IMG/VR virus record: IMGVR_UViG_3300007541_000039
Location: 1-44,300 of that record
Length of the DNA stretch: 44,300 nucleotides
DNA from: a virus
Reading direction: 5' to 3' (one strand)
The position numbers and the translations under genes were made by a program. Shown here piece after piece: positions 1-44,300 of this stretch. The notes below the pieces were generated by a model. The model had not been told where the DNA came from. It worked only from the letters and a program-made list of their open reading frames with translations, and made no database searches. The stretch's first letter is position 1; every line of letters begins with the position of its first letter.

Positions 1-388
1 TATTGTTTTCTATTTGTTCTTTATACCACGAATAATCATATCCTAATAGTGTTTTATTACCAGATCTAATTAGTCTGTCAATGAATAATCGTGTTATATG
101 GAATACTTTTCCTTTGATTATTCTGTATGTACTGTTACTAAGTTTACAATCTAATAAACATATTACATCAGGTTTTTCGTATTCTTTTATTGCTTCTTTT
201 AGTGTATCACATACCGCTTCGAGGGATTGTCCTACGATACCCATATTATATACCGGCTCGTTGAGTATTTTACTTAATTGATTAGGCCATTCCTCACCCT
301 TACATACACCGGCTCCTGCTGTCCATGAGTCGCCTATAGCCCATATTCGTTCTCCGTTAGGAGGTGGAAGTTGATCTATAAGTTTCAT
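1..388 (-). CDS. SGNH/GDSL-hydrolase-like protein, copy 1 (3' end outside window)
   Basis: The ATG at 388 opens a frame that runs off the left edge, so only the first ~129 residues are seen. Near residue 16 it reads WAIGDSWTAGAG followed by KGEEWPNQLSKIL, the block I GDS nucleophile region of SGNH esterases and acyltransferases. The same WA(I/L)G-S ... EEWP/ETWP layout is seen in the next two genes upstream, so this is the last of three tandem paralogues. It overlaps the preceding gene by 32 bases. The catalytic DxxH block would lie in the missing part. The fold call is fairly firm; the substrate is unknown, with a carbohydrate ester plausible because a glycosyltransferase gene is close by. 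Confidence 0.7.
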   Translation of the reverse strand, partial: MKLIDQLPPPNGERIWAIGDSWTAGAGVCKGEEWPNQLSKILNEPVYNMGIVGQSLEAVCDTLKEAIKEYEKPDVICLLDCKLSNSTYRIIKGKVFHITRLFIDRLIRSGNKTLLGYDYSWYKEQIENN

Positions 389-920
389 GTAGATGTTTCG
401 CGAATTGTTTGTGTGTTTCTTTGCCCATATGCTTTTTATCCCAGGCGAGATCAATAAATTTAAATGGTGATTTGATATGAATTATTACACCTTTTTCAAT
501 GGCCATCGTCTCAAGCAATCTTACCTTAGTGTCGTATATATCTATTTCGTGTTTATACTGCTGCCATCTCTCGTCGGTTGTTCTATTTTGCACCGGTTTA
601 CCGTTTATTTCGTATCTCCCTGATGTCGGTAATAGGCAAAAAATACGCGGCGGTTTGAGTTCTGTGTACCAGGCATTGAATATTCGTATGAGAGTGTCTA
701 TACTGCCGCCGGGTGTGCCGAAGTTAATTATATCTGTGTTGAGCATTTTGCCGAGAATATATGGCCATGTCTCGTTATTTGCTACTCCGAAGCCATAAGT
801 CTGTGAGCATCCAAGTGCCCATGGTAGTCCTGGCTGTGGCTCTATGCCTCTATAGCCGTAGGAGTTTACCTTATATCTTTTGTCGGGAATAATTATTGGG
901 TTGGATTTTCGGTGTTTCAG
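357..920 (-). CDS. SGNH-hydrolase-like protein, copy 2, probable CTG start
   Basis: An ATG-initiated reading starting at 746 would lose the catalytic block. The frame is open upstream to 920 and encodes KVNSYGYRGIEPQPG, then WALGCSQTYGFG, the same block I as its neighbours with the Asp of GDS replaced by Cys while the Ser is kept. A C-terminal WDKKHMG supplies the DxxH of SGNH block V. No ATG, GTG or TTG exists in this extension. A CTG at 920-918 sits six bases after a perfect GGAGGT Shine-Dalgarno, so I place the start there, giving 187 residues. Activity is uncertain because of the Asp-to-Cys change. The alternative is an inactivated start with translation from 746. Confidence 0.68.
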   Translation of the reverse strand: MKHRKSNPIIIPDKRYKVNSYGYRGIEPQPGLPWALGCSQTYGFGVANNETWPYILGKMLNTDIINFGTPGGSIDTLIRIFNAWYTELKPPRIFCLLPTSGRYEINGKPVQNRTTDERWQQYKHEIDIYDTKVRLLETMAIEKGVIIHIKSPFKFIDLAWDKKHMGKETHKQFAKHLHETYRSTSTS

Positions 921-926
921 AGCCGT

Positions 927-932
927 ACCTCC
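927..932 (-). promoter_or_regulatory. Shine-Dalgarno GGAGGT selecting a CTG start
   Basis: Reading the minus strand, GGAGGT is followed by six bases and then CTG. It is the only ribosome-binding site that explains the conserved N-terminal half of the second SGNH-like protein. Confidence 0.55.
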
Positions 933-937
933 GGTAA

Positions 938-1555
938 CTAACAGTCTAGAATCATTTTTCTAAAGCGTTCTGCTACTTCTATATGGGTTAACGGTCCTGA
1001 GTGAATTCCGTCGTTGCCCTTATCTAAATCCTCGAACTCTGATTTGAGAATATAATGAAAGGGAACGTCTATCGATTTAGAGTAGGTTTCTAATTGTTGT
1101 ATGCGTTTAAAATAGTTTTTATCGGCATCGTCTATAGACATAAGTACATCTTCCTCTGTCATATTGAGAGACTTTGGAGTCTTTAAAAGACGCTGTTGAA
1201 GCGGCCCTACAGTGTGATATGCTTTATCGTTTGTTATTCTACAGAACGCTAGATGATCGCGATTGGTATCGGAGAACACGCATAATGTCATATAAGGTTT
1301 GCCGTGCTTTTTGATAAGAGTCTTATATAAACTCGTCATTGCTTTTACCGATATGCCGAGAATGGATAGATTACATATCTCTAAACCGAGTTTATCTTCT
1401 AATATCTTAGGCCACTCTTCTCCTTTTTTAACTGCTAGTGCGTAGGTTCGCGAATCGCCTAACGCCCAAATCGATCCTTCTGTAGGAACGATGTCACGCA
1501 GACTCCAATCCTTCATAGCAGTGTCATAGATGATTTCGTCATCTGTTCTATTCAT
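938..1555 (-). CDS. SGNH-hydrolase-like protein, copy 3 (complete)
   Basis: This 205-residue protein carries SGNH block I (IWALGDSRTYALAV, about residue 30), an NLSILGISV stretch resembling the block II glycine region, and a C-terminal GNDGIHSGPLTH that gives the Asp-x-x-His pair of block V. It is the only copy of the tandem array that is complete and keeps the full GDS and DxxH set. It is expected to be an esterase or acyl-transfer enzyme in the cytoplasm, as no signal peptide is visible. The ATG overlaps the end of the upstream glycosyltransferase-like gene by 8 bases, so the two are probably co-translated. Confidence 0.78.
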   Translation of the reverse strand: MNRTDDEIIYDTAMKDWSLRDIVPTEGSIWALGDSRTYALAVKKGEEWPKILEDKLGLEICNLSILGISVKAMTSLYKTLIKKHGKPYMTLCVFSDTNRDHLAFCRITNDKAYHTVGPLQQRLLKTPKSLNMTEEDVLMSIDDADKNYFKRIQQLETYSKSIDVPFHYILKSEFEDLDKGNDGIHSGPLTHIEVAERFRKMILDC

Positions 1556-2420
1556 GTAAGTTATACCTTGAGTTTTCGTTTACCTCTTCTATGATAGCGT
1601 CTATCTCGCTAGGGGAGAGGCTAGTATGTTTTTTATAGGACTCTCTTATATAAGGAACAATCGCTGTGAATTTAAACCATTTGCGATGATACGATCCCAT
1701 CATGTATCTATGCATCATTTCACATTGTCCTTTGGCTTTGTTCTCGTCATGATTTTGCATCACGTTACATGATTGTCTTTCACTGAAAATGTATTCCGTC
1801 ATGAGCCTATTCTTTTTGTGCATCCAAGCATTATAGACGAAATAATCCATCAATTTCCAGTTATTTGCCATGGCGATATGCAAATCGCTGTGTTCGTCTA
1901 ATAACTCCTGTACCTCATTCGTTATCATAGTCACAGGTGGTAGACAACATACCATACCTGCAGGACTATTATCTGCTCCAACATACTGTGCTGCTGTGTT
2001 AATGATATTTTGGTGCTTTTTTGTTGTAGCGATGTCTAATGATGTAAGAATTCTTTTTGTTGTGTGATCAACGAACACTGGTTTCTTTTGAAAGAAATGC
2101 TTTGCATCAATCGATGTATAATAAGGGGTGGTAATTCTTTTTGCCGCTTCTAGTTTATAATATTGCTGTGAGCGCCATCCATCAGGCATTAGCTCTGTTA
2201 TATTTGGATCAGCCATCTCTATTTGATAGAACAGTGGGCAGTCGTTTAAACCTTTATGAATTTTTTGTAGATCTAGAGGACCAATATCTTTTGTGTCAGT
2301 ATTAACGACAAGATGGAGTTTGTATATTTCTGGATCGAGATATTTTTTAAAGTTAGACATTTGCATAGGCAGAAAGCCTAACTCCTCCTTACAGGTTACC
2401 ACTAGAATGGTATGTCTCAT
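1548..2420 (-). CDS. DUF6492-type putative glycosyltransferase
   Basis: The 290-residue protein opens with a beta strand, TILVVTCKEELGFL, and contains GWRSQQYYKLEAAKRI followed by YYTSIDAKHFF. This matches the W-x-x-QQ-x-x-KL ... SxD layout that I remember for DUF6492 nucleotide-sugar-transferase-like proteins; SID would replace the usual metal-binding DxD. Its position directly before three SGNH-like genes (overlaps of 4 to 8 bases) suggests joint action on a glycan. The acceptor and donor sugars cannot be read from the sequence. The family assignment is from memory and moderate. Confidence 0.6.
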   Translation of the reverse strand: MRHTILVVTCKEELGFLPMQMSNFKKYLDPEIYKLHLVVNTDTKDIGPLDLQKIHKGLNDCPLFYQIEMADPNITELMPDGWRSQQYYKLEAAKRITTPYYTSIDAKHFFQKKPVFVDHTTKRILTSLDIATTKKHQNIINTAAQYVGADNSPAGMVCCLPPVTMITNEVQELLDEHSDLHIAMANNWKLMDYFVYNAWMHKKNRLMTEYIFSERQSCNVMQNHDENKAKGQCEMMHRYMMGSYHRKWFKFTAIVPYIRESYKKHTSLSPSEIDAIIEEVNENSRYNLHE

Positions 2421-2644
2421 AATATAAGTCCTAGAATATAGATAAGAGTCAGTCCTCCATTAAGTACCCAAACTGTCTGTTCTTTCCATAGAATACCAAC
2501 TGCAACCCAAATAGTGTTAGCAGTGATAAAAGCATAATGGTGATATTCTAACTCTGGAACAAAACTAGCAAGCGATGCTGCTAGGATTAAAAATGCTGTA
2601 GCAAACCATGCTAAGCCTTGATGTGGTTTTTCGTTCTGGTTCAT
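2417..2644 (-). CDS. small multi-pass membrane protein
   Basis: 75 residues with hydrophobic segments at about 11-28, 36-52 and 58-75 (the last ends WVLNGGLTLIYILGLIL), so two or three membrane passes. The stop overlaps the next ATG by four bases. No family recognised; inner-membrane location is expected. Confidence 0.6.
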   Translation of the reverse strand: MNQNEKPHQGLAWFATAFLILAASLASFVPELEYHHYAFITANTIWVAVGILWKEQTVWVLNGGLTLIYILGLIL

Positions 2645-3147
2645 AATAAATTCTTCCTAAGTATATAGTCGTTCCAATCACCAACTGTTAATTTGGTTCC
2701 TATTTTGAGAGTTAATGCGTACTCTTGTATCTCTGGCATCAAGTCAAATAACTGAGGCCCTTCTTTAGGCTCATATGGAGAAAACTTTCCTATGTACTCA
2801 TGTAGCTCTTCATATTCAATATAGGTAAATAGATTTCTATCTTCAAAATGTCCTAGCCATGGTGTGAGATAGTAGGAATAAAAGTCTTCTCTCCATCGTG
2901 TATCCCAATCAGTCTTTTGCATATAATATGAGCCTGTCTTGTGTAGTGTGACAGGATCTGTAATCACGACGATATGATTGTGCATAGGATACTTACGCAC
3001 AATCCTCTGATAATCGTGAGCGTTGACATGATTAGCTAGATACGGTATGCCGTTGACATGCATATAATCAATCAACACTTCACAACATCTAGGAATGAGG
3101 GAGAAGATAGTGTAATTCTTCCCCTCAATCATGGTTGGATATCTCAT
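2641..3147 (-). CDS. possible sulfotransferase-like protein
   Basis: 168 residues. Near the N-terminus YTIFSLIPRCCEVLIDYM occupies the place where P-loop-like sulfotransferases bind the PAPS 5' phosphosulfate. Then IVVITDPVTLHKTGSYYM resembles the 3' phosphate-binding RDPxxRxxSxY segment. The charged RDP Arg is replaced by Thr and the P-loop is not canonical, so the call is tentative. It lies in the same run of overlapping genes as the glycosyltransferase and SGNH genes, and three clearer relatives occur elsewhere in the window. If it is not a sulfotransferase it is an unknown soluble protein. Confidence 0.4.
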   Translation of the reverse strand: MRYPTMIEGKNYTIFSLIPRCCEVLIDYMHVNGIPYLANHVNAHDYQRIVRKYPMHNHIVVITDPVTLHKTGSYYMQKTDWDTRWREDFYSYYLTPWLGHFEDRNLFTYIEYEELHEYIGKFSPYEPKEGPQLFDLMPEIQEYALTLKIGTKLTVGDWNDYILRKNLL

Positions 3148-3329
3148 TCTACCTCAACGGTGTCTCCACCATTTGAAAACTTTAAACAAAGTTTTCCTGT
3201 AATCTTGTCTGATTTAGAATAGAAGCTATCGTATAAAACCGTTGCGCCATGCTTAACGCCTATCTTATATGAGGAATAAGAACAACCCACCATACAAAAT
3301 AGTGCTACAGCAATCTCAATAACTGACAT
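3144..3329 (-). CDS. small single-pass membrane protein
   Basis: An upstream in-frame ATG at 3404 lies deep inside the preceding gene, so I start at 3329 (MSVIEIAVALFCMVGCSY), where the ATG overlaps the upstream gene by 14 bases. The 61 residues have one N-terminal membrane segment and a short hydrophilic tail ending FSNGGDTVEVE. No known family. Confidence 0.55.
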   Translation of the reverse strand: MSVIEIAVALFCMVGCSYSSYKIGVKHGATVLYDSFYSKSDKITGKLCLKFSNGGDTVEVE

Positions 3330-3507
3330 TATTAGTCTCCACTGCTGGCATGCCAAAAAGCCTACGAGCTTCGTCACGAACTTCCGCTGTGACGGCATGC
3401 CCAAACCCTTCTGGATCTAGCATTCGTTTTGCAAATCTCTCAAGAACAAAAACACGAGCCTCTAGTTCCAAAATCTTTTGTTGTGAATCACTCATTACTA
3501 CACCCAT
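3316..3507 (-). CDS. small coiled-coil protein
   Basis: 63 residues. The start at 3507 follows AAGGAG with good spacing. Residues 7-30 (QQKILELEARVFVLERFAKRML) form a heptad-like helix and the rest is charged. No function is recognised; it may bridge to the membrane protein encoded just downstream in an overlapping frame. Confidence 0.55.
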   Translation of the reverse strand: MGVVMSDSQQKILELEARVFVLERFAKRMLDPEGFGHAVTAEVRDEARRLFGMPAVETNNVSY

Positions 3508-3518
3508 TTCCTTTCTCC

Positions 3519-3794
3519 TTACTCTTTTCGATAAAACATATCTAATAAAGTTTCTCCAGATACGCCTTCTTCCATCACGATTTCCTGTCCCTTATTAGGC
3601 CCTCTAGTTATTCGCCTAATAATGGTGCCATCGTTGTATCCAGTATCACACACTCCCCCATCGTCACGTCTATTATCGTACCACATGTTCATTGTGGTGG
3701 TATCAAATGCTTGCATCCATTTAATTTTACCTGCCCACTCAAGTGCCTCTAAATATTTTCTTTGTTTCTCTACAACTTTTGCATGTTCTGTCAT
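3519..3794 (-). CDS. conserved-looking small protein of unknown function
   Basis: 91 residues, soluble, with an N-terminal helix (EHAKVVEKQRKYLEALEW) and a beta-rich middle (DGTIIRRITRGPNKGQEIVM). The ATG overlaps the stop of the radical SAM gene upstream by four bases, so it belongs to that transcript. A consensus sigma70 promoter lies about 130 bases upstream inside the radical SAM gene and may drive it separately. No family recognised. Confidence 0.55.
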   Translation of the reverse strand: MTEHAKVVEKQRKYLEALEWAGKIKWMQAFDTTTMNMWYDNRRDDGGVCDTGYNDGTIIRRITRGPNKGQEIVMEEGVSGETLLDMFYRKE

Positions 3795-4651
3795 ACCCTC
3801 AACTCCTGTATTTCAATTTTAGTTAACTGACGGTGAGGCTCATTTACCGGCTCTACACCATCCCCAAAACCTTTACAAAACCTGCAGGCATTAATGTTTA
3901 TCGTCTTACAGCTCTGATGCTGATTATAATTGCTAATGAAGTCTTTGTCAATAGCTATTGCGTCTGTTTGTCTCAAATTATATGGCAGCGGCACACCAAT
4001 TGAATCATAATAAATGTTGCGGTGTATGCTAAAACCACAGCGATAATAATTTCCGCTCTTAAATGTATGACACCATTCATGCATCATACAAGTACTGTAC
4101 ACTGCTTGTGCTGTTTCTTCGCTATGTTCCTCAAACTGATCTAATACTCTGAACTGAGAGCCCCAATCAAGAGACTGAGACAAACCTTTAAGTTTGTCTT
4201 TGTTTGCCTGTCCTGTCTGTGTAGTGAGTGGACGATTGGTTATGTTATAACGCTGTCCTCTCTGCTCTAGATAGTTTAGAATCTTATCGTAGTTAATATT
4301 GGTGTTCTCATATATGCTGAGATTGATAATGTCTGTCCAATCCCAAAACTCTTCTGGCATATTGAGAAGTTTGATGCCGTTTGTAGCCACAGAGGTAGCG
4401 TCTGCCAAATCGCTCATCTTGGCATACTTCAAATACTCTGTAATTTCTGGATTGAGAGTAGGCTCGCCTCCAATGAGTCTCATTACACCAATGTGCATGT
4501 ACTCACCAAGAGCGTCTACATCTCTTTTGTAACTGTCTAGATCACTGTAGCGTTCATCAATAAAAGGAGACCCTACTGAACAATTAGCGCATTTCAAATT
4601 ACAATGATATGCGACATAATATTCCAAATAGGGTCTTTGAATTTTGTCCAT
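3791..4651 (-). CDS. radical SAM protein
   Basis: The 286-residue protein has the CxxxCxxC iron-sulfur motif at Cys17, Cys21 and Cys24 (HCNLKCANC). This is followed by RLIGGEPTLNPE, the GGEP S-adenosylmethionine-binding strand, and VATNGIKLL, a typical third strand. The C-terminal half holds further cysteines (STCMMHEWC, YYRCGF, CKTININACRFCKG) that could bind an auxiliary cluster as in SPASM-type enzymes. The substrate is unknown; peptide or metabolite modification is possible. It is not QueE-like, as the N-terminal QGEG signature is absent. It lies after the HAD gene with a one-base overlap, under the promoter at 5251-5279. Confidence 0.85.
   Translation of the reverse strand: MDKIQRPYLEYYVAYHCNLKCANCSVGSPFIDERYSDLDSYKRDVDALGEYMHIGVMRLIGGEPTLNPEITEYLKYAKMSDLADATSVATNGIKLLNMPEEFWDWTDIINLSIYENTNINYDKILNYLEQRGQRYNITNRPLTTQTGQANKDKLKGLSQSLDWGSQFRVLDQFEEHSEETAQAVYSTCMMHEWCHTFKSGNYYRCGFSIHRNIYYDSIGVPLPYNLRQTDAIAIDKDFISNYNQHQSCKTININACRFCKGFGDGVEPVNEPHRQLTKIEIQELRV
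3923..3951 (-). promoter_or_regulatory. candidate internal sigma70 promoter
   Basis: TTGACA (3951-3946), a 17-base spacer and TATAAT (3928-3923) on the minus strand, all inside the radical SAM coding sequence. It would serve the run of small genes that starts at 3794. The match is perfect, but it lies in coding sequence and lacks the C that precedes TTGACA elsewhere, so it may be chance. Confidence 0.4.
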
Positions 4652-5250
4652 TAGCCGTCCTGCTCTATAATGTAATTATATATGTCCTCCCAAGTCTTAC
4701 CGACAAAAGCATCACCTTTGTAGTTCATATTGTGTCCATGTTCTACAAGAATGCCTCGCAAGCCGTTCTTTATTCCTTCTTCAACGTTAATCATTTTATC
4801 TTCAATCCAAAACGCACCAGGATACTTCTTGGCTGCTGCTTCTAGTGCTTTATCTTTATCTGCACCACAGTCCAAACAAATAACATCCTTAAAGGTGTTA
4901 GGACCAAATATCTTTGCCAAGTTCTTCTCCCTTAGCTTCTGTGCAAAAGGATCCAAACTCAAACTAGTAATTGCCACGAAACGATACTGATGTTTCTCAT
5001 GAAGTAGCTTCATGTAGTATTGAGCATCTCGTAACGGAGGCAAGAAACCAATCGCCGCGCTCTCATTAAAAGTCTTAACAAGTGCCTTAGCAACTGGCTT
5101 TTCTAATTCATATTGTCGAGCCACATCATAAACATTCTTGTCTTTAATGATGTGTCCGTGTGCTTCCATCCAGGTGTGAAACCCGAATTCCCAATCGAGG
5201 ATTGCGCCATCGCAATCTGTTAGTATTACTTTATCTTTTTTCATGTACAT
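4651..5250 (-). CDS. HAD-superfamily phosphatase/nucleotidase-like protein
   Basis: Motif I is LTDCDGAILDW with the nucleophile and acid Asp12 and Asp14. AITSLSLDPF fits motif II (hydrophobic strand ending in Thr/Ser), K133DKALE may supply motif III Lys, and FWIEDKMINVEEG is motif IV. Length 199 residues fits the family. The likely role is a cytoplasmic nucleotidase or phosphatase. Two ATGs compete, at 5250 and 5244. The promoter -10 box ends at 5251, so the mRNA should begin near 5244 and only the second ATG (MKKDKVILT) would be inside it, making this a leaderless message. Confidence 0.75.
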   Translation of the reverse strand: MYMKKDKVILTDCDGAILDWEFGFHTWMEAHGHIIKDKNVYDVARQYELEKPVAKALVKTFNESAAIGFLPPLRDAQYYMKLLHEKHQYRFVAITSLSLDPFAQKLREKNLAKIFGPNTFKDVICLDCGADKDKALEAAAKKYPGAFWIEDKMINVEEGIKNGLRGILVEHGHNMNYKGDAFVGKTWEDIYNYIIEQDG

Positions 5251-5279
5251 ATTATAGCATCTTTTTACTCATTTGTCAA
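5251..5279 (-). promoter_or_regulatory. sigma70 promoter, perfect consensus, leaderless
   Basis: Minus-strand TTGACA (5279-5274), 17-base spacer, TATAAT (5256-5251). Expected transcription start is near 5244, which is the second ATG of the HAD gene. Upstream of the -35 it carries a 19-base module shared with the promoters at 6691 and 7388. Confidence 0.8.
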
Positions 5280-5292
5280 GCACAAACAGCAC
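5274..5292 (-). repeat. promoter module, copy A
   Basis: Reads GTGCTGTTTGTGCTTGACA on the minus strand and matches copy B at 17 of 19 positions. It covers the -35 box and the 13 bases upstream of it. Confidence 0.65.
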
Positions 5293-5296
5293 GATA

Positions 5297-5761
5297 CTAA
5301 CCACCTTTCGTCTTGTTTAACACTGGTTTTCTGCTATGCTCCTTATAAAAGGCATCTAACATATCAATTTCATCTTGTGCATTGGTAGAAATAACTGTTC
5401 CAACCTGTTCGCCAAGAACGCTTTGATATGTTATTACTTGTGAATGGCTGGGTTTAGAATATATCTCAAAATAAGAATTAGACTGTAGACACGATGTAAG
5501 ATATTTACCTTTAAGTCTACCTGATTGGCTGTGCTTAAAACCGCCTAGATGTTCTTTAAATCTTTTCCTGACTGTTTGTCCGTATAATCCAATGTAAACA
5601 ATTTCGCTAGTATCGTTTGGATACAACTGCACCCAAAAATATACCCCAGGCGTATCAATGTCAGCCTGAGGTAAGAATACCGGTTCTACTTTTAAATCTG
5701 CTGTAAGAGTGAGCCAGGCTGCTTGTTTAAATCCTAGCTCTTTTAAACTATCGACATTCAT
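5297..5761 (-). CDS. GIY-YIG domain protein
   Basis: 154 residues. VYFWVQLY near residue 40, then IVYIGLYGQTVRKRFKEHL, form the GIY-YIG pair with the conserved Arg/Lys that follows it; the catalytic Glu is probably in the C-terminal half (LGEQVGTVISTNAQDE). Such domains cut DNA in homing endonucleases and some repair enzymes. No DNA-binding extension such as NUMOD is seen, so it is either a minimal endonuclease or a degenerate homing type. It is the last gene before the 5251 promoter and overlaps the upstream membrane protein gene by 14 bases. Confidence 0.65.
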   Translation of the reverse strand: MNVDSLKELGFKQAAWLTLTADLKVEPVFLPQADIDTPGVYFWVQLYPNDTSEIVYIGLYGQTVRKRFKEHLGGFKHSQSGRLKGKYLTSCLQSNSYFEIYSKPSHSQVITYQSVLGEQVGTVISTNAQDEIDMLDAFYKEHSRKPVLNKTKGG

Positions 5762-5939
5762 TTAATGACAAAGCACCCCAAAAGGCAATTGCACAACCAG
5801 CTAGTCCAATCAAAGCAGACACAATCAAAGAAGGCGGATCGCCTGCAACACAATCTGCTGCCATAATGCACTCATCATAGAAGTCATGAGTGCCAACAGC
5901 GCCCATAATAAGAAAAAATCCAACAACAACTCTAATCAT
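5748..5939 (-). CDS. small two-pass membrane protein
   Basis: 63 residues. Hydrophobic segments at about 2-16 (IRVVVGFFLIMGAVG) and 38-57 (LIVSALIGLAGCAIAFWGAL), with a short Cys-containing loop between (CIMAADCVAGDPP). It overlaps both neighbours by a few bases. No function is recognised. Confidence 0.6.
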   Translation of the reverse strand: MIRVVVGFFLIMGAVGTHDFYDECIMAADCVAGDPPSLIVSALIGLAGCAIAFWGALSLNECR

Positions 5940-6223
5940 AGTTCAGCCACCTCGTTAATAATTTCTAAAACTTCTTCAACAGTCTGATAACCGATAACAT
6001 CGTTGTTATCATTCCAAGGACAATACCAGTCACCTTTGTCGTCCCATACACCAACTTCAATAGTGTTGAAGCCTTCTTGAAAATTGCCTTCACTGTACAT
6101 ACCATCTCCCATTGCAAGAGATACGGTGTAGCCATTGGAAAACTTCAAAGTGAAGTTACCATGTGCAACTTGATAAGGCAAAGAGCCTCCTGACATGTTT
6201 TTTTCTAATGCAATCTTAAACAT
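5936..6223 (-). CDS. small soluble protein of unknown function
   Basis: 95 residues, acidic and rich in aromatic residues and glycine. It has a beta-rich core (GNFTLKFSNGYTVSLAMGDGMY) and a helical C-terminus (TVEEVLEIINEVAEL). The ATG overlaps the stop of the upstream gene. I recall similar small proteins in marine T4-like phages, but no function is known to me. Confidence 0.55.
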   Translation of the reverse strand: MFKIALEKNMSGGSLPYQVAHGNFTLKFSNGYTVSLAMGDGMYSEGNFQEGFNTIEVGVWDDKGDWYCPWNDNNDVIGYQTVEEVLEIINEVAEL

Positions 6224-6416
6224 CTTCTTCTTCCACAGTCACAACATACTTCTTACCAAACTTATCGGTAACTCGGATAGTTTTCTTTGGACTGACAAAG
6301 TAACCTTCTGGAGACAAATCCATCTTGGTTGGTTGTACTTTGCCAAGAAGGCTTTCCGTATCATCACGCAAACCTTCTTGGATTCGATGAGCGATATAAT
6401 CACAGTAAGCCATCAT
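6216..6416 (-). CDS. small protein of unknown function
   Basis: A longer reading from 6449 would overlap the upstream gene heavily. I start at the tandem ATGATG at 6416, three bases after the upstream stop (MMAYCDYIAHRIQEGL). 66 residues with an amphipathic N-terminal helix and a short beta-rich C-terminus (KTIRVTDKFGKKYVVTVE). Function unknown. Confidence 0.5.
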   Translation of the reverse strand: MMAYCDYIAHRIQEGLRDDTESLLGKVQPTKMDLSPEGYFVSPKKTIRVTDKFGKKYVVTVEEEDV

Positions 6417-6418
6417 AA

Positions 6419-6658
6419 TTAGTACCCCTGACTCATGTGTACATAACAATCAGGACCAGGATTAGACAACGGAGCACCGCACAAGCAGTAGTCGCCGTCA
6501 AAATCACCTTCTTGGTTTAGGAAACGATCAAACTCGTCTAAGGAGGAACCCTCAAACTTAGCATTGGCAAACTTCTCTGCCATTTCGTCGGACATGCCCA
6601 TTGCAAGTCCTTCATCAAAAGCGTTCTCTAGGAACATTTCATTAAATATATTAGACAT
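6419..6658 (-). CDS. small acidic protein with C-terminal CLCG
   Basis: The start is the ATG at 6658, preceded by GAGG with six-base spacing; a GTG at 6670 is inside the leader. 79 residues, very acidic (FDEGLAMGMSDEMAEKF), ending with DYCLCGAPLSNPGPDCY. The CxC plus a later Cys could bind a metal, though the set is short. It is the first gene after the promoter at 6691-6718. Confidence 0.55.
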   Translation of the reverse strand: MSNIFNEMFLENAFDEGLAMGMSDEMAEKFANAKFEGSSLDEFDRFLNQEGDFDGDYCLCGAPLSNPGPDCYVHMSQGY

Positions 6659-6690
6659 TTTTAACCTCACTTTTTTCTAACTATGCCACT

Positions 6691-6718
6691 ATTATAGCAT
6701 CTTTTCTGCAAATGTCAA
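6691..6718 (-). promoter_or_regulatory. sigma70 promoter, consensus boxes
   Basis: TTGACA (6718-6713), 16-base spacer, TATAAT (6696-6691) on the minus strand. Expected start near 6684, giving a leader of about 26 bases that contains the GAGG site for the gene at 6658. Confidence 0.8.
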
Positions 6719-6731
6719 GCAGAATCAGCAC
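6713..6731 (-). repeat. promoter module, copy B
   Basis: GTGCTGATTCTGCTTGACA on the minus strand. It is identical to copy C except for the last base of the -35 box. Confidence 0.7.
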
Positions 6732-6732
6732 A

Positions 6733-6891
6733 TTACCACAAAAAAAATGCTGTTTTTAACCACCCTAATATGATAAGAAAGGCAACAAAGCCTAAACAAA
6801 TAACTGCTGCCTTGAACCCCACCTCAAGAACAGTGGGGGCTAACTTAAAGGCGATATAAAAGAGTGCAATAAAACCGATAATTTCTAACAT
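6733..6891 (-). CDS. very small membrane protein (52 residues)
   Basis: The ATG at 6891-6889 overlaps the upstream stop as TAATG, and the frame is open to a TAA at 6735-6733. The product is almost entirely hydrophobic: IIGFIALFYIAFKLAP, then FKAAVICLGFVAFLIILGW, so one or two membrane passes. The stop-start coupling and filling of an otherwise empty stretch support it as a real gene. A holin-like role cannot be excluded but nothing specific supports it. Confidence 0.55.
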   Translation of the reverse strand: MLEIIGFIALFYIAFKLAPTVLEVGFKAAVICLGFVAFLIILGWLKTAFFLW

Positions 6892-7100
6892 TAGTAAGCC
6901 TTACGAGAGCTTGGACACGCTTCGTTGTCTGAATAACCTTTACTGTACTCTACAATCTGCTGAGGAGTCATATCTTCTAACTCAACTCGTTCTGATTGAT
7001 AAGTACCACCTACATAATAATGAGGGTTATAACCACGCTGGTAGTAGCTATCAGCTGATCCGCGATCATATGGACTACCGTTACGCTTATCGTATGACAT
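6891..7100 (-). CDS. small Tyr/Gly-rich protein of marine T4-like type
   Basis: 69 residues starting MSYDKRNGSPYDRGSADSYY, a tyrosine- and glycine-rich N-terminus that I recall in marine T4-like phage small proteins, followed by VELEDMTPQQIVEYSKGY, probably one helix. Function unknown. The ATG overlaps the upstream stop at 7100. Confidence 0.6.
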   Translation of the reverse strand: MSYDKRNGSPYDRGSADSYYQRGYNPHYYVGGTYQSERVELEDMTPQQIVEYSKGYSDNEACPSSRKAY

Positions 7101-7345
7101 TATGCTGCCTCCGCTACAAGGTCAATTGCTTCTTCAATCAAGTCACGTGCATCGTTATAATGATTGAAGCCGTATTCATCTGCAAAGTCAATGCTGGATG
7201 AACAGAAGATATCATCTGAATCGACGTTAACTTTAGCTTTAATTAGGAGTTTGGCAAGTCCAGTTGCAGTTTTAGAAGAACCAATCTTCTTCTGTTCTAC
7301 ACTGACTTCAACTTTACCGTTATCTGCACTAAAATAAACAAACAT
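7100..7345 (-). CDS. small protein of unknown function
   Basis: I start at the ATG at 7345 because GAGG lies six bases upstream of it; the GTG at 7357 is part of that ribosome-binding region. The 81 residues form beta strands (FVYFSADNGKVEVSVEQKK) and a C-terminal helix (ARDLIEEAIDLVAEAA). First gene under the promoter at 7388-7416. No family recognised. Confidence 0.55.
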   Translation of the reverse strand: MFVYFSADNGKVEVSVEQKKIGSSKTATGLAKLLIKAKVNVDSDDIFCSSSIDFADEYGFNHYNDARDLIEEAIDLVAEAA

Positions 7346-7387
7346 ATATTTCCTCACTTTTGCTACGTTTCTTTAGTTTATGTGTAT

Positions 7388-7416
7388 ATTATGCACTCTT
7401 TTGGGCAAGAAGTCAA
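7388..7416 (-). promoter_or_regulatory. sigma70 promoter, near consensus
   Basis: TTGACT (7416-7411), 17-base spacer, CATAAT (7393-7388) on the minus strand, one mismatch in each box. The leader is about 35 bases and contains GAGG for the gene at 7345. Confidence 0.7.
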
Positions 7417-7429
7417 GCAGAATCAGCAC
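7411..7429 (-). repeat. promoter module, copy C
   Basis: GTGCTGATTCTGCTTGACT on the minus strand. Its upstream half also forms one arm of the hairpin at 7419-7457. Confidence 0.65.
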
Positions 7430-7457
7430 TTTTAGGCATTGCTAAGTGCTTGATTCT
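7419..7457. repeat. long imperfect inverted repeat / hairpin
   Basis: Plus-strand arms 7419-7431 (AGAATCAGCACTT) and 7444-7457 (AAGTGCTTGATTCT) pair over 13 bases with one bulged T; the loop is 12 bases. It lies between the end of the DUF1353 gene and the -35 box at 7411. There is no U-run directly after it on either strand, so it is not a classic terminator, but it may end the DUF1353 transcript or form a regulator site. Confidence 0.55.
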
Positions 7458-7486
7458 ACTAGAGATGTGAAAAAAGTTGAATTTTT

Positions 7487-7924
7487 TTACTTGGATCTGA
7501 CTGCAGACCAGCCGAAAACCCGTACAGCTGCCCATGCACTCCAGCATTTCCAGGGGGCAACCACAGGCTCTGACTGTGCCATGGCATCTTTAAATACCAA
7601 ATCGGCGGCTTGTCGTAGTTCTGACTTCATCTCGCTATCGCCTTCGCGAATAGCTTTGTATAACACATCATGAATAACTGCTGCTCTAGCAATATCAAAG
7701 GGAGCAATAAACATCCAACCAGCTCTTGGTACTGATGCTAAATCAGTAACAAAACCCTTGGGAGCGGTAATTTTACCTTTAACAGTAATCTTAACGCCCA
7801 ATCTTTTAAACTCTTTTACTTGACTTTCCGTTAATACATCAGTATCGTAAGATAAAGCGGTGTTTAAAACCCACCTGCTAGGCGGAGTATATGTTGCGTC
7901 TAATAATCGATTAAATCGGCCCAT
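7487..7924 (-). CDS. DUF1353 family protein
   Basis: GFVTDLASVPRAGWMF followed by ARAAVIHDVLYKAI is the signature of DUF1353 phage proteins: T-D-x-AS-x-P-R, then AA-x-x-HD-x-LY. I start at the second of two ATGs (7924), five bases after GGAGG; 145 residues. The family is common in tailed phages and its biochemical role is not established; virion assembly or a hydrolase-like fold have been suggested. The gene is read away from the plus-strand island from a late promoter at 7966-7959. Confidence 0.75.
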   Translation of the reverse strand: MGRFNRLLDATYTPPSRWVLNTALSYDTDVLTESQVKEFKRLGVKITVKGKITAPKGFVTDLASVPRAGWMFIAPFDIARAAVIHDVLYKAIREGDSEMKSELRQAADLVFKDAMAQSEPVVAPWKCWSAWAAVRVFGWSAVRSK

Positions 7925-7936
7925 CATTTCCTCCAA

Positions 7937-7944
7937 TATAAATA
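7937..7944 (+). promoter_or_regulatory. T4-type late promoter (plus)
   Basis: Exact TATAAATA. Expected transcription start near 7950, about 27 bases before the ATG at 7977. Confidence 0.7.
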
Positions 7945-7958
7945 TGAATAAACCTATT

Positions 7959-7966
7959 TATTTATA
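7959..7966 (-). promoter_or_regulatory. T4-type late promoter (minus)
   Basis: Exact TATAAATA on the minus strand. Expected start near 7953, about 29 bases before the DUF1353 ATG at 7924. Mirrors the plus-strand late promoter 22 bases away. Confidence 0.7.
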
Positions 7967-7976
7967 AGGTACTAAT

Positions 7977-9320
7977 ATGGCAAATCTAAGTAAAGCAAAC
8001 TTATTAAACAAGAAATACACAAGAGTCGTGACACTGGTGTCTATGATTACTAAAAACACACCTCTCAAGTTAGAAAAGGGAGGCAGTGTAGTAGTCAAGA
8101 GTCTTAATATAGACGGTAAAGAATATAAAGCAAATACATCAGCAGCTACTCTCGTTAATGCTATTGAGAATTTAAAATCACCTAACTTCAAAATGTATGA
8201 TGTAGCAGGCAATGAATATCACAACGGCTTGTTACTTAAATCAGAAGAGTTTAAGTCTGGTGGTGAGATGGGAGAGAGAAAGGCTTACAACAAAGGCGAT
8301 ATGGCAGAGGGCATATTTGGTGCCGCTGTAGCTGCTAGATTTATTAATAAAAATCAAAGAGTATCTCCTTCTGATGTAGAGAAGGTGTTGCGTAAACTTA
8401 GCGCTAATCAAACCAAACAAGTCTTAAAATTTGACTCACCCAACAGGAATCCTAAAATTAAGGATAAGGTGATATTTACTTTAGGTTTAGCATTAAACAA
8501 CATGAAAGCACTGACAGATCCTTCAATTAGAAAACTCAAAGATATTCAAGACGTTGTAAATGCTGCATGTTCTTATGCAAATGGTATAACAGTTACACAA
8601 TGGTCTAAAGAAGTATATGAGAACAATTCCTTTAATGAGATACATGTATTATCAGATGGCTTAGAGGATCAAACAGGCACAAAGGTTGATGTTCGTGTCA
8701 TGATATCTAATCATGATGGAGAAATGCTGCCTGTAAACATTAATGTGTCATTAAAAGCAGGAGACGTAAAGCAGTTTGGTCAAATGGGAGGCTCAAACTT
8801 TGAAACATTCCAAGACTTCTTTAAAGATCTATTTGGCATTACAATTACAGAACTTAGAAATAGATACGACGCTAAAATCAAAGAGGGAGATTTAAAAGGT
8901 GCCATTAGTGAAGTTTACAAAGGTGTAGAACCTAAAGTAACCAAATTATTATCACAAGACGATAAAAAGACACTAAAACATTTTGCAGATGCTATACAAT
9001 GGCACGCTACTCGTAATGAGGAGTATGTAACACTTGTTCAATTGAATCGTGGGCAAGCTAAAATCTATACCTTTGACAACTTATTTAAAACATTTGATGC
9101 TTTGTCTCCAATCAAAGGTGAATATAAAAGAGGCCAAGAGAGAGGTACAGGCAAACCAGGACTTCCTCAAATAGATTTTATGACAAAAGACGGCACAACA
9201 TTAATACGACTTAGAGTTAAAGGTGGAGACTATAGAGCAGATGGCTCCCCATATTTCCGTAATATTATTGAAAAACTAGATGGATTAGGCAAATTGATTG
9301 CCAAATATGCTGATGAGTAA
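7977..9320 (+). CDS. 447-residue protein, possible PD-(D/E)XK-like nuclease
   Basis: Not a protein I can name. Two stretches suggest a restriction-endonuclease-like fold: GDMAEGIFGAAVAARF near residue 107, like the N-terminal Glu helix of such enzymes, and TKVDVRV about 25 residues before INVSLKAGDVKQFGQMGG near residue 257. The latter resembles the Asp ... (S)xK strand and the K-Q-F-G-Q segment I recall from some restriction endonucleases. The middle Glu/Asp of the active site is not obvious. It is the first gene of the plus-strand island, directly behind a late promoter, so a virion or late role is equally possible. Confidence 0.4.
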   Translation: MANLSKANLLNKKYTRVVTLVSMITKNTPLKLEKGGSVVVKSLNIDGKEYKANTSAATLVNAIENLKSPNFKMYDVAGNEYHNGLLLKSEEFKSGGEMGERKAYNKGDMAEGIFGAAVAARFINKNQRVSPSDVEKVLRKLSANQTKQVLKFDSPNRNPKIKDKVIFTLGLALNNMKALTDPSIRKLKDIQDVVNAACSYANGITVTQWSKEVYENNSFNEIHVLSDGLEDQTGTKVDVRVMISNHDGEMLPVNINVSLKAGDVKQFGQMGGSNFETFQDFFKDLFGITITELRNRYDAKIKEGDLKGAISEVYKGVEPKVTKLLSQDDKKTLKHFADAIQWHATRNEEYVTLVQLNRGQAKIYTFDNLFKTFDALSPIKGEYKRGQERGTGKPGLPQIDFMTKDGTTLIRLRVKGGDYRADGSPYFRNIIEKLDGLGKLIAKYADE

Positions 9321-9825
9321 CGCTTATAGACTCAAAAATCTTCTTACTGAAGAAGAAACTCAAGAGTTTTTAAACATGGCATATAAAACTGTCTGGAAAG
9401 ATTATTATCTGGACGAAAATGGCCAAGTGTGGTTGCGTGATGGAGAACAAAGAACCAATTACTTAGGTGTAGCATTACAAGTAAATAGAATAATTATCAA
9501 GGTTGCTGGAAAATATGGAGTTAATAGAATATCAGGCTCAGCCTTCATAAAATCTCGTCCAAATACACAAATAGATTGGCACACAGATCCTCTCTCAAGA
9601 AAATCAATTTTTACAATTCCTCTTACTCCAGGTGTAAGAGAGTTTCATACAGAAGAAGGTGTTTTTAACTACGATTTTCCTGTTGTATGTAATACTCGTG
9701 TAGAGCATAAGGGAGTATATAAAGGTGAGAGTGGAGAAGATTCTTATGTGTGGCAATTTTCTACAAGTGAAGAGTGGGACAGTTTAATACCAAGACTAAG
9801 ACAAAGGGATTTGATCGTTGACTAA
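9313..9825 (+). CDS. 2-oxoglutarate/Fe(II) dioxygenase-like protein
   Basis: 170 residues. IDWHTDPLSRKSIFTIPL supplies the HxD of a double-stranded beta-helix oxygenase, and VVCNTRVEHKGVY about 50 residues later supplies the distal His, the N-T-x-x-x-H layout seen in aspartyl-hydroxylase-like and phage oxygenases. A 2-oxoglutarate-binding Arg or Lys close by is plausible. The substrate is unknown. I use the ATG at 9313, which overlaps the upstream stop (ATGAGTAA); an ATG at 9307 is possible. No strong ribosome-binding site is seen, so translation is probably coupled to the upstream gene. Confidence 0.55.
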   Translation: MSNAYRLKNLLTEEETQEFLNMAYKTVWKDYYLDENGQVWLRDGEQRTNYLGVALQVNRIIIKVAGKYGVNRISGSAFIKSRPNTQIDWHTDPLSRKSIFTIPLTPGVREFHTEEGVFNYDFPVVCNTRVEHKGVYKGESGEDSYVWQFSTSEEWDSLIPRLRQRDLIVD

Positions 9826-10339
9826 TCTTTTTTTCTTATTCCAATGTCGCGATGGCTTATACATAGTAGACAGTAACCATGTACAGGATGTTCCAAAACC
9901 GCGTGAGTTAATCCGAAGAGTTTCAACTGTAGAACAGTGTCGAGAAATAGCAGAACAAATTGGTTTACCTATCGTATCCGATACTGCTAGAAAGAGAACT
10001 AGAAAGCACACTGAAGAAGGCAGACAAAGAATTAGAGAAGCTAAACTAGGTGACAAACATCCTCATAAAGATGGTTTAAAAGATGAACACAAAGAAAGAA
10101 TATCCAAGACTATGCAAGGTACTAGAGGCGGTGAGAATAATCCAATGTATGGCAGACGCCATAGAGTAAGCACTAGAGAAAAGATGCATGAGGCTTGGAT
10201 AAAGAGAGAAAGACGTTATTGGGTATGTGATCCAAATGGCAAAGCAACAACAATACCAAAGTCCCAACCGCTACCAGAGGGCTGGCAACGGGGTAGGTTC
10301 TTTGATCCCTACAAACCAGATACAGACGAGTTATTATGA
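9818..10339 (+). CDS. NUMOD3-motif DNA-binding protein (homing-endonuclease-like)
   Basis: The centre has HTEEGRQRIREAKLGDKHP, then HKERISKTMQG and ENNPMYGRRHRVSTREKMHE, two to three copies of the NUMOD3 helix motif found in the DNA-binding tails of GIY-YIG and HNH homing endonucleases. No nuclease domain is evident in its 173 residues. The N-terminal part (GLYIVDSNHVQDVPKPRELIRR) is unassigned. It could be a stand-alone DNA-binding protein or a worn-down mobile endonuclease. The start is a TTG at 9818 overlapping the upstream stop, with AAAGGG nine bases before it. Confidence 0.6.
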   Translation: MTNLFFLFQCRDGLYIVDSNHVQDVPKPRELIRRVSTVEQCREIAEQIGLPIVSDTARKRTRKHTEEGRQRIREAKLGDKHPHKDGLKDEHKERISKTMQGTRGGENNPMYGRRHRVSTREKMHEAWIKRERRYWVCDPNGKATTIPKSQPLPEGWQRGRFFDPYKPDTDELL

Positions 10340-10340
10340 A

Positions 10341-10766
10341 ATGCTTAAACAACTTTTATCATTAGATGATCCTGCAGCAGAACACATTGCTAAAGATCCT
10401 GTTAGAGGACATATACCAGCAATAGACAGAATTTCCAATAACAAGGAAGTTTATTATTGGGAAAAAGACGGAGAAGTAGCTGCTATGGTGTGTGTAGCAC
10501 ACTGTAGTCATGTTCCAGAAGATGAAGATGAGATTAATAATGAGGGTACAGACTTTCCTATACTCTATACCATTTGGTCTTATTCTCATTTTGCTGGGAG
10601 AAGATTAGCACTCTCCGTTGTCGATCACTTTAGGCAATTAGGCATTGCCAAAGGTGTTTATACACTTAGCCCTAAAACAGACACTGCCAGAAGATTTCAT
10701 ATGGCAAACAGGGCTACATTATTTCGTGAGAACGAACACACATATAATTTTTATTACAAACTATGA
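10341..10766 (+). CDS. GNAT-like acetyltransferase
   Basis: I start at the ATG at 10341, one base after the upstream stop; longer readings lie inside the previous gene. The 141 residues read like a GNAT fold: KEVYYWEKDGEVAAMVCVAH (beta strands 1-3), PILYTIWSYSHFAGRRLALSVVDHF (beta 4 and the acetyl-CoA-binding helix), GVYTLSP, and a C-terminal FRENEHTYNFYYKL. The usual Q/RxxGxG/A loop is not clear (HFAGRRLA is closest), so the activity is inferred. A similar segment forms the C-terminus of the glycosyltransferase at 42307-43683. Confidence 0.5.
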   Translation: MLKQLLSLDDPAAEHIAKDPVRGHIPAIDRISNNKEVYYWEKDGEVAAMVCVAHCSHVPEDEDEINNEGTDFPILYTIWSYSHFAGRRLALSVVDHFRQLGIAKGVYTLSPKTDTARRFHMANRATLFRENEHTYNFYYKL

Positions 10767-11197
10767 AAATATTAATTTGCGGCTTACCAGGTTCTGGTAA
10801 ATCTACGTTAGCAAAAGAATTGGCGTATCATTTCCTTTTGCCCCACCATAATGCTGACACCATCAGAGAACTATACGACGATTGGGATTTCTCTGAAGCA
10901 GGTAGATGGCGTCAGGCACTTCGTATGAAAGAATATTATGGTATACTTGACTTTGTCTGTCCAACCGCTTATACTAGAGAGCTAGTACAAGCAGACTATA
11001 TTATTTGGATGGATACTATCAAGGAAGGCAGGTTTGAAGATACTAATAAAATCTTCGAGCCTTTAGATAATTACAACATAAGGATAACAAAATGGATTGG
11101 ACAAAACCAACTACGCAACTCCTTGGAAGGTTTCAACCCTGGCATAAAGGGCATACAGAACTTTTTAAGCGAGCAATTGACAAAACTGGCCAAGTAG
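10763..11197 (+). CDS. APS-kinase-like P-loop kinase
   Basis: ILICGLPGSGKSTLAKELA is a Walker A motif at residues 7-15, and HHNADTIRELYDDWDFS matches the NAD/GD-x-IR segment of adenylylsulfate kinases. ILDFVCPTAYTRE and YIIWMDTIKEGRFEDTN continue that family. The expected reaction is ATP plus adenylyl sulfate to PAPS, the donor used by sulfotransferases, several of which lie in this window. The last 35 residues are read in a frame that also encodes the start of the next gene. Homologues I remember are fused to the nucleotidyltransferase that follows, so this C-terminus may be non-native or a frameshift may join them. Confidence 0.65.
   Translation: MKILICGLPGSGKSTLAKELAYHFLLPHHNADTIRELYDDWDFSEAGRWRQALRMKEYYGILDFVCPTAYTRELVQADYIIWMDTIKEGRFEDTNKIFEPLDNYNIRITKWIGQNQLRNSLEGFNPGIKGIQNFLSEQLTKLAK
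11080..11085 (+). promoter_or_regulatory. Shine-Dalgarno inside the kinase gene
   Basis: AAGGAT six bases before the ATG at 11092. It supports independent initiation of the nucleotidyltransferase although the kinase frame continues for another 106 bases. Confidence 0.55.
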
Positions 11198-11478
11198 CTA
11201 TTTTACTCAGAGCTTCTGATGGGACAGATAAAAACCCATACGACTTTGATCAACGTTCTACACAGATTGTAATCGCTCTAGCTAAAGAGGGATTTTATTC
11301 TGGCGAACACTACACCATCATTAATGTACCTAACATTGAACATATTACATATGGTAGAGATGTAGGTTACACCATTGAGCAAGAGAAGTTAGAAGACAAT
11401 ATCGAAGCAATTTCTGCTACTAATATCCGTAAAGGACTGCAACAAATTGCAGCCACTCACCCTAAGGTAGATGGATAG
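11092..11478 (+). CDS. NadM-like nucleotidyltransferase (HxGH)
   Basis: 128 residues. QLLGRFQPWHKGHTELF is the GRFQP-x-H-x-GH signature of the NMN/pantetheine-type adenylyltransferase superfamily, and AISATNIRKGL is the ISxTxIR motif that closes the active site. The middle keeps DGTDKNPYDFDQR and ITYGRDVGY, which I recall from the nucleotidyltransferase half of kinase-nucleotidyltransferase fusions. It lies in the -1 frame relative to the kinase and overlaps it by 106 bases. The substrate is unknown: NMN or a sulfated or phosphorylated metabolite are possible. Confidence 0.7.
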   Translation: MDWTKPTTQLLGRFQPWHKGHTELFKRAIDKTGQVAILLRASDGTDKNPYDFDQRSTQIVIALAKEGFYSGEHYTIINVPNIEHITYGRDVGYTIEQEKLEDNIEAISATNIRKGLQQIAATHPKVDG

Positions 11479-11659
11479 CGTTAGTAAGACTATAGCAAAA
11501 ACTCTTAGCTGGAGAATAGTCGCCACAGTCACTACAATGATAACAGCTTGGATCATTGTAGGTGACTGGCGATTAGGATTAGCGATAGGAACCGCAGAGT
11601 TCTTTATTAAGATGATTGTGTATTACATACACGAAAGATTGTGGACTAGGGGCGAATAA
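11471..11659 (+). CDS. DUF2061 small membrane protein
   Basis: 62 residues: SVSKTIAKTLSWRIVAT at the start and YYIHERLW at the end match the DUF2061 pattern (K-T-x-SWR-x-x-AT ... K-x-x-x-YY-x-HERxW) closely. Two membrane segments lie at about 15-30 and 34-50. The family's role is unknown. Position directly after the APS-kinase-like and nucleotidyltransferase genes (8-base overlap) may be meaningful, as I recall DUF2061 near sulfate-activation genes in bacteria, but that is not checked. The 3' end overlaps a convergent minus-strand gene by 14 bases. Confidence 0.8.
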   Translation: MDSVSKTIAKTLSWRIVATVTTMITAWIIVGDWRLGLAIGTAEFFIKMIVYYIHERLWTRGE

Positions 11660-12263
11660 CTGTAAAGCCCTGCTTACTGACAACTTCAACTTCAGCATTA
11701 GGATACACTTCCTTAATAGCTTTTTGAGTACCTGGCCAATTAGGTGTGTTATCGTGTACACACATAATGCCTCCTTTGACGAGTCTGCGTTGCCAATATT
11801 CTAGAGCGTCTTTACATGCTTGGTAATTGTGATCAGCGTCATAGAAGACACAATCTACCATAACATTCCATTCAAACTTTGGTGTAAAGAGCTTCTTTTG
11901 AACAGTGATATTATCAAAGCGCTCAGTGTTCTTTTTAAAGTTACTGTATTGCTCTTCACCGGTGCATTTAAACTGCTCCATGTGTTCCATTCTTTCGTCA
12001 CTACCCATGTACTCAACGTTGAGTCCTGCTGCTTTTGCCTTGTTTAGTTCATCTTGGGTGGGACGTCGAGGGTTCAATCCCTCAAACTTATCAATTGCAT
12101 GGATTTTAAAGTCTTTATTATTAGCTTCAAATGCTTCAGCCCAGGCAACTGTACTCTTGCCTTGGAAACAACCAATCTCTACAAGAATACCTTTTTCTGG
12201 AAGTAGAGCTGAAACGACTGCATTAACTGCGAGGATATCGTCCTCGTAGAACATACCGATCAT
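11646..12263 (-). CDS. class I SAM-dependent methyltransferase
   Basis: ILVEIGCFQGKSTVAWA (residues 26-42) is the glycine-rich SAM-binding motif. HAIDKFEG is the acidic end of the second strand, and VFYDADHNYQACKDALEYW with GGIMCVHDN fits motifs seen in Methyltransf_24 and cephalosporin-hydroxylase-like proteins. Length 205 residues is usual. The substrate is unknown, with sugars or small molecules typical for this subgroup. The start at 12263 follows AAAGGT, eight bases upstream. It faces the DUF2061 gene and shares 14 bases with it. Confidence 0.75.
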   Translation of the reverse strand: MIGMFYEDDILAVNAVVSALLPEKGILVEIGCFQGKSTVAWAEAFEANNKDFKIHAIDKFEGLNPRRPTQDELNKAKAAGLNVEYMGSDERMEHMEQFKCTGEEQYSNFKKNTERFDNITVQKKLFTPKFEWNVMVDCVFYDADHNYQACKDALEYWQRRLVKGGIMCVHDNTPNWPGTQKAIKEVYPNAEVEVVSKQGFTVIRP

Positions 12264-12267
12264 TGTT

Positions 12268-12771
12268 TTATACCTTTGCTGCGGCCTTAGTTTTTCTAGT
12301 TCTTTTAGGTTTTGTTGTGGCGGGTTTATTGTATTCTGTAATACCTAGAAGCGGTAACATAGCTTCCATTTTAGGATACAAGTCTAACAGTTTACCATCT
12401 TTAATTGCTGTTAGCACAGTCGCTTCAGCATGATGTAATCCTTCTAGAATTTGAACCCAATTCATTTCTTGTTTCCAAGAAGGTAATTTTTTCATATTAG
12501 AACCAGGTTCCATGAATTGCCTAATACGTCTCCATTCTAGTGTAAGAGTAGTTTCTCCCATACCGTCAGGAATATCCTTTTGAAGTTTAGTAGTAGTAGG
12601 CATACCTTCTGGTAGTCCCCAATCAGGTTTCTCAGCGCCAACACCAATACGAACGATTGGTACTAGTGTCTGATTAGTGGGGGCCCATTGCTTTAGTCTT
12701 GCGACTTGTTCGTCTGGTGTTTCAGCTTTAAGTACCCAATCAAAGCCTTCGTTGATTTGTCTGAATTTCAT
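12268..12771 (-). CDS. conserved marine-phage protein with basic tail
   Basis: 167 residues. The N-terminus (MKFRQINEGFDWVLKAETPDEQVARLKQW) and the repeated mention of a C-terminal basic, alanine-rich tail (TTKPKRTRKTKAAAKV) resemble proteins I remember as DUF6433 in marine T4-like phages; that label is from memory. The tail suggests nucleic-acid binding. It sits directly downstream of the RNase H gene, 11 bases after its stop, so it is probably expressed with replication genes. Function unknown. Confidence 0.55.
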   Translation of the reverse strand: MKFRQINEGFDWVLKAETPDEQVARLKQWAPTNQTLVPIVRIGVGAEKPDWGLPEGMPTTTKLQKDIPDGMGETTLTLEWRRIRQFMEPGSNMKKLPSWKQEMNWVQILEGLHHAEATVLTAIKDGKLLDLYPKMEAMLPLLGITEYNKPATTKPKRTRKTKAAAKV

Positions 12772-12782
12772 AGTGTCTCCAT

Positions 12783-13682
12783 TTAAAAATCTTCTATCAC
12801 TTCCATCATTAGTTTCATTCTGTTCTTGATGAAGTAGTTCAACAACTGGCTTCTATCGCCACCTTGTTGTCTTTCATAACTATTTATAATACTTTCTTTA
12901 ATATCTTCTGGTGTCTTAGACAAGTCTACTAGAAGTTGATTACGGTTAAACCCATGAGCCATCTCAGAGTTCACTACAAACTCCTCTGGCTTCATGCCTT
13001 TCCACTCTGCCAACAATGCCTTTCTAATAGGTCGTTGTCGTTTACCCTCAACAAATGTATCGTCTGCAGACAGCATATTAGGAATGCCGTCACCTTTATC
13101 GCCTGTAATAATATGTTCCATGAGAACTTTATCGGCAGGCTCTTTAATCTTAACCCACTTCTTAAATGCAGGAGCAAACTGTTTTACATTACTCCACTTC
13201 TGTAGCTGATTGAAGTCATGATCACCTGAGATAATAAGAAAAGGTTCAGGTGTGGGATCGTCAAACAATCCTCCTACACTGTCCCCAGATGTTTGACTGT
13301 ACTCTGCCAATGTACCAATAACATCATCGGCTTCAGCACCGTCTACATCAATTACAGGATAAGGAAAAACCTCCTCTAACTCTTGTCTAATGATGTGCAA
13401 TGCATCAAATATAGTACTCCAATCAAAAGAGCTTTCTTCTCGCACTTTTTTGCGGTGAGATTTGTAGAAAGGGAACACTTTTCTGCGCCAATAGTGCCTG
13501 TTATCCATAGCAATTACTAGTTCACCATATTCAGCACCAAACCTATTACGATAGGAACGTAATGTATTTAGAATCATATGCCTAAGTAGATTAACGTCTA
13601 CCTCTACACTAGCATCCTTACGGTGTCCAATCTCTGCCATAAAGTTGGCAATGGCGACTTGATTAAAGTCTACAACAATCAT
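12783..13682 (-). CDS. rnh: T4-type RNase H / 5'-3' flap exonuclease
   Basis: 299 residues, close to the 305 of T4 Rnh. The metal-binding acids of the FEN/RNase H family are visible: VDFNQ (Asp5), AMDNRHYWRR (Asp59), DVDGAEADDVIG, ISGDHDFNQL and TGDKGDGIPNM, the last being the helix-3-turn-helix loop that contacts DNA. The enzyme removes RNA primers and flaps from lagging-strand fragments and works with the primase encoded at 25690-26715. The ATG overlaps the upstream stop by four bases. A TATAAATA lies within its 3' end at 12888-12881. Confidence 0.9.
   Translation of the reverse strand: MIVVDFNQVAIANFMAEIGHRKDASVEVDVNLLRHMILNTLRSYRNRFGAEYGELVIAMDNRHYWRRKVFPFYKSHRKKVREESSFDWSTIFDALHIIRQELEEVFPYPVIDVDGAEADDVIGTLAEYSQTSGDSVGGLFDDPTPEPFLIISGDHDFNQLQKWSNVKQFAPAFKKWVKIKEPADKVLMEHIITGDKGDGIPNMLSADDTFVEGKRQRPIRKALLAEWKGMKPEEFVVNSEMAHGFNRNQLLVDLSKTPEDIKESIINSYERQQGGDRSQLLNYFIKNRMKLMMEVIEDF
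12881..12888 (-). promoter_or_regulatory. possible internal late promoter
   Basis: TATAAATA on the minus strand inside the RNase H gene, about 110 bases before the gene at 12771. Coding sequence of Ile-Asn codons could produce it by chance. Confidence 0.3.
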
Positions 13683-14821
13683 TCTTTAATCCTCAAAATT
13701 ACAGAGTTAGGTTGTACCCTAGTCTTAACTGCCATCTTTTTACCACGGATATTATCCATGAACTTGTGCAAGCCATTGGCTCGTGCCTTCATAAATGCTG
13801 GCACCATCTCTTCAGGCTTTCTAATCGTCTTTTCGTAAGACTTAGCATCTGAATAGTTTTCAATAGCAGTGCCTTTAACACTGAGTCCGCCATCATACTC
13901 TGAGGCGTATACACAGAGTCGCTTACGTTTAACATCATACATCCAAACCTCAGTAGCACCAATAATTGCTACAGGGTTTACAGAGGCAATACCCAAGTCT
14001 TTATCCTCAGCTAGGTAGCGTAGTCGACGTACAAGTTTGTTCTTGTCTGTAGGACGCTTCTTCCTAATACGAGTAATTTTCTTGGCTGTCTTCTCATTCA
14101 TTAGAAAGCCTTCACAAGCATCATAGAACTCGATAATCTTTCTAACTGTAGTTACCTTTAGATTAGAATAGCCTTCAAGTAGCTGCTTGTCCCAATCGCT
14201 AGGATCTTTTAACTGACGAACTTGCTGGAGTTCCACCATCTCGTCTTTGTATCTGCCTAACTCTGCAAACATTTGATTAATCTCAGCATTGTTTAGTTTA
14301 AAATCTCGCAATGCTGTGACACTCCGTACATTTTTACCGTCTACAATCTCATCAATACCCAACTCAACAAAGCACATTGCTTCATTTAAGTTATCACGCA
14401 TTGCCACAACCTTCTTAGGTTTAGGTGCGGGTGCGTCTTCAGTATCTTCTTCCCAACTAGACTTAGGATTTGTTTTTGCTTTTTCTAGAAACTCTTGTAG
14501 TTTCCTATCAATATAGTTTCTAGAAGACTCTGTCATCCACCCTGTCTTAGAATGGACAAAACAATACTTGCCTACATGGTTAAAGTTCCAATCTGACAAA
14601 GTTAGAATAGCAGATATCTCTTCCTTAGTCAAACCAGAGTCTTTACGAAGCCAGGTTTTAAATGCTGCTCGTAGAATCTTGTCTGCGATTTCGTATCGGA
14701 CAAAGTAATCAATATTTTTCCACTCTTGTTCTCGTTGAGTGTTGTCTTCAATTAATGCTAGCTGTACCCAATGAGGTTCAGCCATCACATAGGTGCTGCG
14801 TTTACGTTTAGTTTGTGCCAT
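13679..14821 (-). CDS. conserved 380-residue protein of unknown function
   Basis: I recall proteins of this length beside RNase H in marine T4-like phages but know no function. The sequence is soluble and charged. It has a proline- and acid-rich hinge near residue 130 (WEEDTEDAPAPKPKKVV) separating an N-terminal helical part from a larger C-terminal domain with ITRIRKKRPTDKNKLVRRL, a basic helix that could bind nucleic acid, and beta strands (VWMYDVKRKRLCVY). It is the first gene behind a perfect sigma70 promoter, with AAGGAG in the leader, so it is probably an early protein linked to replication. Confidence 0.6.
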   Translation of the reverse strand: MAQTKRKRSTYVMAEPHWVQLALIEDNTQREQEWKNIDYFVRYEIADKILRAAFKTWLRKDSGLTKEEISAILTLSDWNFNHVGKYCFVHSKTGWMTESSRNYIDRKLQEFLEKAKTNPKSSWEEDTEDAPAPKPKKVVAMRDNLNEAMCFVELGIDEIVDGKNVRSVTALRDFKLNNAEINQMFAELGRYKDEMVELQQVRQLKDPSDWDKQLLEGYSNLKVTTVRKIIEFYDACEGFLMNEKTAKKITRIRKKRPTDKNKLVRRLRYLAEDKDLGIASVNPVAIIGATEVWMYDVKRKRLCVYASEYDGGLSVKGTAIENYSDAKSYEKTIRKPEEMVPAFMKARANGLHKFMDNIRGKKMAVKTRVQPNSVILRIKE

Positions 14822-14847
14822 AGAAGGACTCCTTTATTAATCTACTA

Positions 14848-14876
14848 ATTATAACATAGGTAGATCAGGATGTCAA
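14848..14876 (-). promoter_or_regulatory. sigma70 promoter, perfect consensus
   Basis: TTGACA (14876-14871), 17-base spacer, TATAAT (14853-14848) on the minus strand. The -35 box lies inside the last codons of the upstream sulfotransferase gene. Expected start near 14841, with AAGGAG before the ATG at 14821. Confidence 0.8.
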
Positions 14877-15494
14877 GCATTTTTTTGGTAGGTACTTGTA
14901 CTTCTCAATCTCTTCGCCATAGTGTTTCTGTATAACATCAATATAAGCTTGAGTGTAGTAAGTTGATTTTCTGTATCGATAAGGCAGAACATTAGCTGGT
15001 TTTAATGGATCTGGGACAGCTAGAGCCTCTTTAATTATTTTAAATTGTTTGTGTAAGTTTTCATATTGGAGAACAAAATTTACACCTTTTAACCAGTCTA
15101 TTAATGAGCGATTCCAGTGAGTATATCTTGTGTATTCTTTGTCGTTAATCCAATCAATGAAATACACAATGCCTTTTTTATGAGCCTTTGTGTATAGTTT
15201 CCATTCTTTGGTTTTTTCTCGTCGTGTTACTGGTTGGAATCCAATATGGTTATACACACTTATCATTCTATCATATGTATTTCTTCGCACACCAAATGTA
15301 ATAAACGGGTCTATATCTGTGTATTGTGACAACGGCTCTTTATCATCTGTTCCATTTATTTCTTCAAGTGTAGCATGTCCACAATGATCAAGAACAAAGT
15401 TATGTTTTCGACTGTTTCTATTCGCCCATTGAATAATCGCCGAGCCAGCAGTTTTAGGGACATGTACAAATACTGCCCGGCGTAGAGGACGCAT
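14865..15494 (-). CDS. sulfotransferase (Sulfotransfer_2-like)
   Basis: The N-terminus VFVHVPKTAGSAIIQW is the HVPKTAGS 5'-phosphosulfate-binding loop of Golgi-type carbohydrate sulfotransferases. ITFGVRRNTYDRMISVYNH is the matching 3'-phosphate-binding segment with Arg and Ser. Length 209 residues covers the catalytic core without a membrane anchor. Predicted to move sulfate from PAPS to a sugar hydroxyl; the acceptor is unknown. Together with the APS-kinase-like gene it suggests phage-directed sulfation. The gene ends three bases before a convergent-free promoter region used by the next operon. Confidence 0.8.
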   Translation of the reverse strand: MRPLRRAVFVHVPKTAGSAIIQWANRNSRKHNFVLDHCGHATLEEINGTDDKEPLSQYTDIDPFITFGVRRNTYDRMISVYNHIGFQPVTRREKTKEWKLYTKAHKKGIVYFIDWINDKEYTRYTHWNRSLIDWLKGVNFVLQYENLHKQFKIIKEALAVPDPLKPANVLPYRYRKSTYYTQAYIDVIQKHYGEEIEKYKYLPKKCLTS

Positions 15495-15496
15495 GA

Positions 15497-15775
15497 TTAC
15501 AATACTTTAAATGAGATAATTTTGTCCCACGGAATAGTTCTCCAACCAGAAACATCAGTATCAAATACTGTAAGATTCTTATCGTTGGGAGCTTTAGGAT
15601 TAGTAACAGCAGGCACTACACTAGGATTTAATGTGCAGTTCATTTCTCTAAGTTCACCATTTTGTTTTTGAAACTTAAAAAAGCAAGTGCTGTTAGTTAA
15701 GAACTTTCTAACTCTAGATTGCCACTCTCGGCTATTTCTTTCTGCAAAAAAGTCTGATTCAATCACGTTTGGCAT
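15497..15775 (-). CDS. DUF2693/SH3-barrel-like small protein
   Basis: I start at 15775, where GGAGT precedes the ATG, rather than at 15808. The 92 residues include VRKFLTNSTCFFKFQKQNGELREMNCTL and a C-terminal VFDTDVSGWRTIPWDKI, the pattern of DUF2693-type proteins (F-x-K-x-x-G-x-x-R-x-M ... V-x-D-x-x-x-x-WR-x-x-x-x-x-I), common small beta-barrel proteins of T4-like phages and Bacteroidetes. The role is unknown. Confidence 0.6.
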   Translation of the reverse strand: MPNVIESDFFAERNSREWQSRVRKFLTNSTCFFKFQKQNGELREMNCTLNPSVVPAVTNPKAPNDKNLTVFDTDVSGWRTIPWDKIISFKVL

Positions 15776-15779
15776 AATA

Positions 15780-16709
15780 TTACTCCTTTTGTTTACGTTT
15801 ACTATCAATTAACCATTTTAATCTTTTACGATCTTCTTCATTACCTTTAGACGCTTGGCCGTATTTTTTTGTAATCCAATTATCTACGTCTTTATCATCT
15901 TCAGGTATATCTGTAACGTCTATATTATACTCTTCTAACTCTTTTGTCAAGTCTTTTTCACTAAAAAAAGTAATTGATTCGCCTTTACGTTTCTTAATAG
16001 ACATGTTAGCAGCAACTACTAGAAGAATAGCTAATGGATCAAATACAAAAATAAGTAGCATAATGATAATTCTAACTGCACTATCTACACTAGATTTGTC
16101 TGAAGTAGAGTAAAATAGTTCTGCAATATATTTAATAGGACCTAACTCAGCATCCATTTGTGCTACTTCTTGTCTCATTGGCAAGAGTTCTAGATTTAAT
16201 GCGTCAATGTTAGCTACTGCTTCGTCCATCTCTGCATTCAACTGTTCTCTTTCTTCCCTTTGTGTTCTGTTCACATAGTTTTTATCTTCACCACGTGATG
16301 TTCTAAGAGTATCATCTAAACCAGATAAACGATCTCGGGCTTGTTGTAATTTACTTCTTTCTGCGTCTAGTCTAAACTCAATGACTTCCATGTTTAGTGT
16401 ATAGTCTTGATTAGTAGCAGTTTGATCAATATGTGCTCTTGATAGAAAACCAAAGATACCTAAAGATGTAATGACAGAAAGAATAACAACTGCCGATACA
16501 AAATATGTCTTTAATAGTTTTGATGAGGTTGACCAATATTGATACACCCAAGATGCTGTTACAAGTTTAGCAATCTCAAGAACTACTCCCATACCAATAA
16601 TCTCGGCATAAGCTGCCGGGAATATAGTGGTTAATCCAATGATTGAAAAATATGCTGCTACAGAAGATACTGCAAGAGCAGAAAATAAAAGTAAAATTAT
16701 AAATCCCAT
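15780..16709 (-). CDS. four-pass membrane protein with central coiled coil
   Basis: 309 residues. Membrane segments lie at about 2-24, 28-50 and 68-90 and again at 213-235 (IIIMLLIFVFDPLAILLVVAA). Between the third and fourth is a charged helical stretch (RLDAERSKLQQARDRL ... EREQLNAEMDEAVANI) that should form an extracytoplasmic coiled coil. The C-terminal ~75 residues are charged and cytoplasmic. I recall similar proteins in marine T4-like phages without a known role; superinfection exclusion or envelope remodelling are possible guesses. It overlaps the upstream gene by 13 bases. Confidence 0.65.
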   Translation of the reverse strand: MGFIILLLFSALAVSSVAAYFSIIGLTTIFPAAYAEIIGMGVVLEIAKLVTASWVYQYWSTSSKLLKTYFVSAVVILSVITSLGIFGFLSRAHIDQTATNQDYTLNMEVIEFRLDAERSKLQQARDRLSGLDDTLRTSRGEDKNYVNRTQREEREQLNAEMDEAVANIDALNLELLPMRQEVAQMDAELGPIKYIAELFYSTSDKSSVDSAVRIIIMLLIFVFDPLAILLVVAANMSIKKRKGESITFFSEKDLTKELEEYNIDVTDIPEDDKDVDNWITKKYGQASKGNEEDRKRLKWLIDSKRKQKE

Positions 16710-17326
16710 AAAAATTCTTTCGTTACTCGTTCGCCGAAGTAATTAACTTTAGTAGAGGTGAGAACTAAATCTTTATATACTTCTGGCTGTATTACCTCTT
16801 TTTTCATTAACGCATTATATGTATCCATTTCTTTGTCTAAATTAAACTCTTTGGCAAAATTTGTTACTAAACCTTTAAAAGTTCTTTTTCTGCCATCTAA
16901 TGGTTTCTCATCATTAGGAGAATTAACATAGCTTCCAATATTATCATATGGCAATATCTGAAAATTTAATTTGAGATCAAATTTTTGTAAGTATGGATCA
17001 CCGTGAGTGTGCTTAATGAGATCTCTATTTTCTACAAACTCTTCAAAAACTTTTGTGTTGCCAAAAGTATTTCTTTGACTACAATACACCCAAAAATCTC
17101 TGTGAATTCCTGAAACTAATCTATCAAAAGGATTTCTTAGTACTAAGATAACATTTTTGTAAATAACATCCTGAGCGTACTCGTTTAAACTGTAGTATCT
17201 TTGACGAGATTCTGCTTCAAAATGTGTACACCCAAAAATCTCTCTTGTGATTACTTTAGAGGCAGATCTTAAAGGAATACTCATTACAAAATTATTTGTC
17301 TCAACAATTATGTCTTGGGCTGCCAT
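16697..17326 (-). CDS. sulfotransferase-like protein
   Basis: KNVILVLRNPFDRLVSGIHRDF near residue 57 is a good 3'-phosphate-binding segment of sulfotransferases (RNPxxRxxSxxH). The N-terminal strand NFVMSIPLRSASKVITREIF takes the place of the 5' loop: the P-loop Lys/Arg-x-x-S/T pattern is present as RSASK but is not the classic form. 209 residues, soluble. Likely PAPS-dependent, acceptor unknown. The ATG overlaps the upstream GIY-YIG-like gene by 19 bases. Confidence 0.6.
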   Translation of the reverse strand: MAAQDIIVETNNFVMSIPLRSASKVITREIFGCTHFEAESRQRYYSLNEYAQDVIYKNVILVLRNPFDRLVSGIHRDFWVYCSQRNTFGNTKVFEEFVENRDLIKHTHGDPYLQKFDLKLNFQILPYDNIGSYVNSPNDEKPLDGRKRTFKGLVTNFAKEFNLDKEMDTYNALMKKEVIQPEVYKDLVLTSTKVNYFGERVTKEFLWDL

Positions 17327-17646
17327 TCTATTTCTTCAAACTCCTTTAAAAATGTCATTCTCAATCTGATGTTAATCATATCATTAATACAATTATCATC
17401 GTGTCTATATTTCCACTGCAACAAAAACTCTTGCATTTTAGCATGTGCTCTGCTTTCATATGTTGCAATAGTTTCTTTAGTTAGTTCACCCTCATATTCT
17501 TTTACAATAGTTGAACTTCCAAAATACTTTTCAAACTGCCTTTCAGTTTTACAAGAGTAACCAATATAATATCTGCCGTCTGGAAAATAAGTACAGTATA
17601 CTCTATGTACTTTCTTCTCTTTCGGTTTTTTCGCTCGTGCCATCAT
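17308..17646 (-). CDS. GIY-YIG-like nuclease domain protein
   Basis: 112 residues. HRVYCTYFPDGRYYIGYS gives the paired GIY-YIG strands (here VYC and YYIGYS), followed by ERQFEKYFGSS, and a helix starting ESRAHAKMQEFLLQ with the Glu expected for catalysis. An N-terminal basic stretch (MMARAKKPKEKKVH) may contact DNA. Probably a homing-type or repair endonuclease. The start at ATGATG is preceded by AGG; the gene overlaps the upstream small gene by 44 bases in another frame. Confidence 0.6.
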   Translation of the reverse strand: MMARAKKPKEKKVHRVYCTYFPDGRYYIGYSCKTERQFEKYFGSSTIVKEYEGELTKETIATYESRAHAKMQEFLLQWKYRHDDNCINDMINIRLRMTFLKEFEEIEWQPKT

Positions 17647-17809
17647 CTACTACCTCGTCTATGGTAGTAGTATTTATGTCACCGTCCCAATTAAGATCTG
17701 TCACCATGTTTTGCTTTACCTTTTGGTCTTTACCAAAGATGAGATCCCAATTACTTGCGAATGTATCTTTGTCAACGCTAAAAGGTCTAGGTTTACTTCC
17801 CTTACCCAT
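17603..17809 (-). CDS. small acidic protein of marine T4-like type
   Basis: 68 residues starting MGKGSKPRPFSVDKDTFASNW, a start I recall in small proteins of marine T4-like phages, followed by an acidic low-complexity tail (DEVVDDGTSEKTEREEST). Function unknown. The ATG overlaps the MazG-like gene stop by one base. Confidence 0.6.
   Translation of the reverse strand: MGKGSKPRPFSVDKDTFASNWDLIFGKDQKVKQNMVTDLNWDGDINTTTIDEVVDDGTSEKTEREEST
17671..17678 (-). promoter_or_regulatory. possible late promoter variant
   Basis: CATAAATA on the minus strand, 24 bases before the ATG at 17646. One mismatch to TATAAATA and within coding sequence, so weak. Confidence 0.25.
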
Positions 17810-18102
17810 TAATCCTCCTTCACAAAGACGCCGTCAACCATTTTGCCTTTGCGATCCTTAATGTCGTTGTATGCTACCGACATACAATGCTCTAGTGTTA
17901 ATCCATTTCGTTCTGCGATATTGATAAGAACCACAATGCAGTCACCAATATCATCAGAAACATCACGACCTTTGCAAACGTTATCACTTAGCTCTCCAAC
18001 TTCTTGAATTAGTTTACATACTTGATCTTTGTCTGTAGCACCATCAATGAGATTTCTATCTCGATGCCATTGTTTAATCAATTCTTCATACTGTTCTAAC
18101 AT
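17809..18102 (-). CDS. mazG: MazG-like NTP pyrophosphohydrolase
   Basis: 97 residues with the MazG pattern: KLIQEVGELSDNVCKGRD supplies ExxE(x)12-type acids and VSDDIGDCIVVLINIAE supplies the D-x-x-x-D helix that binds magnesium; GLTLEHCMSVAYNDIKDRKG closes the fold. Phage MazG proteins hydrolyse nucleotides and may act on dNTPs or ppGpp-related signals; the exact substrate here is not readable. Overlaps the upstream radical SAM gene by 17 bases. Confidence 0.82.
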   Translation of the reverse strand: MLEQYEELIKQWHRDRNLIDGATDKDQVCKLIQEVGELSDNVCKGRDVSDDIGDCIVVLINIAERNGLTLEHCMSVAYNDIKDRKGKMVDGVFVKED

Positions 18103-19024
18103 CTAAGTTTATCCTTGTTCCAAGCATTTGTTTTACTTTAAAGTCAGCATTATTAGACCAAACCAACACCTCTGGATCATCATATAAAAAGTCACAGTTC
18201 TTGCAGTATTCGATATCGTCGAATTGTTTGAAGGCATGTTTTAGTCTTAGCTGATTATACAGTTCTCCATGATAAATGTCAACTAGTTTTTCACTATTTG
18301 TATCACCAAGAACACTTTTTTCCTCGTTAGGAGGACCCATAGTCTGACAGCAAGGTGTTACTTTGCCGTTAGATCTAATTGTTATTTCGTTGGCAAATGG
18401 CCTGCCACACGACTTTCTTACACTAGTATCTCTAACATACACTGGTTGCCAATTACCACTCCAGTTATGTTGTTTCCAAATATATGCTTCTGTTCCTACT
18501 CTATTAATAAAATTATCTTTGTATTGTTGTACTTCATATTCTATTTGATGATTGTCTAATATTAGATGATAACTACTAATTGTGCATGTCTTAGAGTACT
18601 CTTTTAGCTCTGTCACATTATCTACAATTGCATCAAAGTTATCAGCAGCCATCCACTCTATATATTTCTCTCTGTTGTATCCAATAACACTAACACGAAT
18701 AAAGTCTATGCCAGCGTCTACAACATCTTTCATATATTGCCCTTTTAGTCTAAAGGCATTAGTAAACATATAGCTCTTGAATCCGTATTTGTTACAGAGC
18801 TCGATGTACTTAGGTAGATCTTTGGCAAGGGTAGGCTCGCCGCTACCTTCTAATTGTATAACTGTTTCTGGATTAGGCTCTAACTGCTGTAAAATGTTTT
18901 CAAATGATTTGAGTGGCATCTTTTTTGTCCACTCTTTGCCTCTGCCTGTTGTTTGAGGGCACATTTGACATTTGTAATTACATCCGCCTGCAACTTCTAT
19001 GACAGCTCTTTGTACATCAATCAT
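18086..19024 (-). CDS. radical SAM/SPASM enzyme
   Basis: 312 residues. The radical SAM cluster is Cys15, Cys19 and Cys22 (GGCNYKCQMC), with EGSGEPTLA as the GGEP equivalent. The C-terminal part has CGRPFANEITIRSNGKVTPCCQ and a later EYCKNCDFLY, the cysteine pattern of a SPASM auxiliary-cluster domain used by peptide-modifying and sugar-modifying enzymes. No precursor peptide or known partner is obvious nearby. It sits between a 298-residue unknown protein (ATGA overlap) and MazG. The family is firm; the substrate is unknown. Confidence 0.85.
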   Translation of the reverse strand: MIDVQRAVIEVAGGCNYKCQMCPQTTGRGKEWTKKMPLKSFENILQQLEPNPETVIQLEGSGEPTLAKDLPKYIELCNKYGFKSYMFTNAFRLKGQYMKDVVDAGIDFIRVSVIGYNREKYIEWMAADNFDAIVDNVTELKEYSKTCTISSYHLILDNHQIEYEVQQYKDNFINRVGTEAYIWKQHNWSGNWQPVYVRDTSVRKSCGRPFANEITIRSNGKVTPCCQTMGPPNEEKSVLGDTNSEKLVDIYHGELYNQLRLKHAFKQFDDIEYCKNCDFLYDDPEVLVWSNNADFKVKQMLGTRINLDVRTV

Positions 19025-19917
19025 TTTACCTCTATCGTGATATCATCACACTTATATGCCTTCAAATCATCTATTGGAAACGCTGATATAATCATTGCCT
19101 TTGTTTGTAGATAAACGTCATTAGGATCTTTTATTTTTATATTTACAATATTTTCTAATGCCTGTTCACGAACACCTAATATATCTTGCCCCACTACAAA
19201 ATTAAATACAAACCTATTGTTTCTATAATGATGGAATATTCTATTATGTTCCGTCATTCCATTTGTATGATTAGTTTTACTGTCAGTTAAAATGTGAGGT
19301 ATAAGAGTGCCTTTGTCTGGCACTATTTCCATATAAAAAGGTAGCGTATTTTCGCTAACCTTTATTTTACTTCTATAATATGCTATGAGTTCTTCTGGGT
19401 TCTGAAAAATCTTATGCATCGGATACGGTGTAGGTTTACCTGTTGTAGCATAAGTAACTGCTTCAAATGTTTTTTCTTTGTCTAAAAAATAATAATATAC
19501 AGTTTGCCTAGATCCTCCTGGGTGTATTCTCCACACTCCTTGATCCCTGATAGGCGGCCATTCATCTTCAAAACCAGCATAGTCATAAAAAGGATCCCAT
19601 ATAACACCAATAGGATTTTTAAATTTTCCAGATTTTAAAAACTCTCTAGCTAGCCATACTGTTTTAGGAAACCGCTCAAATTCTAAAAAGTCTTGTACTG
19701 ACTTGACCTCGCCTTTCCATAAATGTTTTGTGAAGTAAGGAACAACTTCACACGACATAAATTCCCTTGTTCCTAGTTCAAAGTAAATGTTCTCTTTTCT
19801 AAATAAAGATAACCCAAGGGCTTCTTTTTCTTTTTTTGCCTTCCAAAAAAACTCCATAGCGGCAGTATGACTACCAAGAGTTTCGTTTAATATTTTTGAT
19901 ATGCCAGTAAGTAGCAT
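19021..19917 (-). CDS. 298-residue protein of unknown function
   Basis: Not recognised. Soluble, mixed alpha/beta, with tryptophan- and proline-rich middle (GVIWDPFYDYAGFEDEWPPI) and a repeated His region (HILTDSKTNHTNGMTEHNRIFHHY) that could bind metal. It starts with a TAATG overlap on the small zinc-ribbon gene upstream and ends with ATGA on the SPASM radical SAM gene downstream, so it is probably made with that enzyme and could be its partner or substrate-binding protein; that is inference from position only. Confidence 0.6.
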   Translation of the reverse strand: MLLTGISKILNETLGSHTAAMEFFWKAKKEKEALGLSLFRKENIYFELGTREFMSCEVVPYFTKHLWKGEVKSVQDFLEFERFPKTVWLAREFLKSGKFKNPIGVIWDPFYDYAGFEDEWPPIRDQGVWRIHPGGSRQTVYYYFLDKEKTFEAVTYATTGKPTPYPMHKIFQNPEELIAYYRSKIKVSENTLPFYMEIVPDKGTLIPHILTDSKTNHTNGMTEHNRIFHHYRNNRFVFNFVVGQDILGVREQALENIVNIKIKDPNDVYLQTKAMIISAFPIDDLKAYKCDDITIEVK

Positions 19918-20087
19918 TAGTATTCTTCGTCAGTTAACTGATCGTAAAGTTCTAGTTCTTCTTCTATTTCTAATTCTGTACCACAAAAGACACAAAATTT
20001 TGGCTCATAAAAATGATCGTCCATGTCATAACTTACTTTAAAAACAGCTTCACAACTCTCACATTCTAAGTTTTTTGGTTTTGCCAT
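19917..20087 (-). CDS. small zinc-ribbon protein (56 residues)
   Basis: An open frame from the ATG at 20087 to a TAA overlapping the next ATG (TAATG). The product holds two CxxC knuckles, LECESCEAVFKV and PKFCVFCGTELE, typical of a zinc ribbon, then a strongly acidic tail (IEEELELYDQLTDEEY). Such small proteins in T4-like phages often bind nucleic acid or a protein partner. Its size, motif and tight coupling make it convincing although short. Confidence 0.7.
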   Translation of the reverse strand: MAKPKNLECESCEAVFKVSYDMDDHFYEPKFCVFCGTELEIEEELELYDQLTDEEY

Positions 20088-20090
20088 GTA

Positions 20091-20534
20091 TTACCTCTTG
20101 GTGACATTTATCCGTGCTTCCCTCAAAAAGGCAATACCACTGCCGCATTTTTGTGAAGCATACTCATGTATATAGTAGACATGAGAAATGCCAGCTTGGT
20201 AAATAAGTTTGGCGCATTCTAGACATGGCTCGTGGGTACAAAATAAAATAGCACCCTCACTTGATTCTGTGGATTTAGTTAGTTTCATTAGAGCGTTTGC
20301 CTCAGCATGCAATACTTCAGGTTTTGTAACCAAAGATGGTGCAACGTCTCCAGGCAATCTATACTCAATAGTTTCACAATCGTTGCTCCATCCACTTGGA
20401 GTTCCGTTGTAACCAATAGAAAGGATGCGATTATCTTTTACAATAACCGCCCCTACTTTTAGTTTTACTGCTGTAGATAGCAGAGCTGTTCTCTCAGCAA
20501 TACTAAAAAAGTAATCAATGAATTTAGGCTTCAT
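20091..20534 (-). CDS. cd: dCMP deaminase
   Basis: 147 residues from the ATG at 20534, chosen because a longer reading to 20573 runs into the nrdB gene. VLHAEANALMKL holds the zinc ligand His and catalytic Glu (HAE), and THEPCLECAKLIY the PCxxC zinc pair. GYNGTPSGW and the Cys-containing WSNDCE loop match phage and bacterial dCMP deaminases. The enzyme makes dUMP from dCMP and thereby feeds thymidylate synthesis by ThyX (25002-25697). It follows nrdB in the nucleotide operon. Confidence 0.88.
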   Translation of the reverse strand: MKPKFIDYFFSIAERTALLSTAVKLKVGAVIVKDNRILSIGYNGTPSGWSNDCETIEYRLPGDVAPSLVTKPEVLHAEANALMKLTKSTESSEGAILFCTHEPCLECAKLIYQAGISHVYYIHEYASQKCGSGIAFLREARINVTKR

Positions 20535-20548
20535 TTTATTTCTAAACT

Positions 20549-21526
20549 TTAAGAAGCCCATACCTGCTCCCAACCTCCAGTTAACGCACCTCTTGCATAA
20601 TCTGTTGCTCTGTTCTCAAAGAAGTTTGTATGGGTCGGGGCGTTAATCATTTCCTCTACCCAAGGCAAAGGATTCTTTTTAACTTTAAAAATACCTCTCA
20701 TGCCTAAACTAATAAGACGTCTGTCTGCAATATAACGAATATACTTTTTAACTTCCTCGGGTGTCAATCCTTCCATAGGACCCATAGCAAATGCTAAATC
20801 AATAAACTTATCTTCAAGCTCTACCATTTTTTCTGCAATGGTGTATATTTGTCCTTTAACATTGTCATTCCAAATTTCTCTATTTTCTTCAACATACTGG
20901 CGGAACAATTTGATCATTGACTCTGCGTGCATAGTCTCGTCTACAATAGACCATGTAACAATCTGTCCCATACCTTTCATCTTGCCATGACGCGGAAAGT
21001 TTAGTAGCATAATGAATGAGGAAAAGAGTTGCATGCCTTCTGTGAACGCTGAGAAGGCGGCAATGTTAGTCGCAACTGATTCTCGTGTGCCGTTGGCATT
21101 AGACAAATCAGTAAAGTAATCGTGCTTAGCACGCATAGCTTCATATTCAAGAAATTCATTGTATGTACTCTCTGGCATACCCAGTGTTTCAATAAGATGG
21201 GAATAAGCGGCAACGTGCAATGCTTCTCTTGCCGCAAAACCAGCAAGCATCATTCGTACTTCTGGCTGTGGGAAATATGGTAGATAGTTATTTACATAAC
21301 CTCCTGCTACATCAATATCTCCTTGTGTGAAAAAGCGGAAAATGTTCGTAAGAAATGCTTTCTCTTCGTTTGTTAATCTGTTCTTCCAATCCTTTACATC
21401 TTCTGCCATTGGTACTTCTGTGTGTAACCAATGAGACTGCTCATGTTTTAGCCATGCGTCATACGCCCAAGGGTAGTTAAAGGGCTTAAAATATGTTCTT
21501 TCATCTGTTAATTTACTCTTTGCCAT
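20549..21526 (-). CDS. nrdB: ribonucleotide reductase small subunit (class I)
   Basis: 325 residues. The di-iron ligands are visible as Asp in TQGDIDVAGG, Glu-x-x-His in AAREALHVAAYSH, Glu in FTEGMQLF, and Glu-x-x-His in VDETMHAES. The Tyr at ALHVAAY sits where the radical tyrosine of class Ia enzymes lies. C-terminus ends with GGWEQVWAS, the tail that docks on NrdA. Works with the large subunit encoded upstream; together they reduce ribonucleotides to make dNTPs. The QueC-like gene is inserted between nrdA and nrdB, an unusual order. Confidence 0.9.
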   Translation of the reverse strand: MAKSKLTDERTYFKPFNYPWAYDAWLKHEQSHWLHTEVPMAEDVKDWKNRLTNEEKAFLTNIFRFFTQGDIDVAGGYVNNYLPYFPQPEVRMMLAGFAAREALHVAAYSHLIETLGMPESTYNEFLEYEAMRAKHDYFTDLSNANGTRESVATNIAAFSAFTEGMQLFSSFIMLLNFPRHGKMKGMGQIVTWSIVDETMHAESMIKLFRQYVEENREIWNDNVKGQIYTIAEKMVELEDKFIDLAFAMGPMEGLTPEEVKKYIRYIADRRLISLGMRGIFKVKKNPLPWVEEMINAPTHTNFFENRATDYARGALTGGWEQVWAS

Positions 21527-22143
21527 TAATTTTCTCCAATATCTCTGTAATTATTTTTTTCGAATGCCCACTTTCTTTCTGTACACCAATAACAAACTCC
21601 ACATCTACCCTTGTTTTGTTCTGTACAACTGTGGGTAATAGGCATTATAACATCAGCAATTCCTAAGTCAAATCCTAATTTTACTGTTTCGTCTTTTGTC
21701 ATGTCCTCGAAAGGCCATGTTACATACTGTCTTTGTTCTTCAGTAGGCTCGAATCTAGGATGCGGATCCTCATTCTCATGCCTATTATGTACTTCTTGTG
21801 AGTATGCTGTCATACCAATAAAAAGGTGATCAATGTATTTTTCACCAAATACTTCATATGCACCGTTTGTAACATAGTCCCAAGGATTGTTGGCAAGCTC
21901 TTTACCTACAACAATTGGCTCTTGTACGGGAGCACCTAATAATTTATTAATTGTCTCTACAACTAATTTTGAATAATGTAACGCTCCATCTAGTTTAGGT
22001 ACTACAAATGGTGTACACTCTTGCCCACTATCAAGACAGGCAGACTTCACTAGATACCAGAGGACGGCGCTATCCCATCCCCCAGAAACCATTACTCCTA
22101 TTCTTTTATCTTTTGGAACGCTTATCCTTCGCATGCTAAACAT
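21526..22143 (-). CDS. QueC-like PP-loop ATPase
   Basis: IGVMVSGGWDSAVLWYL (about residues 15-31) is the SGGxDS PP-loop of N-type ATP pyrophosphatases. The C-terminus THSCTEQNKGRCGVCYWCTERKWAF has the four-cysteine zinc site of QueC (7-cyano-7-deazaguanine synthase). 205 residues is near the usual length. QueC makes preQ0, which some phages put into DNA to resist restriction or into tRNA. No QueD, QueE, FolE or DpdA homologue is seen in this window. Start at 22143 or the in-frame ATG at 22134; both overlap nrdA. Confidence 0.7.
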   Translation of the reverse strand: MFSMRRISVPKDKRIGVMVSGGWDSAVLWYLVKSACLDSGQECTPFVVPKLDGALHYSKLVVETINKLLGAPVQEPIVVGKELANNPWDYVTNGAYEVFGEKYIDHLFIGMTAYSQEVHNRHENEDPHPRFEPTEEQRQYVTWPFEDMTKDETVKLGFDLGIADVIMPITHSCTEQNKGRCGVCYWCTERKWAFEKNNYRDIGEN

Positions 22144-23918
22144 GTTCCATCAGCCAAATCATCAATCTTAATTTCTTGAATAATCTCTCTTTCAATTCTC
22201 TTAGATACTTTATCTGCCTTGCCTAGTTTCTCTGAACGGCAATAGTAAAGAGTTTTTAATTCTGTCTTCCATGCCAAGTAATGTACTGCATGTAGATACT
22301 TAATATTTACATCTGGACGGAAAAACAGATTAAGAGATTGTGCTTGATCAATAAACTGCTGTCTATCAGCACCATGTTCAATTACCCAACGCTGATCAAT
22401 TTCCATAGCAGTTTTAAATACTGCTTTTTCTTCATCTGACAAACATGTTACATGTTGTACAGAACCATCATTTGCTATGATTGACGACCAAATTTCGTCA
22501 ATATCCAACTTTTTATTTTTATCCACCTTATCTCTAAGTAGGTTGTTAAGATACTTATTTTTATTGAGATGCGATCCAGATAATGTGTCCTGTCTGTAAG
22601 CATTTGCCCTAAACGGTTCAATAGACGGCGAAGTGTTTCCCATAATAATACTGCTACTAGCATTGGGAGCGATAGCCATAACATGACTAAACCTTCTTCC
22701 CGTGCCGCTTGCGTCAGGCGCTTCACCTCTGTCACTACCAAGTTCAATGTTTGCTTCATCTAATTTACTCCTAATGTGTCTAAACATTCTAATATTAGCA
22801 CCTTTGGCTTGCGCGCTTTCCCATGCAATCATATTCTTTTGTAGATAAGCATGAAACCCTAGCGCACCTACACCGATGCTTCTTTCCCTTAAAGCAGAAT
22901 ATACCGCTCTAGATACTTGCTCTGGCGCATTGTTAATAAAATACTCCAGAACATTGTCTAGCATTTCTGCAATGTCCTTTAAAAACTGTGGATTTTTAGA
23001 CCATGAATCATAATGCTCTAAGTTTACAGACGACAAACAACATACTGCTGTTCTATCTTTGTTTGTTGGTAAAATAATTTCTGAGCATAAATTAGACTGA
23101 TGAATTTTTAAACCTAGTTCCTTTTGAAACTCTGGTAGATATTTGTTACTTGTATCAATAAAGTGAATGTATGGCTCGCCAGTTTCCATTCTCAACTCTA
23201 AGATTTTTTGCCATAAAGCCTTTGCTGATACTGTATCGCGAATTTGTCCGCTATGAGGATCAATTAAGTTCCATCCATCGTCAGCGTTAGGGTCTTGCAT
23301 ACATCTTTCAATCAATTCCATAAAGCGATCGGTAATGTTAATACCATGATGTAGATTTAGACATCTAACATTAGGATCTCCTGTAGGCTTTCTCATTTCC
23401 AGAAACATTACAACGTCCGGATGAGAAATGTCAAGATAAGTAGCGTAAGAGCCGCGTCTAGTGCGCCCCTGGCGATAGGCGAGGCATGACGAATCGTAAG
23501 TCTTGAGATGAGGCATAACACCAGTAGACTTGTCATCACTGGCACGGATACCAAAACCAATGCCAACACCACCACCCAACATAGATAACCAATTTGTTTC
23601 ACTTAAATTCTCCACTAATCCTTCTGCGGTATCGTTAATATAATTTAGGAAGCATGAAATAGGCATTCCCTTTTTGGAACGCCCAAAAGACAAAATAGGA
23701 GTAGAGTATGACAACCAGTGTCTGCTTGAATAGTCGTATAATCTTTGTGCATGTTCTGGATTTGAACCGAATGCCTTACTTACAAAAGCAAATCGTTGTT
23801 GAGGAGATGTTTCCTCATCTGTCATATAACTCTCTTTAAGCCTAGCAAGGCCTAACTTATCAAATAACTCATCTCTCGATGTGTCAATTTGAATCCCTAA
23901 ATAATCTTCTTTTGACAT
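22122..23918 (-). CDS. nrdA: ribonucleotide reductase large subunit (class I)
   Basis: 598 residues, shorter than E. coli NrdA because the N-terminal ATP cone is missing, as in many phages. Active-site residues: Cys89 (ISCFLN), Asn276/Cys278/Glu280 (SNLCSEI) and the partner Cys near 294 (VCCLSSVNL). The radical-transfer Tyr pair is in KTLYYCRSEKLG, and the redox Cys pair closes the C-terminus as CLACEG. Lack of the cone implies weak or no dATP feedback. A glycosyltransferase gene precedes it by eight bases. Confidence 0.92.
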   Translation of the reverse strand: MSKEDYLGIQIDTSRDELFDKLGLARLKESYMTDEETSPQQRFAFVSKAFGSNPEHAQRLYDYSSRHWLSYSTPILSFGRSKKGMPISCFLNYINDTAEGLVENLSETNWLSMLGGGVGIGFGIRASDDKSTGVMPHLKTYDSSCLAYRQGRTRRGSYATYLDISHPDVVMFLEMRKPTGDPNVRCLNLHHGINITDRFMELIERCMQDPNADDGWNLIDPHSGQIRDTVSAKALWQKILELRMETGEPYIHFIDTSNKYLPEFQKELGLKIHQSNLCSEIILPTNKDRTAVCCLSSVNLEHYDSWSKNPQFLKDIAEMLDNVLEYFINNAPEQVSRAVYSALRERSIGVGALGFHAYLQKNMIAWESAQAKGANIRMFRHIRSKLDEANIELGSDRGEAPDASGTGRRFSHVMAIAPNASSSIIMGNTSPSIEPFRANAYRQDTLSGSHLNKNKYLNNLLRDKVDKNKKLDIDEIWSSIIANDGSVQHVTCLSDEEKAVFKTAMEIDQRWVIEHGADRQQFIDQAQSLNLFFRPDVNIKYLHAVHYLAWKTELKTLYYCRSEKLGKADKVSKRIEREIIQEIKIDDLADGTCLACEG

Positions 23919-23926
23919 ATTTTCCT

Positions 23927-25012
23927 CTAAATTGGTTGTTCTCTATAATCTTTGTGAAAGAGTGGTAGTTCTTTGGTAAAGCACCGCGGATCTATTATTT
24001 TGTTTTTGTAATCTACGCCGGAGATAGATATATATTGGTCTAAGGTTCTTGCATCTCCCAATCCATAGATATCATCTAATTCATCTCTAAAAATAAGCGT
24101 TTGTCGTTTGTGAGATTGCTCATCTATATCCCACCATTTAAAATCTCGGTTGTCGCATGCTTGTTGATCCCAATACAACAAACCCTCTCTATATCCTCTT
24201 CCATAATAATGTCTTGTTGGATAATCCCACATATGAAAAATGTTATAACCGTTTGTCCATGCTCTAAGGGCTAAACTAGGCTCTTCTCCATGGAAAAATA
24301 ATTTTTCATCATATGGTACCTCTTTAACAAAAGTACCTAATGTAAATACAGTGTTAGCACTAAAAGCAAACCCATGTACATAAGGCTGTCCTGTTTCCAT
24401 GTTTCGGCAAATATAAAAATGCTTCCACCAGTCTTCAATATCTTCAAATTTATCTACAATATCCCCTCGATAGTTTACAGTTCCATCTTCGTGAAAGGTC
24501 GTGTCAGAACTTCCTAAACACAACAAACGCATACTATATTTTCCTGGGAGAGGCTCGTATGTCGGATAATGAGAAACAGGCAATGGATTCTTAATTATAT
24601 CATCATCTATTGCCGACATTGGATCTGGGTAACCAGTAATTAAAGGTTTTTCGTGGTACTGTTGCAAATGTGCAATTGAACTAATAAACTTTAAATCCCA
24701 CTCGGTCTCCCAACCTGTATGAGAGTCTATTTGGCAGTAATACTTTTCGCCATTATAAGGTTCTTGTGCTTTAGCTCTTGCCCAGCAACATCCTAAACTT
24801 TCATGAGGCTCATAATATTGATAATGAATTTGATCTCTAAAATTATCAAAACATGGCAAGGACAAATCTAGTTTTTCCTGTGGAAAGGATTGATCGACGA
24901 TAGAAAAAACTAAATTATTTTTATAAACAGCATTGTCCCAGCAACGAACGATAGTATACATCAATAGGGGATCCCTAAAAGATGCAATAGAGATAAAAAT
25001 CTTATCCTTCAT
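23927..25012 (-). CDS. GT60-type GlcNAc transferase
   Basis: 361 residues. KIFISIASFRDPLLMYTI at the N-terminus, ESLGCCWARAKAQEPYNGEKYYCQIDSH (split here: GEKYYCQIDSHTGWE), and the HGEEPSLALRAWTNGYN region match the Glycosyltransferase (GlcNAc) family PF11397, related to Skp1 protein hydroxyproline GlcNAc transferases. QIDSH takes the DxD role and RAWT-x-GYN is the usual acceptor side. These enzymes add GlcNAc to hydroxyproline in eukaryotes; in phages the acceptor is not known. A 2OG oxygenase-like gene exists in the window and could make hydroxylated acceptors, which is speculation. It overlaps thyX by 11 bases. Confidence 0.75.
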   Translation of the reverse strand: MKDKIFISIASFRDPLLMYTIVRCWDNAVYKNNLVFSIVDQSFPQEKLDLSLPCFDNFRDQIHYQYYEPHESLGCCWARAKAQEPYNGEKYYCQIDSHTGWETEWDLKFISSIAHLQQYHEKPLITGYPDPMSAIDDDIIKNPLPVSHYPTYEPLPGKYSMRLLCLGSSDTTFHEDGTVNYRGDIVDKFEDIEDWWKHFYICRNMETGQPYVHGFAFSANTVFTLGTFVKEVPYDEKLFFHGEEPSLALRAWTNGYNIFHMWDYPTRHYYGRGYREGLLYWDQQACDNRDFKWWDIDEQSHKRQTLIFRDELDDIYGLGDARTLDQYISISGVDYKNKIIDPRCFTKELPLFHKDYREQPI

Positions 25013-25697
25013 TAACTGCCTCTACTACTGAAGGGAAATGTGTTTCAATAACTTTCCAGCATTTTTCTGCTATCCTCATGTGTTCTTTTTGTGTGCCGTT
25101 TGCCATACGCAACTGACAATAATGAACCCAAGAACGCAATGTGCCTGCCATGTAAAGGGTAGTTTCTGTATTACCCTCAGGTAGTACTGCGCGTGCTTGT
25201 TCCTTAGCGATACCTTGCTTCAATGCCCACTTGTAATTCTTTTCAGCAAGATTAATTACTTCTCGTTGCCTCATATTCCATTCTTCGTAGAGTCGTTCTT
25301 GCGGTGTCTTGTTACCACCTTTACCAAAGTCTTCTACATCCTCAAGTGAAATAGAATTTTGTCTGTTTTTAGGATCTTGCAAACGTGCTTCACGACTAAC
25401 AAACGTATCACTTTCAGCGTATCGTTGACTAAATTCCTGGAAACTAAAACTGCGGTGCCTAATAATCTGTCGACTAATGTCTCGAGTAGTCTTAATCTCC
25501 ATTGTTAAAGAAACCATCTCAAATGGGCTCCAATGAGCATTTTTTATTAGGTATTTGAGTAGTTTTGGTGCCGTTTCGGCATTGTTTTGATTAATAGGGT
25601 TACTTACACGGGCAGCGTGTGCTACTAACTGTTCTGCATTATTACAATCGCTCAACGCTGTCGGCATCGACATTGATACCAAAGTTACGCTAGACAT
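25002..25697 (-). CDS. thyX: flavin-dependent thymidylate synthase
   Basis: The ThyX signature RHRSFSFQEFSQRY is present near residue 82, along with HWSPFEM and a C-terminal SWVHYCQLR for substrate binding. 231 residues is the normal size. It methylates dUMP to dTMP using methylene-tetrahydrofolate and NAD(P)H, replacing the T4 td type. I start at the ATG at 25697, after GGAG; TTG at 25700 precedes it. A perfect sigma70 promoter lies about 60 bases upstream inside the primase gene. Confidence 0.92.
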   Translation of the reverse strand: MSSVTLVSMSMPTALSDCNNAEQLVAHAARVSNPINQNNAETAPKLLKYLIKNAHWSPFEMVSLTMEIKTTRDISRQIIRHRSFSFQEFSQRYAESDTFVSREARLQDPKNRQNSISLEDVEDFGKGGNKTPQERLYEEWNMRQREVINLAEKNYKWALKQGIAKEQARAVLPEGNTETTLYMAGTLRSWVHYCQLRMANGTQKEHMRIAEKCWKVIETHFPSVVEAVNEG

Positions 25698-26715
25698 CAA
25701 TTTTTCTCCATGTGTTAAATTTAAATTCGGCTCTTAGGCCACTGTAAGTATTTTGCTCAATTATAGTATGAATTTCAGTTACTGTCAAGCCTGACATAAC
25801 CATATCGTTAATATCTTTTTCTTCAAGTGTTTCAGGCCAGATACAAATTTTTTGTCCGGCGCTTATATACTTATACATTAATTTCGTTATCTCTTTATTT
25901 CTTGGCTGATTATCAAAAATAATTGTGTAATCTTTTAAACCAAGTTCATCGACTCTATTAAATGCCGATCCACTAGCAGCAATAGCATTATCCAAAAACA
26001 AACTATCAATAGGTCCTTCAACCACTTTAACATTTCTTGTTTTGTCTATGTCGTCTAGACCAAAGATAGTGGGAGCGTCCTCATCAATTTTTAGATTAAT
26101 GTATCTCAAAGACTCCCCACGAATACCTCTCATAGCCATGCCTGTTAGTTTACCTTCTGTGTTAATAAAAGGCAGTATTAGGCGAGGTTGTTCAACTGTA
26201 AGAGAAGAGGTGTACTTTGTGTTTAACTGTGCTGCTTTTCTAATATCGTCAAGAAAGTATAATCTGTTCCAAACTTGTTTTGGAATCATTCTCGACTTCA
26301 CATACTCTATGACTTCATGATCTTCAGGCAAAGTATCCAATCTGTCCATTAATTCATCAATAAGAGTTTTAGGACGACATTTAGGTTCCTTAAACTCCAA
26401 GTTAAATTCTGGCTTTTGATTGGCTCTGTTAGAAGGTAATCCTTCTTTGTAGCGTTCTACAACATACTGCTTATGTAGAGTACCATCTAGTGTCTCTAGA
26501 AGTCCCCCAAATGTTTTACCTGCTCCACAATTATGACACTTGTAGAACATATCGTTTTTAACTTTGTACAGGTATCCGCGAGCCTTATTCTTTTTTGTGC
26601 TACTATCGCCACAAATAGGGCATCGGAAATTAAAGAGGTACTGATCCTTTTTCTTGAATCTCTCAAGCCTAAAAGATACCTGATTAATATATTTTAGATC
26701 AATAAACAAAGACAT
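25690..26715 (-). CDS. DNA primase, T4 gp61-like
   Basis: 341 residues, against 342 in T4 gp61. An N-terminal zinc ribbon is formed by Cys32/Cys35 (CPICG) and Cys60/Cys63 (CHNCG). VKVVEGPIDSLFLDNAIAASG near residue 231 is the TOPRIM Glu-G-P-x-D core, followed by YTIIFDNQPRNKE. It makes RNA primers for lagging-strand synthesis with the gp41-type helicase, which is not in this window. The SD (AGG) lies in the stem of a hairpin at 26722-26742, and its promoter begins inside that hairpin. Confidence 0.88.
   Translation of the reverse strand: MSLFIDLKYINQVSFRLERFKKKDQYLFNFRCPICGDSSTKKNKARGYLYKVKNDMFYKCHNCGAGKTFGGLLETLDGTLHKQYVVERYKEGLPSNRANQKPEFNLEFKEPKCRPKTLIDELMDRLDTLPEDHEVIEYVKSRMIPKQVWNRLYFLDDIRKAAQLNTKYTSSLTVEQPRLILPFINTEGKLTGMAMRGIRGESLRYINLKIDEDAPTIFGLDDIDKTRNVKVVEGPIDSLFLDNAIAASGSAFNRVDELGLKDYTIIFDNQPRNKEITKLMYKYISAGQKICIWPETLEEKDINDMVMSGLTVTEIHTIIEQNTYSGLRAEFKFNTWRKIDV
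25760..25788 (-). promoter_or_regulatory. sigma70 promoter for thyX, perfect consensus
   Basis: CTTGACA with TTGACA at 25788-25783, 17-base spacer, TATAAT at 25765-25760, inside the 3' end of the primase gene. Expected start near 25753, about 56 bases before the thyX ATG. Confidence 0.7.
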
Positions 26716-26721
26716 AAAAAA

Positions 26722-26742
26722 ACCTATACGATTAGTATAGGT
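26722..26742 (-). promoter_or_regulatory. hairpin hiding the primase ribosome-binding site
   Basis: ACCTATAC and GTATAGGT pair perfectly over 8 bases with a 5-base loop, followed on the minus strand by six T and then the primase ATG. The structure resembles a rho-independent terminator and contains the AGG of the Shine-Dalgarno site in its 3' arm. Confidence 0.65.
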
Positions 26743-26745
26743 GCT

Positions 26746-26774
26746 ATTGTAACAGAGTGTTATCTATTTGTCAA
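26746..26774 (-). promoter_or_regulatory. sigma70 promoter for primase
   Basis: TTGACA (26774-26769), 17-base spacer, TACAAT (26751-26746). The expected start near 26739 falls in the 5' arm of the hairpin at 26722-26742, so RNA from this promoter cannot form the full stem. Confidence 0.75.
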
Positions 26775-27238
26775 GAAGAAATGTGGAGAAATTCTACAAT
26801 AATTGGTAGGGCAAAACCAGTAATGACTACTGCACCAACTACAATCCAACGCCATTTTTCTAATGAGGTTATGCGTTGATCTTGCTCAGACATTCTACCA
26901 GACACATCCATTTTAAGAGACTCAATACTAGCCAAGACTTTCTCCATATCGACTTGGTTTTGTTTCGTAATTTCTCTCTGTGCTGTTGTTAACCTAGAGT
27001 GTAACTCTTTAATGTCGGCCTGGTGCTCTTTTCTATGCATCTCTATTTGTTCTTTTAGCTCGTCTGCGTAATCTTCTTGGTTATTAAGTCTTTCATCGTG
27101 TACAGCTAACATCTGACCGATATTATTACACACTTCTGTAATTTTGTCAAGAGCAGTTTCTAATTTAAGAAAAAGCTGGCCCATCTGATTTACTTCGTTC
27201 TTGACTAACGCGATCTCAGTTTCTGTACTATTTGCCAT
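26771..27238 (-). CDS. coiled-coil protein with C-terminal membrane anchor
   Basis: 155 residues. Residues 10-125 are almost continuously helical with heptad spacing and many charged residues (ERLNNQEDYADELKEQIEMH), then WRWIVVGAVVITGFALPIIVEFL forms one membrane segment near the C-terminus. Such tail-anchored coiled coils occur in phage structural regions. No named family. It lies at the end of the virion-like operon that begins at 30598 and overlaps the upstream gene by 11 bases. Confidence 0.6.
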   Translation of the reverse strand: MANSTETEIALVKNEVNQMGQLFLKLETALDKITEVCNNIGQMLAVHDERLNNQEDYADELKEQIEMHRKEHQADIKELHSRLTTAQREITKQNQVDMEKVLASIESLKMDVSGRMSEQDQRITSLEKWRWIVVGAVVITGFALPIIVEFLHISS

Positions 27239-27755
27239 CTTTCTTCTTTTTCCTTCTCACCATTGGCTGCATTACAGGATCTCTTCCTGGCTCGCCTTTA
27301 GGCCCGATGCCAATACCATGAATTGCACCCCCACCCACTGCGTTTGCTGCGACTTCCTCAACAAACCTGTGGTTTTTAAATGACATAGTATTGTGTTCTA
27401 ATAATTTTACCTCATCTTGAACATCACCGAACATTGAGTATAAATCGAGTTTTGTTTCAAACTCCTCATCACTCATATTGAGATTTTTCTCTTCACGCAG
27501 AATTGCTAGAGCTGCTGCAAAAGTAAGAAGTCTCTTTGCATTTCTATCAGGAGACTTCATCAATGCACGTTTTACTTTAAAAATGAATCTATTAAGTAAA
27601 GTATATGAATCTAATTCTTGAGACGTTACCGGGTCTTTAATTTTTTCAGCATCTTTATCAATGATGCCAAAACGAAATGCGTCAGATTGTTCTATTGGTT
27701 GCGCTAACAACCTTAACAGCCTCAAAGCTATCATACCATCTAAAAATCTTGACAC
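27228..27755 (-). CDS. conserved structural-region protein
   Basis: 175 residues. The N-terminus MSRFLDGMIALRLLRLLAQP and following QSDAFRFGIIDKDAEKI resemble proteins I remember from the virion gene region of marine T4-like phages, function unknown. The C-terminus is a Gly/Pro-rich stretch (GIGIGPKGEPGRDPV) and a lysine tail (RRKKKKDGK). Linked by one-base overlap to the gene upstream. A virion or assembly role is inferred from position. Confidence 0.55.
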   Translation of the reverse strand: MSRFLDGMIALRLLRLLAQPIEQSDAFRFGIIDKDAEKIKDPVTSQELDSYTLLNRFIFKVKRALMKSPDRNAKRLLTFAAALAILREEKNLNMSDEEFETKLDLYSMFGDVQDEVKLLEHNTMSFKNHRFVEEVAANAVGGGAIHGIGIGPKGEPGRDPVMQPMVRRKKKKDGK

Positions 27756-28132
27756 TATAGTTTCCTTAAAATCCCAATCAACTCATTATTGAGTGGTATA
27801 TTTGTCTCTGGAATGCCCTTACTAACTACTGTTTCTAATGGCATTCTATTTAAAAATACTAGATATGTTTTTAGGTCTGTCCAGTATTCTTGTTCTAACT
27901 TGTAAAATAAAATATCTGTTGCAGCGTTACCAAAAACATTGTACAAAACGATCAAATGGTTAATCACCAATCTTTCGTTTACCTCACCTGTTTTATGATA
28001 ACGATTAAGTAACCTCTTAATATATTTTATTCTTTTTAAATCATCTTCTAGTTCTTGCATTCCCATACAACCTGGGTTGTAATAATGTTTTATTGCATAA
28101 ACTAAAAATGTATTCTCATCAAGTTCAATCAT
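27755..28132 (-). CDS. conserved marine T4-like phage protein (DUF7207-like)
   Basis: I start at 28132 (MIELDENTFLVYAIKHYYNP), since a longer reading overlaps the upstream gene. The 125 residues include DDLKRIKYIKRLLNRYHKTGE and LVINHLIVLYNVFGNAATDILFYKLE, a helical pattern I recall in a protein kept by nearly all marine T4-like phages and labelled DUF7207; the label is from memory. Function not established. The upstream ribosome-binding site is weak. Confidence 0.6.
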   Translation of the reverse strand: MIELDENTFLVYAIKHYYNPGCMGMQELEDDLKRIKYIKRLLNRYHKTGEVNERLVINHLIVLYNVFGNAATDILFYKLEQEYWTDLKTYLVFLNRMPLETVVSKGIPETNIPLNNELIGILRKL

Positions 28133-28149
28133 ACTGTTATTTATTTCCT

Positions 28150-28587
28150 TTACGATACAGTAGCAGTACCTCCAATGAAATACCATTTACTGTTAGTATA
28201 TAGTAACGTTGCAGTATCTCCTGCAGCGGAAAAGGAAATATCGTTTTGTAGATTTGCACCCTGTAGGGTAATTGTATGCCCCCCTGCATTAGAGGTCATG
28301 ATTACAAATTTAACTTGTCCTGAGTCTCCATCGTTTATACTTAAATTACCTGCACTATCAATATTAGATAATAAGGTAATGTTTGTTGTAGAAAGGATGG
28401 TACCCAATGCAGTCATCACGTTCTCGTCGCCAATTTTAACTTTATCATTAAATTTGACGGGTGTTGAAATATCAGCAAACAGAGAAGCGACAGTAAGTTT
28501 TTTACTGTCGGTTCCCTGAACTATTGCAAATGTATCAACGCCTGCGGCTGCTGTAGCCGCCGTTAATTCTGAAAATTTCTTAGACAT
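28150..28587 (-). CDS. probable virion fibre or decoration protein
   Basis: 145 residues, rich in Thr, Ser, Ala and Gly. It opens MSKKFSELTAATAAAGVDTFAIVQGTDSKKL, a start often seen in tail-fibre-associated and decoration proteins. Beta-rich repeats follow (GHTITLQGANLQ, DTATLLYTNSKWYFIGGTA), resembling a C-terminal fibre-type domain. Its operon position among virion-like genes agrees. The structural role is inferred. Confidence 0.55.
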   Translation of the reverse strand: MSKKFSELTAATAAAGVDTFAIVQGTDSKKLTVASLFADISTPVKFNDKVKIGDENVMTALGTILSTTNITLLSNIDSAGNLSINDGDSGQVKFVIMTSNAGGHTITLQGANLQNDISFSAAGDTATLLYTNSKWYFIGGTATVS

Positions 28588-28600
28588 TAAGTACTAACTC

Positions 28601-28846
28601 TTATGCGTCTGGGAATTCGGTGTCGTCATCGGCACCGCCAGCTGCTTCGTACTCAGCATCTGTAAAAGGATCAGCCATTGCTACTAGTGTTTCGTATGTA
28701 ACTCTAGAACCGTTAACTGTTCTTTTTACCCAACCTGGTTGTGTGATACCAGGTGTAGCAGCTACTTCGGCTTCATCAACCATAAAGATATCTGCGGGGT
28801 TTACACCTGTAATTACAGGCTTAACTGATTTACTCCATGCGGACAT
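28601..28846 (-). CDS. small virion-region protein
   Basis: 81 residues: MSAWSKSVKPVITGVNPADIF, then GWVKRTVNGSRVTYETLVAMAD and an acidic tail (GGADDDTEFPDA). This resembles a short protein found among virion genes of marine T4-like phages. Function unknown, likely structural. The leader has GGAG before the ATG. Confidence 0.6.
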   Translation of the reverse strand: MSAWSKSVKPVITGVNPADIFMVDEAEVAATPGITQPGWVKRTVNGSRVTYETLVAMADPFTDAEYEAAGGADDDTEFPDA

Positions 28847-28855
28847 AGTTTTCTC

Positions 28856-30598
28856 CTATCTATTTTGTTTTAAAATTTGGTTCAATATTGAAAAGGCTTC
28901 GTAACGATTGACACCAATTGCTGTTTCACTAAGTTCGCCCTTAATGATATCTTTTAGCAAATCGATTTCTTCTTTCTTAACAGGAGCCATGCCCTTTTGT
29001 GCTCCAGGACGGCTCATATCTCTTTTAGCAGCTCTTTCTGCATCACGCTCTGCCTGTGCTTCCTTACGTTTACGGACTTTGATTGCTATTTGTCTAATCA
29101 TTTCCAAACGTTTTGCTTTTTGTTCAGGTGTCATTTCTTCATTTTGCTGTGAATCTGAAGATGACATAACTTTTTTAGCACCTGCTTTTGCAACTTGGCC
29201 GGCTGCAAATTGTCCTGTAGTACCCATGCCAGCTTTTCTTGCAGCACCTGCTCCAAGTGCTCTAGCAGCGGCTGCTACTAGTGGGTTTTCAATTAAGTCA
29301 CTTGCATCGATATCTTCTAAAGATTCGTTTGCTTGTCTTAAAGCCTTTTGAGCAGCTGGATGATTTGAAAGTCCTTTCTTGATCTTTTCCATTTTCTTAG
29401 CAGCGCCGGTGTAGTCTCCACCTTTGTGTCTAGGATCGTTAGCAATACCTCTAGCCATTCTAATTTGCTTGGCAGTGATGTATTCTAGTAGCTCTTCTTC
29501 GTTGAAGTCGTATTCTACACTATTTTTCATAAGATGAGAACGTGCTACTGAACTACCAATGTTTCCTTTGACTCTGCCGCCGTTACCATCAGGAAAGCCT
29601 CTTAGCTTAACTCTGTTTTTAGCAGCTTTTGCTTCTTTGTCAGAAATTCTAAAACCGCCTGTATCATGAGACTCTTTGTCTTTAGCCATCTTGCCTTCTT
29701 CGTCAAGATCGACTTCTTCTTTTTTCAGTTTAAACCCTGTTTTTTTCTGGAGGTTTTTATAATCAACCTTACCGTCCTTTTTATTTTTAGGATCGTTTCT
29801 ATAACCTCTAACTATATCTGCTGCCGAACGGCGTAGTGCAGATGTATGGGGGTGTGGTTTTGAACCAGGCTTATCTTTTTCTGTAGGGTGAGTACCAAAA
29901 GTATCCTTAACTCTAACAGCCTCGTCAGCTTGCTCAACTTCTTCTTTAGCCATCGCTTTCTTGATAGCTTTATCTCTTGATCCGAAGTACTCTTGTTTTT
30001 TCGTCTCAATTTTGCCATCGCCGTCATGGTCCTTCTTGGCCATCTTTTCGTCGATACAGGCAAAAAATTCTTTCTTCTTAGACTCTGGTAAGTCTCTAAT
30101 AGTAGAGACACCAAATTCTTCAAGAGCTTCATTAAACTTATCTTGATATAATTTATTTAAATTTGTAATATCAAGTGTTTCCTGTTGCTCTTCTTTTTCT
30201 TTTTCTTTACGGAGAGATTTTGCGAACATTTTCATTTTATCTTTTTTAGCCATTTTGCCTAGTTTTTTGGCTTTTACTTCGTCCTTCATTCTCCCCTCAT
30301 CGCCGTCGACAACTTCGACGCCGTCAACCATTTTTTCGTCGAGTTGACTCACAATATGCTCCTCTGTTTGATATCTATTTCTTTGAGTATTTTGCTTGGC
30401 GCGGTTAAAAACAGTATCGTCTCCGAATACAATAAACATAAGTTCATCCATGAACTTTTTAATGATTTCTCTTTCATTAGGAAGTAGCTGAGAACCCATT
30501 TGTACTCGTGCAATAGCTCTTTTTAAAATCGGAAGATTTTGTGCAGGCATCAATCCTTGACGCACTAACATGTCTAATCTTCTACCTTGGTCTGCCAT
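28856..30598 (-). CDS. 580-residue lysine-rich virion-region protein
   Basis: Not recognised as a named T4 protein. The first ~90 residues (RRLDMLVRQGLMPAQNL ... LPNEREIIKKFMDELMFIVF) look folded. A long stretch rich in Lys, Glu and Asp follows (residues 110-350: GKMAKKDKMKMFAKSLRKEK), including KKDHDGDGKIETKK, which resembles an EF-hand-like calcium loop. The C-terminal part has an Ala/Gly-rich segment (PLVAAAARALGAGAARK). First gene behind a TATAAATA late promoter, so a late, probably head or scaffold protein. Confidence 0.55.
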   Translation of the reverse strand: MADQGRRLDMLVRQGLMPAQNLPILKRAIARVQMGSQLLPNEREIIKKFMDELMFIVFGDDTVFNRAKQNTQRNRYQTEEHIVSQLDEKMVDGVEVVDGDEGRMKDEVKAKKLGKMAKKDKMKMFAKSLRKEKEKEEQQETLDITNLNKLYQDKFNEALEEFGVSTIRDLPESKKKEFFACIDEKMAKKDHDGDGKIETKKQEYFGSRDKAIKKAMAKEEVEQADEAVRVKDTFGTHPTEKDKPGSKPHPHTSALRRSAADIVRGYRNDPKNKKDGKVDYKNLQKKTGFKLKKEEVDLDEEGKMAKDKESHDTGGFRISDKEAKAAKNRVKLRGFPDGNGGRVKGNIGSSVARSHLMKNSVEYDFNEEELLEYITAKQIRMARGIANDPRHKGGDYTGAAKKMEKIKKGLSNHPAAQKALRQANESLEDIDASDLIENPLVAAAARALGAGAARKAGMGTTGQFAAGQVAKAGAKKVMSSSDSQQNEEMTPEQKAKRLEMIRQIAIKVRKRKEAQAERDAERAAKRDMSRPGAQKGMAPVKKEEIDLLKDIIKGELSETAIGVNRYEAFSILNQILKQNR

Positions 30599-30627
30599 AG
30601 TTTGTACCCTTAGTGTGTTTACAAAGG

Positions 30628-30635
30628 TATTTATA
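30628..30635 (-). promoter_or_regulatory. T4-type late promoter
   Basis: Exact TATAAATA on the minus strand between the cobalamin radical SAM gene and the 580-residue gene, about 30 bases before the ATG at 30598. Its place before a run of virion-like genes fits late expression. Confidence 0.75.
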
Positions 30636-32193
30636 AGATCTTGAACTTCTTCTCTATGTATTCTTCGATAAATTTTGAATTAAATTCAGTAGTATGACCA
30701 AGTTCCAACTGTGGTTTTTTCATATCTTCCCAAGTGTATTTTGGATTAACTAGCCAATTATGAAAAGAATGTACTGCTGGACCAGAGTGTTTCATATTCG
30801 GAGAAAACCACTCTTCTGTTAAAAATTTAAGAATTCGGTATAAATTCATGTCACCGTTTTTCCAATTCATAAACGTCATACCTCTGATTCCTCCGTATTT
30901 GCGTTCGTAACCCTCAGTTTCTGCTTGACAGATATGTTCGTAGATATTTTTATACATTGTATTCCATTTATGAGCTTTTATTCCTATACCCTCTGGATCT
31001 GATTCCTTCATAGTAGTCAAGAAATAACCCCATTTTTCAGGATCTTTAGAAAACTCACTATCTTCATCATATGGTCTGTTGTTAGGAGAAATCCATAAAG
31101 GATTAATGGTTGCTGAATTGCCTTTAATCCACCAATTATTAGAGAGCCATTCTAATGTTTGTCTCATTTTATCTTCAGTGTCCCCAGGCAAGCCAGCAAT
31201 TAAGTTGATGTGTCCTCTATAAAATCCTTGTTTATTAAAAAACTCCTCTACTTTAAGAAGGCCTTCTTTTAGCCTTTCGCCGTCCATGCCTTTTCCAATT
31301 ACTCTAGCGGCTTGTTGGTTAAAACTTTCTACACCATAGAAGTGAGAATCAAATCCTAAATCACTAATCATTTGCCAATCATCTGGGCGGGCAACCAATA
31401 AGTCTCCTCTAGCATATCCCCCAAAATGTGGGCGGAATGGTAATTTAGTTACAACTCTAGCATATCTTTCTAATTTTTCGTGATAGTCGTTAACAGTTTC
31501 ATCAGAAAAAGTATATGTTGTGGTTCCCCATTTTTCATAATTTCTCAATAACTCATCATATAAATTATCTTCACTCCTACTGTGATCACCTTTTATGTTT
31601 CTATGTAAAAGAGTGCAAAACCCGCAATTAAAAATACAGCCCCTACCTAACTCAACTGTAAGACACTCTTGAGGCTGAATAAAATCTCTTTCCTCGTAAT
31701 CTATTGTAAAGTCTTTTAATCTTGTAGCGTCGTAATCATGTGTTGCATCTATGTAATTGTATGTTCCATGTCGAGAGTATTTTAAATCAGTACTAATACT
31801 TGTAAGATGTCTAACAAGAGCAGATATTCCAAGTTCACCGTAACCATGTATTAACCAATCAATAGGAAGACTCGTACAGTTATAATAAGATTGTGTACCT
31901 CCAACGATAGCAATTTTGGGATATTTTTCTTTTACCCAGTTTAAAATAGTCGTCATGTTATCAAAGTGCATATCAAACGTAGCACTTACACCCAAAAAGA
32001 CAGTGTCAGATTTTAAAATTGCAGTTAAATAATCTTTGAGTTTTTCAACAGGCCAATTGACGGCGAAGTCTATAACTTCAACGTCCATGTTGTTTTCTTT
32101 TCTGAGATGGGTGGCGATTCTATGGGCGCCGGGTGCTCTTTTTACAGAGATTGGAGTAAAGTCTATTACAGACCCAAGAATAACAGCATGCAT
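30631..32193 (-). CDS. B12-binding-domain radical SAM enzyme
   Basis: I start at 32193 (MHAVILGSVIDFTP), which has AGGATGGG seven bases upstream. The first ~135 residues have a Rossmann-like layout of cobalamin-binding domains (DTVFLGVSATFDMH, KIAIVGGTQSYYN, WLIHGYGELGISAL), although DxHxxG is not evident. GRGCIFNCGFC then gives the radical SAM Cys186/190/193, with FYGVESFNQQAARVIGKG as a later strand. This family does methylations, ring changes or thioether chemistry. It lies among virion-like genes, away from the other two radical SAM genes. Substrate unknown. Confidence 0.82.
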   Translation of the reverse strand: MHAVILGSVIDFTPISVKRAPGAHRIATHLRKENNMDVEVIDFAVNWPVEKLKDYLTAILKSDTVFLGVSATFDMHFDNMTTILNWVKEKYPKIAIVGGTQSYYNCTSLPIDWLIHGYGELGISALVRHLTSISTDLKYSRHGTYNYIDATHDYDATRLKDFTIDYEERDFIQPQECLTVELGRGCIFNCGFCTLLHRNIKGDHSRSEDNLYDELLRNYEKWGTTTYTFSDETVNDYHEKLERYARVVTKLPFRPHFGGYARGDLLVARPDDWQMISDLGFDSHFYGVESFNQQAARVIGKGMDGERLKEGLLKVEEFFNKQGFYRGHINLIAGLPGDTEDKMRQTLEWLSNNWWIKGNSATINPLWISPNNRPYDEDSEFSKDPEKWGYFLTTMKESDPEGIGIKAHKWNTMYKNIYEHICQAETEGYERKYGGIRGMTFMNWKNGDMNLYRILKFLTEEWFSPNMKHSGPAVHSFHNWLVNPKYTWEDMKKPQLELGHTTEFNSKFIEEYIEKKFKIL

Positions 32194-32239
32194 ATTATGA
32201 CCCATCCTATAACTAATAAAGTTTTATCTTCAGTTTTTT

Positions 32240-34162
32240 TCACTTTTTAATTTTAAATTTAGTCGACTTTTGCTTCTTTGCTATTGGTTTAGCTGGCTTA
32301 TAAGTTTTAGATTTAGATGCTTTCTTCTTGTTGCGGCCTTTCATGCGAGCAATTTCCATTTTACGCATATTGGGTAGCATCTTAACAGATAAGCGTTGTA
32401 CAAGAGGAGCAAAACGTGCAACTAGTTTTTCAAATCTAGCCTTTTCGGCTGGGGGCATTAGCTTCTTATCTCTACCTCTGAGTAGACGCTTATAAACCAT
32501 ACCTCTTGCTCCACGAACAGCTCTTCTTTTTAATCTGTCAGGTGAAGAACCTCGTCTAAGTGCAATTTGTCTTGCTACTTTTAATTTTTGTCTGTTACGT
32601 CTAGCAGCAAAACGTCTTTTTAATCTACCTTGTGTTGATAGTTCCTCATCAAGTTCTTCGTCCCACTCTTCTGGTTCAAACTCCTCGTCGTCAAGATCTA
32701 AGTCAACTGAAAAATCATCAAACTCTGAATAATACTCTAGTTGATCATATGTAATATTTTCTGCTTCATTTTCTAAGTCTGCGATATCTTCTTGGGTGAG
32801 GAAGTAATCGGCCATTTCTTCGTTTTCTTGCTTGTATTCGTGTTTAGAGTTATCTTTTTGTACGTCTATTTTTACTTCCTCATTTTCTTTTATCTCAATC
32901 GGAGTATCAATAGGTTTAATCATCTCAGTCTTTTTAGCTTTTTGTTCGCCAGGTGTTAACTTCTTAAAATATTCTGTTCCCTGATCTGTACCCCACTCCA
33001 TGCCTCCAGGTGTAGGATCGTACTCAGCATCTTCTTTAAGTTTGTCTAAAATCTTTTGTCTAATATTAGGCTTCAAGTCTTTAAAATGAAATAAGTTTAC
33101 GCTTTTCTCAGTGTGCTTCTCACCTGTCATTACTTGACCGTCGTGTGCGTGTTGTGGACCTTTCCACTCTTTACCGTCTTGTGTATAGTGTCCGTCTGTT
33201 TTCCAAGAATGCTCTTTGCCTTCGTTATGATGCATGTTTAACTTCCAGTGTGCTAACTTCTTTGCACCCGGGCTGGAATTAGGATTGGATCTAATCTTTT
33301 TAAGTTCTGTTTTTGTAGCGTCTTTGGGTACACCGTGTCTGTTAATCTCACCAAGTGACTCTTTCTTTCTTTTAGATGCGAGATATGCGGCAACTGCCAT
33401 ACTTCTACGTTTAAACTTACCTTTACCTTTAAATTGAGGTGCGTCAGACTTTTTAAAATCACTAATGTAATCGCCGATACTGTTTTTGTCCGCGTCTAGT
33501 TTCTCTCTAATGTTTCTCTTTTTCATCTGACTATTTATCCATTCTCGAGCGTGGTGATTATTAGGGGGACGTCTTACCCATGCCCCGATAGTTCTATAGG
33601 CAGACATTACTCCGCCTTGTATATTACTGTTTTCACTGTTATCTACAATTATAAAGTGTTGTCCAAACAAGTTCTGAAATTTACCAATGTTATTCTGCAC
33701 ATCACTCCACATTTTAGACACCATGCCGGTGGGAAGTGTTCTTGTGCGAGCTTTGTTTCTTGCAAGTGCAGTATTTTTATCTGTATTGACAAATATCATT
33801 GCACAATCGTAACCTAAATGCTGAAGATGTGCCTTCATTGTTTGTATTTTGCTATAGTCTTTACCTGTTCCGTCAATAACTAAACCAAGCCTGCCGTTAA
33901 TGTAACTATCCATTAATCTTTCTGTGGTAGATTTTGCTCTGGCTCTTATAAGCTGTCCTTTTTCTGACTTTATGTTGTCTGGCGTAGGAGCCATGCCATG
34001 TTTAGCTAAGGCATACTCATACATTCTATCAGGATTAACTATTTTTAGCCCAAATGATGTTAAAGCAGTTTGTCCAACCACAAAGGATTTACCGCTTCCA
34101 GGCCCACCGGCTAGGAATACGGCTTTAAAAATACCAGGATCTCTAATTCCTTCAGTTAGCAT
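32240..34162 (-). CDS. P-loop kinase (zeta-toxin/PNK-like) fused to a basic C-terminal part
   Basis: 640 residues. FKAVFLAGGPGSGKSFVV (residues 11-28) is Walker A, and LVIDGTGKDYSKI, IFVNTDKNTALARNKARTR and IIVDNSEN match the zeta-toxin / polynucleotide-kinase-like fold. The middle third is charged and contains a very acidic stretch (LDLDDEEFEPEEWDEELDEE). The last ~150 residues are extremely basic (KRRFAARRNRQKLKVARQ, KKKASKSKTYKPAKPIAKK). I recall this architecture in marine T4-like phages. The role may be a virion-associated or nucleic-acid-bound kinase. Confidence 0.65.
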   Translation of the reverse strand: MLTEGIRDPGIFKAVFLAGGPGSGKSFVVGQTALTSFGLKIVNPDRMYEYALAKHGMAPTPDNIKSEKGQLIRARAKSTTERLMDSYINGRLGLVIDGTGKDYSKIQTMKAHLQHLGYDCAMIFVNTDKNTALARNKARTRTLPTGMVSKMWSDVQNNIGKFQNLFGQHFIIVDNSENSNIQGGVMSAYRTIGAWVRRPPNNHHAREWINSQMKKRNIREKLDADKNSIGDYISDFKKSDAPQFKGKGKFKRRSMAVAAYLASKRKKESLGEINRHGVPKDATKTELKKIRSNPNSSPGAKKLAHWKLNMHHNEGKEHSWKTDGHYTQDGKEWKGPQHAHDGQVMTGEKHTEKSVNLFHFKDLKPNIRQKILDKLKEDAEYDPTPGGMEWGTDQGTEYFKKLTPGEQKAKKTEMIKPIDTPIEIKENEEVKIDVQKDNSKHEYKQENEEMADYFLTQEDIADLENEAENITYDQLEYYSEFDDFSVDLDLDDEEFEPEEWDEELDEELSTQGRLKRRFAARRNRQKLKVARQIALRRGSSPDRLKRRAVRGARGMVYKRLLRGRDKKLMPPAEKARFEKLVARFAPLVQRLSVKMLPNMRKMEIARMKGRNKKKASKSKTYKPAKPIAKKQKSTKFKIKK

Positions 34163-34532
34163 TCTCTGTGTCTTCAGTTGGTTTTGGTTTTAATTGCTCT
34201 TCATAATATACTATAAGAGCTTTTTGTTGTTCTAAATATCTACGCAATTCTGCTAAGTTTAATGACATATTTTCATAGCCAGGAACGCTCACCGCATAAA
34301 ATACAAAGTCCCCATTTTCTTTTTCAAATCTTTCTTTAAATTCGTCAAAGTTTTCTGGAGTAACAACATACCATTCAACATCAAACAAAGATAATCCTTT
34401 AGGTCTTGCCTGTATTGGTATTTGTCGTTCTACTGTTTGAATTTGAGTTACAATTCTCTCTTTAGGTGCCATCAAAGAGCAACCTGAGACAAGAATACTA
34501 CTCGTTACTAGTAGAAGTAATAGCTTCAAGTT
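34152..34532 (-). CDS. outer-membrane lipoprotein spanin (Rz1-like)
   Basis: I start at 34532 (MNLKLLLLLVTSSILVSGC). The hydrophobic signal ends in the lipobox LVSGC, so Cys19 should be lipidated and the 107-residue mature protein (without the signal) sits in the outer membrane facing the periplasm. Its gene starts inside the i-spanin-like gene in another frame, the classic overlapped Rz/Rz1 arrangement. RYLEQQKALIVYYEEQL near the C-terminus may contact the partner. Function: fusing inner and outer membranes in the last step of lysis, by analogy. Confidence 0.7.
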   Translation of the reverse strand, partial: NLKLLLLLVTSSILVSGCSLMAPKERIVTQIQTVERQIPIQARPKGLSLFDVEWYVVTPENFDEFKERFEKENGDFVFYAVSVPGYENMSLNLAELRRYLEQQKALIVYYEEQLKPKPTEDTENAN

Positions 34533-34875
34533 CATCGAATATAGCTGCTGTTGCATTATTTACTCTCGTTTCTATGAGTCCAGGCTTTTGCATGGACAAC
34601 ATGGTTAAGTTATGTCTGCGAAGTTTTCCAATTAGTTCGTCTTGGTATACTTCAGCTTCTGATAATTGTGTCTGTAATTGCTCAACTCGTTGTTGAGTTT
34701 CCGCATTCTGTTCTACTAGGAGATCATATGCTTGTTTGTTAGCTTCAGCCGCTGTCTCTGCTCTTGCTAAATTAGCAGCAGCTAACTGTAATCTTTCTTG
34801 GGTATCTTTATAGTAGATGTAAGCACCGCCCAATGCACCAAGAATTAATAATAAAGGCATTAATCTAAAAATCAT
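34498..34875 (-). CDS. inner-membrane spanin (Rz-like)
   Basis: The ATG at 34875 gives MIFRLMPLLLILGALGGAYIYY, a single N-terminal membrane segment. It is followed by a periplasmic coiled coil (ERLQLAAANLARAETAAEAN, EQNAETQQRVEQLQTQLSEA) and a C-terminal MLSMQKPGLIETRVNNATAA, which matches the K-P-G-L-x-E-x-R-x-N pattern of Rz-type proteins. 125 residues. Pairs with the lipoprotein whose start overlaps its 3' end by 35 bases. Good evidence that lysis genes of this phage are here; no endolysin or holin is recognised beside them. Confidence 0.72.
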   Translation of the reverse strand: MIFRLMPLLLILGALGGAYIYYKDTQERLQLAAANLARAETAAEANKQAYDLLVEQNAETQQRVEQLQTQLSEAEVYQDELIGKLRRHNLTMLSMQKPGLIETRVNNATAAIFDELEAITSTSNE

Positions 34876-34876
34876 A

Positions 34877-35473
34877 TTAACAATTCCATCTTCTTCTTGC
34901 AGCCTTACCTCTTTCTCCTGTCCAGCCTTTGGACCTTGCACAGAATGACTTGCGTCTTTTAGCAGCTTTGCTACCAGGTTTTAGCTTGCTTGGAGGTGTA
35001 GTTACTGCGGTTTGTAGTTTACTTCCTGGATTTTGACGTCTATATTTTTCAACGCCTTTTTGTGTCAGGCCGGCGCCTGACTCTGTGGACCTTTTATGTC
35101 CGCCTTTTTGTGTCATGCCTTCCATTCCCTTTTCTTCATGGAAGCCACCTGCCATTTTTCTAAACATTTTAGCAGTTAAATTTGATTTTTTTGATGACTT
35201 ATATTTTTTAGCTTCAGCTACAGATACGTTATCTCCATCTACTGAAACTTCTTTGGCATTGTTATCCCAATACTCACCACCATACGCACAATCTGAGCGT
35301 GTTTCTAGTTTCTTACACTTGGGGCAGTATTTAAGTTCTTCATCTTCTTTGACGCAATTGTTGACACGGACACCACCTTTAACTTTGGTGCCTTGTTTTT
35401 TGTAGCCGTCCCAACACTTAGGATCAAGTCTTTGTTTTTCTGCCTCTTCTAGCCACTGTTTGAAGTTTTGCAT
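34877..35473 (-). CDS. DUF6321-type protein with Cys motifs
   Basis: 198 residues. The C-terminal GSKAAKRRKSFCARSKGWTG followed by RRWNC is what I recall as the DUF6321 signature; the label is from memory. The N-terminal part has YCPKCKKLETRSDC, possibly a zinc site. The middle (YKSSKKSNLTAKMFRKMAGG, TQKGGHKRSTESGAGLTQKG) is basic and low in complexity. It probably binds nucleic acid or is packaged with it. Function unknown. Confidence 0.55.
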   Translation of the reverse strand: MQNFKQWLEEAEKQRLDPKCWDGYKKQGTKVKGGVRVNNCVKEDEELKYCPKCKKLETRSDCAYGGEYWDNNAKEVSVDGDNVSVAEAKKYKSSKKSNLTAKMFRKMAGGFHEEKGMEGMTQKGGHKRSTESGAGLTQKGVEKYRRQNPGSKLQTAVTTPPSKLKPGSKAAKRRKSFCARSKGWTGERGKAARRRWNC

Positions 35474-35780
35474 TTTTTAATTCCTGTATCTCTTTTCTTA
35501 ATTCTTCTATTTGTTCTTGGAGTTCTGTAGCCCCTCCAGGAGCGACTGGTGGGTGTGTCCACTCCTCCAATTTATCAATACGTTCTGCTAACAAAGGATA
35601 ATCACGACGCCATTTAGCATCAGTCTTTGTTATATGTATATCGTATTTATAAGAAACGTAATTGAGAAAACGATCTAATTTTTGTTGAAACCAAGTACCT
35701 GCCTTGGTTCTGAGGAACCACTCACCAAAAGATGAGCTGATTATACCTGAGATTATCGCCTTTACTAAGAACCAGTACAT
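35424..35780 (-). CDS. membrane-anchored coiled-coil protein
   Basis: 118 residues: MYWFLVKAIISGIISSSFGEW is one N-terminal membrane segment. A helical segment ELQEQIEELRKEIQELKNAK gives a coiled coil before a basic tail (ARRGRKTKT). The gene overlaps both neighbours (50 bases downstream, 16 upstream). No family recognised; a role with the nearby spanins is possible but only by position. Confidence 0.55.
   Translation of the reverse strand: MYWFLVKAIISGIISSSFGEWFLRTKAGTWFQQKLDRFLNYVSYKYDIHITKTDAKWRRDYPLLAERIDKLEEWTHPPVAPGGATELQEQIEELRKEIQELKNAKLQTVARRGRKTKT
35644..35651 (-). promoter_or_regulatory. possible internal late promoter
   Basis: TATAAATA on the minus strand inside the coiled-coil gene, about 170 bases before the gene at 35473. 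The Tyr-Lys-Tyr codons could create it by chance. Confidence 0.25.
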
Positions 35781-36403
35781 GATTGCTCCTTCAAGAAGGA
35801 CTTGAAGCTATGGAAAACTTCTCCCTCCTTAAGTTGCATACCATGTCTCACAGCTTTAAATAATTTTTTAGCATGGGTTTGAGATGCTCTGTGATGTAAG
35901 CCACGTTTAAATGAGTCAAAGTCATTATTAGCAGCATGAGCTCTCATTTTTGTACCACTGATACCAGTAACACCGTCTGCATCAGGATCTCTATGTCCTG
36001 CTGAGACAACATTAATCTTTTTAAAATGGTATTCTTTTCCAGGTCCGTTATACTTGTCTACAAGTCTTTGGAATTCATGTACTCTGTCAGATCCAGCAAC
36101 CATTGTTACATGGGTGTATCCTTGTGAGTGCATGTTTTTTAGATGTGCTAAGAAGTGAGGACTCTCTTTACTAGAAGCCTCAAAGTTTACACCTGGGTGT
36201 ACATGTTTTAAGTATTCTACTTTGTGATCGGAATGTAATGGATTCTTCTTAGAGTCCTGACTGTGGCTTACAATAACTTTATGATCTGCACCGTGTCCTC
36301 TTGCAACATCGTGTACAGCGTCAACTAACTTACTATGCCCAGCAGTAGGGGGATTCATCCTTCCGAACGCAAATACCATATGTTTGTTTTTTCTAGCTGG
36401 CAT
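35765..36403 (-). CDS. cytidylyltransferase/NMNAT-like nucleotidyltransferase
   Basis: 212 residues. FAFGRMNPPTAGHSKLVDAV (residues 11-30) has the GRxNPxTxGH form of the HxGH motif. ISGTKMRAHA later is the ISxTxxR closing motif, and TMVAGSDRVHEF fits the GSD strand. Such enzymes link a nucleotide to a phosphate; in T4-like phages this type lies near virion genes and no substrate is established. It follows the ligase-motif protein with a one-base overlap, hinting at joint adenylate chemistry. Confidence 0.7.
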   Translation of the reverse strand: MPARKNKHMVFAFGRMNPPTAGHSKLVDAVHDVARGHGADHKVIVSHSQDSKKNPLHSDHKVEYLKHVHPGVNFEASSKESPHFLAHLKNMHSQGYTHVTMVAGSDRVHEFQRLVDKYNGPGKEYHFKKINVVSAGHRDPDADGVTGISGTKMRAHAANNDFDSFKRGLHHRASQTHAKKLFKAVRHGMQLKEGEVFHSFKSFLKEQSCTGS

Positions 36404-37581
36404 TATTTGTTCCCTTTAAGTGCGTCGCCCCTAGCAAAGTTAGCAGCACTAAACTCTTTTCTATCCACAAATTTAGAAGGGCGGCCGCCTTTATGTACAA
36501 CAAAACCTTCAGGCTTTGTAGGCATTCCCCCAATCTCATGACCAACGCTAGAATGGCTTGATAACGCGTTTGTTAAAATATCTTTTGCTTTTTGTAAGTG
36601 ATGGTGCATTTTTAAAGCAGTTTCAATGTGTCCTTTATCTGCTTTTATTTTGTTTAGTGCAGCATCTCTCTTTTGTGTTCTACTTTGTACTGCCTTTTCT
36701 TGTGTTACTTTGGCAATACCTTTGTCGTGATGTAGTTTATGATGAGCATGAAAGCCTTTATGAGAAGGATCTTCTCCTGTTCTTACTGTATTATTAATGT
36801 ATGTTTTAAGATGTTCTGAGTGTCCCATTACAGCCTCATGTCCTTCTTTAGGCATCTTTTTGTAATGTTCCATAGCAGCCTTTACATGCTTCTGATACTC
36901 TTGTTGTGCTTCTAGAGGGTAGTGTGCCTTACTAATGTCATGCTGAACAGGCATCACGTGAACGTCTTCGTGTTCATTGTAGTTAATATCTGCACCGTGT
37001 TGTGCAACCATTTGATCGAGACTGTTACCAGTATATTTGGTATGAATCGCAACACCAAACTTTGCCTTTAGAGCTTTTTTATAATCGTCCGAACCTTTTG
37101 GATGATGATAAGTGATAGTGTTGGGAGTATATTCTGCACGATGTCCACGATCTTTAACATCACCAGCGTGCATAATGTCTGCCTGGTAGATGCCTTTGCC
37201 GTCGTGAATTTTAGGAAGGTGTTCTAAAGCAGCCTTGAGCTTTTGAACAAGTCCAGGAGCATGTCCATGGTTCTTTTCAATATCAGCAGGCGTATAATTA
37301 ATCTTAGGATTTTTGTTGAAAACAGACTTACTGCCTACAAAGAACTTTCCAGTTTTAGGATCTGTACCGTAAATAACTGCAGGACTACCATCATATTTTG
37401 TGGTAATTTTAGTGTCGTTTTTTTGTCCAGTTAGGTGTCCGTGTACATCATTTAGGGTGTGAAAAGCATGTGCAAATCCTTCTGCACCTCCATGCAAGAC
37501 ATGATCCTCTACATGTTCTAGATGCTTGAGTTTGTCTTCTTCAGCCGCTTGTTCTACCAGAAAACCCCTAAACTTCAACAT
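36403..37581 (-). CDS. DUF6267-type protein with ligase-like motifs
   Basis: 392 residues. ITTKYDGSPAVIYG (about residues 59-72) looks like motif I (K-x-D-G) of covalent nucleotidyltransferases such as RNA and DNA ligases. GKFFVGSKSVFNK follows at motif Ia distance, GIYQADIMH is motif-III-like, KPEGFVVHK is motif IV (E-G-x-V-x-K) and RPSKFVDRKEF is motif-V-like. I recall proteins of this type as DUF6267. The many His and Lys residues and the spacing between motif III and IV are atypical. If right, it is a ligase or capping-like enzyme. Confidence 0.55.
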   Translation of the reverse strand: MLKFRGFLVEQAAEEDKLKHLEHVEDHVLHGGAEGFAHAFHTLNDVHGHLTGQKNDTKITTKYDGSPAVIYGTDPKTGKFFVGSKSVFNKNPKINYTPADIEKNHGHAPGLVQKLKAALEHLPKIHDGKGIYQADIMHAGDVKDRGHRAEYTPNTITYHHPKGSDDYKKALKAKFGVAIHTKYTGNSLDQMVAQHGADINYNEHEDVHVMPVQHDISKAHYPLEAQQEYQKHVKAAMEHYKKMPKEGHEAVMGHSEHLKTYINNTVRTGEDPSHKGFHAHHKLHHDKGIAKVTQEKAVQSRTQKRDAALNKIKADKGHIETALKMHHHLQKAKDILTNALSSHSSVGHEIGGMPTKPEGFVVHKGGRPSKFVDRKEFSAANFARGDALKGNK

Positions 37582-37614
37582 TATTTCTACTCTCTCTTAA
37601 CAATTTATATTGTT

Positions 37615-37643
37615 ATTATAGCACATTTCATGCTAAATGTCAA
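37615..37643 (-). promoter_or_regulatory. sigma70 promoter, perfect consensus
   Basis: CTTGACA with TTGACA at 37643-37638, 17-base spacer, TATAAT at 37620-37615. Drives the DUF6267-type gene with a leader of about 27 bases. The weak palindrome AACAAT-ttat-ATTGTT (37599-37614) lies at the expected start. Confidence 0.8.
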
Positions 37644-37647
37644 GCAG

Positions 37648-37655
37648 TATTTATA
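37648..37655 (-). promoter_or_regulatory. T4-type late promoter
   Basis: TATAAATA on the minus strand, overlapping the stop of the upstream glycosyltransferase gene and five bases upstream of the -35 box of the sigma70 promoter, so the gene at 37581 may be read both early and late. Confidence 0.5.
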
Positions 37656-38373
37656 AGATTCTGGTATACGGAAACACTAATTTATTGGGCTGCGTACCCT
37701 TAAGAATGTTGAAATCAGGGAGTTCGTCTCTGTAGATTAGTTTCATATTTGTGTTATCGTATACCATTCTAGTCTCTTGATCAGGATCAACATACATCTG
37801 TCTGCCACCCCTTTCAATTGTTAGAGTAATTCCTGTATTATTTTTTGTCGAAGCTGCTTCTAATCTTTCATGGAATTCTCTATCGCCATAATGCCAGCCT
37901 GTAAAAGATTCATCATAACCACCAGCGTCCCAATACGTTTTCTTTGTCGTTATAAACATATTGATATGTCCTGGACAAGGGACAAAATTCTTTCTGTGTC
38001 TGATATAAGCATTGAACATATAGTGACGTCCATCCTTAAATGCAATACGTCTTAAACTTCCCACATCACAAGGATTGAGAGTGATATCTATATCTAAAAA
38101 TAGAACGGGATCTGTAGGTGCATAAGTTGCAGCTAAGTTTCGACAACCATGGGAGTTAAAACCAAGGTCCTCGTCTACTGTCCACAACTGTATATTAGGA
38201 CCATATGGAAAATATGTTCTCTTTAAAATATCCAACGCAGGATATTTCTGAGATCCATCATCAACCACAAAAATCTCAACTCCAGGAGGATAGTCTTCCC
38301 AGAGTTGGGCTTGTTTTTCTAAAAGTTCAGGTTCCTCGTAATAGGAGTAGGCTATGGTTAGCCTTGGCTCCAT
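37651..38373 (-). CDS. GT2-type glycosyltransferase
   Basis: I start at 38373 (MEPRLTIAYSYYEEPELLEK), seven bases after the upstream stop. The GT-A features are EIFVVDDGSQ, which binds the nucleotide, and VLFLDIDITLN, the DxD metal site. GGYDESFTGWHYGDREFHERL is the acceptor-side motif (GGYDExFxGxGxED-like) of galactosyltransferase-type GT2 enzymes. 240 residues. Probably transfers a hexose to a cell-surface or virion glycan; the acceptor is not readable. No membrane segment. Confidence 0.78.
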   Translation of the reverse strand: MEPRLTIAYSYYEEPELLEKQAQLWEDYPPGVEIFVVDDGSQKYPALDILKRTYFPYGPNIQLWTVDEDLGFNSHGCRNLAATYAPTDPVLFLDIDITLNPCDVGSLRRIAFKDGRHYMFNAYIRHRKNFVPCPGHINMFITTKKTYWDAGGYDESFTGWHYGDREFHERLEAASTKNNTGITLTIERGGRQMYVDPDQETRMVYDNTNMKLIYRDELPDFNILKGTQPNKLVFPYTRIL

Positions 38374-38380
38374 TTTATCA

Positions 38381-38734
38381 TCATTGAGGAATTTCCCCTG
38401 CGATTCCAGCCATTTCAGATCTAACATCGATTTTTGTAACATCCTCAGCGGGGAAGTCAATTGTTCCCCCTTGTTCTAATTGAAAGTTTTCTCCGTGTGT
38501 AAGAGAATTATTGCTATATAACTCAAACCCGATATAGGATTCTATGGTGTTATCAGAGATCCTACCTTCCAAGATGTGCATAAACTTTTTAACAGCATCT
38601 CCAATTTCAGGCCAAGTAGGTTCCTTTTCAAATCTTGCAATAATGTACTCATTACAATCACAAGCCCTCCACATAGGGAGATGGACATCTCCAAGGTTTT
38701 GCCAAACCTTAGTGCAGGCTACCAACTTTAGCAT
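38381..38734 (-). CDS. small protein of unknown function
   Basis: I start at 38734 (MLKLVACTKVWQNLGDVHL), seven bases after GGAG; the longer start at 38758 overlaps the upstream gene more. 117 residues, soluble, with NEYIIARFEKEPTWPEIGDAVKKF and a C-terminal acidic stretch. No family recognised. Confidence 0.55.
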   Translation of the reverse strand: MLKLVACTKVWQNLGDVHLPMWRACDCNEYIIARFEKEPTWPEIGDAVKKFMHILEGRISDNTIESYIGFELYSNNSLTHGENFQLEQGGTIDFPAEDVTKIDVRSEMAGIAGEIPQ

Positions 38735-38897
38735 TGTAAAACTCCGGTGACTTTTCAATTTCAGTTAAATTAACATTGTATGTCTTTGCTAGTTTTGATG
38801 CCGTATCTTTCCAATAGGCTCTAAAACTAGGATCCAATGCCCTCTTGCTTGCCATAATACAGTTGGCAATTTTTCTTTTTGCTTGATCATTACTCAT
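38709..38897 (-). CDS. small helical protein
   Basis: 62 residues, helical and basic (AKRKIANCIMASKRALDPSF, KDTASKLAKTYNVNLTEIEK). The ATG overlaps the upstream stop as TAATG. Function unknown. Confidence 0.5.
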   Translation of the reverse strand: MSNDQAKRKIANCIMASKRALDPSFRAYWKDTASKLAKTYNVNLTEIEKSPEFYNAKVGSLH

Positions 38898-39073
38898 TAT
38901 AATACTCCACTTCCAATTCTCTTTTCGAGAATTTCAATCATTTTTGTTTTACGCTCAGTCCATTTCTCTTCTGAGCGCTCCTTACCGTCCTTCATCTTCT
39001 TTGGGAAGAACTTTTGCTTCTTGAGATTCTCAAGAGCCACTTTACGACGATTCGTTACATTACGCTTTTTCAT
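38897..39073 (-). CDS. very small basic protein (58 residues)
   Basis: Open from the ATG at 39073 to a TAA at 38899-38897 that overlaps the next ATG. The product begins MKKRNVTNRRKVALENLKKQ and ends EILEKRIGSGVL; it is strongly basic and helical and may bind nucleic acid. Stop-start coupling on the downstream side and a three-base gap from the upstream gene support it. Confidence 0.55.
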   Translation of the reverse strand: MKKRNVTNRRKVALENLKKQKFFPKKMKDGKERSEEKWTERKTKMIEILEKRIGSGVL

Positions 39074-39076
39074 TTT

Positions 39077-39700
39077 CTATTCCTCAATGTTATAACCAAG
39101 TTCATTCATAACTTGAAAATCAAGATTTTCATTAATCAATTCTAATGTAGACGGAGGAAGATTCTCCATACTTAAATTTTTATCTACATCAGAATTTGAT
39201 ATTCCTTTTCCACTTATATATTGGCTAACATGCTTTAAATTTTGTACGTCTGTGCCTAATAAAAGATTTACCTTTTCAGCAATCACGGAAGGAAAATTTC
39301 TAAACTCTTCCACTTTTACAAGCATACTATTTGATAATTTTTTAGAGAGTTCAAGATAACTTCTATTTTTTTGATTCCACATTGCAATACTGTTTTCATA
39401 ATCTTCTATTTGAAATTTTACAAAAGATTCTAAAGGGCGATCATGTGCTTCAGGGCAATGGAAATAATAGGGTAGACGATGCATTGCCTGTATCCATGTG
39501 TACGGAGATCTAAAAGTAAAAACAAATAATGTTTTAGTGAGATCAAATTTTTCCATCTCTGATACTGAAGGAGCTAAACGATGCTTCCAACCCAAATAGG
39601 TGTAATCATGAGGGCGTAAATCAAAATTTTCTTTGAGAAACACTCTTACTGCATTTGTTCCTGTATGTCTTTCTCCAAAAATTTTACTAGCTTGGATCAC
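39077..39700 (-). CDS. sulfotransferase-like protein (GERHTGTN type)
   Basis: 207 residues. IFGERHTGTNAVRVFLKENF at residues 7-26 has the R-x-T-G-T-N loop that replaces the classic PAPS 5' loop in a sulfotransferase subgroup. LFVFTFRSPYTWIQAMHRLP is the 3'-phosphate segment (FRSPYxW). Conserved WKHRLAP fits the same group. A TagD-like gene is directly upstream (four-base overlap) and a perfect sigma70 promoter lies inside that gene. The acceptor is unknown. Confidence 0.65.
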   Translation of the reverse strand: MIQASKIFGERHTGTNAVRVFLKENFDLRPHDYTYLGWKHRLAPSVSEMEKFDLTKTLFVFTFRSPYTWIQAMHRLPYYFHCPEAHDRPLESFVKFQIEDYENSIAMWNQKNRSYLELSKKLSNSMLVKVEEFRNFPSVIAEKVNLLLGTDVQNLKHVSQYISGKGISNSDVDKNLSMENLPPSTLELINENLDFQVMNELGYNIEE

Positions 39701-40152
39701 CTTCTATCCTCATAACCAATTGTTGCTTCAACTACACGTTGACGTAAATCTGTACTACTAAAAGAATGTTTCCTAGTGTTATATATTACTTTGATAGGAA
39801 GTTCTTTTCCAGTAAAGGGTTTGTCTCTATATTCTTCGCCTATTATACGCACATTTATAGGCAATGTCAAGAGAAGATCTAATAAATCTTTCTCTGTATT
39901 ATAAAGAACAATTTCGTCAATATACTTAACTGCTGCTAATTGAATTTGTCTTTCTACGACACTTTGTACGGGTTTATTCTTATCTTTTCTATCAATAGAA
40001 GGATCAATTTGCAAACCGACGACTAGATAATCACAATGCCTTTTGGCTTCTTCTAGCATTGTGATATGTCCTGCATGTAGTAAATCAAATGTACTACATG
40101 TAAAACCAATTGTCTTGTCAGCTAAGTCTTTATAGTTTAAAATCATACCCAT
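39697..40152 (-). CDS. TagD-like glycerol-3-phosphate cytidylyltransferase
   Basis: 151 residues. GFTCSTFDLLHAGHITMLEEA (residues 16-36, shown in part: STFDLLHAGH) carries the HxGH motif of cytidylyltransferases. DYLVVGLQIDPSIDRKDKNKP contains the GLxxD and lysine region, VVERQIQLAAVKYIDEIVLY the RxxxL helix, and FSSTDLRQR the ST-x-LR motif. This fits GCT/TagD-type enzymes that make CDP-glycerol or related CDP-activated precursors for surface polymers. The ATG overlaps the upstream stop. Confidence 0.8.
   Translation of the reverse strand: MGMILNYKDLADKTIGFTCSTFDLLHAGHITMLEEAKRHCDYLVVGLQIDPSIDRKDKNKPVQSVVERQIQLAAVKYIDEIVLYNTEKDLLDLLLTLPINVRIIGEEYRDKPFTGKELPIKVIYNTRKHSFSSTDLRQRVVEATIGYEDRR
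39842..39870 (-). promoter_or_regulatory. candidate internal sigma70 promoter
   Basis: CTTGACA with TTGACA at 39870-39865, 17-base spacer, TATAAT at 39847-39842, inside the TagD-like gene and about 140 bases before the sulfotransferase-like gene at 39700. Confidence 0.5.
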
Positions 40153-40697
40153 TAATCATCTAAGTATTCAGACGCCCATTGATGCATAATATCGTCTAAG
40201 AAATCATGCCAACCATCATCATCAAAAATTTTATAATTTTTAGAAGGAATACGAAGCTGCTCTGCTCGCATTTTAATTAAATATTCCCCATCAACTTCTT
40301 CAACTTCAGAGACACCATTTGCCCATGTCCATACACCTACAAAGTTATAAAACTCGTCAACGTATGTCATTTTTAGCTTTACGTCTGCATCAACTTCACT
40401 AAGATGCTCACCTAAAGTTTCCATAAACTGAAATGGAGCACACCATGCCGAACAGACATGTACATACTCGTCAATTTCATCTTCGTCGTATGCCTCTAGA
40501 TTAGCCCACTTAGGACCAACGTTGTCATTCATCCAGCCATAAGACGCAAACTCTCCGTCCCACTCGGGCATAATGTTAGAGTATTCAAGTCCACACTCGT
40601 CAAGCCTTTTAACAGACCTAAATGCTTCGTTGAATCTTTTCGTAGATGTTTTGTTTCCCTCTACAAAGGAAATATCACAGTAGACATGATTAGCCAT
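40152..40697 (-). CDS. DUF1281/YubB-like protein
   Basis: 181 residues. The start MANHVYCDISFVEGN and a later EYVHVCSAWCAPFQFMETLG with WDGEFASYGWMNDNVGPKW resemble the DUF1281 / YubB ferredoxin-like family (N-x-V-x-I-x-G, then S-x-W-x-P-P-xx-x). Acidic C-terminus. The family is found in phages and plasmids, function unknown. The upstream SGNH gene ends two bases before it. Confidence 0.6.
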   Translation of the reverse strand: MANHVYCDISFVEGNKTSTKRFNEAFRSVKRLDECGLEYSNIMPEWDGEFASYGWMNDNVGPKWANLEAYDEDEIDEYVHVCSAWCAPFQFMETLGEHLSEVDADVKLKMTYVDEFYNFVGVWTWANGVSEVEEVDGEYLIKMRAEQLRIPSKNYKIFDDDGWHDFLDDIMHQWASEYLDD

Positions 40698-40699
40698 TT

Positions 40700-41530
40700 T
40701 TAACTCCCGTACAAAAGATTATTATCAAACATATGATTAAATTCCTGGGCAATATGCGAATGTATATCACTACCAGGGTGTAATAGGTCACGTGCTATTT
40801 GACCTACTTGGTCGTGATCGGAGTTATACTTTGCAGCAGTCATAACATATTTCTTTGTGAGAAACATATTACGTCTCCAACCATGATCTCCAAAGATGGG
40901 CGTATCCCAAGGTGTTTCCAAGAAATACAATCTAATGCCCATCTCTGTTACCAAGTTCTTTATGGCGTCTAAGCATAAGCTTCTATAAACGCCTTCTGTT
41001 CTGTCATTGTTTAAATATTCTTTCCAGAAGTCTTTTTCCATATCCCTCGAATTTTCTCCTATAATATGAGGAATAGAACCAGTATAAAACTCTGGACGCT
41101 TTTGTATAGGTTCTGCCATGTAGACAGCTTTAGGTTTAATTACAGGTAGCCATGACTTTAATAATCTGTAAATTGTGATAAATCCAGCACCTTGGCTACC
41201 TAGGTTAATAATATCTCCTTCCTCTTTTAGGAAGTTAATCCAAATATCTTCAAAACGAATTCCGTTTCCAAATGTAGAACTATCGCCAATACAAACGATA
41301 GGCTCATTAAACTCGTCCTCAAGTGACTTAAACATTCTAAAGCCTTGTTCATTTAGATCATACGTTAGATAGTCTTTTGTATAACCCATTTTGAGCAATT
41401 TTTCTTCATTACGAATCCAATTATCTTCACTATCAGTAGCAAAGAAATTATGTACTTGCCCGCCCAACCAAGAGTTATCTTCTCCGCGGACTGCGTAAGG
41501 CTCGCCAAAATGTTTAGTACTTAGTTCCAT
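40700..41530 (-). CDS. SGNH-hydrolase-like protein, fourth copy
   Basis: 276 residues. IVCIGDSSTFGNGI near residue 78 is block I with the Ser nucleophile, INLGSQGAG the block II glycine, and RDLLHPGSDIHSHIAQEF the DxxH catalytic pair of block V. Before block I, YDLNEQGFRMFKSL matches the Y-x-x-N-x-x-G-x-R lead-in of the copy at 357-920. This copy is longer by ~70 residues at its N-terminus. A sigma70 promoter ends nine bases before the ATG, so the message should be nearly leaderless. Substrate unknown. Confidence 0.78.
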   Translation of the reverse strand: MELSTKHFGEPYAVRGEDNSWLGGQVHNFFATDSEDNWIRNEEKLLKMGYTKDYLTYDLNEQGFRMFKSLEDEFNEPIVCIGDSSTFGNGIRFEDIWINFLKEEGDIINLGSQGAGFITIYRLLKSWLPVIKPKAVYMAEPIQKRPEFYTGSIPHIIGENSRDMEKDFWKEYLNNDRTEGVYRSLCLDAIKNLVTEMGIRLYFLETPWDTPIFGDHGWRRNMFLTKKYVMTAAKYNSDHDQVGQIARDLLHPGSDIHSHIAQEFNHMFDNNLLYGS

Positions 41531-41538
41531 AGTGCACC

Positions 41539-41567
41539 ATTATATAGCCTTATAACTTAATTGTCAA
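41539..41567 (-). promoter_or_regulatory. sigma70 promoter, perfect consensus, leaderless
   Basis: CTTGACA with TTGACA at 41567-41562, 17-base spacer, TATAAT at 41544-41539 on the minus strand. The ATG at 41530 lies eight bases after the -10 box, so the mRNA would start at or within a few bases of it. The -35 overlaps the desaturase stop. Confidence 0.78.
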
Positions 41568-42310
41568 GACTTTTTATTGAAAAATTTGTTTAGCATCATA
41601 CCCCACCAGTCATATTTTTCATGATATAAAACCGATCGAGGATTGTCGTGATGGTTTCCGTGCCAGCCTTCTCCTGCTGAAATGAAACCTAGAAAATAAT
41701 TGTTTGTTGCGCCTGGTACCATGTGTACCACTGATGTTAGATAGGCAAGTGTCATTCTTGATAGTCCAACCGGGACTAACCAAAAGTAAACTAATGCAAA
41801 TGGATCAATTATTAGTAATACAAGAGCAAAGGTTATAATAACTAGCCAATAATATTGAACTTGCCATTTATAGAAAGGATCTGTGATAAGATGTCGTGCG
41901 TGAATGTATTTGACATCGTCTGTTAGATAGGGAAGAAAAAAGACAACATTCCAAAAACCTTTATGGATTGGAGAGTGTGGGTCTTTTTCTGTGTCGGTAT
42001 GAGCATGATGTGCAATGTGTTGTGCCACCCAATGAAAAGCCGGCCCTAAGCACATCATGTTTGCACACAAAGCAGTAAATCTCTTAAACCACTCTGGGCA
42101 TTTGATTTGCCTGTGTGCTGCTATTCTATGATAGCCTGTAAAAATTCCAAAATTATTCCAAAGTACATACCCTATTGCAGCCATAGTCCAGTGAAAGGCT
42201 GTTCCGTTCATAATAAGAACTGGAATCAAAAATATTCCTAGAATATTAATGTACTGTCCAATGGTAATGTGTAAATTTGAAGCTACACTAAATTTGAAAA
42301 TGTTTTTCAC
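41564..42310 (-). CDS. acyl-lipid/acyl-CoA fatty acid desaturase
   Basis: 248 residues with the three histidine boxes of membrane desaturases: H61RIAAH66, H98IAHH102, and GEGWHGNHH near residue 215, which bind the di-iron centre. Four membrane segments are visible at about 17-35, 41-58, 148-165 and 169-190. It is shorter than typical delta-9 desaturases (about 300 residues) but keeps all boxes. Predicted to introduce a double bond into host membrane lipids. I recall desaturase genes in some cyanophages. It overlaps the glycosyltransferase gene upstream by four bases. Confidence 0.88.
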   Translation of the reverse strand: MKNIFKFSVASNLHITIGQYINILGIFLIPVLIMNGTAFHWTMAAIGYVLWNNFGIFTGYHRIAAHRQIKCPEWFKRFTALCANMMCLGPAFHWVAQHIAHHAHTDTEKDPHSPIHKGFWNVVFFLPYLTDDVKYIHARHLITDPFYKWQVQYYWLVIITFALVLLIIDPFALVYFWLVPVGLSRMTLAYLTSVVHMVPGATNNYFLGFISAGEGWHGNHHDNPRSVLYHEKYDWWGMMLNKFFNKKS

Positions 42311-43683
42311 TGATTATGCTCTGAGTCTATACTTTGAAGATAAATTTCAATACCTGTACAGCCAGGACAGTCATTATATACTACATATTGCGGGGTGTAG
42401 TTAATTGTACAAAGACGTGGCCATGCTTTAGCAGGAATAAAATATCTTCCTTTTGTTATGTTGGGTGCAACGTCTGCTAATTTATAATCATTAATTTTAG
42501 CATTCGTGTCAAACAACTTCTTATTGTATTTATTAAAGCACCAAATGTACCCTTGATAATTTTTTAGAATATATTCGTAAGTTCTTTTTACCCACCACTG
42601 ATAAAAATCGTATGTATCTCCTCTGTACTCTGGGAGAGTGAACGACCTTGTACCAATATTAGCATACTCTGTATCATGTAGTCTATTCAAACCACACCCT
42701 GATACAATTTTACCATCTTTCTTAAACAGTGTATAAAAGCCACCGTTTTCTTCGTCATAAATTTTTTGATAAAATAGTTTGTTTAGAAACTGTGCAGGTT
42801 TAGATTCCCAATCCTCATCCCACATAATATCAGATCCAGGTCCTCCTGCTGCGTGTGCTGATTTAGCCCATTCAACAATCATCTTGGGATCGGATTTGCT
42901 GTTGACGTCAATATAGTTATGTTTCTCATATACAGCGTCAAGTGCAGCAATAGTGTTATCTATTTCTTCTTTATTACCAATAAAGGTACCCCAAGCTCCG
43001 TTTGTGTCGTAGTCCCAGACGTAAAGAAACTCGTCAGTATTGTGCTTTACTAACTTGTCAATGCTGTACAGCTCTGCAGATGCTACTACGTCCTCTGAGC
43101 CTCTCAGGTGTGTTAGATATCTAAAGGAGCCTGCAGCCTCTTGGGACAGGCATAGGATACGATTAAGTCCATTCTTAACAGGGTGATTGTGTCGCCTCAG
43201 AGCCTTACCAAATCGTTTCCATGACTTAATTGTTGCCATGTCCCATTCTTTAGCTTCAAAGACTTGTCTGGGTATAATGTCCTCTGCAATGTTTAGTCCA
43301 ACACCAGTTTCCTGATTTGTTTGTACTAATACATCACATTCCCGCTCATTAACAATTTCACATATACGAGTGAAGTCTTCAAGATAATCATCACCATCAA
43401 CAGGGACAAGATAGTCATATGGTGTAGTTAAGAAGTAATCTAGAACGGACTGCTTACCTTGTCCAGGAGTACCATTAGATTCTGTTACAATAAACTTACA
43501 CTTATTTCGTTCTGCTACTTCTTTTGCTTTGTCTGCGTAAGTTGGATCTAAACTGTTTGCTACAACGACGATATCAGCCCACAACCCAACAGGATTGTAA
43601 TAAGGCTGATTAACATTGAGTATAGCTCTTTCTAGTTTCTCAATATCGTCTGAGGTAAGTATACCAACTAAAAACCTAGACAT
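42307..43683 (-). CDS. GT2-type glycosyltransferase fused to a GNAT-like domain
   Basis: 458 residues. The N-terminal half is GT-A-like: SRFLVGILTSDDIEKLERAI, DIVVVANS, TPGQGKQSVLDYF and YLVPVDGDDYLEDF, the last being the DxD metal site. The C-terminal ~170 residues (GGFYTLFKKDGKIVSGCGLN, TRSFTLPEYRGDTYDFYQWW, YIWCFNKYNKKLFD) look like a GNAT acetyltransferase, with layout similar to the small protein encoded at 10341-10766. One polypeptide might transfer and then acylate a sugar. The GNAT part is inferred. Confidence 0.65.
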   Translation of the reverse strand: MSRFLVGILTSDDIEKLERAILNVNQPYYNPVGLWADIVVVANSLDPTYADKAKEVAERNKCKFIVTESNGTPGQGKQSVLDYFLTTPYDYLVPVDGDDYLEDFTRICEIVNERECDVLVQTNQETGVGLNIAEDIIPRQVFEAKEWDMATIKSWKRFGKALRRHNHPVKNGLNRILCLSQEAAGSFRYLTHLRGSEDVVASAELYSIDKLVKHNTDEFLYVWDYDTNGAWGTFIGNKEEIDNTIAALDAVYEKHNYIDVNSKSDPKMIVEWAKSAHAAGGPGSDIMWDEDWESKPAQFLNKLFYQKIYDEENGGFYTLFKKDGKIVSGCGLNRLHDTEYANIGTRSFTLPEYRGDTYDFYQWWVKRTYEYILKNYQGYIWCFNKYNKKLFDTNAKINDYKLADVAPNITKGRYFIPAKAWPRLCTINYTPQYVVYNDCPGCTGIEIYLQSIDSEHNQ

Positions 43684-43867
43684 CGTTTAATGCTGCTAAA
43701 AGATCCTTGTAGTGTGCCATCTGCTCTAACTCCTTTTCCACTGCCTCAGAAAAGTCAGTATGCTCAGGAATTGCACGGGGATTTTCCAAAAGAATATTAA
43801 CATTCATTCGGTGCTTGTCTACCTGTGCTTGAAAATGACTTTCCATCACTTCTTTAATATGTTTCAT
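43676..43867 (-). CDS. small helical protein of marine T4-like type
   Basis: 63 residues: MKHIKEVMESHFQAQVDKHR then AVEKELEQMAHYKDLLAALN, nearly all helix. I recall short proteins starting MKHIKEVM in marine T4-like phages. The leader has AAGGAG. Function unknown; eight-base overlap with the glycosyltransferase downstream. Confidence 0.6.
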   Translation of the reverse strand: MKHIKEVMESHFQAQVDKHRMNVNILLENPRAIPEHTDFSEAVEKELEQMAHYKDLLAALNDV

Positions 43868-43888
43868 AGGTTTCTCCTTATTATAATA

Positions 43889-43914
43889 GTAAGCGCTTAC
43901 TTACGCGCGTAAGT
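43889..43914. repeat. two overlapping perfect palindromes
   Basis: GTAAGCGCTTAC (43889-43900) and ACTTACGCGCGTAAGT (43899-43914) share two bases. In RNA the central GTAAG or CTTAC element can pair with either side, so only one hairpin can form at a time. On the plus strand the second is followed by TTTCTT. It lies in the 72-base gap between two minus-strand genes. Confidence 0.65.
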
Positions 43915-43939
43915 TTTCTTGCGCCTTAATTTCCTAGGG

Positions 43940-44300
43940 TCAGGCATAGTGTACACAACTCATAATAATATACTTGTCATGGTTAGTAGGCTCTTGTCCT
44001 CCATGTGGGTACAACCACAGTGGTGGGAACACTAATAACCTGCCTGCCTTAGGTGTAACAGTGTAGTCTAGTCCAGGGAAATAAGTACACCCATCGTTAT
44101 CATTTAAGTATAACATGAACACCAAACTACGTCTAGCACTAGCATGATCTAAAACATCCACGTGGGGGTCAAATCTTTGGTTAGTGCCTACAGTATACTT
44201 TTTTATGCGAACTTGTTCAAATCCATTAAACGGTATGAACTCTTTTTTGTTTACGCTTATTATATATGACTGTATGCTAGGTAAGCATTTTTTAATAAAA
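43940..44300 (-). CDS. 2-oxoglutarate/Fe(II) oxygenase (N-terminus outside window)
   Basis: The frame is open to the right edge (about 120 codons seen). NQRFDPHVDVLDHAS contains the HxD iron ligands, RRSLVFMLYLNDNDGCTYFP the typical strand with Y-L-N-D, and LVFPPLWLYPHGGQEP the distal His, the order found in prolyl-4-hydroxylase-like oxygenases. The RLLVFPP stretch is common to phage members. No Lys/Arg for 2-oxoglutarate is certain, though one follows in NHDKY. Acceptor unknown; amino-acid or nucleic-acid hydroxylation are possible. Confidence 0.75.
   Translation of the reverse strand, partial: FIKKCLPSIQSYIISVNKKEFIPFNGFEQVRIKKYTVGTNQRFDPHVDVLDHASARRSLVFMLYLNDNDGCTYFPGLDYTVTPKAGRLLVFPPLWLYPHGGQEPTNHDKYIIMSCVHYA

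Follow-up and report, generated by a model that had tools for sequence, protein, structure and literature searches.

A hairpin across the predicted transcription start of a phage primase gene as a candidate insulator against read-through

For the transposase of IS10/Tn10, RNA from an outside promoter folds and hides the ribosome-binding site, whereas RNA that the transposase gene's own sigma70 promoter begins within the inverted repeat can be translated. T4-like phages reportedly carry PeSLs, composite motifs of an early promoter and a stem-loop that Arbiol in 2010 and Comeau in 2014 (both cited in PMC4503421) are reported to have described as cassettes mediating gene shuffling. In T4 itself, RNA that reads through into gene e (also soc, 49 and I-TevI) folds and hides the Shine–Dalgarno (SD) sequence; a further promoter is located in the 5′ strand of the fold, and the RNA made from it lacks this strand and is translated (PMC3014915). 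We analysed a 44,300-nucleotide stretch of viral DNA (the window; IMG/VR record IMGVR_UViG_3300007541_000039, positions 1 to 44,300), in which the leader of a primase gene has the two parts of a PeSL-type motif, an early promoter and an intergenic stem-loop, within the same 60 bases.

A hairpin between promoter and start codon

Along the minus strand, TTGACA-17-TACAAT is followed by a perfect stem of 8 bp closing a loop of 5 bases, then by six T and the primase ATG. The features are as follows.

25690..26715, minus strand: DNA primase, T4 gp61 family, 341 aa (phrog_47, E 1.8e-76)
26715–26713, minus strand: primase ATG
26716..26721, minus strand: T6 run after the stem, terminator-like (scan; T7 counting the last stem base)
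26722..26742, minus strand: hairpin ACCTATAC-TAATC-GTATAGGT, 8 bp, −8.8 kcal/mol (scan and folding; pairing kept in relatives)
26738..26740, minus strand: predicted transcription start, 6–8 nt past the −10 and within the 5′ arm (from the sigma70 spacing rule)
26746..26751, minus strand: −10 element TACAAT with TG upstream, an extended −10 (scan; TATAAT or a close variant in relatives)
26769..26774, minus strand: −35 element TTGACA (sequence and scan; retained in near relatives)
26771..27238, minus strand: preceding co-directional gene, coiled coil (DUF7201), 155 aa (homologous position in relatives)
30628..30635, minus strand: T4-type late promoter motif TATAAATA, 3.9 kb upstream of the primase and before ORF 28856–30598

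The TTGACA hexamer overlaps the stop codon of the preceding gene, 17 nt separate it from TACAAT, and AGC separates TACAAT from the 5′ arm, so that the −10 ends 3 nt before the stem. The 5′ arm (ACCTATAC) spans 26742–26735 and the 3′ arm (GTATAGGT) 26729–26722, with TAATC as the loop; the AGG in the 3′ arm, 7 nt ahead of the ATG, is all that the primase has as an SD. An initial annotation, made from the sequence alone, had described this stem, loop and T run reaching up to the ATG with an AGG inside the stem, and had placed the start of RNA from a local TTGACA/TACAAT promoter within the 5′ arm. The minus-strand sequence confirms the anatomy and the promoter, and the predicted +1 (26740–26738) does fall inside the 5′ arm.

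Folding of the stem-loop gives −8.8 kcal/mol, and the 33-mer has z −4.3 relative to shuffles of the same letters. On either strand of the window, no other perfect stem of 8 bp or more has a loop of 3–8 and six or more T in the next seven positions, and 12 dinucleotide shuffles of the window contained 0 stems of at least 8 bp with at least six T in seven. It has the make-up of an intrinsic terminator, namely a G+C-containing stem (three G–C pairs among the 8 bp) with T6 immediately after it. An Rfam 15 scan of the window gave 0 matches at the gathering score. The promoter scores 11/12 against a sigma70-type consensus, and such a score alone was not rare in the scan.

The primase is 45% identical to that of Pelagibacter phage Mosig. 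The N-terminal part of phrog_451 (461 aa) matches the coiled-coil gene at 26771–27238 and its remainder matches the primase, which suggests that the two genes may be fused in some phages.

Leaders of related primases

Scans of viral contigs gathered 281 primase loci, window included, which gave 158 distinct upstream regions and 90 clusters at 75% protein identity. A sigma70-type promoter (at least 9/12, at most 46 nt from the start) is kept in 86/90 primase clusters compared with 88/805 other ORFs. Two main layouts were found among the 90 clusters: a hairpin across the predicted start site (35 clusters, or 43 under a looser rule) and a leaderless or near-leaderless start; 15–22 clusters show neither. 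Mapping the hairpin label onto a tree of all 90 clusters takes 19 changes, of which starred branches force at least 11; the hairpin layout has therefore been gained or lost repeatedly.

Of 99 primase leaders, 66% have a start-spanning hairpin of −4 kcal/mol or lower; among 91 control promoters taken from the same contigs the share is 6.6%. Compared with shuffles of their own dinucleotides, 45/100 leaders reached p < 0.05 and 27/100 p < 0.01, although the rows are mutually related and these p-values hence overstate their independence. We used a swap test in place of pair counting on a MAFFT alignment; MAFFT misplaces the arms of GGCC-type leaders because loop and arm lengths differ. The swap test is alignment-free, takes one row per cluster and does not select for hairpins. 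Native 5′ and 3′ halves paired at a mean of −5.2 kcal/mol, compared with −2.2 kcal/mol when halves were exchanged between clusters, and the best of 2000 permutations reached −3.1 to −3.3 kcal/mol in each of five runs. The arms themselves vary among lineages, from ACCTATAC/GTATAGGT to GCACATAGA/TCTACGTGC (one A–C mismatch), AAGGCCTC/GAGGCCTT, AGACTCC/GGAGTCT, AGGCTC/GAGCCT and AGCCTAC/GTAGGCT. Relatives thus preserve the layout, and pairing is kept while the arm sequences change. A conserved RNA motif or riboswitch was rejected, pairing and not arm sequence being conserved.

The swap test, the control promoters and the repeated occurrence over the tree also speak to chance. Promoter-like matches around the primase start are no commoner than in shuffles, as would be expected of a functionless palindrome in AT-rich DNA beside a promoter-like match, but these three results make that explanation hardly credible. 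Another possibility is that the palindrome acts as DNA, as the operator for a dimeric repressor of the primase promoter that covers +1. The dyad is centred just downstream of the −10, a usual place for an operator, and its symmetry is retained in relatives. Yet a second copy of the dyad is absent from the window and its record, arm sequences are unrelated between clusters, and the SD or T run lies on the 3′ side only. Moreover, the non-Watson–Crick pairs include more G–U than A–C (16:7, or 11:3 when each cluster contributes a single row). Such a bias is not expected of a DNA palindrome and offers modest evidence for pairing in RNA. We consider an operator very improbable.

The position of the hairpin relative to the promoter points to the same constraint in many leaders. 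In 63/63 rows the 5′ arm begins −6 to +4 nt relative to the end of the −10; because the hairpin search required the arm to start before +1, this position alone is not independent evidence, and the independent geometric support is that control promoters seldom have start-spanning hairpins. An RNA begun 6–8 nt past the −10 lacks the outer part of the 5′ arm. Individual lineages arrive at this arrangement in different ways. In one (L265) the −10 forms part of the SD-pairing 5′ arm, in a stem of ~15 bp holding GGAGGA; a second (L235) likewise has its −10 within the 5′ arm opposite the SD; and in two others (L213 and L097) the −10 is located in the hairpin loop. These look like repeated, differing solutions of one constraint; no other argument for a start site placed inside the hairpin by design would be as strong. 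A further possibility is that the hairpin acts in the primase mRNA, where it would stabilise the 5′ end or bind a translational repressor. Leader hairpins, and the operator hairpin of gene 43, are documented in T4 (PMC3014915). However, the 5′ arm here begins at most 4 nt past the −10 and often inside it, so that a sigma70 start cannot include it, and the arm and loop letters lack the conservation expected of a protein site; we give this explanation very little credence. The initial annotation had held that read-through RNA alone would form the full stem. The geometry, the changing yet paired arms and the roughly tenfold frequency over control promoters argue for this claim, and its RNA-level steps are predictions.

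In the second main layout, found in 32/90 clusters, the −10 ends 6–10 nt ahead of the start codon, and the RNA should therefore be leaderless or nearly so. None of these 32 clusters has an SD (0/32), compared with 49% of other ORFs, and translation should come solely from the gene's own RNA. Predicted leaderless loci include L022, L059, L095, L178 and L198. When we looked for the hairpin-type leader in cultured phages, Melnitz-2 proved to be of the predicted leaderless type and Mosig nearly so, and the T4-like RB51 was of neither type. Stems ending at or near the primase ATG are found in two further phages. In the cultured Sinorhizobium phage phiM19 (L287, upstream of 1495), GATGTCC/GGGCATC abuts the primase ATG and carries AGGG in its 3′ arm; in S-CREM2 (L295, upstream of 1501) a −28 kcal/mol stem ends 3 nt before the ATG; no clear local promoter was seen at either stem.

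Termination, occlusion and upstream transcription

The initial annotation left it open whether the stem blocks translation or terminates transcription. Counted strictly, the 41 hairpin clusters divide into 13 with SD letters in the 3′ arm and no T run (for example GGAGTCTAA-ATG), 8 with both, 2 with a T run only and 18 with neither. A T6 no more than 14 nt from the start is seen in 9/41 hairpin primase clusters and in 2/826 other ORFs, which sets the T run apart from ordinary spacer. It makes intrinsic termination appear at least as likely as SD occlusion in the window and several related lineages; other lineages pair the SD without T residues. In an 80%-identical lineage (L003), the stem and a T7 run are retained and the AGG is lost.

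These observations could be read more simply: the upstream operon would end at a plain intrinsic terminator into which the promoter of the next gene is squeezed, and the SD pairing would be incidental. The T6 directly 3′ of the stem, unique in the window, the enrichment of T runs among hairpin primases and the lineage that has stem and T7 without AGG all favour a plain terminator. Against it, 13 hairpin clusters have SD-pairing stems without a T run, and a terminator has no need to reach the start codon or to overlap the promoter. We regard it as unlikely, though deserving of real weight, and predict that the window element both terminates and occludes, perhaps with more of the effect coming from termination.

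Folding gives −8.8 kcal/mol for the complete stem and −1.9 kcal/mol for the truncated one. In partition functions, the unpaired probability of the AGG is 0.00 in the long read-through RNA and 0.29–0.40 in the short RNA. The initial annotation had proposed that the short RNA leaves the site free; in silico the freeing appears to be real yet partial.

A co-directional ORF lies upstream of the primase in 61/61 hairpin loci tested, ending a median of 57 nt before the start, and read-through into the primase is therefore expected. The T4 late promoter core TATAAATA occurs upstream of primases 25 times in sense and once in antisense orientation. Cyanophage S-WAM2 has an annotated structural gene four genes upstream of its primase and in the same direction. 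Host-type promoters are counted as early in marine T4-like phages (PMC3037559, PMC9004378). The primase is probably an early-type gene and its co-directional upstream genes are probably late-transcribed. Given the host-type promoter of the primase and the sense-biased late motifs upstream, the element most likely bars late transcription from making primase, shielding an early gene from late read-through, a timing that we infer.

In the window, a PDB search with ORF 28856–30598, which follows the late motif, gave no match; upstream of this gene lie a radical SAM/B12-binding protein (30631–32205) and an AAA/zeta-toxin-like kinase (32240–34162). At 37604–37655 on the minus strand, a TATAAATA late motif overlaps a perfect TTGACA-17-TATAAT promoter, and an AACAAT-ATAA-ATTGTT inverted repeat lies directly 3′ of the −10. 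This site appears to be a tandem early/late promoter and a weak version of the primase-leader layout.

A candidate insulator and its described relatives

From the anatomy of the element, its uniqueness in the window, the conservation of complementary arms, the start-site geometry, the upstream gene and the late-motif bias, we infer a +1 position, termination, a translational block and a timing that would make the element a compact insulator, tying primase expression to its own sigma70-type (early) promoter. We put the probability of this reading at roughly 60%. Polymerase arriving from upstream, probably late-transcribed, genes would make the complete stem; at the 8-bp hairpin plus U6, much of the read-through RNA would end immediately ahead of the primase AUG, and any RNA continuing past the T run would have its AGG paired. 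RNA from the local promoter would start inside the 5′ arm and retain at most 4–5 weak pairs, so that it would neither terminate nor fully hide the AGG and would be translated. Several points count against an insulator: three G–C pairs are weak for a terminator, an SD of AGG only is partly freed, one lineage (L003) lacks the AGG, 18/41 hairpin clusters have neither SD letters nor a T run, and 15–22/90 clusters have neither layout.

A broader proposal, to which we give slightly less than even odds, is that in a large T4-like branch the primase is translated only from own-promoter RNA, by two interchangeable devices (an SD-hiding and/or terminating hairpin, or an SD-less leaderless start), and is excluded from late units under a general rule of early/late insulation. 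If so, marine and freshwater T4-like phages with few regulators would insulate an early replication gene using ~60 bases, and two different devices in relatives would serve one simple rule, to translate only the RNA of the gene's own promoter. Read-through coverage in phage transcriptomes would then be no proof of primase synthesis.

The initial annotation had likened the element to T4 gene e. The logic holds. In both, the SD is paired in read-through RNA (in the window, a modelled unpaired probability of 0.00 for the AGG), and, as follows for the window from its predicted +1, the 5′ strand of the stem is missing from the short RNA. The direction is probably reversed, with an early primase and late promoter motifs upstream. 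Gene e is a late gene that a late promoter frees and whose early read-through RNA is blocked (PMC3014915), whereas in the window a sigma70-type promoter would free a replication gene, and the RNA to be blocked is probably late read-through. The inner T4 late promoter (TATAAATA) that defines the gene e group is absent from the primase leader, which has TTGACA-17-TACAAT, with TATAAATA elsewhere in the window, and the element therefore falls outside that group; the T run after the stem also sets it apart from gene e. The leaderless primase starts (32 clusters; Melnitz-2) resemble the window in that own-promoter RNA alone should be translated, but they have no hairpin and no SD and would rely on initiation at a 5′-terminal AUG. 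The window element, its function being a prediction, would work in the manner of gene e and of IS10 transposase protection. IS10/Tn10 differs in being a mobile element that guards against outside promoters; the window element belongs to a replication gene of a phage, set between early and late transcription. PeSLs are likewise reported from T4-like phages and join a host-type early promoter to a terminator-like stem-loop between genes; they are described as gene-shuffling cassettes, whereas elements of the window type are tied to the primase in diverged phages. PeSLs may be a closer relative of the window element.
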